From: Spirochaetales bacterium
GTDB lineage: Bacteria; Spirochaetota; Leptospiria; Leptospirales; Leptonemataceae
Length of the DNA: 64,000 nt
Assembly (NCBI GenBank): GCA_015075425.1
Contig: JABTUL010000002.1
Location: forward strand, 744,001 to 808,000
Direction: 5' to 3'
Shown: positions 1 through 64,000 of the stretch, one piece after another
Numbering within the stretch: position 1 is the first letter of the stretch
Layout: every line of letters starts with the position of its first letter
Notes under the pieces: model-generated
Database searches by the model: none
Told to the model about the DNA's origin: nothing
What the model saw: only the letters and a program-made list of their open reading frames with translations
Translations under genes and position numbers: made by a program

Positions 1-624
1 ATCGAAAACTGGTTTTTCAGCGCAGCAAATCAGGTGAAAAGACGCAAGCGCCGCCTTGCCCGGCTCTTCGACCGTCTGGACGCACTGGCCACACCCAAAA
101 GTCGTAAATACTATATTATTGGAAATCATGATACCGTACGATTCAGTATGCGCCTGGAACCATCTCTGGCCCGCTTCCTGGATCGGCGCCACTGGATCAT
201 TAGCGAGCGCGTGCGTAAGAAGAAACTGGTGGTTTTGCATGGCCATCAGGGACAGTACAATCGGCTTACCTGGGCTCTGGACATTGCCATCGTGCGCAGC
301 CTGTATTTCTTATCCTTTGCCTTTCCGGCACTGCTCAAAAAAGCAGAATCGTTCTATGATCGCCATTTGAATCGCCGGGACCCTGGAACGGCCTTAGAAA
401 ATCTTACCTACTATCAGCGGCTTAGCCAGGTAGCCGATCAGGGCAAGCGAATCATGGTTTCCGGGCACACGCATCGGGCATTGTGCCTGCCAGAGCTCCG
501 GGTCATCAATACAGGCGACTGGGTGCAAAGCAGGACATTTGTACTGCAATCCGGGCAGCGATTCCGGTTACTCAAAGCTCTGGGGAGAAAAAAATATCAG
601 TTACTGGCCGACCATACGTTCTGA
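1..624 (+). CDS. Metallophosphoesterase, 5' end outside window
   Basis: A calcineurin-like metallophosphoesterase. Metal-binding motifs are visible: GNHD near the start, a GH pair in VLHGHQG, and SGHTHR near the C-terminus. The frame is open back to base 1 with no stop, and the residues before the GTG at 34 read like the family's N-terminal continuation, so the true start is upstream and about 208 codons are present. LpxH/YbjM-type phosphoesterases of this build hydrolyse phosphoesters such as UDP-diacylglucosamine; which substrate applies here cannot be told without the missing N-terminus. The following lipoprotein gene starts 77 bp downstream on the same strand. Confidence 0.8.
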   Translation: MENWFFSAANQVKRRKRRLARLFDRLDALATPKSRKYYIIGNHDTVRFSMRLEPSLARFLDRRHWIISERVRKKKLVVLHGHQGQYNRLTWALDIAIVRSLYFLSFAFPALLKKAESFYDRHLNRRDPGTALENLTYYQRLSQVADQGKRIMVSGHTHRALCLPELRVINTGDWVQSRTFVLQSGQRFRLLKALGRKKYQLLADHTF

Positions 625-701
625 TCGCCGCTCAAAACCCCGGCAGATCCAGGAAAAAAATTCTTGCCACCTTTTCACACCTCCCGTCTAATCAGGTCAG
701 G

Positions 702-1268
702 ATGCGAATTACAGTTGTTCTGGTGCTCCTTAGCGGCCTTCTGGTCTGCTGCCGGAATCAGGCGAAGCAAAAATTGGGTGAACCTGGTGGTGCAGAAAAT
801 TTGACGCGGGCTACAGCTCACTGGCAGAAAGACCCGCTGGCTGAGTACGTGTACATTCGCTCCCGGAGGCAGCCACTGATTCAGCGTTTGCTTCTAACCG
901 CCGTACACATCAAAGAAGGTCGCGCAGTCCAGCGGCTGCACTATTCGGGTAGAACTCTCGATCAGGGGGGCCAGGAGAAGGTAGAATCCTGGCGGGAAGA
1001 AACCCCGGCTGTGTCCAATCGGCGGACCAACGCTTTTCCGGCTCTGACCATGGAACAGCTCTTTGCTGAATGCCAGGCCTCTATCCAGAAGTTCCCGGGC
1101 ACCGCGCCACGGATTACGCTCTTTGCCAGTGGGCTCCTGGCAGAATGCACCGTCCGGCCACCCGGCTGCGCCGATGACTGCGGCTATGAACTGCGGCTTG
1201 AACAAATACGCCCGGGTGCCCTGAGCGACGGTGAAATGAAACAATTTTTAGAGAAAGGGAGTCTTTAG
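702..1268 (+). CDS. Hypothetical lipoprotein, 188 aa
   Basis: I do not recognise a family. The frame is open further upstream, but the ATG at 702 gives a short basic start, a hydrophobic stretch and a Cys pair (LLVCC) at about residue 16, a loose lipobox as is common in spirochaetes. The mature part is Arg- and Glu-rich with several Cys residues in the C-terminal third (near ECTVRPPGCADDCGY). It probably sits on the periplasmic or outer face of a membrane. It lies 9 bp before the astacin lipoprotein gene and is likely cotranscribed with it. Confidence 0.6.
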   Translation: MRITVVLVLLSGLLVCCRNQAKQKLGEPGGAENLTRATAHWQKDPLAEYVYIRSRRQPLIQRLLLTAVHIKEGRAVQRLHYSGRTLDQGGQEKVESWREETPAVSNRRTNAFPALTMEQLFAECQASIQKFPGTAPRITLFASGLLAECTVRPPGCADDCGYELRLEQIRPGALSDGEMKQFLEKGSL

Positions 1269-1277
1269 GGGGACTTT

Positions 1278-2252
1278 ATGAAACGATGGATAGCAACAAC
1301 TTGCGTATCTTTACTGCTATTTTCCCAAGTGACCGCCTGCCAGGGTGAAAATGGCGGGGATGGCGGCGGCGATGCCTTGACCTTCATCTTGCTTTTTGTC
1401 TTTTTTCCGGAACTTTTTGGAGAGAAGAAAAAGGGCTCCTGCGGAGCTTCGGGTGACGCCACAGCCGGAACAGGAACAGAGACAACGAAGGATGGCCTGT
1501 TCGATGCCATCGCGAACCTTCAGTTCGATGGACCGGCTAAGGAAGCGTGGTTCGATATGCCCTGGGGACCGGAAAAACACACCTACCATGAGAAAAACGG
1601 CAAAGCCTGGCTGGCCGCTGATATGGTCATGCCTCTCGATCGCATCATCCCGGCACCACCGCAGGGTGTAGCTTCCACTGTGGGTGAAGTACGCACAGAT
1701 AGACGCTGGCCCAATAAGCAGGTTACCTGGTGTGATAATAGTGGTCACGCTAACCGGGATCGTGCGACTTTTTTGCAGGCCATTGCCGAATGGGAAGCAA
1801 AGACTTCCTTTCGATTTACGGAAAACTGTGTTGATGCAAATCGAATTCGCTTGGTGGGAAATGACGAAGCTTGCTGGTCCTACGTTGGCATGATTGGTGG
1901 GGTGCAGGATTTAAACTTGCATACAGTTTGTGGGAAGGGTCCGGGAATCCATGAAATTGGTCATGCCCTGGGTCTGCACCATGAACAAAATCGGTCCGAT
2001 CGCGATGATTTTGTGGATCTGAATTTTAACAATATGACCCAGACCGGGAAGGACAATTTTGCCAAAGCCACCAGCGCCGTGGACAAAGGAGCCTATGATT
2101 TCAATTCCATCATGCACTATGGCTCCTACTACTTTGCCGTAGATTCCAGTCAGCCGGTCATGACCAAGAAGGATGGGTCCATCATTACGCCCAATCGTGC
2201 GGGTCTCAGCGAATGCGACATTGAGGGCATCGCAGCCCTGTATGCAAACTAA
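1278..2252 (+). CDS. Astacin-like zinc metalloprotease lipoprotein (M12A)
   Basis: A secreted zinc endopeptidase. The signature HEIGHALGLHHEQNRSDRDD gives the three zinc His, the catalytic Glu and the astacin-specific HEQxRxD extension; the Met-turn SIMHYG follows about 60 residues later with the usual downstream Tyr. The N-terminus (MKRWIATTCVSLLLF..VTAC) is a lipoprotein signal with Cys near residue 21. A Gly/Thr-rich linker and a pro-region of about 100 residues precede the roughly 200-residue catalytic domain, so autoactivation is possible (inference). At 324 aa it is a single-domain family member without CUB or EGF modules. RBS-like GGGGG lies before the ATG. Bacterial astacins are sporadic and are thought to act on host or environmental proteins. 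Confidence 0.92.
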   Translation: MKRWIATTCVSLLLFSQVTACQGENGGDGGGDALTFILLFVFFPELFGEKKKGSCGASGDATAGTGTETTKDGLFDAIANLQFDGPAKEAWFDMPWGPEKHTYHEKNGKAWLAADMVMPLDRIIPAPPQGVASTVGEVRTDRRWPNKQVTWCDNSGHANRDRATFLQAIAEWEAKTSFRFTENCVDANRIRLVGNDEACWSYVGMIGGVQDLNLHTVCGKGPGIHEIGHALGLHHEQNRSDRDDFVDLNFNNMTQTGKDNFAKATSAVDKGAYDFNSIMHYGSYYFAVDSSQPVMTKKDGSIITPNRAGLSECDIEGIAALYAN

Positions 2253-2284
2253 CAAACGGGAATTATAGAGGTCAGGAGCCAATC

Positions 2285-2851
2285 ATGAAAAAAAAGATCA
2301 AAACACTGGCGCTCACCGGCGCCATCCTCCTGTTGCAGGGCTGTTTCATAACTAACGAGCTGGGCATCCAGCCTTTACGTTCTTTCACCGGCAGGCATGT
2401 GAAGGACTATATGACCGCCGTTGGCGTATTTGGCTTTACCGGAAGCATTCAGTATGGCTACTGTCGGCGCTATACCAATGGGGACGAATGCCGCCGCATG
2501 CTGGGCGATGCCAATATTGCTGAAAATGCCCTGCTGGCCGGAACCATCCTATCACAGCGGCTGGATGTGAACCAGACCGATTTTTATACAGCGGTTTCCG
2601 TTTACAAGTGTGAGACAGAATTTATAAAAAACATGGTCCTGTGGCCTGTCCTGATGCTTGGCAGCAAGGAAAGACCCAGCGGCCAGATTACGGTGATCAC
2701 CGAACCCGCAGATGCCCTGCGCGAAGCTGCCATCGTTTCTGCACTCTCATCGGTGGAAAAGTGCAACAATATTTTAGACGAACCCGGCCCCATCTTCTCA
2801 TCTCCCTTCCGGGAAACAGATGGTCTGGGCGGATTCTGGCAAAAACAGTAA
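2285..2851 (+). CDS. Hypothetical lipoprotein, 188 aa
   Basis: No family recognised with certainty. The N-terminus is a textbook lipoprotein signal: MKKKIK, a hydrophobic core, then LLQGC with Cys at about residue 20. The mature part has several Cys residues (GYCRR, ECRRM, VYKCE, EKCNN), suggesting disulfides outside the cytoplasm. The pattern of small repeated Cys and an LS-rich helical stretch resembles Leptospira-specific lipoproteins, but this is only an impression. It sits 32 bp after the astacin gene with an AGGAG-like ribosome site (GTCAGGAGCC) and ends just before a convergent hydrolase gene. Confidence 0.75.
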   Translation: MKKKIKTLALTGAILLLQGCFITNELGIQPLRSFTGRHVKDYMTAVGVFGFTGSIQYGYCRRYTNGDECRRMLGDANIAENALLAGTILSQRLDVNQTDFYTAVSVYKCETEFIKNMVLWPVLMLGSKERPSGQITVITEPADALREAAIVSALSSVEKCNNILDEPGPIFSSPFRETDGLGGFWQKQ

Positions 2852-2852
2852 T

Positions 2853-3704
2853 TTAGCTGCGCTCCAGGACCCATATTTTGAGGTCAGAAAGCACCTGCTC
2901 TTTAGCAGGGCTGGCCTCATTCATGGTTTCATGAAATAGATCCGGATAGAGTTTGAGAGTCCGGTCGGGCGTCGTGAGCTTTTCAAATAGCAATTCAGAG
3001 CCGCGCGAGCTCACAATTCCGTCCGCCACCCCGTGAAATATATAAACCGGAATTTTCAGCACACCGATCTTTTCATAGATTACCTTACCGATATTAAATA
3101 AATTGGTCGCCATCTGGAAGGAGACTTTTCCGTGTACAAGCGGATCGGCCTTGTATGCGTCAATCACCGCGGCATCGTGCGAAAGAAACTTGAGGTCCAG
3201 GTTTGCATCAACGGTTGTATCCGGAAAGAACCGGGCCAGCACGGCACCCATTGCTTTTTTTACCGTTTTAGCCAGGTCCATCTGGATCATGAGTCCGGGA
3301 GAGCTTACCACAAGAGCTTGCAAGATTTCCTGGTGTGTTGCCTGAATCGCGTACTGTAGAGCAATAACTCCACCGAGGCTGTGTCCCAGAAGGATCACTT
3401 TTTCCTTGCCGCTTTCTTTCCGGGCCAGAGAAATAAGATCAGCAAGATCATCCACATACATTTGAAATTGTTCGACATGCCCTCGCTTTCCGCCGGTGCG
3501 CCCGTGTCCCCGGGAATCAAGGGCATAGAGAGCCGTACCTGTTTCCCCAAAAGTCTGTAAAATATTACCGTACCGCCCCGAATGTTCGCCAAACCCGTGC
3601 TGAATCACAATCACCCGGTGAATCGGTCCGTCCGGAAGCCATGTTTGTCGGAAGATCTCAAACCCATCGTGAGAAGAACGAAAAGTGCCAGTCATATGTT
3701 TCAT
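2853..3704 (-). CDS. Alpha/beta hydrolase, monoacylglycerol lipase-like
   Basis: A serine hydrolase of the alpha/beta fold (Hydrolase_4, lysophospholipase / monoacylglycerol lipase group). The oxyanion region HGFGEHSGRY, the nucleophile elbow GHSLGG, the acid near HGVADGIV and the His near DLFHETMNE are all present, so it should be active. Length 283 aa is normal. It has no signal peptide and is probably cytoplasmic or membrane-associated, releasing fatty acids from monoacylglycerols or lysolipids. A second ATG lies three codons after the first and could equally be the start. It converges with the lipoprotein gene ending at 2851 and diverges from the crotonase gene. Confidence 0.88.
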   Translation of the reverse strand: MKHMTGTFRSSHDGFEIFRQTWLPDGPIHRVIVIQHGFGEHSGRYGNILQTFGETGTALYALDSRGHGRTGGKRGHVEQFQMYVDDLADLISLARKESGKEKVILLGHSLGGVIALQYAIQATHQEILQALVVSSPGLMIQMDLAKTVKKAMGAVLARFFPDTTVDANLDLKFLSHDAAVIDAYKADPLVHGKVSFQMATNLFNIGKVIYEKIGVLKIPVYIFHGVADGIVSSRGSELLFEKLTTPDRTLKLYPDLFHETMNEASPAKEQVLSDLKIWVLERS

Positions 3705-3769
3705 AAACGACAGAGAGGGAAAGTAAAGGTCCGGGGCAACCGATTTTATGCTTGCCCTGAAGTTTACAC

Positions 3770-4513
3770 ATGCGGAATACTCCCATGCTCATTCAGCGCA
3801 TGCTTGGCGCAAACTGTCTGTTCATGGACAATGGTAAGGTCAATGAATTCAATCCGGAATTTTTCTCTGCCTTTCATACAGCTCTCGATGAACTGGAACT
3901 GGAGGGTTCGCCGCTGGTGCTTGCATCGCGGAAGAAAACCTTTAGCGCCGGCCTTGACCTGATCCGGTTGCTGCGCTTCGAACGCGAAGCTTTGAGCGCA
4001 TTTATAAAAGAAATGGACCATCTTCTGCTCCGGGTTTTGCGTTACCCTGCTCCCGTCGTGGCCGCTGTCGAAGGTCCGGCTCTGGCCGGCGGAGCAATCC
4101 TTGCCCTGTGCGCCGACCTTACCATTGCCAGACCACAGGCCCGGATGGGTCTTACGGAAACAGCCGTTGGGCTGCCATTCCCGGCCGTGGCTGAAGCCAT
4201 TGCCACCCTGAACCTGGCTGCGCATCGTACCCGCGAAGTTCTGGTGCTCGGTCATTCGTATACCGGAGACGACCTGCTACATACCGGTCTGGCCGGGCAG
4301 TTACACCCGGAACCCGTAAAGGCAGCGCTTTCCATCCACTGGCCGGAACCACAGGCTGCTCTGGCCATCAAACAGGACCTTGCTGAAAGCATAGAGGAGC
4401 GAGCAGGGCACAAAGCGCACCTCGACGCCGAGTTTGTGGAACACTGGTTCTCACCTGCAGGGCAGAAGGCCCTCGAAGCCACTGTCGCCCGTCTGCAAAA
4501 ACGCGCGCCTTGA
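3770..4513 (+). CDS. Enoyl-CoA hydratase/isomerase family protein (crotonase)
   Basis: A 247 aa crotonase-fold protein. The oxyanion-hole segments are seen as SRKKTFSAGLDL and VEGPALAGGAILALCADLTIA, and one acidic residue of the active site in MGLTETAVGLPFP. Such enzymes hydrate, isomerise or hydrolyse acyl-CoA esters. The second catalytic Glu typical of hydratases is not clear, so an isomerase-like activity is possible. It stands alone between a divergent lipase-like gene and a convergent ABC operon, with no other beta-oxidation gene beside it. A start five codons later (ATG 3785) is also possible. Confidence 0.85.
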   Translation: MRNTPMLIQRMLGANCLFMDNGKVNEFNPEFFSAFHTALDELELEGSPLVLASRKKTFSAGLDLIRLLRFEREALSAFIKEMDHLLLRVLRYPAPVVAAVEGPALAGGAILALCADLTIARPQARMGLTETAVGLPFPAVAEAIATLNLAAHRTREVLVLGHSYTGDDLLHTGLAGQLHPEPVKAALSIHWPEPQAALAIKQDLAESIEERAGHKAHLDAEFVEHWFSPAGQKALEATVARLQKRAP

Positions 4514-4535
4514 AAAATCTTAACTATGGTGGCAG

Positions 4536-5324
4536 CTAAACCGTTGTTTTCTTTGTCGTGGGATCACCGGCATCAATTTGCATGGGGCCCTGCGTTTCAC
4601 CGCGAATGAATTGCTGGATGATCGGATCATCGGAATTTTGAATTTCTGCCGGAGTGCCGACTTTGCGCACCCTTCCCTGGTACAAAAAGGTAATGCGATC
4701 CGCAATCGTAAAGGCAGAATTCATATCGTGCGTGACAACAACCTGAGTGACCTGCAACTCGTCGCGCAATCGATTGTTAAGCTCATTCAATACCTGACTC
4801 ATCACCGGATCCAGACCGGACGTGGGCTCATCGTAAAGAATGATCTCCGGCTTTGTAGTCAGTGCGCGCGCCACACCGACTCGCTTTTTCATGCCACCGG
4901 AAATATTGGCGGGCAAAAGATGCATTGCGGGGGTAAGACCCAGCCAGGCGATTTTTTCACGAACGATACGATCGATTTCATCTTCCGGTAACCTGGTAGT
5001 CTCACGCAGGGGCAGGGCAACGTTTTCATAAACGGTTAACCAGTTGATCAAGGCACCACTCTGAAAGAGTACGCCCATACGGCCGCGTAATTTTGCCTTT
5101 ACTTCTTTACTGGCCCCGTTCATTTTCTGCCCGGCCACGCGCACCTCTCCTTCATCGGGGTCCAAAAGGCCAATGATATGGCGAATGGTTACGGATTTGC
5201 CGGTACCCGAACCGCCAAGAAGCACCATCGTCTCACCACGGCGAATATGAATGTCCACACCGCGCAGAATCTCGCGACTGCCAAAGGCCTTTTTCACCGC
5301 CCGCAGCTCAATCATAGTTTCCAT
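4536..5324 (-). CDS. ABC transporter ATP-binding protein, MlaF/Mkl type
   Basis: A 262 aa ATPase with Walker A GGSGTGKS, signature SGGMKKR and Walker B IILYDEPTSGLDP. The SGGMKKRVGVARAL form is typical of the MCE/Mla lipid-transport ATPases rather than of import systems. A C-terminal tail of about 25 residues follows the core. It should energise movement of phospholipid or another hydrophobic substrate between the membranes through an MlaE-type permease. It begins 12 bp after the second ATPase gene and is preceded by AAGGGG as ribosome site. No permease or MCE-domain gene lies in the window. Confidence 0.9.
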   Translation of the reverse strand: METMIELRAVKKAFGSREILRGVDIHIRRGETMVLLGGSGTGKSVTIRHIIGLLDPDEGEVRVAGQKMNGASKEVKAKLRGRMGVLFQSGALINWLTVYENVALPLRETTRLPEDEIDRIVREKIAWLGLTPAMHLLPANISGGMKKRVGVARALTTKPEIILYDEPTSGLDPVMSQVLNELNNRLRDELQVTQVVVTHDMNSAFTIADRITFLYQGRVRKVGTPAEIQNSDDPIIQQFIRGETQGPMQIDAGDPTTKKTTV

Positions 5325-5336
5325 AATACAATCCCC

Positions 5337-6080
5337 TTACAAGCGAATCGGTCCGTCAGCCCTGCCCTGAATGAATTGCTGGGCCAGCGGGTTCTCCGTA
5401 ATACGGATTTCCTGCGGAGTCCCCAGAAAAACAATTTTTCCTTTGTGGATCATAGCAATGCGATCTGCTACTTTATAGACGCTGGCCATATCGTGGGTTA
5501 CAACAATGGCTGTATTTTTCAACTCCCGCCTTACTTTAAGAATGAGATCATTGATCATATCCGACATGATGGGATCGAGCCCCGTTGTCGGCTCATCATA
5601 AAGAACATAGCGCGGCTCATTGATGATTGCGCGAGCCAGGCCCACCCGCTTTTTCATACCACCTGACAGTTCAGACGGGCGCTTCTCCTCTACTTCATGA
5701 AGGCCCACCAGCTCCAGAAATTGGGCCGAGCGACTGGCAATATCTTCCTCTGCGGTCCGGGTATGCTCGCGCAACCAGAGACCCACATTTTCACCAACGG
5801 TCAGCGATTCAAACAGGGCCGCTCCCTGAAACAGCATACCAAAATTCTCGCGGTGCGCATAGAGTTCTTTTTCCTCCAGCTCATGAACCACACGGCCATC
5901 CACAACCACCCGACCCGCGTCCGGTTCAAGCAAACCGACCAGGTGTTTGAGCAGCACGCTCTTTCCACAACCACTCGGTCCGATGATGGCCATGGTCTGA
6001 TCATCTTCAATAAGCAGATCCACTCCGTCCAGCACCTGCTTCTTTCCAAAGGCTTTGCGCAGACCAACGATCTCAATCAT
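5337..6080 (-). CDS. ABC transporter ATP-binding protein, MlaF/Mkl type, second copy
   Basis: A 247 aa paralogue of the next gene downstream. It has Walker A GPSGCGKS, signature SGGMKKR, Walker B YVLYDEPTTGLDP, and the switch His in VVTHDMASV. The two proteins align along their whole length, so they either arose by tandem duplication and could work as a heterodimer, or each could serve its own permease. The gene is 54 bp downstream of the PCu(A)C chaperone gene on the same strand, so it could be read from the copper operon promoter, though function does not obviously connect. Confidence 0.9.
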   Translation of the reverse strand: MIEIVGLRKAFGKKQVLDGVDLLIEDDQTMAIIGPSGCGKSVLLKHLVGLLEPDAGRVVVDGRVVHELEEKELYAHRENFGMLFQGAALFESLTVGENVGLWLREHTRTAEEDIASRSAQFLELVGLHEVEEKRPSELSGGMKKRVGLARAIINEPRYVLYDEPTTGLDPIMSDMINDLILKVRRELKNTAIVVTHDMASVYKVADRIAMIHKGKIVFLGTPQEIRITENPLAQQFIQGRADGPIRL

Positions 6081-6134
6081 ACCCGGATCTCAGGTCGATT
6101 CATTGCCCGACCGCGTCAAGCATCTGTCAGGATT

Positions 6135-6560
6135 CTACGATTCTACGGTTGCTTTGATTGTCTGCGTTTGACCGCTATCAAATTCCAGCCAGATCTCATG
6201 CACATCACCTGCTTTCAGCGGTTTCTTGAGCCCGATGAGCATGATATGCAATCCTCCTGGTTTTAGCTGCACACTTCCCCGGGCGGCTATGAGAATGTCT
6301 TTCACCGGACGCATGGCCATCTTACCGGAAACCATGTTCATGGTATGCAGTTCCACATTCCGGGCCAGCGCAGAGCGAGCATGGATCAAGCGAACATCTT
6401 TATCCGATTCATTCCGCATGACCATGAAAGCAGCTGTAGCCGGACTTGATGCCGGTACCAGCTTGATCCGTGCCTGTTCGACGACCACAGGACCACCTTT
6501 ATGGGCAGCCACGGGCAAAGTTAACCATCCCAGAAAAATTAGCGAGATTGTGTTTTTCAT
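6135..6560 (-). CDS. Periplasmic copper chaperone PCu(A)C
   Basis: A 141 aa exported copper chaperone (DUF461 family). After a signal peptide (MKNTISLIFLGWLTLPVAAHK) the copper motif H-x-M...M..H-x-M is clear: HTMNM, then GKMAMRP, then LHIMLIGL. The family carries Cu(I) to the CuA or CuB site of cytochrome oxidase together with SCO1, whose gene lies 9 bp upstream. The pairing of these two genes is a known bacterial arrangement and strongly supports the role. The start is followed by a clean signal sequence, so it is well placed. Confidence 0.93.
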   Translation of the reverse strand: MKNTISLIFLGWLTLPVAAHKGGPVVVEQARIKLVPASSPATAAFMVMRNESDKDVRLIHARSALARNVELHTMNMVSGKMAMRPVKDILIAARGSVQLKPGGLHIMLIGLKKPLKAGDVHEIWLEFDSGQTQTIKATVES

Positions 6561-6569
6561 TGTTTATCG

Positions 6570-7193
6570 TTATCCTTTATTCTTATTTGTATCTTTCAAA
6601 TGAATCATCAACAATTTAACAATATCGTCTGCATCCGTACCATGCGGAATCATATCCACAAGCTGGCCGTTTTTATTGAGAACAAAGAGATCCGGAGTGT
6701 GATCCATTGTATATTTCATGGCCGAGTCAATAGGCTCTCTGGAAAACCTGGCGCCAAAAAGGGCGGCCACACGCTGCAAATCGGCTTCACTGCCCCACAG
6801 TGGTCGGATGCGTGGATGAAAATGGGCCGTATAACTCCGCAAACGTTCAGGGGTATCGCGATCGGGATCCACGGAAATGAAAAGGAGCTGTGTGGCCGCC
6901 TGTTCTTTTTCTGGTAGGGATCGCAGTGCCCGGGACACCTGGGCCATGGTAGCCGGACAGACATCGGGGCAGGATGTGAAACCAAAGTAAATCAGAACAG
7001 TCTGGCCGCGCAGAGTACGGCTGTCAAAAGGCCCATCGTGCGACAGCAAATTGAAGTCCCAGCCCACGTCCGCTGTGGAGGAGGCCTGCACGGGCTGATC
7101 GCAATGCTCCGGGCTTTCTTTCTTGCATGAAATGAACAGGAGAATTACAGATAGGAACGCGGTCCCGGGTTTGAGAATATCAGTGATGAGCAT
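6570..7193 (-). CDS. SCO1/SenC family copper-binding thioredoxin-fold protein
   Basis: Assembly factor for the CuA centre of cytochrome c oxidase. It has the metal/redox motif CPDVC inside FGFTSCPDVCPATMAQ and the distal His in YTMDHTPD. The ATG at 7193 gives a membrane-anchor or lipoprotein signal (LLFISCKK, Cys at about residue 25); the longer frame upstream would overlap the previous gene by more than 50 bp, while this start overlaps it by 14 bp. Length 207 aa is typical. It lies between the His-rich outer-membrane protein gene and the PCu(A)C gene, all on the minus strand. Confidence 0.93.
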   Translation of the reverse strand: MLITDILKPGTAFLSVILLFISCKKESPEHCDQPVQASSTADVGWDFNLLSHDGPFDSRTLRGQTVLIYFGFTSCPDVCPATMAQVSRALRSLPEKEQAATQLLFISVDPDRDTPERLRSYTAHFHPRIRPLWGSEADLQRVAALFGARFSREPIDSAMKYTMDHTPDLFVLNKNGQLVDMIPHGTDADDIVKLLMIHLKDTNKNKG

Positions 7194-8724
7194 GGTGACC
7201 CCCGGAACCGCTGGCAATGGTAAATTCGGCCACAAAATGGACGGATCGTTCTACTTTACCCTTATTTTTGAACTCCCACTCATAGGGCAGTTGGGGCAGA
7301 GAAGGATGCAATTCATTGAGAGTCAAAAGCAACGTCCGCCGTTCCCGCAGGTGATCTGCATCATTGTAATTACCCTGCAATCGGAGTCGCAGGCCATCTT
7401 TTTTATAGACGATGAGCGAAGATATGCGGCGTCGCGTGTCCCGGGCCGGATCCCGATCCCGTCCCTGCGCATCACGATTGAAGGCCCAGAACCCACCGGG
7501 CATAATCGATTCACCGGCACCGCCGGCAAATTCATAGCGAAATCCTGTGGACCAGCGCTCTGAAAGCCGGGCCAGAACCTGAGCGTAGAATCCGGAGTCC
7601 ATGAGCAGGCGATACGGATTTTGCAAACGGTCCAGGGCGTCCAGAGCACGAGTTGCATCGGCGCGCGTCATATCTTTCAACTGACTGCGGCCCTGTAAAA
7701 GGTCCAGCGCGCGCCCAAAATCGCTCGTGCTTCCCTGCTCCACCGTCGTTTGCCGGATGGATGCCATCTCAGACGTGGTGAATTGTTCTTTATTTTCATA
7801 ATCACCGTAGAAGTTCCCGCCGAGCACCGACCACGTTCTTTCCAGATCGCCAGCTTCAACACGACGATCCACATAGTAATCACGGCGCAGTCCCTCCAGT
7901 TCAAAAACAAAACGATCGTGCCCCAGGCTGAGGCGCAGATCCGCTCCATAGATCAGGGTTCGCCCGTGTTCACCCGTGCCGTTGGGTCCGGCTGCGCCGG
8001 AAAGACCCACACTGACCTTGTTAAGACATCCGCGGCTGGCAAAAAGACGACCGGTATAGATCATATCTCCGCTGGAATCCGCTTTGTTGGGTTTTACATC
8101 ATAACCACCAATGGTAGTGGCATTATGCACATGGCCACCCGTATCAGCACTGCCGGCAAAGGAAGGTGTACCCATAGCATCCGGTCTTTGCAGACCGACC
8201 GTGAAACGAAGGTTATGCTCATGGCCCTCGTTCTTCAGACTGCCTTCAAACCCATTGCCAAACATTCCGTGCATCCCCAGAAGCCGGGTATAGGTGACCG
8301 GTAGATCGACAAAATCATGGTGATGGGCATGCTTCTGGTTGGCCAGACCAAAATCGGTAAGGAAGAGGCCACCCTTCCAGGCCGACCAGTCCCGCTGATA
8401 ATTCAAATAGGCCTCCAGGGCAAAGGCACTGGTTTCCGTAAAATGCAGGGCTCCGAAACCACTGATGTCCGGAGCAATGTCTGCCCCGACCATGATCATC
8501 GCCGGAATCAAAGCCGGCCCGATGCGGGATGGATCTGTGTGGGCTGCTTCCAGACCAGCCAGCGTCTTACCATTGCGCGAAGAAGCGCTGACGGCCAGCG
8601 CTCCCGTGAACATTGCATGCAGATTGGTTGGCCGCTCTTCTTCCTCCTGAGCATTCGCCGGTACATGCAGCAAGAATAAGAAAAGGCCTGCCCACAGGGG
8701 GCAGGTATTCCGGAAATACTTCAT
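7180..8724 (-). CDS. His-rich outer-membrane beta-barrel-like protein
   Basis: A 514 aa exported protein with a cleavable signal (..FLFLLHVPANAQ). The body has alternating hydrophobic and polar residues, Gly and aromatic residues as in porins, and repeated phrases such as YRRDYYVDR and FRYEFAGG that look like beta strands. His clusters stand out: KHAHHHDF at about residue 130, GHEHN, GGHVHN, and a C-terminal GGHHAHH. In company with SCO1 and PCu(A)C this suggests a metal-binding pore, perhaps for copper or zinc (inference). The C-terminus lacks the classical terminal Phe because the His tail follows. I cannot assign a named family. Confidence 0.7.
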   Translation of the reverse strand: MKYFRNTCPLWAGLFLFLLHVPANAQEEEERPTNLHAMFTGALAVSASSRNGKTLAGLEAAHTDPSRIGPALIPAMIMVGADIAPDISGFGALHFTETSAFALEAYLNYQRDWSAWKGGLFLTDFGLANQKHAHHHDFVDLPVTYTRLLGMHGMFGNGFEGSLKNEGHEHNLRFTVGLQRPDAMGTPSFAGSADTGGHVHNATTIGGYDVKPNKADSSGDMIYTGRLFASRGCLNKVSVGLSGAAGPNGTGEHGRTLIYGADLRLSLGHDRFVFELEGLRRDYYVDRRVEAGDLERTWSVLGGNFYGDYENKEQFTTSEMASIRQTTVEQGSTSDFGRALDLLQGRSQLKDMTRADATRALDALDRLQNPYRLLMDSGFYAQVLARLSERWSTGFRYEFAGGAGESIMPGGFWAFNRDAQGRDRDPARDTRRRISSLIVYKKDGLRLRLQGNYNDADHLRERRTLLLTLNELHPSLPQLPYEWEFKNKGKVERSVHFVAEFTIASGSGGHHAHH

Positions 8725-8749
8725 TTCTTTAGTTCCCTGTGCAGGTGGC

Positions 8750-9436
8750 TCACATAATCGAATAGCGCGAAGAAGCTTGTTTCACGATGCAACTGACGCT
8801 CCCGTTGTTCAGCTTGAGCCCCCATTTGCGCTTGGTCGAACCGGCGTAATCGGCCATAACCATGAAGTCCTGGCCGCTGGCACTATCCACAGACGCTGCA
8901 GCCTTTTGACTGCCGGGACAGCCGCCCCTCTCATAGACAAAATGGGGCCGGACCCCACCCATGTGCAGCTGCACTTCAAAACAGTAGGTGGCTGATTGGG
9001 GTGCCACGCCTGCTGTACCGGTAATCTTATTCACCCCCTCTCCATTACTCTGAGAGCTGGTGCCCATCGTCACTTTCTGGCCGGGCACGATGGTAAAGAC
9101 AGGATCCCCGGCAACAACAGCACCATCGGAATACATTCCCAGCGTTACTTCACCGGATACAGTCATTTGATAGACAAAGGGTGCGTCGTGGTCCACGTCT
9201 GCAGTCGCTGTCCCGCTGCCACTCAGCGTGCCGCCAGAATAGGAAAGACCTGAGCCCGGGGTAAAAGCCGGATTGTCGGACGCACAGCTGGAACTGGAGC
9301 TGCCGTTGGCCAGTAAAGCAAGAGCGGCCAGGCCGGCGGCTTGATTTTTGTTTTCTTCCGGGATGAGCCCCAGAACCGTGCATTGATTTAAGGTTGTCAG
9401 AACAGCCAGAAAAATAAAATTATAGAACAGTTTCAC
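8750..9436 (-). CDS. Hypothetical lipoprotein in copper operon
   Basis: A 228 aa lipoprotein: hydrophobic signal then LNQC with Cys at about residue 19. Behind the lipid Cys comes an Ala/Leu-rich stretch, a Ser run and a Gly/Ser-rich linker. The rest is beta-rich (YQMTVSGEVTLGMYSDG, VFTIVPGQKVTMG) with an HMGGVRPHF segment and four Cys. No family recognised. It starts 25 bp before the His-rich barrel gene and 59 bp after the small Cys/His protein, so it belongs to the same transcript. It may present metal to the barrel protein, but this is inference from position only. Confidence 0.7.
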   Translation of the reverse strand: MKLFYNFIFLAVLTTLNQCTVLGLIPEENKNQAAGLAALALLANGSSSSSCASDNPAFTPGSGLSYSGGTLSGSGTATADVDHDAPFVYQMTVSGEVTLGMYSDGAVVAGDPVFTIVPGQKVTMGTSSQSNGEGVNKITGTAGVAPQSATYCFEVQLHMGGVRPHFVYERGGCPGSQKAAASVDSASGQDFMVMADYAGSTKRKWGLKLNNGSVSCIVKQASSRYSIM

Positions 9437-9495
9437 AATAGATTCCTCTCAATCGAGCAAAGCTCGCAAATATTTATTGAACGTTGTAAGAGAGG

Positions 9496-9834
9496 TCAGA
9501 CGGGAGGAGCACGGGCGGCAAAGGCCGGTCGCAGCGCCAGCAGCGGGGGCCGGGCTTGAAGGAGAATCCTTGCCTGGAATTCTGAGAGAGGCCGGGGCAG
9601 AGCGCCTTCCAGCACAAGCAAAAAGGCATTCTGGGATTCATAACTCTGGCAGACCGGGCAGCTTTCATGCTCATGGCTCCCTGGCTGCGAACCTGGACTG
9701 TAATGGTATCCGGCGGGCAGGCAGAGATCATCTTGTGTGCTGGCATGGAGCCTTTCGCAGTCGTGACCATGAAAAACAATCAGCCGGGCTCCCAGAGCTA
9801 CAAAAGTCAGGAGCGCTAATGCCGACCGGCGCAT
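9496..9834 (-). CDS. Small exported Cys/His-rich protein, DUF2946-like
   Basis: A 112 aa protein with an N-terminal hydrophobic segment, then FHGHDCERLHAS, GSHEHESCPVCQ, and a Pro/Arg/Ala-rich tail. The CPxC motif after His residues resembles DUF2946-type small proteins that occur beside copper transport genes; similarity is too short for certainty. It is the first gene of the minus-strand copper operon. Upstream on the minus strand a TATAAA box lies within the intergenic space to the divergent SDR gene, but I see no matching -35. Confidence 0.6.
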   Translation of the reverse strand: MRRSALALLTFVALGARLIVFHGHDCERLHASTQDDLCLPAGYHYSPGSQPGSHEHESCPVCQSYESQNAFLLVLEGALPRPLSEFQARILLQARPPLLALRPAFAARAPPV

Positions 9835-9923
9835 AATCCAGGATGTTTGTGTCTGGATTCTTGTCCACTGTTTTTATAGACATGCGGGCCAGGTCGGCTT
9901 TCCGGTTCACACGGTGAAGAAAG

Positions 9924-11192
9924 ATGGCTGAAAGAATTTTCCTGACTGGAGCGACAGGCTTTGTAGGTTCGCATTTTCTGCGTGCCCTGCTGGCTGCGGG
10001 GTACAGGGTCCGGGCCTGCTGTCGCAGTCCGGAAAGGCAGGAGCCTCACGCACAAATTGAATGGATCGCCGGGGATTTTTCCACCGATCACGACCCGGCA
10101 ATCTGGACGGAGCGATTGCGCGATTGCAGCACCGTGATCAATGCTGTAGGTATCATCACGGAAACCAGGAGTGCCCGCTTTGAGGATTTGCATACCCGGG
10201 GGCCGGTCGCCTTATTTAAGGCGGCAAAAGATCTGAACATAGATCACGTGATCCAGATATCCGCACTGGGCGCTGATGAGAATGGAACAACGGCCTACCA
10301 TCGCACCAAGTACGCAGCGGACCAGGAGCTCCAGCGTCTCATCCCCGGATCAACGGTGCTTCGCCCATCGCTCATTCTGGGCCCGGGCGGGAAAAGTATG
10401 AATCTCTTTACCGTTCTGTCGTCCTTGCCGGTGATCCCTTTGCCTGGCAGAGGCGATTTTGCGGTGCAACCCATCCGGATAGACGACCTGACCGCAGGCG
10501 TGATCCAGCTTTTGCGTGCCCCATTCCCCGGGGTTCTCGATGTAACCGGTCCACAAGCCCTGACCTGGAAGGGGATGCTTGCCGGGATGGCTCGCAGCAG
10601 GGACCTTCGCCCGCTTTTTATGCCGATTCCTTTGTTCCTCATTCGGCTGGTTGCCCGGTTGGGAATCGGACCACTGAGCCTGGATACCCTGGCAATGCTG
10701 GAACGCGGCAGCACCGCAGATCCAGAACCGTTTCAAAAAAAAGCCGGCATCCAGCTACAAGATGCCACCGACCTGCCAGCCATGGGGATCCATCCCATGG
10801 AAATGATTCTCCCTGTTTTCTGGCCTGTTATGCGCATCAGTCTGGCTTTTTTATGGATCTGGACGGGAATCGTATCTTTGTTCCTCTTCCCCGTGGAGCA
10901 GAGCTTTGCCTGGCTAAAGGCCACCCTCATTCCCGAAGCTCTCCTCTATCCGGCACTGGTCAGTGCCTCCATGCTTGATGCATTGCTTGGCCTCCTGCTT
11001 TTTACCCGATTGCGAACTCTGGCTTACGGAATTCAATTTGTAACAGTATTAGTATATACTATCATTCTTACTTTTGCCCTGCCGGAAATGTGGTTGCATC
11101 CCTTTGGCCCGGCCAGCAAGAATCTGCCACTGCTGGCTCTTACTTTGCTGGGCTGGATCCTGGACCGAAAAAGAAATGTACCTGCTTCTTAA
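9924..11192 (+). CDS. NAD(P)-binding SDR protein with C-terminal DoxX-like membrane domain (YbjT type)
   Basis: A 422 aa fusion. Residues 1 to about 280 form an atypical short-chain dehydrogenase with the Rossmann motif TGATGFVGSHF near the N-terminus and a YHRTKY active-site-like motif. From about residue 295 there are four hydrophobic helices as in DoxX-like proteins. E. coli YbjT and its relatives have this layout; their substrate is unknown. The next gene, a DUF2269 protein, overlaps it by 17 bp, an arrangement also seen for relatives elsewhere. The SDR half is cytoplasmic and the DoxX half in the inner membrane. Confidence 0.88.
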   Translation: MAERIFLTGATGFVGSHFLRALLAAGYRVRACCRSPERQEPHAQIEWIAGDFSTDHDPAIWTERLRDCSTVINAVGIITETRSARFEDLHTRGPVALFKAAKDLNIDHVIQISALGADENGTTAYHRTKYAADQELQRLIPGSTVLRPSLILGPGGKSMNLFTVLSSLPVIPLPGRGDFAVQPIRIDDLTAGVIQLLRAPFPGVLDVTGPQALTWKGMLAGMARSRDLRPLFMPIPLFLIRLVARLGIGPLSLDTLAMLERGSTADPEPFQKKAGIQLQDATDLPAMGIHPMEMILPVFWPVMRISLAFLWIWTGIVSLFLFPVEQSFAWLKATLIPEALLYPALVSASMLDALLGLLLFTRLRTLAYGIQFVTVLVYTIILTFALPEMWLHPFGPASKNLPLLALTLLGWILDRKRNVPAS

Positions 11193-11649
11193 GCTCATCC
11201 ATATTTTGAGTGCAACTTTACTTTTTGGCGCTGGAATGGCATCGGCTTACGCACTCCTGCGTGCTCACCGGACAGGCGAACGCCGGCGCATTCTGGTCAC
11301 CCTGGATCAGGTGATTCATGCTGATCTGGTCTTCACCGCACCGGCCGGCCTGATCCAGTTTGTCACGGGCTGGTGGATGATGCACCTTGCGGGCTTTTCC
11401 TTTACCGGGTGGCTGGTCCAGGCCCTGTTTCTATACGCAGTGGCTCTCCTGACCTGGCTACCGGCGGCTTTTTTGCAGGCCAGAATGCGAAAAATCCTGA
11501 AAGGGTCAACGGAGGAAAAAGCATTGCCTCCAGGCTATTTACGCTCCTTCCGCGTCTGGGCTTTCCTGGGATTGCCCTCCTTTACGGCCATGGTACTCCT
11601 CTTCTATATAATGGTATTCAAAAGGTTGCCCCTCGAGTCAGGTTTTTGA
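11176..11649 (+). CDS. DUF2269 family integral membrane protein
   Basis: A 157 aa membrane protein with four hydrophobic helices. The opening MYLLLKLIHILSATLLFG and the phrase TAPAGLIQFVTGWWM are typical of DUF2269. The ATG at 11176 is chosen because it begins at the conserved N-terminus; a longer frame runs through the preceding gene and is spurious. It is translationally coupled to the SDR/DoxX gene. In some bacteria DUF2269 is fused or adjacent to the same partner, so the two likely form one membrane complex, function unknown. Confidence 0.85.
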   Translation: MYLLLKLIHILSATLLFGAGMASAYALLRAHRTGERRRILVTLDQVIHADLVFTAPAGLIQFVTGWWMMHLAGFSFTGWLVQALFLYAVALLTWLPAAFLQARMRKILKGSTEEKALPPGYLRSFRVWAFLGLPSFTAMVLLFYIMVFKRLPLESGF

Positions 11650-11671
11650 AAGACGGGTCGATAATCCTGGT

Positions 11672-12721
11672 ATGAGACGACTGACCTGGTCACTCACCGG
11701 AATTCTGGCCTTAAGCTCCTTGCATTCGCAGGCTGCTCCCCCCCGGGTCGATCGCCGGCCCATTATCTTTCTGCTCGATGCATCCGGTTCCATGCTGGAA
11801 ATGTTTCAAGGGGTGCCGCGCATGGTAGCGGCGCGGGTTATGTTAGAAGAGCAACTCTCACGGCTGCCTCCTGGCATTCCCACCGGACTGGTGGCTTTTG
11901 GAAACGGAATCGAGGGTTGCGACTCTGTTCGCTTGTATGTCCCCGTGGCCAACGGAAACAGACACACCATCGCCCGGGCCGTAAATAAAATCAATCCTGG
12001 CGGCAATACACCCCTGGGCCGCGCTCTGCAACTCATCCGTGAATCGCTCCTTCCCAATCATCCAGGGGCACGCATAGTAGTTATATCCGATGGCGCAGAA
12101 TCCTGCGGCGGCGATCCAACGGGCCAGGCCCTGGCCCTTAAGGCCAGCGGCAGCGCTGTTGAGCTTAACATCCTTGGCCTGGGTGTGGCCGCCGCTGAAG
12201 CGGAACAACTGCGGCGCGTAGCGGAAGCAGCAGGTGGCCGCTACTTCCAGGTAGATGAACACAGCGATTTTGAAAAAGCCATGCAGGAAAGTTTGCGTCC
12301 GGCCCCGAGTCGGCCTCCAGAGAAGGCAGACCCTGAAATATCAACTCCGGAAACAGCCGTTCCAGAAACACCGGCTCCGGAACTTGAGAAGAAAGGCGCG
12401 CTACAACTGCACAACCCCCGGATCATTGAGGAAAACAATAAATCATACTTAGTTTTTGATTATACCACAGACACCCCCGCAGAAAGCTTTGCCAGATTTT
12501 ACATTGGCCGGCGCGGAACGTCAGCAGCTGAAATACGAAATGCACCGCAGGCTGTGCTGGGCTCCCCCGCAGCGGGTGGCGGCAAACAGGGCGGCATGAT
12601 ACGCTGGGAAATTCCCTCAGGACAGTCCAGAGAACAGCCGATTTATGTCCTGGGTGAGCTGTGGAATATAGACAGGGTTCCGGAAATTCTGGGTTATTCC
12701 AGCGTATTGCCCATTCAGTAA
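11672..12721 (+). CDS. Secreted von Willebrand factor A domain protein
   Basis: A 349 aa exported protein. After a signal peptide (..LSSLHSQAAPP) comes a VWA domain, residues about 30 to 205, with a complete MIDAS: DASGS, a Thr in GGNTPLGRAL and the Asp in VVISDGAESCGGD. A Pro/Glu-rich linker with repeated PE-T-P units (about residues 210-240) leads to a C-terminal beta domain (YLVFDYTTDTPAESF...). VWA domains bind proteins in a metal-dependent way. The 3' end overlaps the next gene by 61 bp. Confidence 0.85.
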   Translation: MRRLTWSLTGILALSSLHSQAAPPRVDRRPIIFLLDASGSMLEMFQGVPRMVAARVMLEEQLSRLPPGIPTGLVAFGNGIEGCDSVRLYVPVANGNRHTIARAVNKINPGGNTPLGRALQLIRESLLPNHPGARIVVISDGAESCGGDPTGQALALKASGSAVELNILGLGVAAAEAEQLRRVAEAAGGRYFQVDEHSDFEKAMQESLRPAPSRPPEKADPEISTPETAVPETPAPELEKKGALQLHNPRIIEENNKSYLVFDYTTDTPAESFARFYIGRRGTSAAEIRNAPQAVLGSPAAGGGKQGGMIRWEIPSGQSREQPIYVLGELWNIDRVPEILGYSSVLPIQ

Positions 12722-14520
12722 GCCACTTTCGCGGAATCGGTACCCTCCTTTCCCTCCGTTTGCGGGTGGCGCTCAGCGGTTTTGTATTTCTATCCCTGTC
12801 CTTTGCCCTGCTATCGGCGTGGAATGCCCTTGAGCTCCTTTTGCGCGCCGGCCGTCTGGAAGAGGCGGCTCTGGCCTTTTCCCTGGCTTTTCTCCTGGGC
12901 CTCGTCCTCACATTCCTTTTTATTTTTCTCTTTTTTCTGGTCCGCCTGAGTGGCGCTTTGAGCAGCTGGGCCAACCGGTTCTGGCCGCCGCTCATCCCCG
13001 GTATCATCATTTTTCTTTTGCTGGGTGAGCCGGTTCTTGAGTACACGATCGCGCGAATCGATCTAACCTCTCTTTCTTTTGTGACCGTTGCCGCCGTCAT
13101 CCTTGGATCGCTGATTTTGAGTGCCACGCTGCTCTACTGGTTCCCCATTTTTCAGGGTCAGAATACCCACCTGTTGCTCACCGCAGCTGTGCTGGCCCGC
13201 GTTGTCCTCCTGCCCTACTACCACAATGCCCGCTCTCCCGCAGAACTGATCTTTTCCCTGGCAGGCCTCATCGCTGCCTGGATAACCCTGTTTCTGGCCC
13301 TGCAGCAACACCATCGGTTGCAGTTGTCCCCATACTATGAACGATTCCAGTTACCGCGATCGCTCATCCTTTTTGTGGCCTTCCTTTACTCCGCGACCCT
13401 GGGCGCCTGCATCTACGCGGCTCTGCAGCGTCCCCCCTTCCTCTCCATGAGTTCTGCTGGAATCAGCCAGCCCCTCTGGATCTATGATATCTTTCCCTGG
13501 AACGCTGTGCTGGTCGGTCTGGGTTACTGGTTGCTCGGTAGCCTGCAATTGAATCTGGAATTTATGCGACAGAGCCTGCCGCTACGCTGGCCACTTTATG
13601 GCATTGGACTTCTAACCACTCTCTCCCTTTTGCTACTGGCTACCCGGCTCGACCCTGTGCGGCAGGCTCCGGCTATCCTTGGCACATCAGGGCCGGCTCG
13701 CGAAGCACTGATGGTAGCTGGCCTTTTGCGGGGGGCCAGCCTTCAATGTGCGGATTGCCTGGAAGAACATCCGCGCGTCCTGGACATCGTTGCTCCGAGC
13801 ATGCCCAATCTACTTCTTATCACCTGGGTCACCAACCACCCGTCAGGTGGGTCGAGCGGGCAAATCCTTTTACCGGGCCGCGAAATCGGCACGACATTGC
13901 ATCGGATGTTGCGATTTTTGCCCGCTGGCTTGAATCCGGAAAAAAGAACACTCTTTTCGATCTACACAGAGGCTGGCTACCGGACGATTTGTCTGGGTTC
14001 CGAGCAGGGGGCCCACTATTTCTCCATTGCCAGTCAGTTACGTCTGGACTCGGGCTGCCAGATCTTTATTCCCCTGGGGCCTGGCCTCACGGTGAAAGAA
14101 CATGTACAGAAAATGAACGAAGCCCTGAGCAAGTACCGGGCACGGCAGAATCTTGTCTGGCTGCATATCGACAGTGAAAAAGCTCAAGATGACTCCCTGA
14201 GCGCAGCCCTCAAGCAGATGCCCTACCGAACCCTGGCGCTCAGGCTCAGTCCGGCCAACATCACTGCGGTCACAGAGGGACATACGGGGTTTATGACCTT
14301 TAAGGAATACCTGCGGCGGGTAGCGGGATTGCCTCCGGAAAATGATCGTCCCCGGCTCTTGACCCAGGCCCTCAGTGCTGGCTGGGTTCAGAGTCTTTTA
14401 AGTCTGGGCGGTGTGAATACTCTCTTGATGGAGGCCAAGGCCGGGTCCCCGGATCGTCTGGAAGTGCGCGAGATGCTCAGCGGGGCCCGCTACAGCTTTC
14501 CCGAATCCGCACCAGAATAG
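12661..14520 (+). CDS. Polytopic membrane protein with degenerate sulfatase-like C-terminus
   Basis: A 619 aa protein. The first 330 residues hold around ten hydrophobic helices. After about residue 375 a soluble part begins with PNLLLITWVTNHPSGG, which looks like the first strand of the alkaline phosphatase/sulfatase fold (normally PNVLLI..D.LR) but without the metal Asp and nucleophile; TLFSIYTEAGYRTICLG is again sulfatase-like. So it resembles LTA-synthase-type membrane phosphotransferases that have lost catalysis, a weak call. The GTG start at 12661 has GGTGAG five bases upstream; it overlaps the VWA gene by 61 bp. Starts further in (about 12757-12763) are alternatives. Confidence 0.6.
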   Translation: MEYRQGSGNSGLFQRIAHSVSHFRGIGTLLSLRLRVALSGFVFLSLSFALLSAWNALELLLRAGRLEEAALAFSLAFLLGLVLTFLFIFLFFLVRLSGALSSWANRFWPPLIPGIIIFLLLGEPVLEYTIARIDLTSLSFVTVAAVILGSLILSATLLYWFPIFQGQNTHLLLTAAVLARVVLLPYYHNARSPAELIFSLAGLIAAWITLFLALQQHHRLQLSPYYERFQLPRSLILFVAFLYSATLGACIYAALQRPPFLSMSSAGISQPLWIYDIFPWNAVLVGLGYWLLGSLQLNLEFMRQSLPLRWPLYGIGLLTTLSLLLLATRLDPVRQAPAILGTSGPAREALMVAGLLRGASLQCADCLEEHPRVLDIVAPSMPNLLLITWVTNHPSGGSSGQILLPGREIGTTLHRMLRFLPAGLNPEKRTLFSIYTEAGYRTICLGSEQGAHYFSIASQLRLDSGCQIFIPLGPGLTVKEHVQKMNEALSKYRARQNLVWLHIDSEKAQDDSLSAALKQMPYRTLALRLSPANITAVTEGHTGFMTFKEYLRRVAGLPPENDRPRLLTQALSAGWVQSLLSLGGVNTLLMEAKAGSPDRLEVREMLSGARYSFPESAPE

Positions 14521-14647
14521 ATAAAAATCCAGCTCAAAAACCGGCTCAATCCGGAAATTTTTTTGTGCGCCGATTTTGGGAAAGTGCCGATACGACCCCT
14601 GAGGCCAGAGCAAGGATGCAAGGGCCAGAAACACGCAGGGAGGCGTT

Positions 14648-14860
14648 ATGTTACACGAATACGAAGACATGGATCCCGACTACCGATCCAGCCTTTTCTT
14701 ACAAAATCGCACACTTCTCACCGGAATTGAAAGCCACACGGCATTGCCCATGAACGGCCTTTGTGCCCGGGCTTTACTGACCACCGCACAGCTGGATAAA
14801 GTGGTTCAGATTCGCAAACGAAAGCTCAGCGCTGTTCTCGATCGTTTCGCACAGGATTAA
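14648..14860 (+). CDS. Small hypothetical protein, 70 aa
   Basis: A 70 aa acidic-then-basic protein with no recognised family and no signal sequence. It is supported by a strong ribosome site (AGGGAGG, 6 bases before the ATG) and by its place alone between two same-strand genes. The C-terminal half (TTAQLDKVVQIRKRKLSAVLDRF) looks helical and positively charged. The 127 bp before it hold no other gene. Confidence 0.6.
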   Translation: MLHEYEDMDPDYRSSLFLQNRTLLTGIESHTALPMNGLCARALLTTAQLDKVVQIRKRKLSAVLDRFAQD

Positions 14861-14861
14861 A

Positions 14862-14904
14862 TTTGACAACTACCCAGGAAGGGTTTGACAACTCTTTCCT
14901 GGGT
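14862..14904 (+). promoter_or_regulatory. Paired direct and inverted repeats before the SpoIIE phosphatase gene
   Basis: TTTGACAACT occurs at 14862-14871 and again at 14884-14893, a 22 bp period, about two helical turns. Interleaved with these, ACCCAGGAA (14872-14880) and TTCCTGGGT (14896-14904) form a perfect 9 bp inverted repeat with a 15 base loop. Each direct repeat contains a consensus -35 hexamer TTGACA, but no good -10 box stands at the right distance. It could be an operator with two half-sites or an attenuator hairpin; the region lies 30 bases before the next start codon. Confidence 0.4.
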
Positions 14905-14933
14905 GTTCGTATGTCACCTCTAAGGGGTGCGAT

Positions 14934-17177
14934 GTGCGACTTTCTTTTGGTTTCAAGATGGGGCTGGCCATCTGTCTCTTATCTGTCAGCATGACCACTG
15001 TGGGAGTTCTGTATTTCTATCAGACCGCTCGCGATAAAATCTGGAATCTGATGTCCGGTCGGGTCATGGACATCACCCGTACAGGGTTGTTCCTTTTGCC
15101 CTATGAAGAACGCGATAAAATCCAGCGCTTCCGCAGCTACATTGAAAACGTACGCCTCAAGAAAACGCCGGAGGATCTCCGGGCCATTCCGGAAGGCGAA
15201 TTTGATGACGGACTTGATGAAGCCACCAACGTGGCTGCTATTGCCAATGCGGATTTTCAGGATATCGTAGCACGTCTGCGACAGATCAAATTTGGCAGTC
15301 GCAGAGAGGTCACCCCGCCGGTTGACCTGCCGCAAAAGTACGGTCCGGTCGATGATCGCCCCATGATTCGATATGTATATATTTTGACCCCCATCGCGGA
15401 GATACCAGACCGTTCCGTGCTTCAGATCCTGATTGATGGAGACTATCAGGAAATCGACATGAATGAAAACGGTACCATTGAACCGGACGAAGAGGCAACC
15501 ACCCCGGGAATTTACTACAATGTAGTCGGCCAGGATGGAATCAGTCAGGCGTTCTCCGATAAGGTAGCTGCCAACTCGGACTATACAGTGGACACGTGGG
15601 GGACCTGGGTCTCTGCTTTTGCACCCATCCATGACCGGCAGGGGAAAATCATTGGAGTTCTGGGCGTCGATTACAAGGCCGACAGTGAATTCAATGAGGT
15701 GGTGCGCCTCAAGTACATCTGCTGGGCGCTTATCGCCGGTTCCATCATTTTGTCCATTTTGCTATCCTATGCCCTGGCGCGATTCCTGGGACGACCCATT
15801 CAACTGCTGCGGGAGGGGGCAGAGAAAGTCCGCGACCGCGATTATTCTGCGCGGGTGGACATTCGCTCAAGCGATGAACTGGGTCTTCTGGCCCGCAGCT
15901 TCAATTCCATGGTAGATCAGATTCGCGACTACACGGCCAATCTGGAGCAAAAGGTTGCGGAAAGAACGGCGGAACTCCAGCACACACTGCGCACGGTCCA
16001 GGATCTCAAAACACAGCAAGATGCTGACTATTTCTTAACAAACTTACTTGCCAATCCATTGTTCAAGAACTACAACAAAAGCAACTCGGTGACAACGGAT
16101 TTCTTCATAAAACAAAAGAAACAATTCGAGTTCCGTAATCGTACCGTGGATCTGGGTGGCGACATGTGCGTATCCGGAAACCTGATGTTTAACGGTCGGC
16201 GCCATACCATGTTCTGCAATGCTGATGCCATGGGCAAATCCATGCAGGGTGCCGGTGGTGCCCTGGTAATGGGCACGGTGCTCAATTCCATTATGGATCG
16301 GTCGGCCAGCAATAAGCGCAATCTAAAAATTCCCGTGGAAGAATGGCTTCTCAATACGTACACAGAATTGCATAAGATCTTCCTGACATTCGATGGCAGC
16401 ATGCATGTTTCCTGTGTCCTGGGTGTTCTCGACGATGAATCGGGAACTCTTTACTATTTTAATGCCGAGCATCCCGCTCCGGTACTGTATCGGCACGGCA
16501 AGGCCCTTTTGCTTGAGGAGCCCGGTCAGATTCGCAAGCTGGGATCTCATATTCAGTCAGAATTTTCCGTGCAAAAGATCCAGCTGGAACCGGGCGACGT
16601 CCTCATCGTCGGCAGCGATGGAAAAGATGATCTTAACCTTACTCCGGATGAAGACACACGCACCATCAATTCCGATGAAGAACTCTTTGTGCGCATCGTG
16701 GAATCATCGCACGGAAAAATCGATACGATTGTCTCTGCTCTGGAGGAATACGGCGAACTGACGGATGACATCTCATTGATTCGAGTCAGCTACCTCGAAT
16801 ATCCGGTAGAAAGAAAAACGGATCTGGATCTGGAACGCCTGAATACATTGATTTCAGCCCGCAACTACATCGCCGCCCTGGAAGAACTGAATAAAATCGA
16901 ACCGGAAGCCGCAGGTGTTCTGGTGAATTATTACAAAGGCCTGTGTCTTGCCCGACTGGGACGGCATGCTGAGGCCCTGCCGTTCCTTGAGCAGGCCGTC
17001 GAACTGGAAGAAAAACAGGCGACGACGCTGAGCCTCCTGGGCAAGATTTATTACTCCCTGGCCCGCTATGAGGACGCTTCTCGCTCACTGGAAAGGGCTC
17101 TCGAACTCAAGCCAGATAGCGAGAATTTGCAGAATGCGCTGGAAATCATTCGCCAGAAGGCCGGTCTGCTCCAGTAA
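14934..17177 (+). CDS. Membrane-bound SpoIIE-type protein phosphatase with HAMP and TPR domains
   Basis: A 747 aa signalling protein. Order: TM helix (about 7-26), an extracytoplasmic sensor part to about 265, TM helix (268-290), HAMP domain (PIQLLREGAEKVRDRDYSARV..), a short coiled coil (LEQKVAERTAELQ), a PP2C/SpoIIE phosphatase domain (about 400-625; VDLGGDMCVSG, VLIVGSDGKDDL, LTDDISLIRV) and TPR units at the C-terminus (about 640-745). Metal-binding Asp residues are present, so it is probably active on phospho-Ser/Thr, often of anti-sigma antagonists (RsbU role). The sensor half would read an outside signal. GTG start with AAGGGG six bases upstream. Confidence 0.9.
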   Translation: MRLSFGFKMGLAICLLSVSMTTVGVLYFYQTARDKIWNLMSGRVMDITRTGLFLLPYEERDKIQRFRSYIENVRLKKTPEDLRAIPEGEFDDGLDEATNVAAIANADFQDIVARLRQIKFGSRREVTPPVDLPQKYGPVDDRPMIRYVYILTPIAEIPDRSVLQILIDGDYQEIDMNENGTIEPDEEATTPGIYYNVVGQDGISQAFSDKVAANSDYTVDTWGTWVSAFAPIHDRQGKIIGVLGVDYKADSEFNEVVRLKYICWALIAGSIILSILLSYALARFLGRPIQLLREGAEKVRDRDYSARVDIRSSDELGLLARSFNSMVDQIRDYTANLEQKVAERTAELQHTLRTVQDLKTQQDADYFLTNLLANPLFKNYNKSNSVTTDFFIKQKKQFEFRNRTVDLGGDMCVSGNLMFNGRRHTMFCNADAMGKSMQGAGGALVMGTVLNSIMDRSASNKRNLKIPVEEWLLNTYTELHKIFLTFDGSMHVSCVLGVLDDESGTLYYFNAEHPAPVLYRHGKALLLEEPGQIRKLGSHIQSEFSVQKIQLEPGDVLIVGSDGKDDLNLTPDEDTRTINSDEELFVRIVESSHGKIDTIVSALEEYGELTDDISLIRVSYLEYPVERKTDLDLERLNTLISARNYIAALEELNKIEPEAAGVLVNYYKGLCLARLGRHAEALPFLEQAVELEEKQATTLSLLGKIYYSLARYEDASRSLERALELKPDSENLQNALEIIRQKAGLLQ

Positions 17178-17207
17178 GCTTCCCGCCGCTTTTTGCAGTT
17201 GACAGGT

Positions 17208-17233
17208 CCCTTCCTCACAGAAGGGTTGCTTTT
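17208..17233 (+). terminator. Likely rho-independent terminator after the phosphatase gene
   Basis: CCCTTC (17208-17213), loop CTCACA, GAAGGG (17220-17225), then TTGCTTTT. The stem is only 6 bp but is followed by a U-rich tract. It separates the phosphatase gene from rpmH. Confidence 0.5.
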
Positions 17234-17259
17234 AACTCAGAGCTCGGGAAATAATTAGA

Positions 17260-17415
17260 ATGAAGCGGACTTTTCAGCCCAGCAAATTAAAGCGAGTGCG
17301 AACTCATGGATTCAGGGCCCGTATGGCCACAAAGAATGGCAGGAAGGTACTATCCAGCCGGCGCCGTAAGGGTCGCTATAGACTTTCCGTATCCGATCAG
17401 GTGCACAAGAAGTAA
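17260..17415 (+). CDS. rpmH: 50S ribosomal protein L34
   Basis: A 51 aa, very basic protein beginning [19 protein letters not shown] and ending in the typical Arg/Lys-rich tail ([13 protein letters not shown]). It is a component of the large ribosomal subunit, buried in rRNA. It opens the conserved cluster rpmH-rnpA-yidD-yidC-jag-mnmE that in many bacteria lies near the replication origin; dnaA is not beside it here. Too short for most gene finders' default but unmistakable. Confidence 0.97.
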
Positions 17416-17438
17416 TCATTCGCATTGCAGGGGACTAT

Positions 17439-17765
17439 ATATTACGTGGAAAGGAAAACTTTCGCCTCCTTTTCACGGAACCGCAAAAACATTCCACCAC
17501 AGGCCTGACCTTGCTGGTAAAGCCTGTGCCCGCCACAGAGAGCAAGGTTGCCATCTGTGTAAGCAAGAGAAGTGGTAATGCAGTGCAGAGAAATCGCTTG
17601 AAACGAATTGTGCGTGCCAGCGCAGCCGGATTTTACCCGCAGATCAAACCTGGATATTTCCTGGCGCTCATCCCGGATGCATCCTTTCATTCTCTGTCGC
17701 CAGAGGCACGGCTGCAATCCGTGCAAAATCTTCTGACACGCGCTGCCCTGCTGGAAAAGCAATGA
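17439..17765 (+). CDS. rnpA: Ribonuclease P protein component, non-canonical start
   Basis: Protein subunit of RNase P, which matures the 5' ends of tRNAs. The RNR signature region is clear: VAICVSKRSGNAVQRNRLKRIVRAS. The conserved N-terminal phrase (LRGKENFRLLF, matching LR...F..LF of the family) lies upstream of any ATG, GTG or TTG: after the in-frame stop at 17379 the only usual start is TTG 17511, which would delete it. I placed the start at ATA 17439, which has AGGGGA four bases upstream; ATT 17418 or 17424 and ATC 17415 are alternatives. The stop overlaps the start of yidD by 4 bp. C-terminus ends normally. Confidence 0.85.
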   Translation: MLRGKENFRLLFTEPQKHSTTGLTLLVKPVPATESKVAICVSKRSGNAVQRNRLKRIVRASAAGFYPQIKPGYFLALIPDASFHSLSPEARLQSVQNLLTRAALLEKQ

Positions 17766-17995
17766 AGATGTATACGCTCATCAACGCACCATTTCTTCTG
17801 CTCATTCGCCTCTACCGCAGTTTTCTATCCCCCCTCCTCGGGAACAATTGCCGGTTTCATCCCTCCTGTTCTGCGTATGCACAGGAGTGCTTTGAAAAAT
17901 TTCCCCTCTGGAAAGCTGCCTGGTATTCCCTCTGGCGAATAGCCCGCTGTAATCCCCTTTCGCGCGGCTACTTCGATCCGGTGCCAGAAAAATGA
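17762..17995 (+). CDS. yidD: Membrane protein insertion efficiency factor YidD
   Basis: A 77 aa protein with the family core LIRLYRSFLSPLLGNNCRFHPSCSAYAQE and CNPLSRGYFDPVP. The conserved Cys and the Pro-Ser-Cys-Ser turn are present. It assists insertion of inner-membrane proteins by YidC, whose gene follows after 26 bp. It overlaps the end of rnpA by 4 bp, the usual coupling in this cluster. Confidence 0.96.
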   Translation: MKMYTLINAPFLLLIRLYRSFLSPLLGNNCRFHPSCSAYAQECFEKFPLWKAAWYSLWRIARCNPLSRGYFDPVPEK

Positions 17996-18021
17996 ACTCA
18001 ATCTCCTTTTAAGAAGCAACA

Positions 18022-19926
18022 ATGGAACAAAAAAGCACATCCAATCCGATCTCTTCACTTTTACCCGTGATCATCATGAGCGCCGCCGCCTTATTCATCT
18101 TCCAGTACTTTGGCAGCGAACAAACAGAAAAACCGGAAGCTCGCCTGACCTATGCAAGCACAGGCCAGGACGACTTTACCTTTCGCACCGGTGCAGTCGA
18201 ACGTGAGGAAGTGCAGACAGAGAATTTCTTTTTACAATTGACGAATCGCGGCGGTCGGATTGAGAAAGTATATCTGCGCAGTACGGATCGCTTCACCTTC
18301 CCGGAAAGGGTGATAGAAGGCAGCGCTGACCCCATTGCCCAAAAAGTGCGCGGAGTGGAGATCACCCGCGGTTTTGGCGCCGATTTTCAACCGCACCTTT
18401 ACTACTATGGCGATCAGGAAAGTCAACTGGGCGATCCCCGGCTCAATCAGGCGCGGTTTGAGTCCAGTGGACTCCGAAAAACTGACGATCAAAAACTTCA
18501 GACCATTGAATATCGACTGCCGCTTACTTTCAAAGGTCATGATCTGGAACTCATCAAGTACTATCGGTTCTATCCCAATGAATATTTTTTTCGCCAGATC
18601 ACGCTTTTACGCAATACAGAAAATAAACCATTTCAGCTGAATGGCGATCTTTTCTTCCGGACTATGGGTGATTTAGGACCGGTGCCGGCCACTCCTGCTG
18701 AGCAGACCTTACACCACAGATTCTATGTCCATAATGATACAATGACACAGACCACCATGACCCACGGGGAAGGTGGTTTTCTCAATTTCAGTTGCGGGGC
18801 CAGTGGATCGGGGCCTTATACGATCATCCCGGAAACATTGAACGAACGGCATAAATTGCGGGTGGCAGGCAGCTCGAGTAAATACTTCTTTGCTTACGCC
18901 AATTTCCTGCCTTTCTCTTCCATGGAGCGCTTCCGCCCGGATGGCATTGCCTTGAAGAATAGCGCCGGTGATGGTCAGGCCGCTTTTACTCTGTATTTCA
19001 GTAATTTTGCTCTGGAAAAGAGGAACGGTCCCGCACCAGAGCTACAGAAAAAGACACCGTTGAGCGCTAAAGAGCTCGAAGATACGCTCTCAGCTCTGCA
19101 AGAGCGCAAGGACATTCACGTCATTGACAGTCAGGTCTTTATTGGCATTAAATCCGATCGAGGACACAGCTTCTTTGATCCGGTAGCCATGAAGGCAGAA
19201 TTCGCGTCTGATACTCCGGATCCAAAAGCCAACGATGTGATCTACGCCAGCCAGTTCTTTACCCTTTTTGGAAAGATTCGCGATGGCATTGTTTTTCTCA
19301 TGCGCCATCTCTATAAATATGTAGGAAATTACGGCTGGTGCATCATCATCATCGCCGTCGGATTTAAGCTCATCACTTTTCCGCTCAATCAGATTCAAGC
19401 TAAAAGCATGAAGAAGATGTCCTTGCTGAAGCCCGAGCTGGACAAATTGAATGAAAAGTACGCCAATGATCCCACCGAGCGTAATAAGAAAATGATGGAG
19501 CTTTACAAAAAGCACGGAATCAATCCGGCGAAGGGCTGCCTGCCCATGCTCATTCAGATGCCGGTCTTTATCGCCCTGTACAGCGCCTTTTCTGAGTCCA
19601 TTGAACTCTGGAACAGCCCTTTTGTTCTCTGGATGACGGACCTTTCCCGGCCGGATACCATAGCCGTGCTCAATTTGTTTGTAATCAATGATTTTCATGT
19701 AAATATCCTGCCCCTGCTCATGGTGGTTTCGCAGATTGGATCGCAATTCTTTACGACTGTCACAGCGGATCCCCAGCAAAAAGTTATGATGTATATGATG
19801 CCGGTCATTTTTATATTTTTCTTCTGGTCCATGCCCAGCGGTGTAACTCTTTACTGGACCGTGCAGAACATCCTTGCCATAGTCTGGCAACTGGCCAATA
19901 ACAAGCTGGTCAGCGATGAAAAGTAA
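18022..19926 (+). CDS. yidC: Membrane protein insertase YidC
   Basis: A 634 aa Gram-negative-type insertase: N-terminal TM helix (about 10-28), a large periplasmic beta domain, then the conserved 60KD_IMP domain from about residue 420 with five TM segments (YGWCIIIIAVGFKLITFPLN, GCLPMLIQMPVFIALYSAF, FWSMPSGVTLYWTVQNI). The conserved Arg-containing hydrophilic groove region QIQAKSMKKM is seen. It inserts and folds inner-membrane proteins, alone or with Sec. The gene is between yidD and jag with short gaps. Confidence 0.97.
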   Translation: MEQKSTSNPISSLLPVIIMSAAALFIFQYFGSEQTEKPEARLTYASTGQDDFTFRTGAVEREEVQTENFFLQLTNRGGRIEKVYLRSTDRFTFPERVIEGSADPIAQKVRGVEITRGFGADFQPHLYYYGDQESQLGDPRLNQARFESSGLRKTDDQKLQTIEYRLPLTFKGHDLELIKYYRFYPNEYFFRQITLLRNTENKPFQLNGDLFFRTMGDLGPVPATPAEQTLHHRFYVHNDTMTQTTMTHGEGGFLNFSCGASGSGPYTIIPETLNERHKLRVAGSSSKYFFAYANFLPFSSMERFRPDGIALKNSAGDGQAAFTLYFSNFALEKRNGPAPELQKKTPLSAKELEDTLSALQERKDIHVIDSQVFIGIKSDRGHSFFDPVAMKAEFASDTPDPKANDVIYASQFFTLFGKIRDGIVFLMRHLYKYVGNYGWCIIIIAVGFKLITFPLNQIQAKSMKKMSLLKPELDKLNEKYANDPTERNKKMMELYKKHGINPAKGCLPMLIQMPVFIALYSAFSESIELWNSPFVLWMTDLSRPDTIAVLNLFVINDFHVNILPLLMVVSQIGSQFFTTVTADPQQKVMMYMMPVIFIFFFWSMPSGVTLYWTVQNILAIVWQLANNKLVSDEK

Positions 19927-19947
19927 TACTTTTTATGGAGTAAATCT

Positions 19948-20655
19948 ATGAGATACTTTTTTGAAACAGAGGGGAAAACGCGGCATGAAGCAGAAGAACA
20001 GGTTCTTGAGATCCTGAAGCTTTCCGCCGGTCAGGTCAACCTGGAACAGGTGCAGGGTGGCGGGATCTTCAGTTTTGTTTCGCGCAAGCCTGTTGTCCTG
20101 CGAGCCTACCCCACGGATTCCACCCCGGGGGAGGCCGTGATGAAAGGAGTTGTGATCATGCTCTGCCGGCTCATGGGCGTTGAATTGCAGGTGAAAGCCA
20201 TTGGTGAGCTGGAGGGTAACATTCTCATTGAAATCAGTTCAACCGACTCCGGAATTCTGATCGGAAAACATGGCCGTACGCTCGATGCTCTGCAGTTTAT
20301 GGTGAACCTGATTGTCGAACCTCGCTATCGGAAAAATCAACGTATCATGCTGGACATTGAATCCTACCGGGAACGCCGGCAGCAAAGTCTGACCCGACTG
20401 GCCAAGGGCGTTGCCAGCCGTGTTGCGCGAATGGGTCGCTCCGTTGCGCTCAACTATATGAACCCCTACGAACGTCGCATTGTCCATCTGGCTCTGGAGA
20501 ATGATGAGCGCGTCTTTACTCGATCCGACGGCAATGGTCTGTACAAACGGGTCAATGTCATTCCCGCTTCCCGAAAAGGTCAGGAATACGAAGAAGACTT
20601 TGAGGACTTCAACAATGAAAATCTTTCCTACGAAGGCAATCGCTTCGTCGAATGA
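19948..20655 (+). CDS. Jag/KhpB RNA-binding protein (Jag_N, KH, R3H)
   Basis: A 235 aa protein with three domains: Jag_N (MRYFFETEGKTRHEAEEQVLE), a KH domain (ISSTDSGILIGKHGRTLDALQFMVN) with the GxxG loop as GKHG, and an R3H domain (MNPYERRIVHLALEND). The acidic C-terminal tail (EYEEDFEDFNNEN) is an addition. Homologues (SpoIIIJ-associated protein, EloR) bind RNA and control cell elongation and division. Its position straight after yidC is conserved widely. Confidence 0.93.
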   Translation: MRYFFETEGKTRHEAEEQVLEILKLSAGQVNLEQVQGGGIFSFVSRKPVVLRAYPTDSTPGEAVMKGVVIMLCRLMGVELQVKAIGELEGNILIEISSTDSGILIGKHGRTLDALQFMVNLIVEPRYRKNQRIMLDIESYRERRQQSLTRLAKGVASRVARMGRSVALNYMNPYERRIVHLALENDERVFTRSDGNGLYKRVNVIPASRKGQEYEEDFEDFNNENLSYEGNRFVE

Positions 20656-20679
20656 TGCCGGCGCTAAAAGGCGCAAAAC

Positions 20680-22017
20680 GTGGATACGATTGTTGCCATA
20701 AGCTCACCACCGGGACGTGGTGCCGTGGGGCTGGTGCGGCTTTCGGGAAAGGAAGCCTTCTCTATTGCCAGCGCTTTCTGCCGCAAGACGGGCGGAGCTG
20801 TTCTCCCTGCAGATCCCAGGAAGGCCCTGCACACTCAAATTCTGGAGCCGGATGGAAAACTGCTTGATTCGGCGCTTTTTCTATTTTTGAAAGGACCGGC
20901 TTCCTATACAGGTGAAGACACTGTTGAACTGACCTGTCACGGGAACCCCCTGATTCTGCGTCGGGTAGTAGAACTCTGTCTTCAGGGCGGTGCCCGGCCG
21001 GCTACGGCCGGCGAATTCACCCTGCGTGCTTTTCGCAATGGCAAACTGGATCTGGTCCAGGCTGAGTCTGTCAAACGCATTGTCGAAGCACGCAGTCGCC
21101 TGGAACTTTTTGCGGGTCAGCGCATGCAGGCCGGCATCCTTTCCCGATTTCTGGATGAAATCCGCTCAAAGCTGATCGGGCTGAAGGCAGAGATCGAGGC
21201 AGAAATCGATTTTAGCACGGAAGACCTGACCTTGCAGAGCCAGGCGGAACGACATAATACAAGTAGACAAATCATACAGGATCTTGAGCAAATGATCCAA
21301 AAATCGCGCGGCACAACGGAGATGCTCTCGCGCTGGCAGATTACGCTGGTCGGACTCCCCAATGCCGGAAAATCCTCCCTGCTGAATGCCCTGCTAAAAG
21401 AGGATAGAGCTCTTGTGTCAGACATTCCCGGGACCACGCGCGACACCGTTGCAGAGGATCGCGACCTTGCCGGGACAACTGTTCGCCTTGTGGATACGGC
21501 CGGCCTGCGCTCCTCCAGCGATCCTCTGGAACAGGCCGGGATGGAGCGGACGCGGCTGGCTCTGCGTAACAGCCAGATCATCGTTCATGTTGTCGATGGT
21601 TCCTTACCGGCCCATCAGGAGCAATTGCTACAAGAAGAAGTCCCCGCGCATGCAAGCGTTATCGTTGTCCTGAATAAATGTGACCGGCTGCATCCGGACC
21701 ATGCTGCCAGCGATTTGCTTGCTGTATCGGCGAAAACGGGTGAAGGGCTGGCGAAGCTTGAGCAGATGCTGGAATCCACAATTGAGTCGGCCTATCCACC
21801 GGAGCCCGTTCTCCTGGAAATCCGACAAATGCACCACTTAAAGCTGGCAGCCAGTGCTCTACAAAGGATGCAAAAGCTTCAGACTGCCGCAGCACCGCCG
21901 GAAATTGTGGCCCTGGAAATCCAGGGCGCTCTGGATGAGATCGGTGCCATCACCGGAGCTATCGACACAGAGGAAGTTTTAGGGAAAATTTTCTCTACCT
22001 TCTGTATTGGTAAATAG
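20680..22017 (+). CDS. mnmE: tRNA uridine-5-carboxymethylaminomethyl modification GTPase
   Basis: A 445 aa GTPase. The N-terminal formyl-THF-binding domain (about 1-115) is followed by the helical domain with an inserted G domain: P-loop GLPNAGKSSLLN, switch DIPGTTRDT, DTAGLR, NKCD. The C-terminal FCIGK with the essential Cys is intact. With MnmG it modifies wobble uridines of certain tRNAs. GTG start 25 bp after jag; slightly shorter than the E. coli protein (454 aa). Confidence 0.97.
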   Translation: MDTIVAISSPPGRGAVGLVRLSGKEAFSIASAFCRKTGGAVLPADPRKALHTQILEPDGKLLDSALFLFLKGPASYTGEDTVELTCHGNPLILRRVVELCLQGGARPATAGEFTLRAFRNGKLDLVQAESVKRIVEARSRLELFAGQRMQAGILSRFLDEIRSKLIGLKAEIEAEIDFSTEDLTLQSQAERHNTSRQIIQDLEQMIQKSRGTTEMLSRWQITLVGLPNAGKSSLLNALLKEDRALVSDIPGTTRDTVAEDRDLAGTTVRLVDTAGLRSSSDPLEQAGMERTRLALRNSQIIVHVVDGSLPAHQEQLLQEEVPAHASVIVVLNKCDRLHPDHAASDLLAVSAKTGEGLAKLEQMLESTIESAYPPEPVLLEIRQMHHLKLAASALQRMQKLQTAAAPPEIVALEIQGALDEIGAITGAIDTEEVLGKIFSTFCIGK

Positions 22018-22055
22018 GGGCCAATCAGTTCGGCTTTACTCTCCATGATCCTTGT

Positions 22056-22082
22056 GCCGCCTTTCGGCTTCGAAAGGACGGC
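22056..22082. terminator. Stem-loop between convergent genes
   Basis: GCCGCCTTTCG (22056-22066), tetraloop GCTT, CGAAAGGACGGC (22071-22082): an 11 bp stem with one bulged A. It lies between the ends of mnmE and the SEC-C gene. It lacks a clear U tract on either strand, so it may be a bidirectional terminator or just a 3' hairpin. Confidence 0.35.
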
Positions 22083-22094
22083 CTGTCTATGCGT

Positions 22095-22570
22095 CTATCC
22101 AGCACAACATTGCTTATATTTCATTCCGCTCCCGCACGGACACGGAGCATTTCTCTGCGAATTCCCGAGTGTCCTCCTGATATTAAATCGAACTTTGCGC
22201 GCCACGTTCATTGCTATGGAAAAATCGTAAATCCGCACAAATACATCCAGGCCGGAAGCCCCCACAACCTCTCCTTCCTCTTCCATCGCCAGAAATTGGA
22301 TCAACGCGAATATCGTCTCAGAGAATGGCTTCTCAAAGAATTGATCGACTCTTCTTTGGACCCGCTCCACAAATCCGGCGATTCCGGATCCGCCTTGCAT
22401 TCCTCAAGAAATTTTCCAATGAACAGCTCCAGCATCGAAACATTCAGAATGCGAAACGCGGCCGGCCCTAAGGCCTTTTCCATGTTTGCGCCTATTGCCC
22501 GGGCGTTCATTGTCAGCGCTTCTTCTTTGTCCGGATCTTCCCCCTCCGAAACGAAATCCATATAAGCCAT
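22095..22570 (-). pseudogene. SEC-C motif protein, single-base frameshift
   Basis: Two minus-strand reading frames make one protein. The 5' frame gives MAYMDFVSEGEDPDK...FLEECKADPESP; the 3' frame gives FVERVQRRVDQFFEKPFSE... and ends in the zinc-binding SEC-C motif APCPCGSGMKYKQCC. They would join smoothly as SPDFVERVQRR if the T run (A run at 22371-22373 on the plus strand) had four bases rather than three. So one T is missing, through mutation or a sequencing error. SEC-C motifs are found at the end of SecA and in small zinc proteins of unknown role. Full product would be about 158 aa. Confidence 0.7.
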
Positions 22571-22583
22571 TCGCCAGCTGCAG

Positions 22584-24692
22584 CTATTTCTGAAAAGTCC
22601 GGCCAATGATGCGACCAAGGTTCAGCAAGCTGCTTACGCCGCCTTCAAGCGAACTGGCCAGGGAGTCACCGCCGAGTCCTGCATTTTCTGCCATTTGCTC
22701 CTGAACCTGTTCCGGGTAGAGAACAATGAAACTCTGACCGGGCAACAGGGAAAGCCGCGAAGGTATCCGGTCCAGCTCTCGATCATAGGATGGACCTCCT
22801 TTCCGGGAGCTTACTAAAATAAAAAGATCATCTTTTTTTATTCTGGGGCGAATTTCTTCATAGGATTTCAAGTCGTCAATGGCCAGGTAAGCGATGGATG
22901 CGCTGGAACGCAACTGTGCCATCACCGCTTCCATCTTGCGTCCCACGCGGGGTGGCGCATGCACTTCTACCGTGGCTCCGGCCTGGCTGGCGATATTGGC
23001 AATGGCTCGAATCCAGCGGGCAAAACCAGGCTCGATATCGGCATTGGGTGGAACCAGCACCAGCAATCTTTGCACAGTATTCAAGGGCTGCACCAGACGG
23101 GATACCAGAAGCATCTGATGGGTATGAGCGGTGAGCTGATCGAGAATACTGCCGAAAATCCGGCGCAGACCACTGCGTTCCGCATTCCAACCGATGATCA
23201 CATCGGTTATGAGAACCTCTTTGATGGCCCGTATAATGCCGTTTGCGATATTGAGGTCGACCCGGGAAAGAATCTGCACCCGTTGATCTGCGGCCGAGGC
23301 GTAATGGATCGCCTGCTCCAGCATTTTTTCATCTTCAGTGATTCTTGCTTCAATCTCCTGGCTGTCCTGAACAACAGTGAGGGCATAGATGGGATCGGAT
23401 GATTTCCGGTCCTTCAGCATCAGAGCCAGACTCATCAAGCCCTCAATCGTCCGCGGATGCGCGATGGGCACGAGAATTCGTTGATCCACCGGAGCTGTTT
23501 CCTGTGACTCGCGTGCGCCTTCGACGGCCAGCTTCCGGCCGGCATTCTCCGTTACTACGGAACTTACAATGCAACTGATCAGAATCATGAGAATCGTTCC
23601 GTTGAGAACATTCTCATTGAGAATACCCAGATTATAGCCAACCAGAATCGCGGCCAGCGCCGCTGCTGCATGCGAACTCGTAAGACCAAAAATGAGATCG
23701 CGCTCAATGGATTTGTAACCGTAAATCTTTTGCATCGCAAAGGCTGCGAGCCACTTACCCAGGAAACTGACGACGATCATTACTGCGGCCACAATGAGCG
23801 CATCGCCTCCCTTAAGAAAAGCACGGTAGTCCACCAGCATGCCCACGCCAATCAGGAAGAAGGGAATGAAGAGCGCGTTGCCAATAAACTCGATTCGGTT
23901 CATCAATGGCGAAGTATGTGGTATCAGCCGATTGAGTCCCAGTCCGGCCAGAAACGCACCTATGATCGGTTCAAGGCCGGACATTTCTGCAAGGAGGGCA
24001 GCCAGATACATCATCCCCAGAGAAAAAATATACTGCGAAACATTGTCCTGCACCGTCTTGAAGAACCATTTTCCGATGATCGGAAACAGGTAAATGACCA
24101 GGGCCCCGAGGAAGAGCGCGCCCAGAACCAGCCGGGCCCAGAAGAACACGCCTATGCTGCCTTCGCGCGATCCGGTGACCAGTGCCAGCACAAGCAGGGC
24201 TGCCGTATCTGTGATGATCGTTCCACCAATGCTGATGTTAACGGATTCGGCTCGCTTGATCCCCAGCCGACTTACAATGGGATAGGAAAGTAGCGTGTGC
24301 GAAGCAAACATGCTGGCCAGAAGTAAGGCGGAGGCAAATGGAAAATCCAGGATGTAAAGTCCGGCAATAGCACCCAATGAAAGTGGCAGTGAAAATGTTA
24401 AAATTCCGAAAACAATGCTTTTACGACGATTGGCACGGAAATCGTTTAAATCCACCTCCAGACCGGCAAGAAACATGATGTAGAGGAGTCCCACCGTGCC
24501 AAAGAGTTGAATGCTGCTATCACGCAAGAGGAGATGGAATCCATGCGGTCCAATGAGTACCCCGGCCAGTATCAAGCCGATGATTCCGGGAATGCGCAGC
24601 CGTTTTAAAACGATTGGTGCAAATAAAATTACAAATAAAAGAATTGCAAATATCAGAACCGGATCATCGAAAGGTAGTTCAAGCATCTTCAT
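22584..24692 (-). CDS. Cation:proton antiporter (Kef/CPA2 type) with C-terminal USP-like domains
   Basis: A 702 aa inner-membrane antiporter. Residues 1 to about 390 have twelve or so hydrophobic helices of the Na_H_Exchanger family, starting DPVLIFAILLFVILFAPIVLKRLRIPGIIGLILAGVLIGP in character. The soluble C-terminal part (about 405-680) reads as two universal-stress-protein-like halves (RILVPIAHPRTIEGLMSLAL; RLLVLVPPNADIEPGFARW), not a TrkA-N domain, so regulation may be by adenine nucleotides rather than NAD(H) (inference). Likely exchanges K+ or Na+ for protons. It ends 14 bp before the SEC-C gene on the same strand. Confidence 0.88.
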   Translation of the reverse strand: MKMLELPFDDPVLIFAILLFVILFAPIVLKRLRIPGIIGLILAGVLIGPHGFHLLLRDSSIQLFGTVGLLYIMFLAGLEVDLNDFRANRRKSIVFGILTFSLPLSLGAIAGLYILDFPFASALLLASMFASHTLLSYPIVSRLGIKRAESVNISIGGTIITDTAALLVLALVTGSREGSIGVFFWARLVLGALFLGALVIYLFPIIGKWFFKTVQDNVSQYIFSLGMMYLAALLAEMSGLEPIIGAFLAGLGLNRLIPHTSPLMNRIEFIGNALFIPFFLIGVGMLVDYRAFLKGGDALIVAAVMIVVSFLGKWLAAFAMQKIYGYKSIERDLIFGLTSSHAAAALAAILVGYNLGILNENVLNGTILMILISCIVSSVVTENAGRKLAVEGARESQETAPVDQRILVPIAHPRTIEGLMSLALMLKDRKSSDPIYALTVVQDSQEIEARITEDEKMLEQAIHYASAADQRVQILSRVDLNIANGIIRAIKEVLITDVIIGWNAERSGLRRIFGSILDQLTAHTHQMLLVSRLVQPLNTVQRLLVLVPPNADIEPGFARWIRAIANIASQAGATVEVHAPPRVGRKMEAVMAQLRSSASIAYLAIDDLKSYEEIRPRIKKDDLFILVSSRKGGPSYDRELDRIPSRLSLLPGQSFIVLYPEQVQEQMAENAGLGGDSLASSLEGGVSSLLNLGRIIGRTFQK

Positions 24693-24695
24693 AAA

Positions 24696-25754
24696 TCAGG
24701 GATTGATCGGATAGAAAGAGATTTGCACCGGAATTTTTTTCCCTACGAATCCTGCGGGCAGAGTAGTTTTCCCGCTGCAGACCAGGCGACCTTCGCCGGA
24801 AAATTGCAGAATAAAAGGTTTGGCGAAGAAAACGCTGAGAACCCAGCGCAACAGCTTGGAGACATTTCCCAGAACGTAGTAGCCGCCAATGAACCCTTTG
24901 CGCTGGATTTCAATCTTGCAGGGCTGGTTGCGCAGGGAGAACTCAAAAACGGAAGGCAGAGTGTAGCCGGAAAAGGTATTCTGCTCCGAGCGCAGCACTT
25001 TCAATTCTGCAACTTCTGCAAAGCCTGTCAGTTGGCCTTTTTCCATAAATCCAGCCCGATAAAGGTCCGGGAACCCACCCGTGCCCATCAGGCCACCAAC
25101 AAAGAGCCCTTCGCCAGCGCTGAAGGTACGGATCACCGTGAAACGCCGGGCAAAGGAATGAGCCGATTTATTGGCCGCAATGTATTCCATGCCACCTTCA
25201 CCAGACCATTCTTCCATCTTCCCGTTTACCTTGAGCCGCGCTTTTCCCTTAGCTGCCATGACCGGAACATCTGCCCTGAAAAAAGATCCCCCACCCAGCT
25301 GAACGGGGCCGCCGGAAAGCCGCACTCCTCCGGACTGCGGCAACAGACTCATTTCAATTTCTACATTATTTATATTTACGTATGATTTGATTTCAGAACC
25401 TTCTTTCCACAGTCGCTGGATATGCGATTTATGGCCGAACTTTCCGGGCGTTGCCTGCAGTGTTGCCTTTGCATATTCTGCCGTGTGAACAATGCTCTTG
25501 CCGTTTTGCACGAGTAGCAAGGAAACTCCGTGATTCAGATCGCCGGGACCAAAGTTACTGACCAGAAAGGTGAGAAAAATGCCGTCAGCGCCCCGCCGGA
25601 AGGTTACATTCCAGGCCTGCAAATAAGCTTCTTCCTTACGTGGCTGGTAGGCAAAATCCGCTTCCAGGCTGCGCAGCGCCGGACTGCTCGGGAGGTAGTG
25701 CGGTAAGAGAAAAGCAATCGAAAGGACCAGATGCTTGAAACCGGAACTGCGCAT
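24696..25754 (-). CDS. Exported lipocalin-like protein, AttH/CrtC/Svf1-like (tentative)
   Basis: A 352 aa protein with an N-terminal signal sequence starting at ATG 25754 (MRSSGFKHLVLSIAFLL). The body is beta-rich with phrases such as WNVTFRRGADGIFLTFLVSN, GKARLKVNGKMEEWSGEGGMEYI and a C-terminal IPVQISFYPINP. This reminds me of the double-lipocalin AttH/CrtC/Svf1 group, which handle hydrophobic ligands, but no diagnostic motif is certain. It ends 4 bp before the antiporter gene starts, so the two are cotranscribed. Confidence 0.6.
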   Translation of the reverse strand: MRSSGFKHLVLSIAFLLPHYLPSSPALRSLEADFAYQPRKEEAYLQAWNVTFRRGADGIFLTFLVSNFGPGDLNHGVSLLLVQNGKSIVHTAEYAKATLQATPGKFGHKSHIQRLWKEGSEIKSYVNINNVEIEMSLLPQSGGVRLSGGPVQLGGGSFFRADVPVMAAKGKARLKVNGKMEEWSGEGGMEYIAANKSAHSFARRFTVIRTFSAGEGLFVGGLMGTGGFPDLYRAGFMEKGQLTGFAEVAELKVLRSEQNTFSGYTLPSVFEFSLRNQPCKIEIQRKGFIGGYYVLGNVSKLLRWVLSVFFAKPFILQFSGEGRLVCSGKTTLPAGFVGKKIPVQISFYPINP

Positions 25755-26033
25755 GGTCCAGTTTCCTCGCCTGCCGCAGTCTTGCAAACCCAATCTCAGC
25801 CCGCAATTCCGCCTGATTTTTAGCAGACGGCCTATCAGGGGCTCACCCCCGTTTTACAGGAGTTTATAAAAAGCACCGGGCGGGGGAAGATGCTATTGTT
25901 TCCCGGGGGCTGTCCTTTCGCGAGCCCACGGAGGGGCGAGCCCGGACGAGTCCCGGCATGGACGCCGATCTTGGACGGATATGGCAGGCCTCCGGGAGCC
26001 ACAAACAGCAGGGACGCCCCACCAAACCAGCGT
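25755..26033. other. Intergenic stretch with GC-rich spacer, no gene found
   Basis: About 280 bp with no credible gene. From 25900 to 26030 the sequence is rich in C/G runs and short palindromic words (CCCGGG, GAGCCC/GGGCGAGCCCGG), unlike nearby coding DNA. It could be a dispersed GC-rich repeat or the decayed 3' end of a gene. No terminator with a U tract was seen. Confidence 0.4.
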
Positions 26034-28061
26034 TCAATAGCGTCTGAGCTGGTAGATCACATTATCGAGCACTTTTTCCATCGGCGCATCCTGCACAATC
26101 ACCGCATGAATCGCCGCCATGATCGGGTATTTGTCCGGCTGTATGGTAATGAGGGAAGGCAATGCGCGAACGCCAAAAATCCCCGGCGATTTTTTGCCAG
26201 GATCGGCAATGCCGAGGGCAAAATCACGACCGTAGCGACGGTCGCGTGCATCCTGACTGAAGCAACTGTGCATGAAATCTGTCAGGCCCGAAAGGCCCAT
26301 GAAAGTGGTTTCCTGGCCACCGAGGGCCACACCCAGGTCCGTCATCTCCCGGAACATGCGATTGGAAATGTGAAAGAGCGAGTTATCAGAATTGCCCCCC
26401 AGACTCTTCTCGTAGTATCCGTCAAGCAGACCAATACCCAGGGCGTAGATGTTCTTCAGGGCCCCGCCCAGCTGAACGCCGCGAACATCGGATGGGTTGA
26501 GGGCGGGGCGAGTGAAGGCGTAATTTGTACTGAAGAGCATACAGATGTGATTGATGGGATCGGCATTCATTCCGGCTACTTCCCAACCGGTAACTTTGCG
26601 CTCCATGACCTGGTCCGGATAATTGGCCCCGGCCATGGCCATCAGCCTCTCCTCCTGCAGTTCGTAATCATGGGACAGGTCGTCCAGGATGAGTCCCCTT
26701 TCCGAACCGGTGAATCCCTTGATGATGTTGATAATTGGCCCATTGGATTTCTGTAAATACAACTTGAGCCGGGAATAGTACTGATCAAGTTCCCACGGGC
26801 GAACCGCTTGAACAAAAATAGTGCCTGTTTCCAGTTCAACGGGATTTGCCGTATAGCTGATGTTGGGTGGCAATTTGAAAATGGGAAAATGATCCAGATC
26901 CGCGCGACGGGCGTTGAAGAGTTCCGCTTTTTCCGCATCCGGTACGTAAATTTTAATGTCAATTTTCTTATTGGCCAGCACCGCAGCCATGGCCGTCCCG
27001 TAAGGGCTGTGTCCTATGATGTAGGCACGCTCCACCGGGCTTTCCGGAACGCGGATGAGAATGTTACTCTGCGCGGATTCTGCCAGGTACAGATTGCGAT
27101 AGGTCCCATGGCGATGCCGATGCAGATTCTGACCGATCAGCAATGCAAGAGCATCAATGACATACTGCTTTTTGTCAACGTTGGGTGGCATGTCGATTCG
27201 TTCGACAGTCTGCGGTAGTTCCTGCATTTGTCGGGAGGACAGGCTGCCCACAAGAACCGGTTTACCGATGCTCAGCTTTCCATGAGCAGCATTAAACAAA
27301 AAGGAAGAAGTGGGCAGTACGTTTTCCGTTCCATCAAGAGAAATGGGAATGATAATTTTATTGGCTACATAGTGATACACGGCATCGACAAAGTTGACCA
27401 GCTTTCCTGTACGCGAACGGGTCCCTTCCGGGAAAACGGCTATCACCTTACCATCCTTCTGCAAAGATTGAGCCTGGCGGAAAGAACGCATATTGATTCG
27501 AGTCATCACGTCGGCCATCGCCGGATTGTCTGACATATCCCGCTGCGAGCAAACCAGAAGGGTATCAAACATGTAGAGGCCAAGGCGGGTAAAGTCCGGT
27601 TCAAAAGCCAGTCGTCCGGCAATGAAAACAAGACTCTCCGCCAGGCGCCGGGCATCGCCGCCCTCACGTTGCAGCAAATAGTAGATGGCCGGCGCATCCA
27701 GGTGACTCAGGTGATTGGACACAAGGGCCAGGGGAAATTTTCCCAGAAGCGGAATGATTTGATTGAGATTTTCCTGACCCTCCACCTGGAAATTTTTCAT
27801 GATCGGTGAAAGAAACTGGTTCATGAAATTGCGCAAATCGGGATCGTGGCGGGTATAAACGCCTACATCTTCCAGGCGAGTTTCATCACGAAACGTATCC
27901 ATCACTGCGGGCATGGGTGTTGCTGCAGAGAGTTTCAGAAAGTTCGTCAGCAAATCACGGGCTTCCTCTTCTTTAAGACCATACTGCATGAATCCATGGA
28001 TGTTTTTAAAAAATTCGCGCTGCCAGGGTGCATGGGTTGTGGACGTTTCTTTTTCTTTCAT
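26034..28061 (-). CDS. Fused acyltransferase (PlsC) and glycerol-3-phosphate dehydrogenase (GpsA)
   Basis: A 675 aa fusion joining two steps of phospholipid synthesis. The N-terminal half is a PlsC/PlsB-type acyltransferase: NHLSHLD at 116-122 (HX4D) and FPEGTRSR at 210-217. The second half from about residue 340 is an NAD(P)-dependent glycerol-3-phosphate dehydrogenase: nucleotide loop AYIIGHSPYGTAMA, Lys in IIKGF (about 448) and catalytic Lys in QLGGALKNIYALGIG (about 536), then GQETTFMGLSGLTDF. It should make sn-glycerol-3-phosphate from DHAP and acylate it or its lyso form. ATG 28061 is chosen; a GTG at 28109 is the alternative, and neither has a good RBS. Confidence 0.88.
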   Translation of the reverse strand: MKEKETSTTHAPWQREFFKNIHGFMQYGLKEEEARDLLTNFLKLSAATPMPAVMDTFRDETRLEDVGVYTRHDPDLRNFMNQFLSPIMKNFQVEGQENLNQIIPLLGKFPLALVSNHLSHLDAPAIYYLLQREGGDARRLAESLVFIAGRLAFEPDFTRLGLYMFDTLLVCSQRDMSDNPAMADVMTRINMRSFRQAQSLQKDGKVIAVFPEGTRSRTGKLVNFVDAVYHYVANKIIIPISLDGTENVLPTSSFLFNAAHGKLSIGKPVLVGSLSSRQMQELPQTVERIDMPPNVDKKQYVIDALALLIGQNLHRHRHGTYRNLYLAESAQSNILIRVPESPVERAYIIGHSPYGTAMAAVLANKKIDIKIYVPDAEKAELFNARRADLDHFPIFKLPPNISYTANPVELETGTIFVQAVRPWELDQYYSRLKLYLQKSNGPIINIIKGFTGSERGLILDDLSHDYELQEERLMAMAGANYPDQVMERKVTGWEVAGMNADPINHICMLFSTNYAFTRPALNPSDVRGVQLGGALKNIYALGIGLLDGYYEKSLGGNSDNSLFHISNRMFREMTDLGVALGGQETTFMGLSGLTDFMHSCFSQDARDRRYGRDFALGIADPGKKSPGIFGVRALPSLITIQPDKYPIMAAIHAVIVQDAPMEKVLDNVIYQLRRY

Positions 28062-28158
28062 AGACAAGGACTGCCGGCCCGGCCGGCGGCAGGCAACCTT
28101 TTTCCGCACAAAAATGAGTTGTGTCGGGGAAAAATGCTACAATCCTGATCCCGGCTCC

Positions 28159-29184
28159 ATGAAGGCAAGCTTCCAGCAATTCAAAGAACGGATCGCCGAC
28201 TGGGCCGAGCGCATCCATCGTCGGGGCCGGCAGCGCCTGACCATAATGATCATCCCGCACACGGAAAAGCGGGTCCTCAATCTTCATGTGAACGTGTACA
28301 CACTGAGCGCTGCGGGGATTTTCCTTCTGGCCGTGTTGTTTTTTTCCGTGTTTCGTCTGGCGGACAAGACCGGGGATGATATCCAGTACTATGATATGGG
28401 TCTGACCAACAGTCAATTCAGCGCACAGTCCAACCGCATGGCCGATGAACTCATTCCCCTTCATGAATTGATCTCTAAGTACGTAAGCACCATCGAGCAG
28501 CTCTACATCAACCTGGATGGTCCGCAAACAGAGGAACTGACCGGAGGCGCTGTCTCCGCAGAAGCCATCGAAACCCTGCGCAGCAAAGTACTGGAGTGCA
28601 AGGATCGCAAAGATGGCTGCTCCCAGGACGACACCGATGAAATTTTGCGCCAGGTTTTGTATCTGGCCAAGCAGGACAACCTCAGGCTGGAACGTTCCAT
28701 TGCTCTATCCGAGCGTATCATTGAAGAACTGAAAAGCCCGGAAAAACAAAACATACTCAAACAGACTCCGGGGCTCTGGCCGGCGCGCGGCTATCTTCTG
28801 CACCCTTATGGCAATCAGATCGATACCTTACAGGGCAGGGAACTTTTCAAACAGGGCATAGAAATTGGAGTGCTGCCGGGGACGGAAGTGGTTGCCGCCG
28901 CGCCCGGCCTGGTCACCCAGTTAGGCTACAATGACACCTACGGACTGCATATGTGGGTCAGTCATCGCTATGGTTTCAAGACCTTCTACGCCCATCTGGA
29001 CCGCACAAGGGTGCAGCTGCGAGATTTAGTGGACAGGGGTCAGGTCATCGCATATACAGGCAGCACGGGCAACGTACGCACTCCCATGCTTTATTATGAA
29101 ATCCATATCGGAACGATTCCCTACAATCCCCATGCCTTCATCAATCACCTGCAAGATCAATGGCTAATCCAAAAGACACTTTAA
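28159..29184 (+). CDS. Membrane-anchored M23 (LytM) protein, zinc ligands lost
   Basis: A 341 aa protein: cytoplasmic start, one TM helix (about 47-66), a helical coiled-coil region (about 85-200), and an M23 domain (about 225-330). The fold is clear (FKQGIEIGVLPGTEVVAAAPG; KTFYAHLDRTRVQLRDLVDRGQVIAYTGSTG), but the first zinc His is Gln, the Asp is Glu, and the HxH at the end reads PMLYYEIH. So it should not cut peptidoglycan; like EnvC or NlpD it may activate or hold another enzyme. Its 3' end overlaps the bactofilin gene by 25 bp. ATG 28159 begins the conserved part; a longer frame runs back antisense to the fused acyltransferase and is rejected. Confidence 0.87.
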   Translation: MKASFQQFKERIADWAERIHRRGRQRLTIMIIPHTEKRVLNLHVNVYTLSAAGIFLLAVLFFSVFRLADKTGDDIQYYDMGLTNSQFSAQSNRMADELIPLHELISKYVSTIEQLYINLDGPQTEELTGGAVSAEAIETLRSKVLECKDRKDGCSQDDTDEILRQVLYLAKQDNLRLERSIALSERIIEELKSPEKQNILKQTPGLWPARGYLLHPYGNQIDTLQGRELFKQGIEIGVLPGTEVVAAAPGLVTQLGYNDTYGLHMWVSHRYGFKTFYAHLDRTRVQLRDLVDRGQVIAYTGSTGNVRTPMLYYEIHIGTIPYNPHAFINHLQDQWLIQKTL

Positions 29185-29498
29185 TTCTCAACAGTTTGAT
29201 CGGCGAAGGCTCGGAATTTCGGGGCGAATTCAAAGTCAAGGATCTGATCCGTATTGATGGTTTCTTCAAGGGTAACATCCTCACAGAAGGTAAAGTGCTG
29301 ATCGGGCAGACAGGCGTGGTGGAAACCGATATTCGCGCGGGCACTGTCGTTGTTGGCGGTGAAGTACGCGGTTCCATCTTTGCTGAAAATCGGGTTACTC
29401 TCCTGTCCACCTGTCAATTGTTTGGGGACATTGTGACCAGACGTCTCGTTGTTGAAGAAGGCGTGGTGTTCGAAGGCAGATGCACCATCAATCGCTGA
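29160..29498 (+). CDS. Bactofilin
   Basis: A 112 aa bactofilin (CcmA family): short N-terminal tail, then the right-handed beta-helix core with repeated hydrophobic beta turns (FRGEFKVKDLIRIDGFFKGNI.., GVVETDIRAGTVVVGGEVRG) and a short C-terminal tail. Bactofilins polymerise without nucleotide at the membrane and place cell-wall enzymes; in Helicobacter and Leptospira members set helical shape. The overlap with an M23 gene is the classic arrangement. Confidence 0.94.
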   Translation: MANPKDTLILNSLIGEGSEFRGEFKVKDLIRIDGFFKGNILTEGKVLIGQTGVVETDIRAGTVVVGGEVRGSIFAENRVTLLSTCQLFGDIVTRRLVVEEGVVFEGRCTINR

Positions 29499-29510
29499 AA
29501 GGAGAACTCC

Positions 29511-30353
29511 GTGGACGAATACTATGAACCGGTAGAAAATGCCGATCAGCTAACCCCGCATACTGTCATCCGTAGAAGTGGCAGCCGCCATCAACAGGGT
29601 CGCTTCATCAAGCATCACGCAGACGGAACAGGCCTTGTGGTGATGAATGTTTTCGATCCGGTGAACCACGAATTTGTTGCGGAAGCCGGAGTGATCAAAC
29701 CGGATCCGGCCGATCAAATCTTCCGGCTAAGAAAACACTTCAGTGAAGACCCCGTCTCAGAACAGGCGCGGCAAATTCTGCGCAAATGGATTTTATTTCG
29801 CGAACATATAGAACTACAACAGGAATTCCTCGAGACCTTAGAATGCAGCTATGGCCCGGAACAAATTCTGAGCTGGCACCGGCAGGAAACTCTGCAGGCT
29901 CTGTTTGTCCCGTTGCAGCAAAAATACAAAATAGGAAAATTCAAAGAAAAAATTGACTGGGATAAAGTTCGTGCAGAAGAATTCGCCAAGCATATCAACG
30001 CTCTGTATGAAGGCAAACACATCACCTATGTTGCTTTTATCCCGACCGACACAAACCACCAGCCCATGTTCTATTCTTATGGAACCAAACCGCATCTGGA
30101 AACCGTAAAACAACTGGAACGCGAGGCCTTTGCCTTCAAGCCAACGCATGGAGGTCATTTGAAAATCATCAGCGCCAGAGGTGAACCCAAGAAATTTGTG
30201 GTAGATGCTGGTTCCAATGATCTGGGCCGCGGCATCTACACATCCCTGGCCACCGCAGAAATGGTGGCTCACGCCCTGCAAATGTTCTTCCCGGACTATG
30301 AGTTTGTACCGCTGGCTGGACGTCAGGCCTACGGTGTGCAGCAAAGCTATTGA
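29511..30353 (+). CDS. Hypothetical cytoplasmic protein, 280 aa
   Basis: No family recognised. The GTG start has a strong GAAAGGAG site 6 bases upstream and lies 12 bp after the bactofilin gene, so it is the third gene of the M23-bactofilin operon. It has no signal or TM helix. The N-terminal 70 residues (VIRRSGSRHQQGRFIKHHADGTG..) are small and beta-like; the middle is helical and charged; the C-terminal 110 residues (ITYVAFIPTDTNHQPMFYSYG ...) look like an alpha/beta domain. It may be a cytoplasmic partner of the bactofilin scaffold, from position only. Confidence 0.75.
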   Translation: MDEYYEPVENADQLTPHTVIRRSGSRHQQGRFIKHHADGTGLVVMNVFDPVNHEFVAEAGVIKPDPADQIFRLRKHFSEDPVSEQARQILRKWILFREHIELQQEFLETLECSYGPEQILSWHRQETLQALFVPLQQKYKIGKFKEKIDWDKVRAEEFAKHINALYEGKHITYVAFIPTDTNHQPMFYSYGTKPHLETVKQLEREAFAFKPTHGGHLKIISARGEPKKFVVDAGSNDLGRGIYTSLATAEMVAHALQMFFPDYEFVPLAGRQAYGVQQSY

Positions 30354-30811
30354 TTCTTCGCAAAGCTCAGTCGCAGAGATTCCACCCGCTTGCGATTCAC
30401 GCCCCAGTCATAGCCCCCCGTACGTGATTGCGAGCGCACCAGGATACCCTCTCCGGCGCAGAGGAATTCCACATCATCAATAAAATTAAAGGTTGCGCTG
30501 CGAAATTCCGCATGAATATAACTTGCTTTCGCTTTTGCAATGCGCGTTCGTTTTTCCTGGCGTAGAATCTCGATCAGCTCCGCACAGGCTTTTTCAGGAG
30601 AAAGACCCCGGAGGTCCAGAGGAAGAACGGCAAAATCCGGTCGGGTATCCGCCGTGGAAACACAATTGGGTTTTCCGCCGCAGGGACCAATGACTCCCTG
30701 TCCCACACCAGGCGGAATCGCTGACTGGCAGACTTGCAAAAGCCAGGGGGCAAGAATAAAAATAGAAATATGCAGCGTTCTTTTTGTGTGATTTTTCATA
30801 TATTTACTCAT
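30347..30811 (-). CDS. DUF1499 family lipoprotein
   Basis: A 154 aa exported protein. Hydrophobic signal then LLQVCQS with the lipid Cys at about residue 28. The DUF1499 marks are KPNCVSTADTRPDF, FNFIDDVEFLCAGEGILVRSQSRTGGYDWGVNRKRVESLR. Family function is unknown. The gene's start overlaps the stop of the upstream rhomboid-like gene by 4 bp, and its end overlaps the convergent 280 aa gene by 7 bp. Confidence 0.88.
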   Translation of the reverse strand: MSKYMKNHTKRTLHISIFILAPWLLQVCQSAIPPGVGQGVIGPCGGKPNCVSTADTRPDFAVLPLDLRGLSPEKACAELIEILRQEKRTRIAKAKASYIHAEFRSATFNFIDDVEFLCAGEGILVRSQSRTGGYDWGVNRKRVESLRLSFAKNQ

Positions 30812-31599
30812 TTGACATGAGCGTGGTTTTCCAGATGCTGGCGGCAGTACTCGTGATCACTGCAATCCACACAATAGCGGAAATCCATTTGGGGATCGTC
30901 CTTTTCTGTGAGCCCGCAAACAACACAGCGATGCACGGTGAATGTCTGAGCGCTCTTTATTTTGCGGAACTTCCGGTTACGGTAGCCCAATCTGTGCAGG
31001 AGATCGGCGGAGAAAAAGAATAAAAAGTTCCCGTAGGTCACCAGCGGGAGCGTTAGATACAACCAGTGCACGGACAGCGCCAGCTGAGCTGAATAAAAGC
31101 ACAGCATGCCAACCATGAGCCAGCCGAGCCATTTCATTTTTACGGGGATGAAAAAGAACAGAAGGATCTGCATTTCCGGATGGAGGTAAGCGATGGCCAG
31201 AAAGATACTCGTATACAGAAAAGAAGGTGGCAGCTCATAGGGAACAAACAGGGACAGAGCAATCTGGGCAGCGGTGGTAATAAAGATTCCTGAGAAAATG
31301 TAAATGTTAAAGCGAACGCTGCCCATTTCCGCTTCCAGGGTACTGCCAAAATTCCAGAGCATGTAGAGATAGAGCAACAACCAGAGCCATCCTCCCAGAA
31401 AACCCGAGTAAGTGAGAGCAAAGGGATACAGAAAAATGTGCCAGAAATGGGAGCTGAGCAGCGAATCCAGCGTGGGTGCCTCCACGGCAAAGAGTCCCAG
31501 CGTGGCCGTTGCGCTCACAACGGCGGAGACAGCCACAATGTAAACAGTCAGGTTTTCAATGGCATAGCGGCGAAACATTCGCTCCAGTCGATTCAGCAC
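30808..31599 (-). CDS. Rhomboid-like membrane protein with C-terminal Cys cluster, probably inactive
   Basis: A 263 aa protein with six hydrophobic helices and a general rhomboid/Der1 look (WLWLLLYLYMLWNFGSTLEAEMGSVRFNIYIFSGI). The protease GxSG motif and the paired His are not seen, so it is likely a pseudo-rhomboid. A C-terminal cytoplasmic tail of about 50 residues carries CVVCG ... YCVDCSDHEYCRQH, a possible zinc site. It overlaps the DUF1499 gene by 4 bp and diverges from the YyaL-type gene. Confidence 0.65.
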   Translation of the reverse strand: MLNRLERMFRRYAIENLTVYIVAVSAVVSATATLGLFAVEAPTLDSLLSSHFWHIFLYPFALTYSGFLGGWLWLLLYLYMLWNFGSTLEAEMGSVRFNIYIFSGIFITTAAQIALSLFVPYELPPSFLYTSIFLAIAYLHPEMQILLFFFIPVKMKWLGWLMVGMLCFYSAQLALSVHWLYLTLPLVTYGNFLFFFSADLLHRLGYRNRKFRKIKSAQTFTVHRCVVCGLTEKDDPQMDFRYCVDCSDHEYCRQHLENHAHVK

Positions 31600-31651
31600 C
31601 GCAGCAGGGTCATGGAAAGCTCGCTTGAGTCAATATTTTTGTAGGTGAATA

Positions 31652-33757
31652 ATGGCCAGCCTGTCAGGTGGTTCCATGTCCTCAGCAAAGCCCAATCGGC
31701 TCATCCATGAAGCGAGTCCCTATCTCTTACAGCATGCCTACAATCCTGTGGACTGGTTTCCCTGGGGCCAGGAAGCCTTCAGCCGCGCACGCGAACTCGA
31801 CCGGCCAGTATTTCTTTCCATCGGCTATGCGACCTGTCACTGGTGCCATGTCATGGAGCATGAATCTTTTGAAAACCCGGCCGTTGCGGATCTCATGAAT
31901 CAAACCTGCATCAATATCAAACTGGATCGGGAAGAAAGACCAGACATCGATCAAATCTATATGGCGGCCTGCCAGATCCTGAATGGCAATGGCGGCTGGC
32001 CGCTCACCATCATCATGACTCCCGAAGCCCGGCCCTTCTTTGTTGCCACTTACATTCCTCCCGGGTCACGCCACGGCCGCATGGGCATGCTGGAACTTTT
32101 GCCGCGCATTGGCCAGGCCTGGAAAGAACAGAGAGCGGAAATGGAACGGGTAGCAGCGGAAATAGAGAAGGCACTGCATAATGAGTCACGCCAGGAAACG
32201 ACTCCCTTTTCGATTCGCGGACAGAACGACGTTCTGCCCATTTTGCAGCAGGGCTATGAGCAGCTGAAGAGTCGCTACGATTCCGAATACGGCGGGTTCT
32301 CCAGTGCTCCCAAATTTCCCACTCCGCATAATTGTGTTTTTTTACTGCAATATCATCTTCTGGATCCGGGAAGCAATGCCTTGCAAATGGTAGAGAAAAC
32401 TTTACAATCGATGCGAGCGGGTGGCATCTTTGATCAGGTGGGATTGGGTTTCCATCGCTATTCCACAGATCGCGAATGGCTGCTGCCCCATTTTGAGAAG
32501 ATGCTCTACGATCAGGCCCTGCTGGCAATCGCCTTCACGGATGCTTATCAACTGACAGGCAAACCATTTTATGCCGGCGTGGTGGCGGAAATATTCAACT
32601 ACACAGCGCTTGATCTGTCCCACCCGGATGGCGGCTTTTTCTCCGCTGAGGATGCTGACAGCGAAGGAGAAGAAGGTAAATTTTACGTATGGACTCAGGA
32701 TGAACTGGAAAGTCTTCTGGGCAGTGGCACGGCAGACTTCTGTAACCTGTACGGAGTTATGTACGATGGAAATTTTCATGATGAGGCAACGCATGCACGC
32801 AGCGGACAGAACATTTTGCATCTGCCCGCCGACTTTTTTGCTGATCCGGAAAACTCTCTCGAATCCATGGCCGTTCAGCGGGAGATTTTGCGCACGGCCC
32901 GGATAAAAAGAATCCGCCCGCTGCTGGATGACAAAATCCTGACCGACTGGAACGGCCTCATGATCTCTGCTCTGGCCCGCGCCGGCCGGACCTTACAAAA
33001 AGTGGAGTATCTGGAGCGGGCCCGGAAAGCGCTTGATTTTGTGCATGAACATCTTCGCCTGAGCGATGGCCGACTCCTGCACAGATTTCGCAACGGCCAG
33101 GCCGGAATCGGGGGCTTTCTGGATGACTATGTTTTCCTGACGCGCGCTCTCCTGGATTACTATGAAGCCAGCGCAGAAGTCTGGGCCTTCAAGCAGGCCA
33201 GAGAGCTGGCCGATTGGACCATTCAACTGTTTGGCGATCCGGACGGTGCCTTTTTCTTCACGGCCACCGATGGCGAGAGGTTACTGGTCCGGAAAAAAGA
33301 GTTCTATGACGGAGCTGTACCCTCCGGAAACGCAGTGGCAATCAGCAATTTTTTGCGGCTTTACCATCTCAGCGGACATCTGCTCTATGAAGAGACAGCC
33401 CACCGGGTCAGGAAAGAAGCTCTGGGTCTGGCCAACCGCTATCCATCGGCCTATACCGAACTCCTCCAGGCTCTGATCTTTGAGTACGGTGACCCGGCGC
33501 AGGTTGTCATTGTTGCCCCGGATGCCAGTGACGCACGCAAGCTTTTGAACCAATTTCACCGCAGACGATTCCCGGCTTGCGTAACGCTTTTTCTCTGCCC
33601 CGAAAACGCTGCCGACCTCATCCCCCTTTCCCATATCGTTACCGGAAAAGTTGCTGTAGAGAACAGGACCACTTTCTATGTCTGCCGCAATTTCACCTGC
33701 CAGGCTCCTGTAATGGAAGCGAAGGAAGCCCTGGACCTCCTGGGCCGGAAAGTGTGA
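31652..33757 (+). CDS. Thioredoxin-domain protein, YyaL/SPATA20 family
   Basis: A 701 aa protein of the DUF255 family. The N-terminal thioredoxin-like domain has [16 protein letters not shown], the [14 protein letters not shown] motif and DREERPDID; the rest is an alpha/alpha toroid as in N-acylglucosamine epimerases ([33 protein letters not shown]). Function unproven; the fold suggests a redox-linked sugar or cellobiose epimerase-like protein. A second ATG at 31676 ([12 protein letters not shown]) has its own AGGTGG site and begins at the conserved part, so the true start may be there. Confidence 0.9.
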
Positions 33758-33840
33758 TTTTTCCAAAAAAAGAATGGCTGGATTTGGCTTTGTTCTGAGT
33801 TCTTAATCATAAAATCAAATCCCGAATAAAGGACATCCTT

Positions 33841-34527
33841 ATGACGATACTTTCCGGAGACGGGCTCATGTTTCTCTTGCGCTGGGGTCATTTCCTCGCC
33901 GGCGTAACCTGGATTGGAATGCTGTGGTATTTCAACCTGGTCCAGGGCCCCTTTTTCAATGAGACCGATGCAGAAACCAAAAAGAATGCGACCCAGAAAC
34001 TGGTGCCCCGAGCCCTCTGGTGGTTCCGCTGGGGAGCTATGTTTACCATCATTACTGGCTGGCTCATCGTAGGCGACCGATGGGGTCGGATGGGCATCGA
34101 TTTTCTGACCACTTCTTACGGTGTTACAATCCTCACCGGCGGCATTATGGGTACCATCATGTGGGCCAATGTGTGGTTTGTGATCTGGCCGGCACAGAAA
34201 GTCGTTATTGCTGCGGCAAAAGGGGAATCGGTTAGCGGCGCTGCAGAACGAGGCCGTCGCGCATTTCTCGCTTCGCGAACCAATACACTTTTCTCCATTC
34301 CTATGCTTTTTTACATGGGAGCAGCCAGCCATCTGCCTGTGCCCATTGAAAATCCGGTCTGGATCTGGGCTGTTGTGGCCGGTTTGATTATGCTCCTCAT
34401 CGAAATCAATGCGCTGACGGCAACCAAAGGGATCACTACACAACCCATAGAAACGGTCAAAGGGGTCATCACCAGTGGAGTCATTTTGAGCATTGTGCTT
34501 TACGTATTGCTTGAAGTTCTTCTCTAA
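33841..34527 (+). CDS. Urate hydroxylase N-terminal-like membrane protein (PuuD membrane part)
   Basis: A 228 aa integral membrane protein with about six helices. The opening LRWGHFLAGVTWIGMLWYFNLVQGP and RALWWFRWGAMFTIITGWLIVGD match the urate-oxidase N-terminal (DUF989) membrane domain of PuuD. In PuuD this domain is fused to a C-terminal cytochrome c; here a separate small cytochrome c gene follows after 130 bp, past a terminator-like hairpin. Role in purine breakdown is uncertain because no other urate genes are present; a general haem/quinol redox role is possible. Confidence 0.75.
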   Translation: MTILSGDGLMFLLRWGHFLAGVTWIGMLWYFNLVQGPFFNETDAETKKNATQKLVPRALWWFRWGAMFTIITGWLIVGDRWGRMGIDFLTTSYGVTILTGGIMGTIMWANVWFVIWPAQKVVIAAAKGESVSGAAERGRRAFLASRTNTLFSIPMLFYMGAASHLPVPIENPVWIWAVVAGLIMLLIEINALTATKGITTQPIETVKGVITSGVILSIVLYVLLEVLL

Positions 34528-34536
34528 AATACCAGC

Positions 34537-34569
34537 AGCCGGGCCAGCTTGAAAGGCTGCCCGGCTTTA
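34537..34569 (+). terminator. Stem-loop after the PuuD-like gene
   Basis: AGCCGGG-C-CAGC (34537-34548), loop TTGAAAG, GCTG-CCCGGCT (34556-34566), then TTTA. Eleven pairs with one bulged C. The U tract is short, so termination may be partial, letting some transcripts reach the cytochrome c gene. Confidence 0.6.
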
Positions 34570-34657
34570 CCGATTATTTACCTCCCGTGATCCTTCGGGG
34601 CCTTTTCAATCCTGTGTTTCGCTTTCCATTTCATCCCCCGGGACAATTTTGGTTTTC

Positions 34658-34981
34658 ATGCGACTGCGTCTTATTCTTGTTCTGATCTTTCTCTCTTGCG
34701 GTGGGCCCTCGGAACCGCTCTCTCCCGAGGAAAAAAAACTCAAGCAGGGTCAGGCCCTGTATCGCACACTGTGCACTTCCTGTCACAACATTGATCCGGC
34801 ACGGGAAGGATCCATTGGACCGGCTGTCGCCGATGCGTCCCTGGAGCTTCTGACGGCCAAAGTTCTGCAGGGCACCTATCCGCCCGGCTACAAACCGGCC
34901 CGACCCACAAACATGATGACCCGCATTGCGCTGACGGAAGATGATCTCAAAGCGCTCGCTGCTTTCTTGCAGAAAAAGTGA
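34658..34981 (+). CDS. Small cytochrome c lipoprotein
   Basis: A 107 aa single-haem cytochrome c. Hydrophobic signal with LIFLSCGG (lipid Cys about residue 13), then haem motif CTSCHN with His, and a distal Met among the RPTNMMTRIAL segment; ends AALAAFLQKK-like as class I cytochromes do. It would sit on the periplasmic face and could accept electrons from the upstream PuuD-like membrane protein. A TTG three codons earlier is an alternative start. Confidence 0.88.
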   Translation: MRLRLILVLIFLSCGGPSEPLSPEEKKLKQGQALYRTLCTSCHNIDPAREGSIGPAVADASLELLTAKVLQGTYPPGYKPARPTNMMTRIALTEDDLKALAAFLQKK

Positions 34982-35008
34982 GATAATCGAAAGCCGGCCG
35001 GAAGAGTG

Positions 35009-35209
35009 ATGAAATATATTCTTGCTGTGCTTTTATTTAGTTGCATGTTCTGCGGCCATAGTAGTGGCAAAGAGCTGATTGTTTTAAGAAAATCAGTATA
35101 TTCTCATATTTGGCCATTCAATCAACTATATTCGGAGCCAGATTTTGATAGCAAAGTTGAATTACAGATTCCTTTTAATTCTGAAGTTCTGTTGAATTAT
35201 AGATTTCGT
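35009..35209 (+). pseudogene. 5' fragment of an exported protein, cut by intron fragment
   Basis: About 67 codons of an AT-rich gene (far below the G+C of neighbours): signal MKYILAVLLFSCMFCG with a possible lipobox Cys, then a mature part ending LLNYRF. The frame then runs into antisense group II intron sequence at about 35210, where it means nothing. Base composition and position suggest acquired DNA truncated by a later event. No 3' half was found in the window. Confidence 0.6.
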
Positions 35210-35737
35210 AATGGGCTGCATGATTTGCAGAAAAGCCTGCTGCACAATGCGATCGATGACATTGGGAATACCCAGACCGCGCTTGCCACCTCCCGGTTTT
35301 GGAATCCAGACCCTGCGTATCATACCAGGGTAGTAGTTCCCGGAAAGCAGCTCGATGCGAAGACGTTTCACAACATCGTCGATTTGCTCCTTTACTTCTT
35401 CCACGCTCTGTTTGTCCAGACCACCCGACCCATGGTTGGCCCGCACATGTTCAAAAGCGACATAGAGATTGGGCAGTGTTGCTATCTCTTCCATCGCCGG
35501 CAGATCTTTGCTGTCGATGCTCAAGCTCAAAGGCCGCTTGAACCTTCCAGAAGCAGATGGGTCTGCAACCGGAGGGCCAGAGCTCCCTTTCGGGTTTTCA
35601 GCTGAAGCCTGAAACAGTTTCAGTTGATCTGCATCTTTACTGGCCGCGACTCCCTTCCCTGTTCCCTTGCGGGACGCTTTCGACTTTCGCCGACTTTTCG
35701 GTAATATGGAGTCGTCCGACTTCTCCTGTCCCTTCAT
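35210..35737 (-). pseudogene. Group II intron reverse transcriptase, 3' truncated
   Basis: Starts at ATG 35737 behind GAGGAGG. After a basic N-terminal region of about 75 residues come RT motifs: LYVAFEHVRANHGSGGLD, LLSGNYYPGMIRRVWIPKP, GKRGLGIPNVIDRIVQQAFLQIMQPI. These are RT domains 0-2. The palm with the YADD motif and the maturase are absent. After QPI the frame passes into the foreign gene fragment and stops at 35162. Inactive. Confidence 0.85.
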
Positions 35738-36062
35738 TGTCTCGTCCTCCTCGACAATTACCACTCCTGCGTGGAGGCCAGGAGATCTCAGTGGGTAAGG
35801 CACACGCAACTTCATGGACTACCTGCCGCCTCTACCTGTGCAACACCAACGGATACAGGACTTCGTTACCAGTCGCTAACTCATCCATTTGCACAGGCCT
35901 TCCAGCGGTTCACGCTGAACGCATTCAGGCTTCCATTTCACTATAGGCTTCCACCAGACCAGACCTCGCAATCTGGCCCTTACCATCATAGGTGTGGAGT
36001 TCCCTCCGTCAGGGCCTCCTCGGGACTTACACCCTTTGTTACGTGGCCATGCCACTCGCACG
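35210..36062 (-). mobile_element. Group II intron 5' fragment (class C-like)
   Basis: On the minus strand the element starts GTGCG at 36062, fitting the GUGYG 5' end of group II introns, followed by domain I-like sequence with GGTGTAAGTCCC, and from 35737 the N-terminal third of an intron reverse transcriptase. All of the 3' part (rest of the RT, maturase, domains V and VI) is missing; homology stops at about 35210. The exon side next to the 5' end is a perfect hairpin followed by TTTGCC, the kind of site class C introns choose. Confidence 0.75.
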
Positions 36063-36068
36063 GCAAAT

Positions 36069-36086
36069 TGGGCCTGCCGGCCCAAC
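36069..36086. terminator. Perfect hairpin at the intron 5' exon junction
   Basis: TTGGGCC TGCC GGCCCAA: 7 bp stem, 4 base loop. On the minus strand it is followed by TTTGCC and then the intron. It is probably the terminator used as insertion target by the intron; which gene it once served is not visible. Confidence 0.55.
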
Positions 36087-36349
36087 TTCGCTAAGCAGCG
36101 TCGTTATTCGAAAGCTTGGCGGAGCTTCCTCATTTTGAGGGACTGGCAGAATTCATCCTTTTCGCGCACCACCGAAACTTGCTCGACTCGGCAAGTCTTT
36201 CCCACATTCTCACCGTGTGCCCACAGTTCTACGGATCGGACCGTATCGATTTCATTTCTACTCAGATGAGGGTTCGGAGCCACCCCATATCCACATAGCG
36301 AAAGATCCTGCCGAATGTAAATTCTGGCTCGAACCGCCAGTTCTGGCCA

Positions 36350-36358
36350 GCAATCACG
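36350..36358 (+). repeat. Target site duplication, left copy
   Basis: GCAATCACG next to the left inverted repeat of the IS; an identical copy stands at 37817-37825. Confidence 0.95.
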
Positions 36359-36379
36359 GGGCGCACCCGCCAATCGTAG
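36359..36379 (+). repeat. Left terminal inverted repeat of the IS
   Basis: 21 bp repeat matching the reverse complement of 37796-37816 except for one C/T difference. Confidence 0.95.
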
Positions 36380-36441
36380 GAAAAAGTGCTGGTACCGGCG
36401 GCCGTCTGGCCCAAGCTTCCCTGTAATTGCAGGGGGTGCTG

Positions 36442-37786
36442 ATGTTTTTCACAGATGCGGAAATCGAGGAGTTGGGAGAGCGTTTCAAGGAAAGTCTCCG
36501 GAAGGGGGAGGAACACCCGGACCGGACGGCTCCAAACCTGGCGGAAATTCAGGATTGGATGATCCGTCACCATGTAGACCATCCTGAAGTTCTGCTGAAG
36601 ATTCTGGGAAAAATAGGACCGGGCCTGAAGGCCGGCGAAAAAAAAATGTCCTGAATGCGGAAGCCCGCAGAAATTCCGGGGAACTCGAGCGCAAACTAAA
36701 TCTGGGCCGAACTGGTGTTATTGGAATTCATCGTGCATATTATACGTGCACTAACAAATCCTGCCGCTGCACAGAATTCCCACTGGAAAATCCTCGGACT
36801 GACACCTCATTCGGCGTCAGGAAAATTTGCTGAGCTATTGTGCTGGTTGGGCGCAGCCGTCCCTTTGATCAGGCGCGTCATTATCTCGGACGCTTTGAAA
36901 AGTCGATATCACAGAGACTATGCTGCGCGAAACGGCCGAGGCGTATGGAGCATCATTCTGTGCTGCAGATGAATACAGAAGCAAAGAGTTCAGTACGGTG
37001 TCTGCTGAGAAGACAGAAATTCTCTATGTTCAGGCAGACGGTGGCATGGTGCCGATTCGGGGGAAAACCCCTGAAAATCGGCTCAAAACCGAGTACAAGG
37101 AGGTAAAAGTTGGAGTTGTTTTCGTGCACAGAGGATATCATCAGGAGAAAGTCTGCAAAAGGAAAAGAAATATGCCGTATTACAAAAAACGCTTCGCAAC
37201 ATCAATCGGTAAGGGCGTAGAGCACTTCGCACAACTCCTGAAGCGAGTGGCTGCGGAAGCCGGCAGCATGCGCGCGCAAACGATCGTCTTCATAAGCGAT
37301 GGCGCGGACTGGCTGGACCATATGCGCGAAAGACTTTTTCCCCGGTCAGTGCACATTCTGGATTGGTACCACGCAAGTGAACACCTCTGGAATTGCGGGA
37401 AAGCCATCTTCGGGGAGAATGAAACCGCAAGCGTCAGGGAATGGGTGGAGCCACTTCGAGAAATGTTATGGAACGGAATGGCCGAAGCGGTCTGCGAACG
37501 TCTACTCTTCGAAGCCAAGCGCCGGCCCCGAGTCCAGACCCCAATCATTGAATTACACAACTATTACAAAAGTCGCCTGGACAAGATGCGCTATCCGCAT
37601 TTCCGCCGCATGGGATTCTTCATCGGGAGCGGTGCGGTCGAGAGCGCCCACAAATACCTCGTCCAAGCCCGGCTCAAGCAGGCCGGCATGAAATGGACCA
37701 TCGATGGAGCCTCTGCCATCATCCGGCTCCGCCAGATGCTCTACGATGGATCCTGGGACCGGCAATGGGGCCGGTCGGCCGCCTGA
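36442..37786 (+). pseudogene. ISKra4-type transposase with several frameshifts
   Basis: N-terminal part MFFTDAEIEELGERFK... runs to a nine-A run at 36638-36646; one base less there would continue as GEKKCPECGSPQKFRG, a zinc ribbon. Further frame changes are needed near 36670-36690 (to ELERKLNLGRTGVIGIHRAYYTC), near 36830 (GKFAELLCWLGAAVP), near 36870 and near 36910, after which one frame runs intact from about 36920 to the stop at 37784-37786 (catalytic part with SDGADWL and GAVESAHK). The first shift could be a programmed one, but the others indicate decay. Confidence 0.85.
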
Positions 37787-38185
<399 letters not shown>

Positions 38186-38194
38186 CTTTGCGGC

Positions 38195-39007
38195 TTAGCG
38201 ATGAAAAAAGGTGAACACTATAACGATTCCCAGACCAGCGTTCTGGATCCCGGTTTCAATGGCGACAGTCCGTGCGTCGCGATGGGCCAGTCGAAATGCG
38301 CGAGCCGACCAGAAGCCAATCGCATAAGCCAGGGCATTCTGCAAAAAGACGGCCAGAAAAACCAGTCCGGCGAAATTCAGAAAATTTTCCCAGTTCGCAG
38401 CAAACGCACCAGCAATCGATGCACCAAAGAATGCGAAGGCCGCGAGCCGCACCGGCTTTTCTGCTCGCTTCGCAAAATGGGGCAAGTAGTGGGCGGCGAT
38501 GAGTCCCAAAAGAAGCGGTAAACCGAGTACCAGAAAGATCGTTTGCAGAAGAGACATTGGGTCGAGCTCCACCTGCGCGAGCAGGGCTGCTGTGTCCACG
38601 CTCCGGGAGCCCCAGAAAAGAAGGTTCAGAGGAGTGAAAAAAAGAGCGGCGAAAGTGGAAACAGCCGTCATGCCGATAGACAGTGCCGCATTCCCCCGGG
38701 CCAGAAAGGCCATGACATTGGACAGGTTGCCTCCGGGGCAGGCCGCGATCAGGATCAGTCCCAGTCTAACACTCGGTGGCAGGTCCATTACCAGAGTGAG
38801 CGCGAAAGTCAGAGCAGGCATGAGCACAAACTGCGCCAAAAGTCCGATCAAAAATGCTCGGGGCTGATTAAGGATGTGGCGAAAATCGGCCAGCCGAATC
38901 GTGAGTGCAATCCCGAAAATAAGAATGGCCAGGATGAGATTCACAGCCTGCACCGCTGTAGCATTAAAATTCAGCTGGACCAGGTCGATGGGGTGCATGC
39001 TTTCCAT
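38195..39007 (-). pseudogene. Bile acid:sodium symporter family protein, C-terminus missing
   Basis: A 270 aa membrane protein with about nine helices and BASS signatures (ACPGGNLSNVMAFLARGNAALSIGMTAVSTF; ETGIQNAGLGIVIV). Usual members exceed 300 aa and have another helix after the IQNAGL segment; here the frame stops at VFTFFHR just where the acquired DUF4160/DUF2442 block begins. The start and core are intact. It may be non-functional or have reduced activity. Substrates in the family include bile acids, pantothenate and small organic anions. Confidence 0.75.
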
Positions 39008-39094
39008 TGGCTATATCATCCAGAGTGTTCGAAGCCCCGAAAACTCAACGCACTCGTCATGGCAACAGCCCGCGGAAAAGCGATGGAGCCTCGC

Positions 39095-40543
39095 CTACTC
39101 TTCCTGCTCTTCCAGTTCTGTGAAAAGATCCTTCTGATTGCCGGCTGTGGGAATGAGACTGAGCGGGTATTTGCCGGAAAAACAGGCATCGCAGTAGCGG
39201 TGCGTTGTTCCCCCCATCTGCATGGCCTGGTGGGCAAACTCAAGACTCATATAACCGAGTGAATCCACGCGCAGCCATTTTTCAATTTCTTCCCTTGTGT
39301 GGGTGGCCGCAACCAGTTCATTGCGTGTGGGGATATCAATTCCATAGTAGCAGGGAAACTTAGTAGGGGGCGCACTGATCCGCATGTGAACCTCTGTGGC
39401 TCCGGCCCGGCGAAACATTTTGATCAGTTTGCGGGCCGTTGTTCCACGCATGATCGAATCGTCCACCAATACCACCCGCTTGCCGGCCACAGCCGAGGCG
39501 ATCACGTTGTACTTGATGCGTGCTCCAAAATCGCGGATGCGCTGTTCCGGTTCAATAAAAGTGCGACCTATGTAGTGCGAACGAATCAGACCAATCGTAT
39601 AGGGTATGCCCGATTCTTCAGCGTAGCCCAGAGCGGCCACTGTTGATGAGTCAGGCACAGCGACTACAGCATCGGCGGGCACGGGATGTTCGCGGGCCAG
39701 CATGCGACCAAGCGACTTACGCACATCGTACACCGGTTGTTCAAAAATCCTGGAATCAGGCCGCGAGAAATAGATATGCTCAAAAATACATAGCGATTCT
39801 TTCGTACGGCGAAACGGAAAAAAAGAAACCGGCCCCTTGTGATCCACCATCACCAGCTCTCCGGGCTTCACGTCCCTTTCATAAGTGGTATCCGTAATGT
39901 CAAAGGCGCAGGTCTCAGAGGCAAATACAATCGCTCCATCTGCACGCTGTCCCATAGCCAGAGGGCGAAACCCGTTGGGATCACGGACAGCGTAGAGTTC
40001 ATTGCGAGTTAAGATCAAAAGGGAATAAGCGCCTTCCACCTGGCGCAGCGCATCGGCAAGGGCTTCGACAAACTTTTTTTTACCGCTGCGGGCCATGAGG
40101 TGCACAATGACTTCGGAGTCCGCCGTGGTTTGAAAAATAGAGCCCTTCTTTTCCAGACGGGAACGCAGTTCATGGGCATTGACCAGATTTCCGTTATGAG
40201 CCAGCGCAAAAGGCCCCAGGTGAGAATCAACCCGAATCGGTTGTGCATTACGCAGAAAGGAAGCTCCGTGAGTGGAATACCGGTTGTGACCGATGGCCAT
40301 CTCCCCCACCAGATGGCTCAGCTTATCCGCAGAAAAAACCCGGGCCACCTGCCCCATCCCCGCATAGCGATACAACCGCTCACGATCCGTAGAGACAATG
40401 CCCGCACTTTCCTGCCCGCGATGCTGCAGAGAATAGAGGCCCAGATAGACGTAGTGGGATGCCTGAGGCGAACCCCAGATTCCATAAATGCCACATTCCT
40501 CCCGGGGGTAGTATCGCTCAGGTGCGGGAGGTGCCTCGGGCAT
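39095..40543 (-). CDS. purF: Amidophosphoribosyltransferase
   Basis: A 482 aa enzyme making 5-phosphoribosylamine from PRPP and glutamine, first step of purine synthesis. A propeptide of 16 residues precedes the catalytic Cys17 (EECGIYGIWG), so maturation by cleavage is expected. The glutaminase domain has QHRGQESAGI and GHNRYST; the PRPP loop is VVLVDDSIMRGTT. Cys residues in CYYGID and CDAC match the iron-sulfur type of Bacillus. Stands alone, divergent from the PilZ gene. Confidence 0.96.
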   Translation of the reverse strand: MPEAPPAPERYYPREECGIYGIWGSPQASHYVYLGLYSLQHRGQESAGIVSTDRERLYRYAGMGQVARVFSADKLSHLVGEMAIGHNRYSTHGASFLRNAQPIRVDSHLGPFALAHNGNLVNAHELRSRLEKKGSIFQTTADSEVIVHLMARSGKKKFVEALADALRQVEGAYSLLILTRNELYAVRDPNGFRPLAMGQRADGAIVFASETCAFDITDTTYERDVKPGELVMVDHKGPVSFFPFRRTKESLCIFEHIYFSRPDSRIFEQPVYDVRKSLGRMLAREHPVPADAVVAVPDSSTVAALGYAEESGIPYTIGLIRSHYIGRTFIEPEQRIRDFGARIKYNVIASAVAGKRVVLVDDSIMRGTTARKLIKMFRRAGATEVHMRISAPPTKFPCYYGIDIPTRNELVAATHTREEIEKWLRVDSLGYMSLEFAHQAMQMGGTTHRYCDACFSGKYPLSLIPTAGNQKDLFTELEEQEE

Positions 40544-40620
40544 GCTTCCAGAAAAATTCGTGACGGCTTCGGGGGAAGAATAAAAATAAGCCAGCGCCAG
40601 CAGGCGAAGGGGGAGTTCAG

Positions 40621-40986
40621 GTGGGAGAAAAGCGAACTCAGGAAAGGGTCTTTCCGCGCGATTTTCAGGATTTCAAAGTTCATCTGCGACTGGCAGACCT
40701 GACCATTAACGGGACGCTGGGTAATCTGTCGGAGGAAGGTATGTGTGCTATCGTGCAGGGCCATGCGCCCTCCGTGGCGGAAGCACTGAACACCAATCGG
40801 TCTATAAGCGGAATGATCGAGGGCCCGCGGCTCAAGCAAAACCTGAATGTAACCGGGCAGGTGATCTGGACCGATGAGCGTGAACTCAATGCAGCGCCCG
40901 CGCGCTTTGTAGGGGTGAAATTCGACCAACCCATCGAACTGCCGGAATCCGTCCTGGCCCTGTGCATGTCTGAAACCGACGTTTGA
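40621..40986 (+). CDS. PilZ domain protein (c-di-GMP effector)
   Basis: A 121 aa protein, essentially one PilZ domain. The RxxxR-like N-terminus (RTQERVFPRDF) and the second motif NLSEEGMC (usual D/NxSxxG) are seen, followed by the beta barrel (GQVIWTDERELNAAPARFVGVKF). It probably binds cyclic di-GMP and acts as a small adaptor. GTG start behind GGGGGAG. Its stop overlaps the start of the next membrane protein gene (TGATG), so the two are coupled. Confidence 0.82.
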   Translation: MGEKRTQERVFPRDFQDFKVHLRLADLTINGTLGNLSEEGMCAIVQGHAPSVAEALNTNRSISGMIEGPRLKQNLNVTGQVIWTDERELNAAPARFVGVKFDQPIELPESVLALCMSETDV

Positions 40987-42440
40987 TGCTTTCCGTCCGG
41001 CGTCAGGTGCTGCTGACTTTCGGACTTTCGATCCTTTCCTTTTTCTTCCTCTCCAGTCCTTACCCGCAGTATGGCGATTCGGGCCTGATGCTCATCCAGG
41101 CGAGGCAGCTTGCCCGGGCTGGATTTGCTACTTTTTCCTTTGATTACCGCGGCGAGAGTCTGGACCCCGATCGAAATTTTCTCCCTTTCCATAAACCGTT
41201 TCTGGGAATCGTTGAAAGGGAGCCTTACATTGATTTCCCGCCCTATTTTCCGACGATCGTCGCTCCCTTCACCCTGCTTCCCTGGTCCAAAAGCATATTT
41301 CTACCGGCAACCATTGCTCTGGCCTGCACTTTTTTCTTATGGCTCCGTCTTGGTGACCTTCTGGAGATAAAACCGGCATGGCTGCCATTATTGCTCTACG
41401 GCTCCGGCTCGGGCATACTGATCTACAATCATGTCCTGCATGAAACTCCGCTTGCTTTACTCCTGTTAACTATTTCCCTGTATTACCTTATTAAATTATT
41501 TAGTACTGATACTTTTGTCTCCGCCCTGGGCTTCGGTTTCGCTGCAGGTCTTGCTCTTTTTTTCCGACTGGAGGCCGGTCTTTTTGCTCTGGCCGGAGGA
41601 CTTGCCCTTCTTGCACTGCGTCCGCGCCTGGCCTTGCGGCGCGGACCAGTTGCAGCACTCTTTTTCAGTGTGCCTGTTCTTATTCTGCTCTATCTCAATC
41701 AAGAAATCCACGGGCATCCTCTGGGCTTGCGCTATTTACTGACTACCTACGTTGCGGATCGCTGGCAGATCATTCATGGCCTCCTTTTTTCTGATACCCG
41801 CGGTCTTTACTACCAGGCACCGCTGTTTCTACTTTGCTGGCTCGGACCGATTTTCTTAAAAGACCCCGTCAGTCGATTGCTCTGGTTGTTTCATACCATT
41901 CTGCTACTACTGACCATTGCCCTCATGCCAAACCATGGCGACCATATAGCACCCCGCTATTTGTATCCACCGCTGCTACCGGCCATTCTGCTCCTTTGTC
42001 GCCTGGCGGGTGTTTTTCTGGAACGAGTCCGGGATAGATCTCTACCTGGAAAATTCTTCCTGGGCCTCTGGGTGCTGCTCGCTTTCTTTTCTTTTATGGG
42101 CTTTGTCGGCAACTTGCGCTGGCTCTTTGCAGCCGGGGAGCAGGTAGCATCTCTTTGCAGAGCTGTGAAAGAAGCACCGGATAAAATTCTTATCTTCGAT
42201 GATTACGGTTGGGCCTTAAACTTACAATGCCGCTATGAAGACAAAATCCAGTTTGTCCTCCTGCCGGAAGGAGCCGCAGATCAGCAGAATGCCTTCTTAC
42301 AGAATCTAAAGAACAGGCAATTTCAAAGCGTGGGCTTTTTAGGGAAGGCCGCCCCCACCTGGGCTCTTGAAAAGCAAGAGCGGTTCAGCGTGCCCGGGGG
42401 AATGTACTATACCATTGCCCTTGCAACCGGCGGCCAGTAG
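40986..42440 (+). CDS. Polytopic membrane protein, GT39/ArnT-like (tentative)
   Basis: A 484 aa protein with around eleven hydrophobic helices. After the first helix a periplasmic loop has YGDSGLMLIQARQLARAGFATFSFDYRGESL, in the place and style of the acidic catalytic loop of GT-C glycosyltransferases. Similar large proteins are frequent in Leptospira. It might transfer a sugar from a lipid carrier; this is inference. The ATG at 40986 overlaps the PilZ stop codon, hinting at control by c-di-GMP signalling in the same operon. Confidence 0.65.
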   Translation: MLSVRRQVLLTFGLSILSFFFLSSPYPQYGDSGLMLIQARQLARAGFATFSFDYRGESLDPDRNFLPFHKPFLGIVEREPYIDFPPYFPTIVAPFTLLPWSKSIFLPATIALACTFFLWLRLGDLLEIKPAWLPLLLYGSGSGILIYNHVLHETPLALLLLTISLYYLIKLFSTDTFVSALGFGFAAGLALFFRLEAGLFALAGGLALLALRPRLALRRGPVAALFFSVPVLILLYLNQEIHGHPLGLRYLLTTYVADRWQIIHGLLFSDTRGLYYQAPLFLLCWLGPIFLKDPVSRLLWLFHTILLLLTIALMPNHGDHIAPRYLYPPLLPAILLLCRLAGVFLERVRDRSLPGKFFLGLWVLLAFFSFMGFVGNLRWLFAAGEQVASLCRAVKEAPDKILIFDDYGWALNLQCRYEDKIQFVLLPEGAADQQNAFLQNLKNRQFQSVGFLGKAAPTWALEKQERFSVPGGMYYTIALATGGQ

Positions 42441-42442
42441 AA

Positions 42443-42640
42443 TCAAGCAAGGATATCGATCTGGCTTTCTGATTCGGCTGAATTGATGGGACGATTCTGC
42501 CCCTCCGGCGGAACCGATGAAGGAACCTCCGCCACAGAATTGTCTTGAACGGCTGTAATTTCGTTGGCCGTTGAATGACCGGACGGGGCCGCCGCATCGG
42601 AAAATAAAATCTGCCTGGAACCAACTGCCATGTAGGACAT
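42443..42640 (-). CDS. Small hypothetical protein, 65 aa
   Basis: A 65 aa frame opening MSYMAVGSRQILFSDAA, rich in Ser, Ala, Asn and Glu and without Cys, TM helix or signal. Support comes from a very good ribosome site (AGGGGGAAGG directly upstream of the ATG) and from filling the gap between two genes. No family recognised. Confidence 0.5.
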   Translation of the reverse strand: MSYMAVGSRQILFSDAAAPSGHSTANEITAVQDNSVAEVPSSVPPEGQNRPINSAESESQIDILA

Positions 42641-42764
42641 ACCTTCCCCCTTCTACCAGGTTAGTCACGCCACCGAAAACTGGCTACGCAAAAAATGGCT
42701 TACTATGAGCCAGATCATGAATCCCGGAAAAAGCCAGGAAGTCCTACATCCTGGAGGAAAGAAA

Positions 42765-42968
42765 ATGAAAGTAAATATGGGATTGGTGGATCGTCTGATT
42801 CGAGCGGGGTTTGCTGTGGTTGTTGCTGTTCTGTACTTAACAGGCCAGTTGAGCGGCGTTGCCGGTATCATTCTGGGCATCCTGGCCGTCGTTTTTCTAG
42901 CCACAGCTGCCGTAGGTACGTGCCCTCTGTATCTACCACTGGGGCTGTCCACAAAAAAGAAAGACTGA
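42765..42968 (+). CDS. DUF2892 family inner-membrane protein
   Basis: A 67 aa protein with two hydrophobic helices and the DUF2892 features MGLVDRLIRAGFAVVVAVLY and VGTCPLYLPLGLST (conserved Cys-Pro-Leu-Tyr). The ATG at 42765 has GGAGG eight bases upstream; a longer frame from 42705 lacks such a site. Family members often accompany rhodanese or sulfide-related proteins, but none is nearby. Followed by a terminator. Confidence 0.87.
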   Translation: MKVNMGLVDRLIRAGFAVVVAVLYLTGQLSGVAGIILGILAVVFLATAAVGTCPLYLPLGLSTKKKD

Positions 42969-42984
42969 AGTCAATCGCAGCGGA

Positions 42985-43012
42985 AGCGGGTCGGCTGACT
43001 GGACCCGCTTTT
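42985..43012 (+). terminator. Rho-independent terminator after DUF2892 gene
   Basis: AGCGGGTC (42985-42992), loop of nine, GACCCGCT (43002-43009), then TTTTC. Confidence 0.75.
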
Positions 43013-43084
43013 CTTCCGCTATCGCAGTTTTAGAAAGTAAACTTTATTTCAGGCGCCAGTCTGACGCCTGCAAGGAGCGTCTTT

Positions 43085-43801
43085 GTGAATTCGGGACTTA
43101 CGACTCGGGGACGTAAGCGTCTCCGTCTGATTTCGCTCCTTGCGGTCGGAGCGCTCCTCATGCACGTGGCGACAGCCTGCACGGAAAAAACCAACCAGAA
43201 AGAGAAGCTGGTTATCGCGGCGCTTGCATTGGCAAACTCCTCGTCGTCGAATTCGAGCTCACCCCTCGCATGCTCGGCGGGATTTTGCCGGATGTTTGCA
43301 ACCACGGCCGCCGCTGGTGCCACCAAGAATGCGGGAATTGCCGGCCTTGATAACAACTGCGCAACGGATGCCAACAAACCCGCGGGCGGCGGAACCTACA
43401 AGGCTCTGGTGACGGATGGAACCGCGCGCCGCGCATGCACAACACCCAATTGCAGCAGCGGAACAAGCGAGCACTTCGATTGGGTTTTGAAGCCCAGCAC
43501 AGAGTACCGTCGCAAAGACGGTACAACTGTGATTGGAACGACCACGGCCAACGGAGTATTCACCTTCCCCCTGACCAACTCGGTGGAAATTATCGCCAAT
43601 CTCGTAGTAACAAACGCAATCGTGACTGGAATGAATGCAGACTGGACCAGCAATGCCAATGACTGCTTGAACTGGACCACCAACATGCACGGCAATAGCT
43701 CGACGGTTGGAACCTGGGATGCAACCAATTTCACCTTTATCGGCGGCGCGGGAACCAGCAGCTGCGCAAACACCCACATGCTCGTTTGTGTAGAGCAATA
43801 G
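43085..43801 (+). CDS. DUF1554 family lipoprotein (Leptospira surface-type)
   Basis: A 238 aa lipoprotein: basic start, hydrophobic core, HVATAC lipobox (Cys about residue 32), a Ser-rich linker, then the DUF1554 domain with RMFATTAAAGATKNAGIAGLDNNC, KPAGGGTYKALVTDG, YRRKDGTTVIGTTTANGVF, and terminal LVCVEQ. The fold is C-type-lectin-like; relatives in pathogenic Leptospira (Len type) bind host ligands. GTG start with AAGGAG seven bases upstream and a small CAGGCG/CGCCTG hairpin (43050-43070) in the leader. Confidence 0.88.
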   Translation: MNSGLTTRGRKRLRLISLLAVGALLMHVATACTEKTNQKEKLVIAALALANSSSSNSSSPLACSAGFCRMFATTAAAGATKNAGIAGLDNNCATDANKPAGGGTYKALVTDGTARRACTTPNCSSGTSEHFDWVLKPSTEYRRKDGTTVIGTTTANGVFTFPLTNSVEIIANLVVTNAIVTGMNADWTSNANDCLNWTTNMHGNSSTVGTWDATNFTFIGGAGTSSCANTHMLVCVEQ

Positions 43802-43825
43802 GGCCACGCAGGGCCCTATGCTTGC

Positions 43826-44292
43826 ATGGGCTTCCTGAAACCTTACACTTTGTCTATGAGGAGCTCCCCCCCCCCCCGCAACTCAGGCAGGCTTTCTTGC
43901 GCGGCGCCGCTTTTGCCGCTGGTGTGGCCACTTTTTTAGCGGTGGGCATCGTCATCGCCCAGAGCATCCATACCTTTAGTTCGGGGGACGTCGTCTCTGC
44001 CAGCAAGATCAACGAGGACTTCCAGATAGCGGCTCCAGAGGGGGCCCTGATGGGTTTTCATCTGGCCAGTTGCCCCTCGGGCTGGATCCTTGCCGATGGC
44101 ACAAATGGCACACCGGACCTGCGCGGGCGCTTCCTGCGTGGTCGGGATCCTGGCAATGCCACCAGCCGCGACCCGGATGGCGACCGGGCTACAGGGACTG
44201 CCCAGGAAGATGCCTTCCAGGGGCACCGTCACATTTACATTCAAGGCAGATATAGACTCGTCACCGTTCCACCCCCATGGACAAGCAAATAG
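43826..44292 (+). CDS. Tail-collar-domain surface protein, out of frame at a poly-C tract
   Basis: The body from 43878 reads QLRQAFLRGAAFAAGVATFLAVGIV (membrane anchor), SSGDVVSASKINEDF, then a collar-fold part GFHLASCPSGWILADGTNGTPDLRGRFLRG and DAFQGHRH. The only good start, ATG 43826 (MGFLKPYTLSMRSSP), is in another frame; with the 12 C present it stops at about 43940. One more C (or two fewer) would join them as MRSSPPPPQLRQ. So the gene is either phase-variable and now OFF, or frameshifted. The C-terminus is also shorter than usual collar proteins. Confidence 0.65.
43866..43877 (+). repeat. Homopolymer tract of 12 C
   Basis: Twelve successive C inside the N-terminal codons of the collar-protein gene. 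Such tracts change length by slipped-strand mispairing and can switch reading frame. No other homopolymer of this length was seen in the window. Confidence 0.95.
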
Positions 44293-46472
44293 GGGGCTCC
44301 GTACAGTCCGCCCGTCAAAGGAATTGCACGACCGCCTGCACCGGCATTGAAACCAGCATGGGATCCAGTAATCGGGCCAGCGGAAAAGGTATGGCTTCCG
44401 GGATCGTACAGAGAAGTTGTGGTTACATTATTGGCATGCACAACGATCGCCTTCCCGGAATACAGGCCACTCTGGGCCAGAAGAGATGTGGAGCCTGAAC
44501 CAGCATTTGCGCTCAGGGCAGGCCCGGCGCTCATGGTATGCGATGCTGGATCATAAAGCGAAGTGGTTGCTGTATTTCCGGCATGGATGATGAGCACTTT
44601 ACCGGAGTGAGTCCCGCCAGAAATAACAAACGCACTGGCTCCGATGCTAACATTGGCGCTGGTAGCAGGCCCTGCCACAAAAGCATGTGAGGTGGGGTCA
44701 TACAGTGAAGTTGCTGTCGATCCGTTGCCCAGAACCACAAGGTGTTTTCCCGCGTGCAGGCCACTTTCAATGGAAAAATTAAAAGAACCATTTCCAGAAT
44801 TGGCGGAGAGCCCAGGACCTATCCCAAAACTATGAGAGTCTGGATCGTACACGGAAGTGGTGAGAGCATTGCCATGGACTACCAGAAATTTTCCCGCCTG
44901 CGGTCCAGATGTAATAGCAAAACCGTTTCCGCCTGCGCCAACATTTGCAGACGCTCCCGGCCCTCCGGCAAAGGTGTTTGCAGCCGGGTCATAAAGTGAT
45001 GTCGAAGTGCCACCCCCAGCGTGGACTACGATGCTTTTGCCAGGATGCAAGCCTGTGGAAATGGAGAAGGCCAGAGCGCCCTGGGTGGCGGCAAAGGAAA
45101 GGTTGGGTCCGGCGCTAAAATTATTCAAATTTTTATCATAGAGCGATGTGGCCGGGCTCGTATTTCCATGCACAATGAGCATTTTTCCCGCCTGGGGTCC
45201 GCTATCCACATCAAAGGCAACAGCCCAGTTGGCAGAACCGCTCAGCGTACTCCCCGGATCAAAGGCATTGCTCTCCGGTCTGTAAAGCGCAGTAGCGTTG
45301 GTGCCGTTTCCCGGCAGAAGCAGCGAACGACCGGCAAGGGTCCCGGAGTCAATCTGCAAGGAATGACCTCCATTGTTCACATTGAGTCCTGTTGTTGGCC
45401 CGGCGGAAAAGGTATGGGTGGCAGGATCATACACGCTGGTGTTCGGTCCATTGAATCCGTGCACAGTCAGGACCTTACCGGAAAGCGCACCTGAGGTAAC
45501 GGCAAAAGAATGTCCGCCGTTGCCGATTCCCAGGGACGTTGTTGGCCCGGCGGCCATGGAATGAGTGTTTGGATCGTAAAGAGTCGTGTTTGTGGCGCCA
45601 TTTCCGTGCAGGATCAGCACCTTGCCTGCGTGCAGCCCACTGGATATAGCAAAGTAGTGCCCTCCATTGTTCACATTCCCCGTCACTGCCGGACCGGCTA
45701 CTATTCCATTCGTATCCGGATCGTAAACAGACGTTAATGTGGCGTTGTTTCCATGGACGATGAGATACCTACCGACATTGCCTCCCGCTGTTATACGGAA
45801 AGCATGGCCGCCGGTTCCGCCGGCCACCGAGAGGTTCGGCCCGGCTGCAAAAGAGTTGCCACCCGGGTCGTACAGTGAAGTACCAACCGTTCCCCCGCCG
45901 TGTATAACGAGGGTCTTTCCGCTCTGCGCCCCGGAAGAAATAAAAAAATTGTGTGAGCCTGCCGCAGCCGGGCCACTCAGACTTGCTGCCCCCGCAAAAC
46001 TATGTACGGATGGGTCATAAATATTATTTACTATTCCTCCGCCACAATTGACGGACAGCCATTTCCCGGATTCGATTCCGCTTTGAATCTGAAACACACT
46101 GGCGCCATCATTGATTCCATTGGTCAGGGCAGAGCCGATGGCAAACTGGTGGGCCACCGGATCATACAGGGCTGTCCCTGTCCCCCCGGTTCCAAAGAAA
46201 GTAATGGATTTTCCTGAGTGAAGGCCTGTGGACAGGGTAAAGCTCAGGGCGCCTGCTCCCGCTGTAGATGGCAAGGGAACGGCCGTACTGTAAAAGCAAC
46301 CAGAGCAGGGTGCGCTACTGGATGTTCCGCCGCCCACTCCCGCGAGAAGGAGCAACAATCTCCATTTCTGGCAGCTGGCATCCGTAGGGGCGCAGTAATC
46401 TTCATCCAGCACTTTACAGGCAGGCAGCATCTGGATCAGAAAAACAATAACGAGAGGCGTGATTAAGCGCAC
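44241..46472 (-). CDS. Lipoprotein with 14 propeller-like repeats
   Basis: A 743 aa lipoprotein. The GTG at 46472 is chosen because GGAAGGAG stands five bases upstream and the signal LITPLVIVFLIQMLPAC follows (lipid Cys about residue 19). After a Cys-containing linker come 14 repeats of about 48-49 residues of the form SGLHAGKxLxVHGNGxxxTSLYDPxxHxFxAGP, as in Kelch-type blades; 14 would make two seven-bladed propellers. Likely a surface display protein with a binding role. Its 3' end overlaps the convergent collar gene. Confidence 0.85.
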   Translation of the reverse strand: MRLITPLVIVFLIQMLPACKVLDEDYCAPTDASCQKWRLLLLLAGVGGGTSSSAPCSGCFYSTAVPLPSTAGAGALSFTLSTGLHSGKSITFFGTGGTGTALYDPVAHQFAIGSALTNGINDGASVFQIQSGIESGKWLSVNCGGGIVNNIYDPSVHSFAGAASLSGPAAAGSHNFFISSGAQSGKTLVIHGGGTVGTSLYDPGGNSFAAGPNLSVAGGTGGHAFRITAGGNVGRYLIVHGNNATLTSVYDPDTNGIVAGPAVTGNVNNGGHYFAISSGLHAGKVLILHGNGATNTTLYDPNTHSMAAGPTTSLGIGNGGHSFAVTSGALSGKVLTVHGFNGPNTSVYDPATHTFSAGPTTGLNVNNGGHSLQIDSGTLAGRSLLLPGNGTNATALYRPESNAFDPGSTLSGSANWAVAFDVDSGPQAGKMLIVHGNTSPATSLYDKNLNNFSAGPNLSFAATQGALAFSISTGLHPGKSIVVHAGGGTSTSLYDPAANTFAGGPGASANVGAGGNGFAITSGPQAGKFLVVHGNALTTSVYDPDSHSFGIGPGLSANSGNGSFNFSIESGLHAGKHLVVLGNGSTATSLYDPTSHAFVAGPATSANVSIGASAFVISGGTHSGKVLIIHAGNTATTSLYDPASHTMSAGPALSANAGSGSTSLLAQSGLYSGKAIVVHANNVTTTSLYDPGSHTFSAGPITGSHAGFNAGAGGRAIPLTGGLYGAPYLLVHGGGTVTSLYLP

Positions 46473-46616
46473 CTGAACTCCTTCCTGAAACGATCCTGAG
46501 CTAATTGAGATGATTAAGGCCCGGTTCAAAGTGCAACCAAAAAATCTGGCTTAGGGCAGGACCCTATTCGCCGGCCACGGTGTGCCTGTGCCCTTCGTGG
46601 GCCGCCAGGGCCGGAG

Positions 46617-47201
46617 TCAGTCACCGGAGAAAACTTCGGCAAGATCCAGTTCGAAGCCCGGCAGGACGGTCGACGGCAATTTTTGTGTCTCTGAGAAAAT
46701 GACGGCCGCCTGAAAGCTCCCTTCCACACCGGCAATGTACTGCTTTGCGACGCGGGCCTCCGGCGAGATTATCCAGTATTCGCGCACGCCATGGCGTTCG
46801 TAGATTCTGAACTTGTTCTTTTCATCATGCGATGTGTTGGACGGAGACAACACCTCGACTACCAGGTCCGGCGCCCCCCGGATGCCCCGCCGCGTGATTC
46901 GCGTTCTATCGCATATTACCAGGACATCAGGCTGGAGAACCGTCGTCTCAGAACCTTCCCGATCGCCAGATTCAGCCAGCAGGACATCAAGCGGTGCGAT
47001 ATAGGCTTTGCAGGATTTTCCTTTGAGAAATAGGTACAGCTGCGCATATACGGCGCCGGCTACGGTCTGATGCGCTTCCCCGGGCGCCGGTGACATTGCA
47101 ATGGGAACGCCCTCATGCAGTTCCCAGCGCTGATCGTCCGTCCAGGTAGCGTAGTCGGCATAACTGTAAAGCTGGTCCAGTCGGGGTGCGGCCGCAGGCA
47201 T
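46617..47201 (-). CDS. Uma2 family (DUF820) restriction-endonuclease-fold protein
   Basis: A 194 aa PD-(D/E)XK-fold protein. Motifs: YSYADYATWTDDQRWELHEGVPIAMSPAPGEAHQ, VLQPDVLVICD, and APDLVVEVLSPSN with the catalytic D-x-x-x-E-V-L-S-P. ATG 47201 begins at the conserved N-terminus; a TTG 12 codons earlier is possible. Uma2 proteins are abundant in cyanobacteria and some spirochaetes and their cellular role is unknown. Confidence 0.85.
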   Translation of the reverse strand: MPAAAPRLDQLYSYADYATWTDDQRWELHEGVPIAMSPAPGEAHQTVAGAVYAQLYLFLKGKSCKAYIAPLDVLLAESGDREGSETTVLQPDVLVICDRTRITRRGIRGAPDLVVEVLSPSNTSHDEKNKFRIYERHGVREYWIISPEARVAKQYIAGVEGSFQAAVIFSETQKLPSTVLPGFELDLAEVFSGD

Positions 47202-47365
47202 AGGTGAACTTCTAAATGGCCCGACATGATGTGTCAAGTCTGATGTGCGCTTGTAACCTTTACCTGCCCGTTACCAGCGCTTCAAGAAAATCTGGCTCAG
47301 CTTTTGAACCTAAAAAATTATCGAAACGGGGTGAGCTCGCCGAGGATTTCCTCCCACCGGTCCTG

Positions 47366-48451
47366 TCAAAATTGCGCGATTCCCCAGGTGGAAGTATTGG
47401 TCGAGGTCGTCCCCGGAGTGTAAACATACCAGTGCTGCGCTGCATGACCCACCGTATCATCTTCGTTGATCCAGAAAGTGAAACCAATACTCTGGCCCGG
47501 ACTGATGGAGACTATTCCCAGATCAGAAAAGGGAATCTTCCATTCCAGCGACCAGCTTGTATCCGTATCGGCATTGTTGTTTATGGTTCCATCAACGACT
47601 ATCGCTGAGCTGATCGCCGGGTTCCAGGAAGTATCCCAGGTAACACCGCCAGGGCCATCGCCCCTGCCTTTCCAGAGGTAGCCAGGATCTGCCGTGAAAA
47701 TCAGATGAAAGTCATCCAAATCGGGTATCGTGTCATTCTGCCTGTCAAAATTCATGTCAAAAAAGACCTCAATGCCATCTTCCGTCCATTGGCCACCGGC
47801 ACCATCGACCCATACATATTTATCGTTAGATTTATAAAACATATAAAAATTGGAATCGTCGTAGGCCAGACGCACATATCCGGAAACACTGTCTGTTCCC
47901 CCGCTTTCTCCATAAGCCTCAGCAAAAGAAAAGTCAAAGCGGGGTGAAGAAGCCCAGGCCGCATCCGTATCGCTTCCATCAATGACTATGGAACCATTAG
48001 CGATTTTGGGCGGACTGAGCGTTGTCTTGCCGGGAATGGCAGAAATCGCCGTACCGCTGGAATAGCCGTAAGAATTTCCAAAAAATAGATTATAATAGTA
48101 AAGGGTCCCGGCAACCACAGTGGAATCACTGAAGCTACTGAGCGCACTTTCAATGGATGATCCAGACTCTACGTTGGCCGGCGTCGACGTTGTACTGCGC
48201 CGCAGCACACTGGTGGTAGCGCAGGTATCAGCAGTCCAGCTTGCGGATACTTTTGCCGGAGCCGAAGTCGTTGTCACCGTCAGGTTTTGCGGCAAGCCAG
48301 GGGCAGAAGAACAGCTCCCGGCAGAGCTGCCCGCCGACTGATTGAAAATAAAGTAGCCCGCCAGGCTGCCCTTTGCTTCAAACTGGGCGCAGGCCAACAG
48401 AAAACAGAGGCTGCCCATGCGTGCAAAGTTCCAGGGAAACGGAACGTTCAT
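47366..48451 (-). CDS. Lipoprotein with fibronectin-like and CBM9-like domains
   Basis: A 361 aa exported protein. Signal with FLLACAQFE (lipid Cys about residue 21). Residues about 52-140 look like a fibronectin type III module (PGLPQNLTVTTTSAPAKVSASWTAD). From about 150 to the end a CBM9/DOMON-like domain: VIDGSDTDAAWASSPRFDFS, GYVRLAYDDSNFYMFYKSND, EVFFDMNF, SLEWKIPFSDLGI. CBM9 domains bind sugar chain ends, so a role in capturing polysaccharide outside the cell is plausible. Confidence 0.8.
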   Translation of the reverse strand: MNVPFPWNFARMGSLCFLLACAQFEAKGSLAGYFIFNQSAGSSAGSCSSAPGLPQNLTVTTTSAPAKVSASWTADTCATTSVLRRSTTSTPANVESGSSIESALSSFSDSTVVAGTLYYYNLFFGNSYGYSSGTAISAIPGKTTLSPPKIANGSIVIDGSDTDAAWASSPRFDFSFAEAYGESGGTDSVSGYVRLAYDDSNFYMFYKSNDKYVWVDGAGGQWTEDGIEVFFDMNFDRQNDTIPDLDDFHLIFTADPGYLWKGRGDGPGGVTWDTSWNPAISSAIVVDGTINNNADTDTSWSLEWKIPFSDLGIVSISPGQSIGFTFWINEDDTVGHAAQHWYVYTPGTTSTNTSTWGIAQF

Positions 48452-48527
48452 AGCAGATCATTACTGGCCCGGGCAAACCGGTCAAGCCAAAGCCAAAGAC
48501 CCTCTCGGGCTCGACAGGAACGCCAGC

Positions 48528-48560
48528 GAAAAAATACAAGGCCGCTGCCAGGCAGCGGCC
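48528..48560 (-). terminator. Terminator of the hsp20 gene
   Basis: GGCCGCTGCC A GGCAGCGGCC (48540-48560), a perfect palindrome. On the minus strand it is followed by TTGTATTTTTT, giving a strong intrinsic terminator nine bases after the gene's stop. Confidence 0.85.
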
Positions 48561-48569
48561 GGATGGTTT

Positions 48570-49067
48570 TTAGCTTTTGACGTCAACCCGGGTTGATTGG
48601 GCAGACTCAGCTTTCTTGGGCAATTTAACGGAAAGGACTCCGTTTTTAAAATTCGCTTCAATTTTGCTCAGGTCCACTTCTTCCGGCAGGGCAATCACTC
48701 TCCGGAAGTGGCCGTAAGCGCTTTCCCACAGATGGACTTCGCCTTTCTGAGATTCGCCTTCTGTTTTTTTCTCGCCCTCAATGATCAGTTTGTTTCCTTG
48801 ATGCTTCACTTCCACGTCTTTAGGATCGAGACCGGGCAATTCCGCTTTGACCTGAATCTCCTTATCATTCTCAGTAATGTTTACATTGGGAACGAACTGC
48901 CGTAGGTACGTACCGGCACCGGCAATCTGTTTGTTCAAATCGCCAAAGGCCGCCTGGGCATCTCCAAAATATCGATCCATCTCCCGGCGTATACCGGTCA
49001 TCGCCGATTCCAGACGCTGAAAGTAAGGATCCTCTTTGATGCGCGACCAGTTGATTAAATCACTCAT
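48570..49067 (-). CDS. Hsp20/alpha-crystallin small heat-shock protein
   Basis: A 165 aa chaperone. The alpha-crystallin domain (about 62-150) has FVPNVNITENDKEIQVKAELPGLDPKDVEV, and ends with ANFKNGVLSVKLPK, the A-x-x-n-GvL motif. The N-terminal region is helical and longer than minimal. ATG 49067 has AAAAGGAGAA upstream; the longer frame is not supported. It holds unfolded proteins for refolding. The divergent neighbour is a CnoX-like co-chaperone. Confidence 0.94.
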   Translation of the reverse strand: MSDLINWSRIKEDPYFQRLESAMTGIRREMDRYFGDAQAAFGDLNKQIAGAGTYLRQFVPNVNITENDKEIQVKAELPGLDPKDVEVKHQGNKLIIEGEKKTEGESQKGEVHLWESAYGHFRRVIALPEEVDLSKIEANFKNGVLSVKLPKKAESAQSTRVDVKS

Positions 49068-49199
49068 ACACTTCTCCTTTTGGGAGGCCTTCGCCTGCTC
49101 CAATGCCAAAAAAGTCAGGAAATTTGAGCGCTGTCAATTCCATTTCGCTTTGCTGCGGCATTGGTTGACCTCAGAGCCCATTTCTGGTTCACTGGAACT

Positions 49200-49961
49200 A
49201 TGGCCCTGGATGTTACCTCAGATACTTTTGAAGCGGAGGTCCTTGCAACGAGCGAAACGCAGCCGGTTCTGGTCGATTTCTGGGCCGAATGGTGCGGCCC
49301 CTGCCGGATGCTGGGACCGGTTCTTGATCGGGTGGAAGCAGAATACGGGGGCAGGTTCAAACTGGTAAAACTCAATACCGACCACAACCAGGCCATAGCG
49401 GCCAGGTATCGCATCAGCGGGATTCCGGCCGTAAAGCTTTTCATCAACGGAGAAATCCAGGCGGAATTCACCGGGGCTCTGCCCGACCACGCCGTCCGCC
49501 GATTTCTGGATCAAAACCTGCCCGATCCAGAGCTAAAAAAACTCGCGTCCCTGCCTCCTTTTGAGGCCGGACGTGGCGCCTTACAGCTCGATAGCAACCA
49601 CCCGGAACGCTTTTCGATTCTCTGGCGGGCGACTCTCGCCGGATTGAACGCAGGAGAAGAAGTGGCCGCTATCAAAGCCATGCTGGAAGTGGTAAAGCTC
49701 AAAGCGGACCGCGGTCTGGCGGAAAAGGCAGAGGGAGTGCTGGAATTTATGGAGCGTCACCCGACAGGAAGCGCGGGGGCGGCCACCCTGAGCCAGGCCC
49801 TGGCCGGACAGACAAGTTCCCTTGATTTTTTCCTGAGCAAATTGCGGGCCAATAGCAAAGACACGGAGGCAAAAGCCGATTTTCTTATCCTTCTCAAAAT
49901 ATTCCCGGATACGGATACAGTGAACGACTACCGTCGCCAGCTCTCGCGATTGCTTTTCTGA
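49200..49961 (+). CDS. Thioredoxin domain protein with TPR-like tail (CnoX/YbbN type)
   Basis: A 253 aa protein: thioredoxin domain (1-110) with the active site WAEWCGPCRMLGP and cis-Pro in GIPAVKLF, then a helical TPR-like part (about 130-250). E. coli CnoX protects proteins from oxidation and hands them to GroEL; here the CxxC is kept, so a redox activity is also likely. It opens a coupled operon: its stop overlaps the next start by 1 bp. Divergent from hsp20, hinting at shared stress control. Confidence 0.87.
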   Translation: MALDVTSDTFEAEVLATSETQPVLVDFWAEWCGPCRMLGPVLDRVEAEYGGRFKLVKLNTDHNQAIAARYRISGIPAVKLFINGEIQAEFTGALPDHAVRRFLDQNLPDPELKKLASLPPFEAGRGALQLDSNHPERFSILWRATLAGLNAGEEVAAIKAMLEVVKLKADRGLAEKAEGVLEFMERHPTGSAGAATLSQALAGQTSSLDFFLSKLRANSKDTEAKADFLILLKIFPDTDTVNDYRRQLSRLLF

Positions 49962-50449
49962 TGCAAGCCCGTATCCTCTTTGTCTGCCTGGGAAATATCT
50001 GCCGTTCTCCAACGGCAGAAGGTGCATTCCGTCATGTCGTGCAAAAGCGTGGATTCAAAGATCGTTTCCAGATGGATTCCTGCGGAACGGCCGGTTATCA
50101 TACAGGAGAGCTACCGGATGGCAGAACGCGGAAGGTTGCCCGTGAAGCTGGCATCGATTTGACCCATCGCGCCCGGCGGATCCGCACAGAGGACCTGGAT
50201 GATTTTGATCTAATCTTAACGATGGACCGCAGTAACCATGAGGATGTACTGGCACTGGCGTCTACATCCGGGCAACGCAAGAAAGTGCGTCTCTTTCGCA
50301 GCTTTGATCCAGAAGCCGGTGATGGAGCAGAGGTGCCGGACCCTTACTATGGAAACCTGAATGATTTCCAGTTGGTGCAAGAAATTTGCTTGCGTACATC
50401 TGAAGCGCTGCTTGATGCACTGGTTTCTGGAAAGGCCGGTATCTCTTGA
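49961..50449 (+). CDS. Low-molecular-weight protein-tyrosine phosphatase
   Basis: A 162 aa phosphatase. The P-loop VCLGNICRSPTAEG (CX5RS) starts at residue 9, and the acid Asp is in VPDPYYGN near the C-terminus. It removes phosphate from Tyr residues or from small phospho compounds. ATG 49961 overlaps the preceding TGA; its own stop overlaps the next ATG (TGATG). Confidence 0.93.
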   Translation: MQARILFVCLGNICRSPTAEGAFRHVVQKRGFKDRFQMDSCGTAGYHTGELPDGRTRKVAREAGIDLTHRARRIRTEDLDDFDLILTMDRSNHEDVLALASTSGQRKKVRLFRSFDPEAGDGAEVPDPYYGNLNDFQLVQEICLRTSEALLDALVSGKAGIS

Positions 50450-51327
50450 TGAATGCTGTTGTGATCAAAGAAGTGGGCCCCCGGGACGGCCTGCAAAATG
50501 AGAAAGAAAATATTCCGACAGCAATCAAAGCGGAGTTCATTGCCGCCTTACGAAAAAGTGGTCTTAAATATATTGAAATTACATCTTTTGTTCGCGCGGA
50601 TCGTATTGCGCAGCTTGCGGACGCAACCGAACTTGTTGCCCTGCTAAAAGAGCGCGGGCTCTGGGATCACCCGGAATCGTACAGTGCTCTCGTGCCCAAC
50701 CGGCGGGGACTCGATCAGGCTCTGGAGGCGGGACTGCAGGAAATCGCTGTTTTCACCGCCGCCTCGGATGCCTTTACGCAGAAGAACACCAACTGTACCA
50801 TAGAAGAAAGTCTGCAGCGCATAGCTGAAATTATGTCGGTGGCGATTCCGGCCGGGGTCAGAGTCCGCGGTTACATCAGTACGGTTGTTGAATGTCCCTA
50901 CATCGGAAAAATTAAGCCCGAGCAGGTCCGCTCTGTTGCTCTGCCTTTGCTGGAAATGGGTGTGTATGAAATCAGCCTGGGCGAGACGATTGGCGTCGCC
51001 GTTCCCGATGAAATTGCAGCCCTTCTGGATTGTTTGCTGGAAGACATCCCGGCGCATCGGCTTGCCGGCCACTACCACGACACACGGGGCACCGCCCTGC
51101 TGAATGTGTTTCGCAGCCTGCAGTATGGATTGACCACCTTCGATTCCTCCGCCGGCGGCCTGGGCGGGTGTCCCTATGCGCCGGGGGCCGCCGGAAATCT
51201 GGCCACAGAAGCTCTGGTGTATGCTCTGGAACGCAGCGGTTACCGGACCGGGGTCAGTTTGCCGGATCTGCGCGAGGCCACCGGAAAAGTCCAGGGGTTT
51301 GTTTCGCGACCTTTACAGATGATCTGA
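50449..51327 (+). CDS. Hydroxymethylglutaryl-CoA lyase
   Basis: A 292 aa enzyme splitting HMG-CoA into acetoacetate and acetyl-CoA, last step of leucine breakdown. Motifs: VGPRDGLQNEK, SLGETIGVAVP, YHDTRGTALLN, and the signature GLGGCPYAPGAAGN with the catalytic Cys. ATG 50449 lies in the TGATG overlap with the phosphatase gene, and its stop overlaps panC in the same way. An acyl-CoA carboxylase beta subunit of the leucine pathway lies 4.4 kb further on. Confidence 0.95.
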   Translation: MNAVVIKEVGPRDGLQNEKENIPTAIKAEFIAALRKSGLKYIEITSFVRADRIAQLADATELVALLKERGLWDHPESYSALVPNRRGLDQALEAGLQEIAVFTAASDAFTQKNTNCTIEESLQRIAEIMSVAIPAGVRVRGYISTVVECPYIGKIKPEQVRSVALPLLEMGVYEISLGETIGVAVPDEIAALLDCLLEDIPAHRLAGHYHDTRGTALLNVFRSLQYGLTTFDSSAGGLGGCPYAPGAAGNLATEALVYALERSGYRTGVSLPDLREATGKVQGFVSRPLQMI

Positions 51328-52190
51328 TGCAAACGATTCAAACCATAGCCGAACTGATCGAAACTCTGGCCCTCTGGCGCCGGGAAAACTCGGGGAGAGT
51401 GCTCGCACTCGTGCCTACCATGGGCTACCTTCACCCGGGTCACTTGAGCTTGCTTGCGGCCGCCAGACATCGTGCTGATGCGGTGCTCGTTTCGCTCTTT
51501 GTCAATCCGCGTCAATTCAACGACCCGGAAGATTATCGCCGCTATCCGATCGACTTAGAACAGGACACGCGTCTTTGCCGGGACGCCGGAGTGGATTTTC
51601 TCTTTGTTCCAGAGAGTCAGGAGATGTATCCCCAAGATGCGCCCGAGCTGCAAATCGACATACCGGAGCTTACCAATCGACTTGAGGGGCTGTACCGTCC
51701 AGGGCATATGCAGGGGGTATTGCTCATCTGTGCCAGGCTATTCGCCCTGATCCGACCGGACCTGGCATTCTTTGGCAAGAAGGACTACCAGCAGCTTGTG
51801 CTCATCCAGCATTTAGTAAGCCTTTTGAATTTTCCCCTGCAGATTGTGGGCTGCGAAACCATCCGTAGTGAACGGGGACTGGCTCTGAGTTCCCGCAACG
51901 TCCGCCTGAGTGAAAAAGCCCTTGAACACGCTCTACTGATCCGGCGCAGCCTGCTCATTCTGGAAAAGGAAATCCATGAGGGCGAAAAGAATGCGGCGAC
52001 TCTCAAAGAAATCGGTAAGGATATCATGGAGAGCGGCAGCCTGAACAGGGTCGAATATATTTCAGTTGCGAGCCGCGACCGGCTGGATGAGCTGGTGAAC
52101 CTGACTGCCGGCGAAAGCATTCTGGTTTCAACGGCCGTTTTCACGGACGGCGTGCGATTGATCGACAACATTGAGGTTACTGTGCCTTAG
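51327..52190 (+). CDS. panC: Pantothenate synthetase
   Basis: A 287 aa enzyme joining pantoate and beta-alanine with ATP. Motifs: VPTMGYLHPGHLSLL (HxGH), SLFVNPRQFN, GKKDYQQL, and SERGLALSSRN. The ATG at 51327 shares bases with the stop of the HMG-CoA lyase gene (TGATG); the frame is open upstream but only this start begins at the conserved N-terminus. Coenzyme A supply next to a CoA-ester lyase may be functional. Confidence 0.96.
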   Translation: MQTIQTIAELIETLALWRRENSGRVLALVPTMGYLHPGHLSLLAAARHRADAVLVSLFVNPRQFNDPEDYRRYPIDLEQDTRLCRDAGVDFLFVPESQEMYPQDAPELQIDIPELTNRLEGLYRPGHMQGVLLICARLFALIRPDLAFFGKKDYQQLVLIQHLVSLLNFPLQIVGCETIRSERGLALSSRNVRLSEKALEHALLIRRSLLILEKEIHEGEKNAATLKEIGKDIMESGSLNRVEYISVASRDRLDELVNLTAGESILVSTAVFTDGVRLIDNIEVTVP

Positions 52191-52198
52191 GAAGGAAT

Positions 52199-53176
52199 AT
52201 GGAAAGACTGCGGATTATCATTGGTGTACTGATCATTGCTCTGGCCGGAGTGATGCTTTATTTACGGTTGTCCGGTCGGCCCGGAGATGCGTTGCAACTG
52301 CGTCAGAATTCCGGATTCTCCCGGGACATGACTATTATTGCCCACAGGGGGGCAAGCCATCTGGCACCGGAGGAAACGATTCCGGCCTATCTACTGGCCC
52401 GCGACATGGGCGCGGACTACCTGGAAATCGATGTACAGCGGACAAGCGATGGCGATCTTATCGGCTTGCATGATGATTCTCTGGAAAGAACCACCAATGC
52501 GACCACAGTCTTTCCGGGGCGGGAAAAGGAACCGGCCAGCGAATTCACCACTAAAGAACTTCTAACCCTTGATGCGGGCAGCTGGTTCAATCAAGCCTAC
52601 CCGAAGCGAGCCCGCGAAACCTATAAGGATCTACGGATCATTCGCTTTTCCGAGTTTCTGCAAATTGCAGCAGAGGGAGAAGCAAAACCTGGTATATATA
52701 TAGAAACCAAAAGTCCAGAAAGACACCCTGGTATAGAAGAAGACATCGTCGAGGCCCTGAAAGAAGAGGGCTGGTTGGACCGCAAAGTCAAAGTCGGTCC
52801 GGCTGTTATCTTCCAGTCGTTTGATGTAAACAGTCTGAGGCGATTCAAGGAAATCGCCCCGGAAGTGCCACGGGTACTGCTCATCAGTCAAAAGATGGAA
52901 GCGGAAAAAGGCTGGACACCGCTGCTGGAAGAGGCCCGGCCACTCATCCAGGCCATCGGGCCGGTGGGCTACCTGATGTGGCCCTGGAATACGGGAAAGG
53001 CGCATCGCATGGGACTTATCGTCCATGCTTATACCCTCAATTCTGGCTGGCAGATGCGCCTTGCCGACTGGTTCAGTGTGGATGGTTTCTTTACCGATCG
53101 AGCGGATCAGGCTTTAATCAAATTCCGGCAGGCGGAGATCAACTCAGCAGCCATTTTACAACTACACGGATATTGA
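52199..53176 (+). CDS. Glycerophosphodiester phosphodiesterase, membrane-anchored
   Basis: A 325 aa GDPD. One N-terminal TM segment (about 4-22), then IIAHRGASHLAPEETIPAYLLARDMGADYLEIDVQRTSDGDLIGLHDDSLERTT with the catalytic His pair, Glu and Asp, and a TIM barrel to the end (MWPWNTGKAHRMGLIVHAYTLN). It would hydrolyse deacylated phospholipids to glycerol-3-phosphate outside the cytoplasm. Starts 8 bp after panC with GGAAGG as ribosome site. Confidence 0.93.
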   Translation: MERLRIIIGVLIIALAGVMLYLRLSGRPGDALQLRQNSGFSRDMTIIAHRGASHLAPEETIPAYLLARDMGADYLEIDVQRTSDGDLIGLHDDSLERTTNATTVFPGREKEPASEFTTKELLTLDAGSWFNQAYPKRARETYKDLRIIRFSEFLQIAAEGEAKPGIYIETKSPERHPGIEEDIVEALKEEGWLDRKVKVGPAVIFQSFDVNSLRRFKEIAPEVPRVLLISQKMEAEKGWTPLLEEARPLIQAIGPVGYLMWPWNTGKAHRMGLIVHAYTLNSGWQMRLADWFSVDGFFTDRADQALIKFRQAEINSAAILQLHGY

Positions 53177-53183
53177 GGCAAAC

Positions 53184-53723
53184 ATGGCAGCATTCAGCAG
53201 TACAGAAACAAAATTAGAGTGGAAGGGGTTCCGGCTGAAAAACTACGACGGCAGCTGGTTTGATTCAGCCGCGCTAAAAGACGATATCGTATGCCTGTGT
53301 TTCACCTGCAATCATTGCCCCTACGCTCTGGCTGCCTGGCCCACACTGATCGACCTGGCTCAGGAATTCCGTGATCGGGTGGCTTTCGTGGCTATCAATT
53401 CCAACAATAATCCGGACTACCCTGACGATCGGTTCGAAGAAATGGCCCCCTTTGTCGAGCAAATGGGCGTGAACATGCCCTACCTCTTCGATGAAGATCA
53501 GAGCATTGCCCGCGCCTACCGCGCCGTCTGCACTCCGGAACCGTTTTTATTTGTCCGCGGTGAATTATTCTACCACGGGCGGATCAACGACAACTGGAAA
53601 GAACCGGAAAAGGTAAAGGAAGAAAGCCTGAAACTGGCTATAAAAGCGGCCCTGGGAGAAGGAAGTTTGCCAGAGAGCATTCACCCCTCCATGGGCTGCT
53701 CCATCAAATGGGTCAACCCGTAA
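53184..53723 (+). CDS. Thioredoxin-fold (AhpC/TSA-like) protein
   Basis: A 179 aa protein of the thioredoxin-like / peroxiredoxin-like group found in bacteria as 'thioredoxin family protein' with motif CFTCNHCPYALA, so two Cys in CxxC context plus one before. VAFVAINSNNNPDYPDDRFEEM and YLFDEDQSIARAYRAVCTPEPFLF complete the fold with the cis-Pro. Cytoplasmic, no signal. Last gene of the coupled operon; overlaps the end of rph by 11 bp. Confidence 0.9.
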   Translation: MAAFSSTETKLEWKGFRLKNYDGSWFDSAALKDDIVCLCFTCNHCPYALAAWPTLIDLAQEFRDRVAFVAINSNNNPDYPDDRFEEMAPFVEQMGVNMPYLFDEDQSIARAYRAVCTPEPFLFVRGELFYHGRINDNWKEPEKVKEESLKLAIKAALGEGSLPESIHPSMGCSIKWVNP

Positions 53724-54402
53724 AAGAATTCTGGATTTTGAGGATTTCCTGCGCCCCTGCCCGGGCGAGATCCAGCATCGCTTGCAGCTGAACCTGGGAA
53801 AAGGTGATTCGCTCTCCAGTTCCCTGGATTTCTACAAAATTCAAGGCATGATCAAACACTACGTTTAAGTCCACATCTGCCTGACTGTCCATTTCATAAT
53901 CGAGGTCGAGCACTGGCTGTCCGCGCAGGATCCCCACACTGACAGCGGCCACATGTCCTACAAAGGGACTTTCCGTAAGCAGCCCCTGTTTTTGCAGAGA
54001 GTCCAGCGTGCTCTTGAGAGCAATGGAAGCGCCATTGATGGCCGCAGTGCGAGTCCCGCCATCCGCTTTGATGACTTCACAATCGCAGAATACGGAAATC
54101 TGGTTGAGCCGCCCGGTATTGACTGCGGCCCGCAAGGAGCGACCAACCAGCCGCTGGATTTCAATGCTGCGGCTGTCCTGCGACCTTTTCTTGCGCGGAA
54201 ATGTACTGGAGGGCAACATATTGTACTCAGCTGTTACCCAGCCGCGGTGTTCGCGGTGACCGGCCAGCCAGCCCGGCAGCTCTGTTGTGTAGCTGGCCGT
54301 ACACAGAACCGTCGTTTCACCGCTTTTGTAAATCAGACTACCGGGGGCTGCCGTGACAATCTTTTCAATCTGAACGGGCCGAATGCTGGTCTGTGAACGC
54401 AC
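53713..54402 (-). CDS. rph: Ribonuclease PH
   Basis: A 229 aa phosphorolytic 3'-5' exoribonuclease trimming tRNA tails. Motifs: VTAAPGSLIYKSGETTVLCTASY, GWVTAEYNMLPSSTFPR, GRSLRAAVN, DCEVIKADGGTRTAAINGA, DLDYEMDSQADVDLN. The GTG at 54402 has GGAG seven bases upstream and starts two bases after the upstream gene's stop; the longer frame would overlap that gene by 100 bp. Confidence 0.95.
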   Translation of the reverse strand: MRSQTSIRPVQIEKIVTAAPGSLIYKSGETTVLCTASYTTELPGWLAGHREHRGWVTAEYNMLPSSTFPRKKRSQDSRSIEIQRLVGRSLRAAVNTGRLNQISVFCDCEVIKADGGTRTAAINGASIALKSTLDSLQKQGLLTESPFVGHVAAVSVGILRGQPVLDLDYEMDSQADVDLNVVFDHALNFVEIQGTGERITFSQVQLQAMLDLARAGAQEILKIQNSFTG

Positions 54403-54404
54403 GA

Positions 54405-55634
54405 TTACTCCAGACCCATCTGACGGCGGATGAGTTCCTGGGAAGGAAGAGGCAATATATTTTGATCCTGCTTTTTCATGGTGAGTGTGGTGATGAGCTG
54501 CCAGCAAAGTTCTGAGGTGACCTGTCGGATCTGTTTGTTTTGCACAAGACCGGTCAACCCCGGAAGTATGAAAATCGGATGGGGCACGGAACCACGGAAA
54601 ATACGGGCAGGACTTTTCTCATGATCAAAACGCTGGCTGGAGAAATTCAGTACAAGTTGATTTTCACGGAAGCGCTTTTCTTCGAGCACAGTCCGCACTT
54701 CAGGCATGATAACGATAATATCAGCGGCGCTGTAAACATGATCGAGAGACGAAGCAATGCCCCGCCCGCGCTCAAAATGGGTCAGCTGAATGGGATCAGC
54801 ATCAATCCCGAATACGCGTTGAAACCCCGCTTCCAGCAGAAGCTCTGCCGTGCCATGTCCGGCAGCAGAAAGACCGATTACCGCCGCATTCATGGACTGG
54901 AAATCAGATAGTTCACCATTATAAATATTAATCAATACAGAAAGAATCAGAATGGCGGTTTCCAGCCGTTCGGCATGAATCACGGGAATGTCCAGTGATT
55001 GTTGCAGCCGCTCTACCACTTCCAGAGCATAGCGATTGTCCAGACCGGAAAGTCGCAGGGCAGAAAAACCGCCAGCCAGCGCTTGCGCTGTGCGAATCAA
55101 ATCTTCCTCACCGCGAGTGCGCACCCACAGCGGGACCGGTTGCAAACTGGCATAGCGGGCAATCAAGTAGGCATCGCGTTCCAGATCCATGGAAATGGAG
55201 GCGGGGTTTTCGCAGGCTGACCCGTCTGATAATAGCGCTACCCTGTAACGGGCCAGAGGGGTTTTCTCCGTTGAATCTGCGCCCCAGCTTCTGCGCGCTT
55301 CCTCCAGCGTCTCTGGAGCCGTAATCATGAAGGCCCGCCGGGTATCAGAAAACTTGCGAGGGCTCATCTCGATCAGAGGCTTGCGGTAAACGCTCAGATC
55401 GTCCCGGATGATGTAGTGGGCTTTCTTGAAATTTTCTTCTATAATCCGACTCACATCGGCTTTATCATGATGGCTGCTGAGTAGCTCCACGCGGAAGTAG
55501 GCGGAATACAGATCCCGGTAAAGGATATTGGAAGAGACCAGCTCAAGGCCCTTGTCCGCATTATGCTGAAAGACTCGCAAAAGGCCGCCGGATTCCTCGG
55601 CCGGCAACTGGATGTCAAGGGTGTACAGGGACAC
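54405..55634 (-). CDS. Malic-enzyme-like NAD-binding protein, active site altered
   Basis: A 409 aa protein. The N-terminal 85 residues look like an ACT-type regulatory domain ([21 protein letters not shown]). The central and C-terminal parts follow malic enzymes: [22 protein letters not shown] stands where the family has P-FHDDQHGTAI, and [22 protein letters not shown] is the Rossmann loop. The metal Asp pair and Gln-His of the motif are replaced, so decarboxylation of malate is doubtful; it may be a regulatory or differently acting relative. Confidence 0.7.
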
Positions 55635-55731
55635 GCTTTATCTTCGGTTCCGGGTATCCCTTGAATTGAAGGCAAGGTTGCCCTCCTGGGAAAAATCTTT
55701 GCCTGCCGGGTCCAGAGCAGAGATTGCCCCG

Positions 55732-57342
55732 ATGGCTGCTTTTCAATCGCGAATCCAGACCGATAGCCCGGAATTTCAACAGAATGCTGCTTCTTTGCGG
55801 CAGCTTGGTGCGGAGATGCAGGAGCTGGCCCAAACCCTCAAACAGGGTGGCGGACCGGAGGCCCGCCGACTTCATGAATCACGGGGAAAACTCTTTGTAC
55901 GCGATCGCATTTCTCTTTTGCTCGATCCGTCCTCGCCCTTTCTTGAAATCGGCCTTTTCACGGCACACAAGGTGTATGAATTTGAAGCGCCAGCCTCGGG
56001 ACTCGTGACCGGAATCGGACAGGTCAGCGGAGTAACCTGCATGATTGTAGCAAACGATGCTACCGTAAAAGGCGGAACTTACTTTCCCCTTACAGTTAAG
56101 AAACATTTACGAGCTCAGGAAATCGCTCTGGAAAATCGTTTGCCCTGTATCTACCTGGTCGATTCCGGCGGGGCCTTTTTGCCCCTGCAAGACCAGGTAT
56201 TTCCGGATCGCGAACATTTTGGGCGTATCTTCTACAATCAGGCGCGTATGTCACGCGCGGGCATACCGCAAATCGCTGTGGTCATGGGATCGTGTACAGC
56301 TGGAGGCGCCTACATTCCGGCCATGTCTGAAGAAACGATCATCGTAGAAAAAACCGGAACCATCTTTCTGGGTGGCCCGCCTCTGGTTAAAGCGGCTACC
56401 GGTGTGGACGTTACTCCGGAAGAACTGGGTGGTGCTGAGGTTCATACAACGCGCAGCGGTGTCGCTGACCATTTTGCCACTTCCGATGAAGATGCTCTGC
56501 ATCGGGCCCGACTTATTATAAAAAATCTTAATTATACACCGGAAAAGACGATCCCGTTGCTCCAGAATTTTGCCGAGCCTCATTACGCTGCCTCGGAGAT
56601 CTACGGAATCATCCAGCAGGATATCCGTAAACCCTATGATGTTCGTGAAGTCCTTGCTCGTATTGTTGATGGATCGGAACTTGATGAATTCAAGGCGCGC
56701 TATGCGACAACCATCGTAACGACTTTTGCCTCCATCTGCGGCTATCCCGTTGGCATCATTGCCAACAATGGCGTCTTGTTCAGCGATTCTGCCCTCAAGG
56801 CCACGCATTTCATTGAGCTGTGCAGCCAGCGCGGCATTCCACTGCTTTTTATCCAGAACATCACCGGCTTCATGGTGGGCAAGGAGTATGAAGCCGGCGG
56901 CATTGCCCGCGATGGTGCCAAGATGGTCACCGCTGTATCCAACGCGCGCGTTCCACGCATAACCCTCGTGATTGGCGGAAGCTATGGTGCCGGCAACTAC
57001 GGCATGTGTGGCCGGGCCTACAGTCCGCGGTTTCTGTGGATGTGGCCCAATGCAAAAATTTCTGTCATGGGTGCGGAACAAGCGGCAAGTGTGCTGGCCA
57101 CGGTAAAACAGGATCAGCTGGCCCGCGAAGGCCGTTCCCTTTCTCCGGACGAGGAAGCTCGGTTCAAACAACCGATCCTGGATGAATACAATAGCAAATC
57201 GTCCGCATTGTACAGCAGCGCAAGGCTCTGGGACGACGGGATCATTGACCCGGCAAGCACGCGAACAGTCCTCGCACTTTCTCTGGCTGCCTGCAGCCAG
57301 GCTCCCTTTGAAGATTACAATTTTGGCGTCTTCAGGATGTAA
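55732..57342 (+). CDS. Acyl-CoA carboxylase beta subunit (methylcrotonyl-CoA type)
   Basis: A 536 aa carboxyltransferase, the size and layout of methylcrotonyl-CoA carboxylase beta. Carboxyl-transferase halves: [45 protein letters not shown], and [53 protein letters not shown]. It needs a biotin-carrying alpha subunit, not in the window. With HMG-CoA lyase it points to leucine degradation. ATG 55732 begins the conserved part. Confidence 0.92.
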
Positions 57343-57378
57343 CCGCAATTCGGGCGGAAAAAATTATCGTGCCAGCGA

Positions 57379-60300
57379 TCATTCCTGGCGAACATAGTTG
57401 CCAGCATCAACGCCGATGCGTTCCAACAGACCCAGAGCGCCAGGCAGAGCAAATTGCTCGCCCCAGGCCTCGCGGATGAACCGGCCTCCCCTGATTTCTC
57501 CCTGCATTTCCAGCCGCCGCAGAGCGCGCACCAGCCTGGACCAGGGAGGACTCAGAGGCTCATTTTCCAGCGCAGCGCGCAACAAAATACCATAGCGATC
57601 CAGAAAGAGTCGGGCAATCAAGAGATCACGATCGGGGTGTTCCGACTGAGCTTTTAGAAGCGACCAGCGGCCACCTACTACCATGGCCGGCCGCTTGCGG
57701 CCTTTTCCCGGAATGAGGCTCTCGAGTGCCAGAAAACTATCGGCACAGACAAGGCCGCGGGCCAGAAGTTCGCTGATGCCGCTGCGCAGATGGTCGTCAA
57801 ACAGGCCGGTGCCGACTTTAATATCGGGTAAGAAACTGGCCCCTTCCGTGGACAAAAATTCAAACACGCTACGGGCATAGGTGGAGAGTCCCTCCGTATC
57901 TCCGGGGGCTACAAGATGCAGATTAGCTCTTTCCAGAATCATAAAGGGGGAACGCCGGACCATGCTGCGTCTGAGTGGTCCTCCTCCCGGGCGAAGCCAG
58001 ACAAAACGGCCGCTCAGAAAAAGGGAATCCAGTTGCAGGCTGGAGAAATCGGTCACGCGCTCCTTGAAAAGCGCAGTCCAGGTTTCGTAATTAAAAGAAA
58101 GGCCCTGCAGTTGAGTGAGCACCCGGGCCAGACCCTCCACGCCCGTAAGCTGGCTATCCGGCAGGGCATGCTGCCAGACGGGTAAGAAATTCTCGTAGTC
58201 GGTCTGCGAGAAAAGCCGACCTTGATTCCCCCGGCGCTGATACGATTGCATGCGCGCAAAAAAAGATCGTTCGCAGTAGTAGAGGGGACCCGACTGAGGC
58301 AATAGCGGCGGCCCCAGCGGGAAAAGCCACCCTTCCTGAATGTAGCGCCCCAGAGCGGTCTCAATGGAATCCAGAGAAAAAGGCAGACGCTCAGCGAGTT
58401 CCGGTCCGGTCACCGGACCCAGCATTTCCAGATGTCCGCGCAGCGCATGGTCCAGAGCATCTTCACCGGCAAGCATTGCATAGTCCGCAGTGTGCCAGAA
58501 TGTTCGTCCTTGCGCATAACTTTGCCGCAGTTTCCCGGAGGCAAGGAGAGCCGGTAGAAACGGCGACTCCATGAAATCCTCATCGCGCCAGATGCCCAGC
58601 GAGCAGAGTTGATCGTACAGTTCCATTAAGGAGCGCGGTTGCATCCTGTCGTCGCGTACCCGGGCAATCAGCGAAGCGTCGGGCAAGGCCCTTGCTTCCT
58701 CCGTTGCCCGCAGATCCGTACGCACGGCCCGCGTCCGCCGCTCTTCAAGCGGGGCATCATCGAGGAAAGCGTACGGGCGGGCGTGGATGACTTCATGGGC
58801 CAGCAGAGAGGGAGCCGCTGAATCGACAGCCCCGGTAGCAATGCGTCCGGACTCGAGATCCAGAAGTAGCGAACTGAGCCCGGACAGATCCATCGCTTCC
58901 GTAAGACAATCCTCGATGGTTTGCACGACCAGAGGATGATCGGGAATTTCTCTTTCTCCGGCCAAATTTTCCGCGCAGGCAATCTGGTCCGGGAAAAGTA
59001 AAGCAACCAGATCCTGCGCCTGGGATTTCTGGATCTGCGGAGGAGTGCGTCGGCTGCCATACTGACGCAGGATCGCCAGGGAGCGCGAAGCATTCCAGCG
59101 CCAGCGGATTTCAAACATGGGAGCAGCAAGCAAAGCCTGCACCAGAACCCTTTGCACGCTGGCGCTTTTGAGATAGCCAAAGACCTCGGGCAGAGCAAAG
59201 CTATGCGTCCGGCTCAGAGAAAAAAGGATAGCATCATCCGTGGCTGCGGCCTGCAGTTCAAAATTGAACTTTCTGCAAAATCGTTTGCGCAGGGCCAATC
59301 CCCAGGCTCGATTGATACGTATACCATAAGGACTGTGCAGCACCAGATGACAGTCGCCTGCTTCGTCAAAAAAGCGCTCGAGCAATAAATACTCCCTGGT
59401 GGGCAACCGGCCCAGAACTTCCCGTGATTCCTTGAAGTAGTCGCTCAATTCCTGGCAAATGCGTCCCTCAAATCCCTGAGCGCCCAGCCAGCCGGAAAAA
59501 TCGGCGTTCTCCTCGAAAGCCCGGCGCAAGTTCGACACAGAAATAGATAACGGTTCCGTGCGACCGGGAGCCTCTGCAATCCAGAAAGGCATGCTGGGAG
59601 TGGAGTCCGGTGCCTCAGCGACAAAAACGCGGCTACCGCCGATGCGCAGAATGCGCCAGTAGGCATTGCCCAGTTGAAAGACATCACCGGGTAAGGATTC
59701 GATGGCAAAGTCCTCATGCACGGTTCCCAGAAAGCTGTTCTCATTTTCCAGAATGACTTCGTATTCAAAAGTATCAGCGATCGCGCCTCCGTTGGTGATA
59801 GCTGCAAGGCGCGATCCCGGTCTGGCTGCAAGCTGGCCGGCGGAGCGGTCATAAAAAACATAACGCGACCGGCGGCCAAAACGCAGAGAATATCCCTGGG
59901 CCAGCATTTCGAGCACCTGTTCGTATTTTTCCACCGTTAGATTGCGGTAAGGGTGCGCCTGCCGGAACAATTGCAGAAATTCCGCAACGCTGCCTTCCTG
60001 GCAGGAAAGTTCGGCAACCAGTTGCTGGGCCAGCATATCAATCGGACCTTCCGGAATCACACTTTCTTCCAGCTGGCCCTGTTCAATGGCCTGGAGCAGG
60101 GCCACGCATTCCACCAGATCATCACGTGTCAGCGGCACCAGCAGTGCGCGGGCCGTGCCGTCTTTATGGTGCTCTGCCCGGCCAATCCGTTGCAGGAAGG
60201 AATGGATGGAACGCGGTGAGCCGATTTGCACCACGAGATCGACGCTGCCAATATCAATACCCAGTTCCAGCGAAGCTGTGGCCACAATCACTTTGAGTTG

Positions 60301-61272
60301 ACCGGCTTTCAAAGCCTGCTCTGCCTGCAACCGCCGGGGTGTGGCCAGCGAACCGTGGTGAGCGCCCACAAGATCCTGACCTAATACATCACTGAGTTGA
60401 CGGGCAAGACGCTCGCAAAGACGTCTGTTGTTGACAAAAACGATTGTAGTGCGATATGTATTGATTTTCCCAATCAATTTCTGATTGATCTCTGCCCAGC
60501 CTTCCTGGGTCAGGAGCGCATCGAGCGGTCTTTCCGGTAGAAGGAAAGCTACGTCCATGGGCCGGCGTGTGCGATCCACATGGATATGCACCGGCTGCCC
60601 CGGCGCAAGGAACTGAGCCACAAGGTCAAGCGGCTGCACCGTTGCCGACACACCGATCCTCTGAAACGGTTTCCCGGTCAGACGGGACAGACGCTCGAGC
60701 GACAGAGACAGATGAGCCCCGCGACGTGATCCGATCAGCGCGTGAATTTCGTCCACAATCACGGTCTCAATATGCTCGAGAATCTGGCGGCCTCGCAGAC
60801 TGGTAAGCAATACATAGAAGGATTCCGGCGTGGTTACAATGATCTGCGGAGGTTCTTTAAACATGCGCGAGCGATCACGCTGACTGCTATCACCCGTGCG
60901 AACCATAACTGCGGGTGTTGCAATGGAGGAGCGCCCGGCCAGAAGGGCTGCGACACCCGATAGAGGGTAACGCAGATTTTTTTCAATGTCGTTGCTCAGC
61001 GCTTTGAGCGGAGAAATGTACAGGACCACCGAACGGTCCAGAGTCTCACCAGCCAGTGCACGCAAAAACAAGCGATTGATCACGCCCAGAAAGGCTGCCA
61101 GAGTCTTCCCCGATCCTGTGGGAGCACTGATCAGAGCATGCTGCCCGCTTTCCGCATCTGCCCAGGATTTGAGTTGAATGGCGGTGGGTTCCCCCACATG
61201 AGTCTCAAACCAGGTGCGAACTTCCGGCAGGAAAGTCTGCGGCCAGCCCAGGCCGGGTTCCATTACCTTCAC
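57379..61272 (-). CDS. Lhr-type large superfamily 2 helicase
   Basis: A 1297 aa ATP-dependent helicase. N-terminal Q-like region and Walker A ISAPTGSGKT at about residue 50, VDEIHAL (motif II), SATVQPLD (motif III), the second RecA domain to about residue 370, then a winged-helix and large Lhr C-terminal region (about 590-1290). Lhr proteins unwind DNA-RNA hybrids and act in DNA repair. In motif VI the usual GRAGH reads GRAEH. Start at ATG 61272; ATG 61263 is an alternative. Divergent from the channel gene. Confidence 0.92.
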   Translation of the reverse strand: MKVMEPGLGWPQTFLPEVRTWFETHVGEPTAIQLKSWADAESGQHALISAPTGSGKTLAAFLGVINRLFLRALAGETLDRSVVLYISPLKALSNDIEKNLRYPLSGVAALLAGRSSIATPAVMVRTGDSSQRDRSRMFKEPPQIIVTTPESFYVLLTSLRGRQILEHIETVIVDEIHALIGSRRGAHLSLSLERLSRLTGKPFQRIGVSATVQPLDLVAQFLAPGQPVHIHVDRTRRPMDVAFLLPERPLDALLTQEGWAEINQKLIGKINTYRTTIVFVNNRRLCERLARQLSDVLGQDLVGAHHGSLATPRRLQAEQALKAGQLKVIVATASLELGIDIGSVDLVVQIGSPRSIHSFLQRIGRAEHHKDGTARALLVPLTRDDLVECVALLQAIEQGQLEESVIPEGPIDMLAQQLVAELSCQEGSVAEFLQLFRQAHPYRNLTVEKYEQVLEMLAQGYSLRFGRRSRYVFYDRSAGQLAARPGSRLAAITNGGAIADTFEYEVILENENSFLGTVHEDFAIESLPGDVFQLGNAYWRILRIGGSRVFVAEAPDSTPSMPFWIAEAPGRTEPLSISVSNLRRAFEENADFSGWLGAQGFEGRICQELSDYFKESREVLGRLPTREYLLLERFFDEAGDCHLVLHSPYGIRINRAWGLALRKRFCRKFNFELQAAATDDAILFSLSRTHSFALPEVFGYLKSASVQRVLVQALLAAPMFEIRWRWNASRSLAILRQYGSRRTPPQIQKSQAQDLVALLFPDQIACAENLAGEREIPDHPLVVQTIEDCLTEAMDLSGLSSLLLDLESGRIATGAVDSAAPSLLAHEVIHARPYAFLDDAPLEERRTRAVRTDLRATEEARALPDASLIARVRDDRMQPRSLMELYDQLCSLGIWRDEDFMESPFLPALLASGKLRQSYAQGRTFWHTADYAMLAGEDALDHALRGHLEMLGPVTGPELAERLPFSLDSIETALGRYIQEGWLFPLGPPLLPQSGPLYYCERSFFARMQSYQRRGNQGRLFSQTDYENFLPVWQHALPDSQLTGVEGLARVLTQLQGLSFNYETWTALFKERVTDFSSLQLDSLFLSGRFVWLRPGGGPLRRSMVRRSPFMILERANLHLVAPGDTEGLSTYARSVFEFLSTEGASFLPDIKVGTGLFDDHLRSGISELLARGLVCADSFLALESLIPGKGRKRPAMVVGGRWSLLKAQSEHPDRDLLIARLFLDRYGILLRAALENEPLSPPWSRLVRALRRLEMQGEIRGGRFIREAWGEQFALPGALGLLERIGVDAGNYVRQE

Positions 61273-61420
61273 AGTTTACCCAGGCGGGTCATACTCAAAA
61301 GACAGGATTTTCACAGGTCATCGTCAAACACTTTTCCGGTCAAGGCGGGTTGCCTGTGGCTGGCCAGCCGATTCCACGATTTTGCTTGCCGCCACGCCTG
61401 GCAATGCGGCCTTCGGGCCC

Positions 61421-63361
61421 ATGCAATCAGCTGCCGCCGGCAAACGAATCAAGTACGCGTTCGACAATTTCATGTCAAGAGGCGGCTTTTCCGTTTTCAT
61501 GGCCCTCCTGTTTCTCTTTCTGCTTTCCTTCGCGGCTATGGCTGCCCTGCGCTTTCTATTCAATACTCTGTGGCCCGAAGAGAAGGAACCTCTGGAGACA
61601 CTGGATCAGCTCTGGCGTGTATTCCTGCAGATTTCCGATGCCGGGGCCGTTGCCGAAGATGGCGATAGCAATTGGCTCAATAAAATTGCAGGCATTTCTA
61701 CAATATTTTTGGGGCTCGTTCTCTTTTCCAGTCTTGTTGCTTTTATTACCAGTCAGTTTGAGGCAAAGCTTGCCGAGCTACGCAAAGGAAAAAGCGAGGT
61801 TATTGAAAAAAGGCACACGCTCATCCTGGGTTTTGGTGATCGGGTTCTGGAGATCATACGCGAACTCATTCTCGCCAATGAATCAGAAAAAAATGCTGCC
61901 GTGGTCGTCCTGTCGGACCGTGACAAAGAAGAAATGGATGATTTCTTTCGCGAACGAATAGAAGACTGGAAAACCACACGCATCGTGACACGCACCGGAC
62001 TGACCTCTTCAAGAAGAGCCCTTGAAAAAGTCGGCCTCAAACAAGCACGGTCAGTGATCATCCTCAATGATTCTCCGGTGGAGGCCGCGGAAGAAGACAA
62101 ATCGCTTGCCGATGCGCGTGTGCTCAAGACCATTATGGCTGTTCTTTCCTGCACGGGTGAAGATCGCCTCCCACCAATAATCGCCGAAATCCATACCGAC
62201 AGCAAAAGAGACCTGGCGCGCACCATTTCAGCTTCCATCCATTGCATTGAAGAACATGCCCTGCTGGCAAAATTGATCGTTCAGACTTCGCGCACAACCG
62301 GGCTTGCGAATGTTTATGATTCGCTGGTGGGTTTCGCCGGCTGTGAATTCTATTACTTCAGACCCCCTCAGGGATGGGCCAACAAAAAATTTAGGGATCT
62401 CCAACTCCATTTTCCCGGCTGCTGCTTGCTCGGTTATCGCACCCGGACAGGAGCGGTGCTGAATCCGGATCCGGAAACCGTATTCCAGGACAGCTACGAG
62501 GCGCTGCTTATTGCTGAAGATGATTCGGCGATCCACTTTGCCCCGGACCCTGTCAGGGCAAGTCCGGGAGATCGGCTTCCCAACCGTAGCCAGAAGAAGA
62601 GTGTGGAAAAGCAACTGATTGTAGGCTGGAGCCGCAAGGCCCCGCTCGTTGTCCAGGAATACAGCCAGTATCTTTTGAAAGGTTCTGCCATTGATGTTGT
62701 GGGGACGCCGGACGTGGAGATGGCCCGGGATTCACTGAGAGGACTGCAGGGACAGCACAGACAAATTAAGATTCGTTACCTGGACCTTGACATTCATGAT
62801 CTGAAATCATTACATTCGCTAAAGCCTGAAAAATATGACAATGTCATCATTTTAAAAGGGGATGGCGGCGATCCGGAGTTGCGCGATTCCCAGACCATTG
62901 CCACCCTGCTGGAATTCAGACACTACTTTAGATCTCTGGGCGGGTCTGTAAAAACCCAGTTGATCAGCGAAGTCGCCGATTCTGAAAACATTGAAATCAT
63001 CCAGGAGGCCGGGGTTCAGGATTTTCTCATTTCCAACAAATTTGTGTCCAAAATCTACGCACAGGCCTCCGAAGAGCCGGAAATCCTCAAGGCATTCGAG
63101 GAACTCTTCAGCGAAGAAGGCAGCGAAATTTATATCAAACCCACAACCCTCTATTTCCCGGTTTTACCACTCACCGTCACTTTTGCCGACATTACGGCCG
63201 TAGCCTCAAAGCGCAAAGAAACATGCTTTGGTGTGCGCATCGCAGCTGAAGAACGGCAGTCCACAACCAACCACGGCTTCTACATCAACCCGCACAAGAC
63301 ACGGCCCTTCCAGCTCACTGCGGCCGATTTTTTGATTGTCCTGGCTGAAGATGAAACCTGA
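61421..63361 (+). CDS. CASTOR/POLLUX-type ion channel with RCK domains
   Basis: A 646 aa membrane channel. Two TM helices (about 18-43 and 85-108) flank a pore loop with VFLQISDAGAVAED, close to the filter of plant CASTOR/POLLUX channels (A/S-D-A-G). Then RCK-like domains: RHTLILGFGDRVLEIIRELI, VVVLSDRDKEE, and a second half from about 415 (KQLIVGWSRKAPLVVQEYSQYL). Plant relatives conduct calcium or cations. ATG 61421 is the first start before the TM region; earlier in-frame starts would overlap the lhr gene. Confidence 0.88.
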   Translation: MQSAAAGKRIKYAFDNFMSRGGFSVFMALLFLFLLSFAAMAALRFLFNTLWPEEKEPLETLDQLWRVFLQISDAGAVAEDGDSNWLNKIAGISTIFLGLVLFSSLVAFITSQFEAKLAELRKGKSEVIEKRHTLILGFGDRVLEIIRELILANESEKNAAVVVLSDRDKEEMDDFFRERIEDWKTTRIVTRTGLTSSRRALEKVGLKQARSVIILNDSPVEAAEEDKSLADARVLKTIMAVLSCTGEDRLPPIIAEIHTDSKRDLARTISASIHCIEEHALLAKLIVQTSRTTGLANVYDSLVGFAGCEFYYFRPPQGWANKKFRDLQLHFPGCCLLGYRTRTGAVLNPDPETVFQDSYEALLIAEDDSAIHFAPDPVRASPGDRLPNRSQKKSVEKQLIVGWSRKAPLVVQEYSQYLLKGSAIDVVGTPDVEMARDSLRGLQGQHRQIKIRYLDLDIHDLKSLHSLKPEKYDNVIILKGDGGDPELRDSQTIATLLEFRHYFRSLGGSVKTQLISEVADSENIEIIQEAGVQDFLISNKFVSKIYAQASEEPEILKAFEELFSEEGSEIYIKPTTLYFPVLPLTVTFADITAVASKRKETCFGVRIAAEERQSTTNHGFYINPHKTRPFQLTAADFLIVLAEDET

Positions 63362-63460
63362 AACTCCGGCTGCTCAAAAAAAGAGATTTCGGATTTTCTT
63401 AACCTGAAGAAACTGGATCAGGGTCGCCCTTGCGGCCCCAAACTTCAGCGGAGAAACGTC

Positions 63461-63754
63461 ATGCCGTATATTATTACAGAACCCTGCGTGGGAGTCTGCG
63501 ACACAGCCTGTGTGGATGTCTGCCCGGTCGACTGCATCCACCCCAAAAAAGAAGAATGGTCGGGTAAGGGTTACCAGGAAGGCGCCCTCGAGAATAAAAT
63601 GCTATTTATCGATCCAGAAGAATGCATCGACTGCGGCGCCTGCGAGCCTGTCTGCCCAACGGAAGCAATTTTTGCCGAGGACGAAGTTCCCGAAAAATGG
63701 AAAGACTACATTGGAAAAAATTACGAATACTACGGCAGGAAGTTCAATCCCTGA
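63461..63754 (+). CDS. Ferredoxin, 7Fe/8Fe type
   Basis: A 97 aa ferredoxin. First cluster Cys: EPCVGVCDTACVDVCPVDC; second cluster CIDCGACEPVCPTEA. It carries electrons at low potential. ATG 63461 follows GCGGAGAAACGTC. In the leader a 7 bp hairpin with one U-G pair (63421-63438, GGGTCGC/GCGGCCC, loop CCTT) lies 22 bases before the start. The next gene, 12 bp on, is a sulfite/nitrite reductase that could take electrons from it. Confidence 0.93.
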   Translation: MPYIITEPCVGVCDTACVDVCPVDCIHPKKEEWSGKGYQEGALENKMLFIDPEECIDCGACEPVCPTEAIFAEDEVPEKWKDYIGKNYEYYGRKFNP

Positions 63755-63766
63755 TCGGAGAGTTGT

Positions 63767-64000
63767 ATGAAAGCCAGCAACAACCAATGGAAAGACCGGC
63801 TGAGTATTTCTGACCAGGAGCTGTCACGCGAAGTTGATATCTTTGAAGCGGAAATAGCCCTGCGCAAACAGGGCAAACTTGATGAAAAACTTTTTGCGGA
63901 AACCCGGTTGCGGCGTGGCGCTTACGGTCAGCGCTATGACAACGGCCATCGTTTTGATGGCCTGACAACCAGGACCCTTTCCTTTCCGCAACCATTGACC
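63767..64000 (+). CDS. Sulfite/nitrite reductase haemoprotein, 3' end outside window
   Basis: The first 78 codons of a sirohaem reductase of the ferredoxin-dependent nitrite/sulfite reductase family: SDQELSREVDIFEAEIALRKQG, then TRLRRGAYGQRYDNGHRFDG and TRTLSFPQPL. The LRRGAYGQRYDNG phrase is the family hallmark. The gene runs past base 64000. ATG 63767 lies 12 bp after the ferredoxin gene with GGAG upstream, so the pair likely forms one unit for sulfite or nitrite reduction. Confidence 0.82.
   Translation, partial: MKASNNQWKDRLSISDQELSREVDIFEAEIALRKQGKLDEKLFAETRLRRGAYGQRYDNGHRFDGLTTRTLSFPQPLT

Follow-up and report, generated by a model that had tools for sequence, protein, structure and literature searches.

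Three open reading frames follow one another on the plus strand of the window, i.e., the whole stretch of 64,000 nt of DNA that was analysed: an M23/LytM gene (28159..29184, 341 aa), a bactofilin gene (29160..29498, 112 aa) and an open reading frame of 280 aa (29511..30353). The start codon of the bactofilin gene lies within the M23 gene, which it overlaps by 25 bp, and a gap of 12 bp separates the bactofilin gene from the third reading frame. The overlap, the gap and the length of 280 aa are as described in a first-pass annotation of this DNA. The M23 reading frame matches Peptidase_M23 in Pfam (2.5e-22), and the second reading frame is a bactofilin, with the Bactofilin domain PF04519 at residues 12-108 (3e-28). 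The two genes are also adjacent in relatives. Upstream and divergent, on the minus strand (26034-28109), is a gene for an acyltransferase fused to an NAD glycerol-3-phosphate dehydrogenase, which is kept as the divergent upstream neighbour of the M23-bactofilin pair in most of the window's family. The genome that carries the window has 14 M23 matches and 5 bactofilins. It also contains a second bactofilin-M23 pair, in reversed order and with an intact M23 site, at L044:7645-9185 (C1, about 2134650-2136184).

The M23 protein begins with a conserved N-terminal stretch, LTIMIIPHTEKRVLNLHVNV (codons 26-45, plus strand 28234..28293), that is modelled as a beta hairpin with strands at residues 26-31 and 40-45. 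It is followed by a predicted membrane helix at about residues 46-66 (28294..28356, plus strand), where the hydropathy maximum starts at residue 46 and the modelled helix spans 46-78, and by a predicted periplasmic helical or coiled-coil region at residues 84-202 (28408..28764, plus strand). The LytM domain, residues 205-329 (28771..29145, plus strand), has an intact fold according to Pfam, the model and the fold search. The AlphaFold2 model places hairpin, membrane helix, helical coiled-coil region and LytM fold in this order, with a mean pLDDT of 82, values that exceed 90 for most of the LytM domain and a pTM of 0.56. A Foldseek search with this model found EnvC, DipM, Csd1 and Csd2 among the matches, the TM score to the EnvC LytM domain being 0.90 by target length. 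Among solved structures the sequence-profile search ranks 5j1l_A highest (3.4e-39), a chain of the Csd1-Csd2 complex that is taken to be Csd1 because its motifs are intact (PDB codes: PMC5053510). Other high sequence-profile matches are EnvC (2.1e-14), the DipM LytM domain (6.7e-13) and Csd2.

A close parallel in layout is LmdC-BacA of Hyphomonas neptunium and Rhodospirillum rubrum. LmdC has a cytoplasmic beta hairpin, a membrane helix, a coiled coil and a C-terminal M23 domain, and its gene overlap is 17 bp (PMC10945521), compared with 25 bp in the window. The LmdC hairpin and residues 26-45 of the window protein are alike in position and modelled fold. The window protein thus has the architecture of the bactofilin-coupled LmdC type: a hairpin, one membrane helix and a coiled coil, all predicted, a C-terminal LytM domain and an adjacent bactofilin gene. 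In H. neptunium the cytoplasmic N-terminus of LmdC binds bactofilin, and R. rubrum LmdC is no longer recruited once its hairpin is altered (PMC10945521). However, LmdC has the full set of zinc ligands and is active as a DD-endopeptidase, whereas the window protein has none of these ligands.

Alignment with Csd1 (5j1l_A) and other M23 proteins was used to locate the five key M23 residues, which are, in order, a zinc His, the zinc Asp, two catalytic His and a zinc His. In place of H, D, H, H, H the window protein displays K231 (28849..28851), E235 (28861..28863), H279 (28993..28995), M310 and Y312, all on the plus strand. The last two belong to the tripeptide M310-L-Y312 (29086..29094), which stands at the HxH position of the catalytic His and the third zinc His. 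H279, within YAHL, is therefore the sole survivor of the five. Pairwise and multiple alignments agree on these columns, which rules out a chance misalignment. The window protein has the LytM fold of an active M23 peptidase of the LmdC type, but not its HxxxD and HxH zinc and catalytic residues. The first-pass annotation had placed Gln at the first zinc His position; the residue there is actually Lys, and Gln is the next residue. It was right that the zinc Asp has become Glu and that HxH is lost, the site now reading MLY, and also that the M23 fold is kept while the metal site is not, as the Pfam match and the modelled fold set against the replaced residues indicate.

An orthologue of the bactofilin-linked M23 gene is present in 45/48 genomes of the class, i.e., 20 of the window's family, 8 of a second family and 17 from four more families, no named Leptospira species being part of this set. 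All 45 are degenerate, with 0-3 of the 5 key residues each. The first zinc His is absent from every one of them, being replaced by Asn in the other families and by Lys, Arg, Gln, Val or Leu in the window's family. At the class loci with a degenerate M23 the bactofilin gene is directly downstream. In contrast, five of five residues are present in each of 53 distinct M23 genes linked to bactofilin in other spirochaetes (mostly Treponema), and bactofilin-linked M23 is also intact in five further outgroup lineages. The gene order M23-bactofilin-DUF327 is common to Treponema, where M23 is intact, and to a sister family, where it is degenerate, and many Treponema loci, as well as one locus of the sister family, have a TatD gene upstream. 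DUF327 is absent from the loci of the window's family, including the region downstream in the window. The degenerate M23 gene occupies the same locus as the intact gene of Treponema and is not a new insertion. Sequencing error or a pseudogene is ruled out by the 45 degenerate genomes, together with strong purifying selection. No report of a degenerate bactofilin-linked M23 in spirochaetes was found in the open literature searched.

In the tree the dead copies cluster as a single group, supported at 100/99. The group is still recovered at 100/96 after removal of 25 catalytic-motif columns, so that grouping merely by shared loss can be dismissed. It should be noted that a partly decayed outside lineage (L041, L108), which has kept H, D and H, has lost HxH and has no bactofilin neighbour, falls among the dead copies; thus to speak of a strictly single loss goes beyond the tree. 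In that other spirochaete lineage the M23 genes L041, L108, L109 and L244 are unlinked and hairpin-bearing, with H, D, H kept and HxH changed to ICFYQ, which represents a second, partial decay.

The class also has an unlinked paralogue, without a bactofilin neighbour, that is represented in the genome of the window by G000:C1:1658863-1659921. All 5 key residues are present in each of the 30 class loci first retrieved and also in those read later. Nearly all class genomes that have the dead copy carry this paralogue, which resembles the dead copy over its whole length. The N-terminal motif K-G-x-E-R-L-T-I-M-x-I-P-H is common to dead and intact copies, and is weaker in several sister-family genomes. 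Within-genus pairs of the dead M23 domain show pN of 0.013-0.135 and pS of 0.53-0.75, with pN far below pS in every pair. Between the two copies only pN was compared, because pS is near saturation, and pN of the dead domain is the lower in 9/9 within-genus pairs. The dead domain is thus under stronger constraint than the intact unlinked paralogue. Constraint of this kind on a dead enzyme makes a binding function most likely.

A degenerate M23 protein in a bactofilin system is a known theme, represented by Csd1-Csd2-CcmA of Helicobacter pylori; new here is that it extends across a class. Csd2 is, like the window protein, a degenerate LytM protein in a bactofilin system, the bactofilin being CcmA. 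It is a metal-free LytM protein that lacks the first His of both motifs. Together with active Csd1 it makes up a 1:1 heterodimer, in which the two associate through helices that flank the LytM domain (PMC5053510). Loss of csd1, csd2, csd7 or ccmA has an identical shape outcome (PMC9507126). The two systems differ in that more residues are lost in the window protein than in Csd2, and in that the loss spans the whole class. Moreover, the H. pylori genes for Csd2 (HP1544) and active Csd1 (HP1543) are adjacent, whereas in the class only the dead copy of the two lies beside bactofilin, the active one being encoded at a separate locus.

The class bactofilin locus is best read as one in which the enzyme has been replaced by a Csd2-like pseudopeptidase, the window protein having both a degenerate LytM domain and a coupled bactofilin gene. 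We consider it fairly probable that the bactofilin-coupled peptidase lost its activity in the ancestor of the Leptospira class but persisted as a scaffold bound to bactofilin, with catalysis passing to the unlinked paralogue. In the window, the M23-bactofilin pair would on balance be a scaffold with a membrane-spanning Csd2-like pseudopeptidase, through which bactofilin is linked to an intact M23 encoded elsewhere. The M23 protein would bind the bactofilin polymer by its cytoplasmic beta hairpin, and the single membrane helix and the coiled coil would carry the dead LytM domain to the periplasm. There it would not cut peptidoglycan, but may attach to the wall itself or to one of its active enzymes, and so place or control hydrolysis along the bactofilin track. 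Its likeliest partner, by analogy with the Csd1-Csd2 heterodimer, would be the unlinked intact paralogue. This model is suggested by the 45 of 45 dead class orthologues set against the 53 of 53 intact linked M23 genes elsewhere, by the constraint on the dead domain together with the conserved M23-bactofilin gene order, and by the hairpin motif in both copies, since bactofilin recruitment depends on this hairpin in LmdC (PMC10945521). It also draws on the nearness of Csd1 and Csd2 by sequence, as metal-free Csd2 pairs with active Csd1 (PMC5053510). The pair may also have a role in cell shape.

Two points speak against the paralogue as partner: it is unlinked, and the reduced genome G010, in which the dead gene is present, has an intact anchored M23 only of a different type. 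A pairing like that of Csd1 and Csd2 is further called into question by the helices that flank the LytM domain and form that dimer (PMC5053510), as these may be missing from the window protein. The genome of the window encodes two further intact membrane-anchored M23 proteins, L006 and L008 (C1:1128464 and C4:200426), whose N-terminal tails are of a different kind (SGISILVME and TGLSVLVLL), and one of these could be the partner in place of the intact paralogue.

The other readings differ in what the LytM domain would do. That the window protein retains enzymatic activity, through another metal site or by a mechanism without metal, is highly improbable: H279 is indeed present in most members of its family and two of the three zinc ligands are retained in sister families, but in the window protein itself none of the three zinc ligands remains and one catalytic His has been substituted as well. 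The substitutions also vary within the family (ligand 1 is K, R, Q, V or L, and ligand 2 is E, A, T, Q or W), which is unlike a new site. Dead LytM domains that regulate other wall enzymes are found in EnvC, NlpD and DipM, which are not known to be coupled to bactofilin. An activator of the EnvC/NlpD type would open the active site of an amidase of the AmiA/B/C type, and EnvC, with its like layout of coiled coil and dead LytM domain, is among the closest structures both by sequence (2.1e-14) and by fold. The targets of EnvC and NlpD are Amidase_3 enzymes, which activators of the EnvC type require. However, Amidase_3 was not detected in the genome of the window, with a control search positive in 8/14 genomes, and no full-length Amidase_3 was found in the 22 genomes of the family, where three members give weak partial matches; 25/26 other class genomes have it at full length. 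In this family the dead domain is nevertheless retained and constrained. The absence of full-length Amidase_3 makes amidase activation unlikely in the family. To our knowledge, moreover, EnvC has neither a bactofilin coupling nor a cytoplasmic hairpin, and the activator reading as a whole is quite unlikely. The first-pass annotation had proposed a scaffold or activator, with hydrolase activity from elsewhere. This stands as the best reading, with a good candidate for the hydrolase in the intact paralogue at G000:C1:1658863-1659921, which bears the hairpin motif; activation of an amidase is unlikely in this family.

The two remaining alternatives concern what the domain would bind. It may act as a hub in the manner of DipM, binding several autolysins, such as lytic transglycosylases and endopeptidases, with no fixed partner. 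We know of no case in which DipM is encoded together with bactofilin, and we regard a hub as unlikely, even though the DipM LytM domain is close in sequence (6.7e-13) and fold, and DipM is reported to bind several autolysins (PMC10336132). Alternatively, the dead domain may be a purely structural anchor that needs no enzyme as partner and, by binding peptidoglycan, fastens the bactofilin filament to the wall. This would fit the strong constraint on the whole dead domain and the fact that Csd2 retains its substrate groove without a metal (PMC5053510). The intact paralogue with its hairpin motif in nearly all class genomes instead points to a paired arrangement, and the anchor is quite improbable.

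The pseudopeptidase reading bears on other spirochaetes. Models of bactofilin function take the linked M23 protein as the wall cutter at the bactofilin site, as has been suggested for Leptospira biflexa (PMC10945521). There, as in the window, a bactofilin gene adjoins an M23 gene: loss of the bactofilin LbbD alters helicity, and the neighbouring LEPBI_I1430 is described as a putative peptidase, hydrolysis by which might account for the helix phenotype (PMC10945521). The class-wide loss of the site and the stronger constraint on the dead copy suggest that in this lineage bactofilin needs the binding of its neighbour, not the cutting. If the linked peptidase did die at the base of the class, the M23 protein beside LbbD in Leptospira would be a pseudoenzyme. 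Borrelia burgdorferi has, like the window, an M23 gene, a bactofilin gene and a third gene in this order (BB0246-BbbG-BB0244); the likeness is one of gene order, and BB0246 is called an endopeptidase (PMC13393453).

The third gene of the window is found in 15 of the 48 class genomes, all of the window's family, and adjoins the M23-bactofilin pair in 4 of these 15, with other neighbours elsewhere. It was therefore rejected as a core partner, and of the single module of three genes proposed in the first-pass annotation only the M23-bactofilin pair is conserved. Searches of Pfam, of PDB sequences and of folds gave nothing reliable for the 280 aa protein, and the absence of a Pfam match agrees with its earlier description as a protein of unknown family. 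Its model has a pLDDT of 70 and a pTM of 0.47. In the window the third gene may be cotranscribed with the pair.
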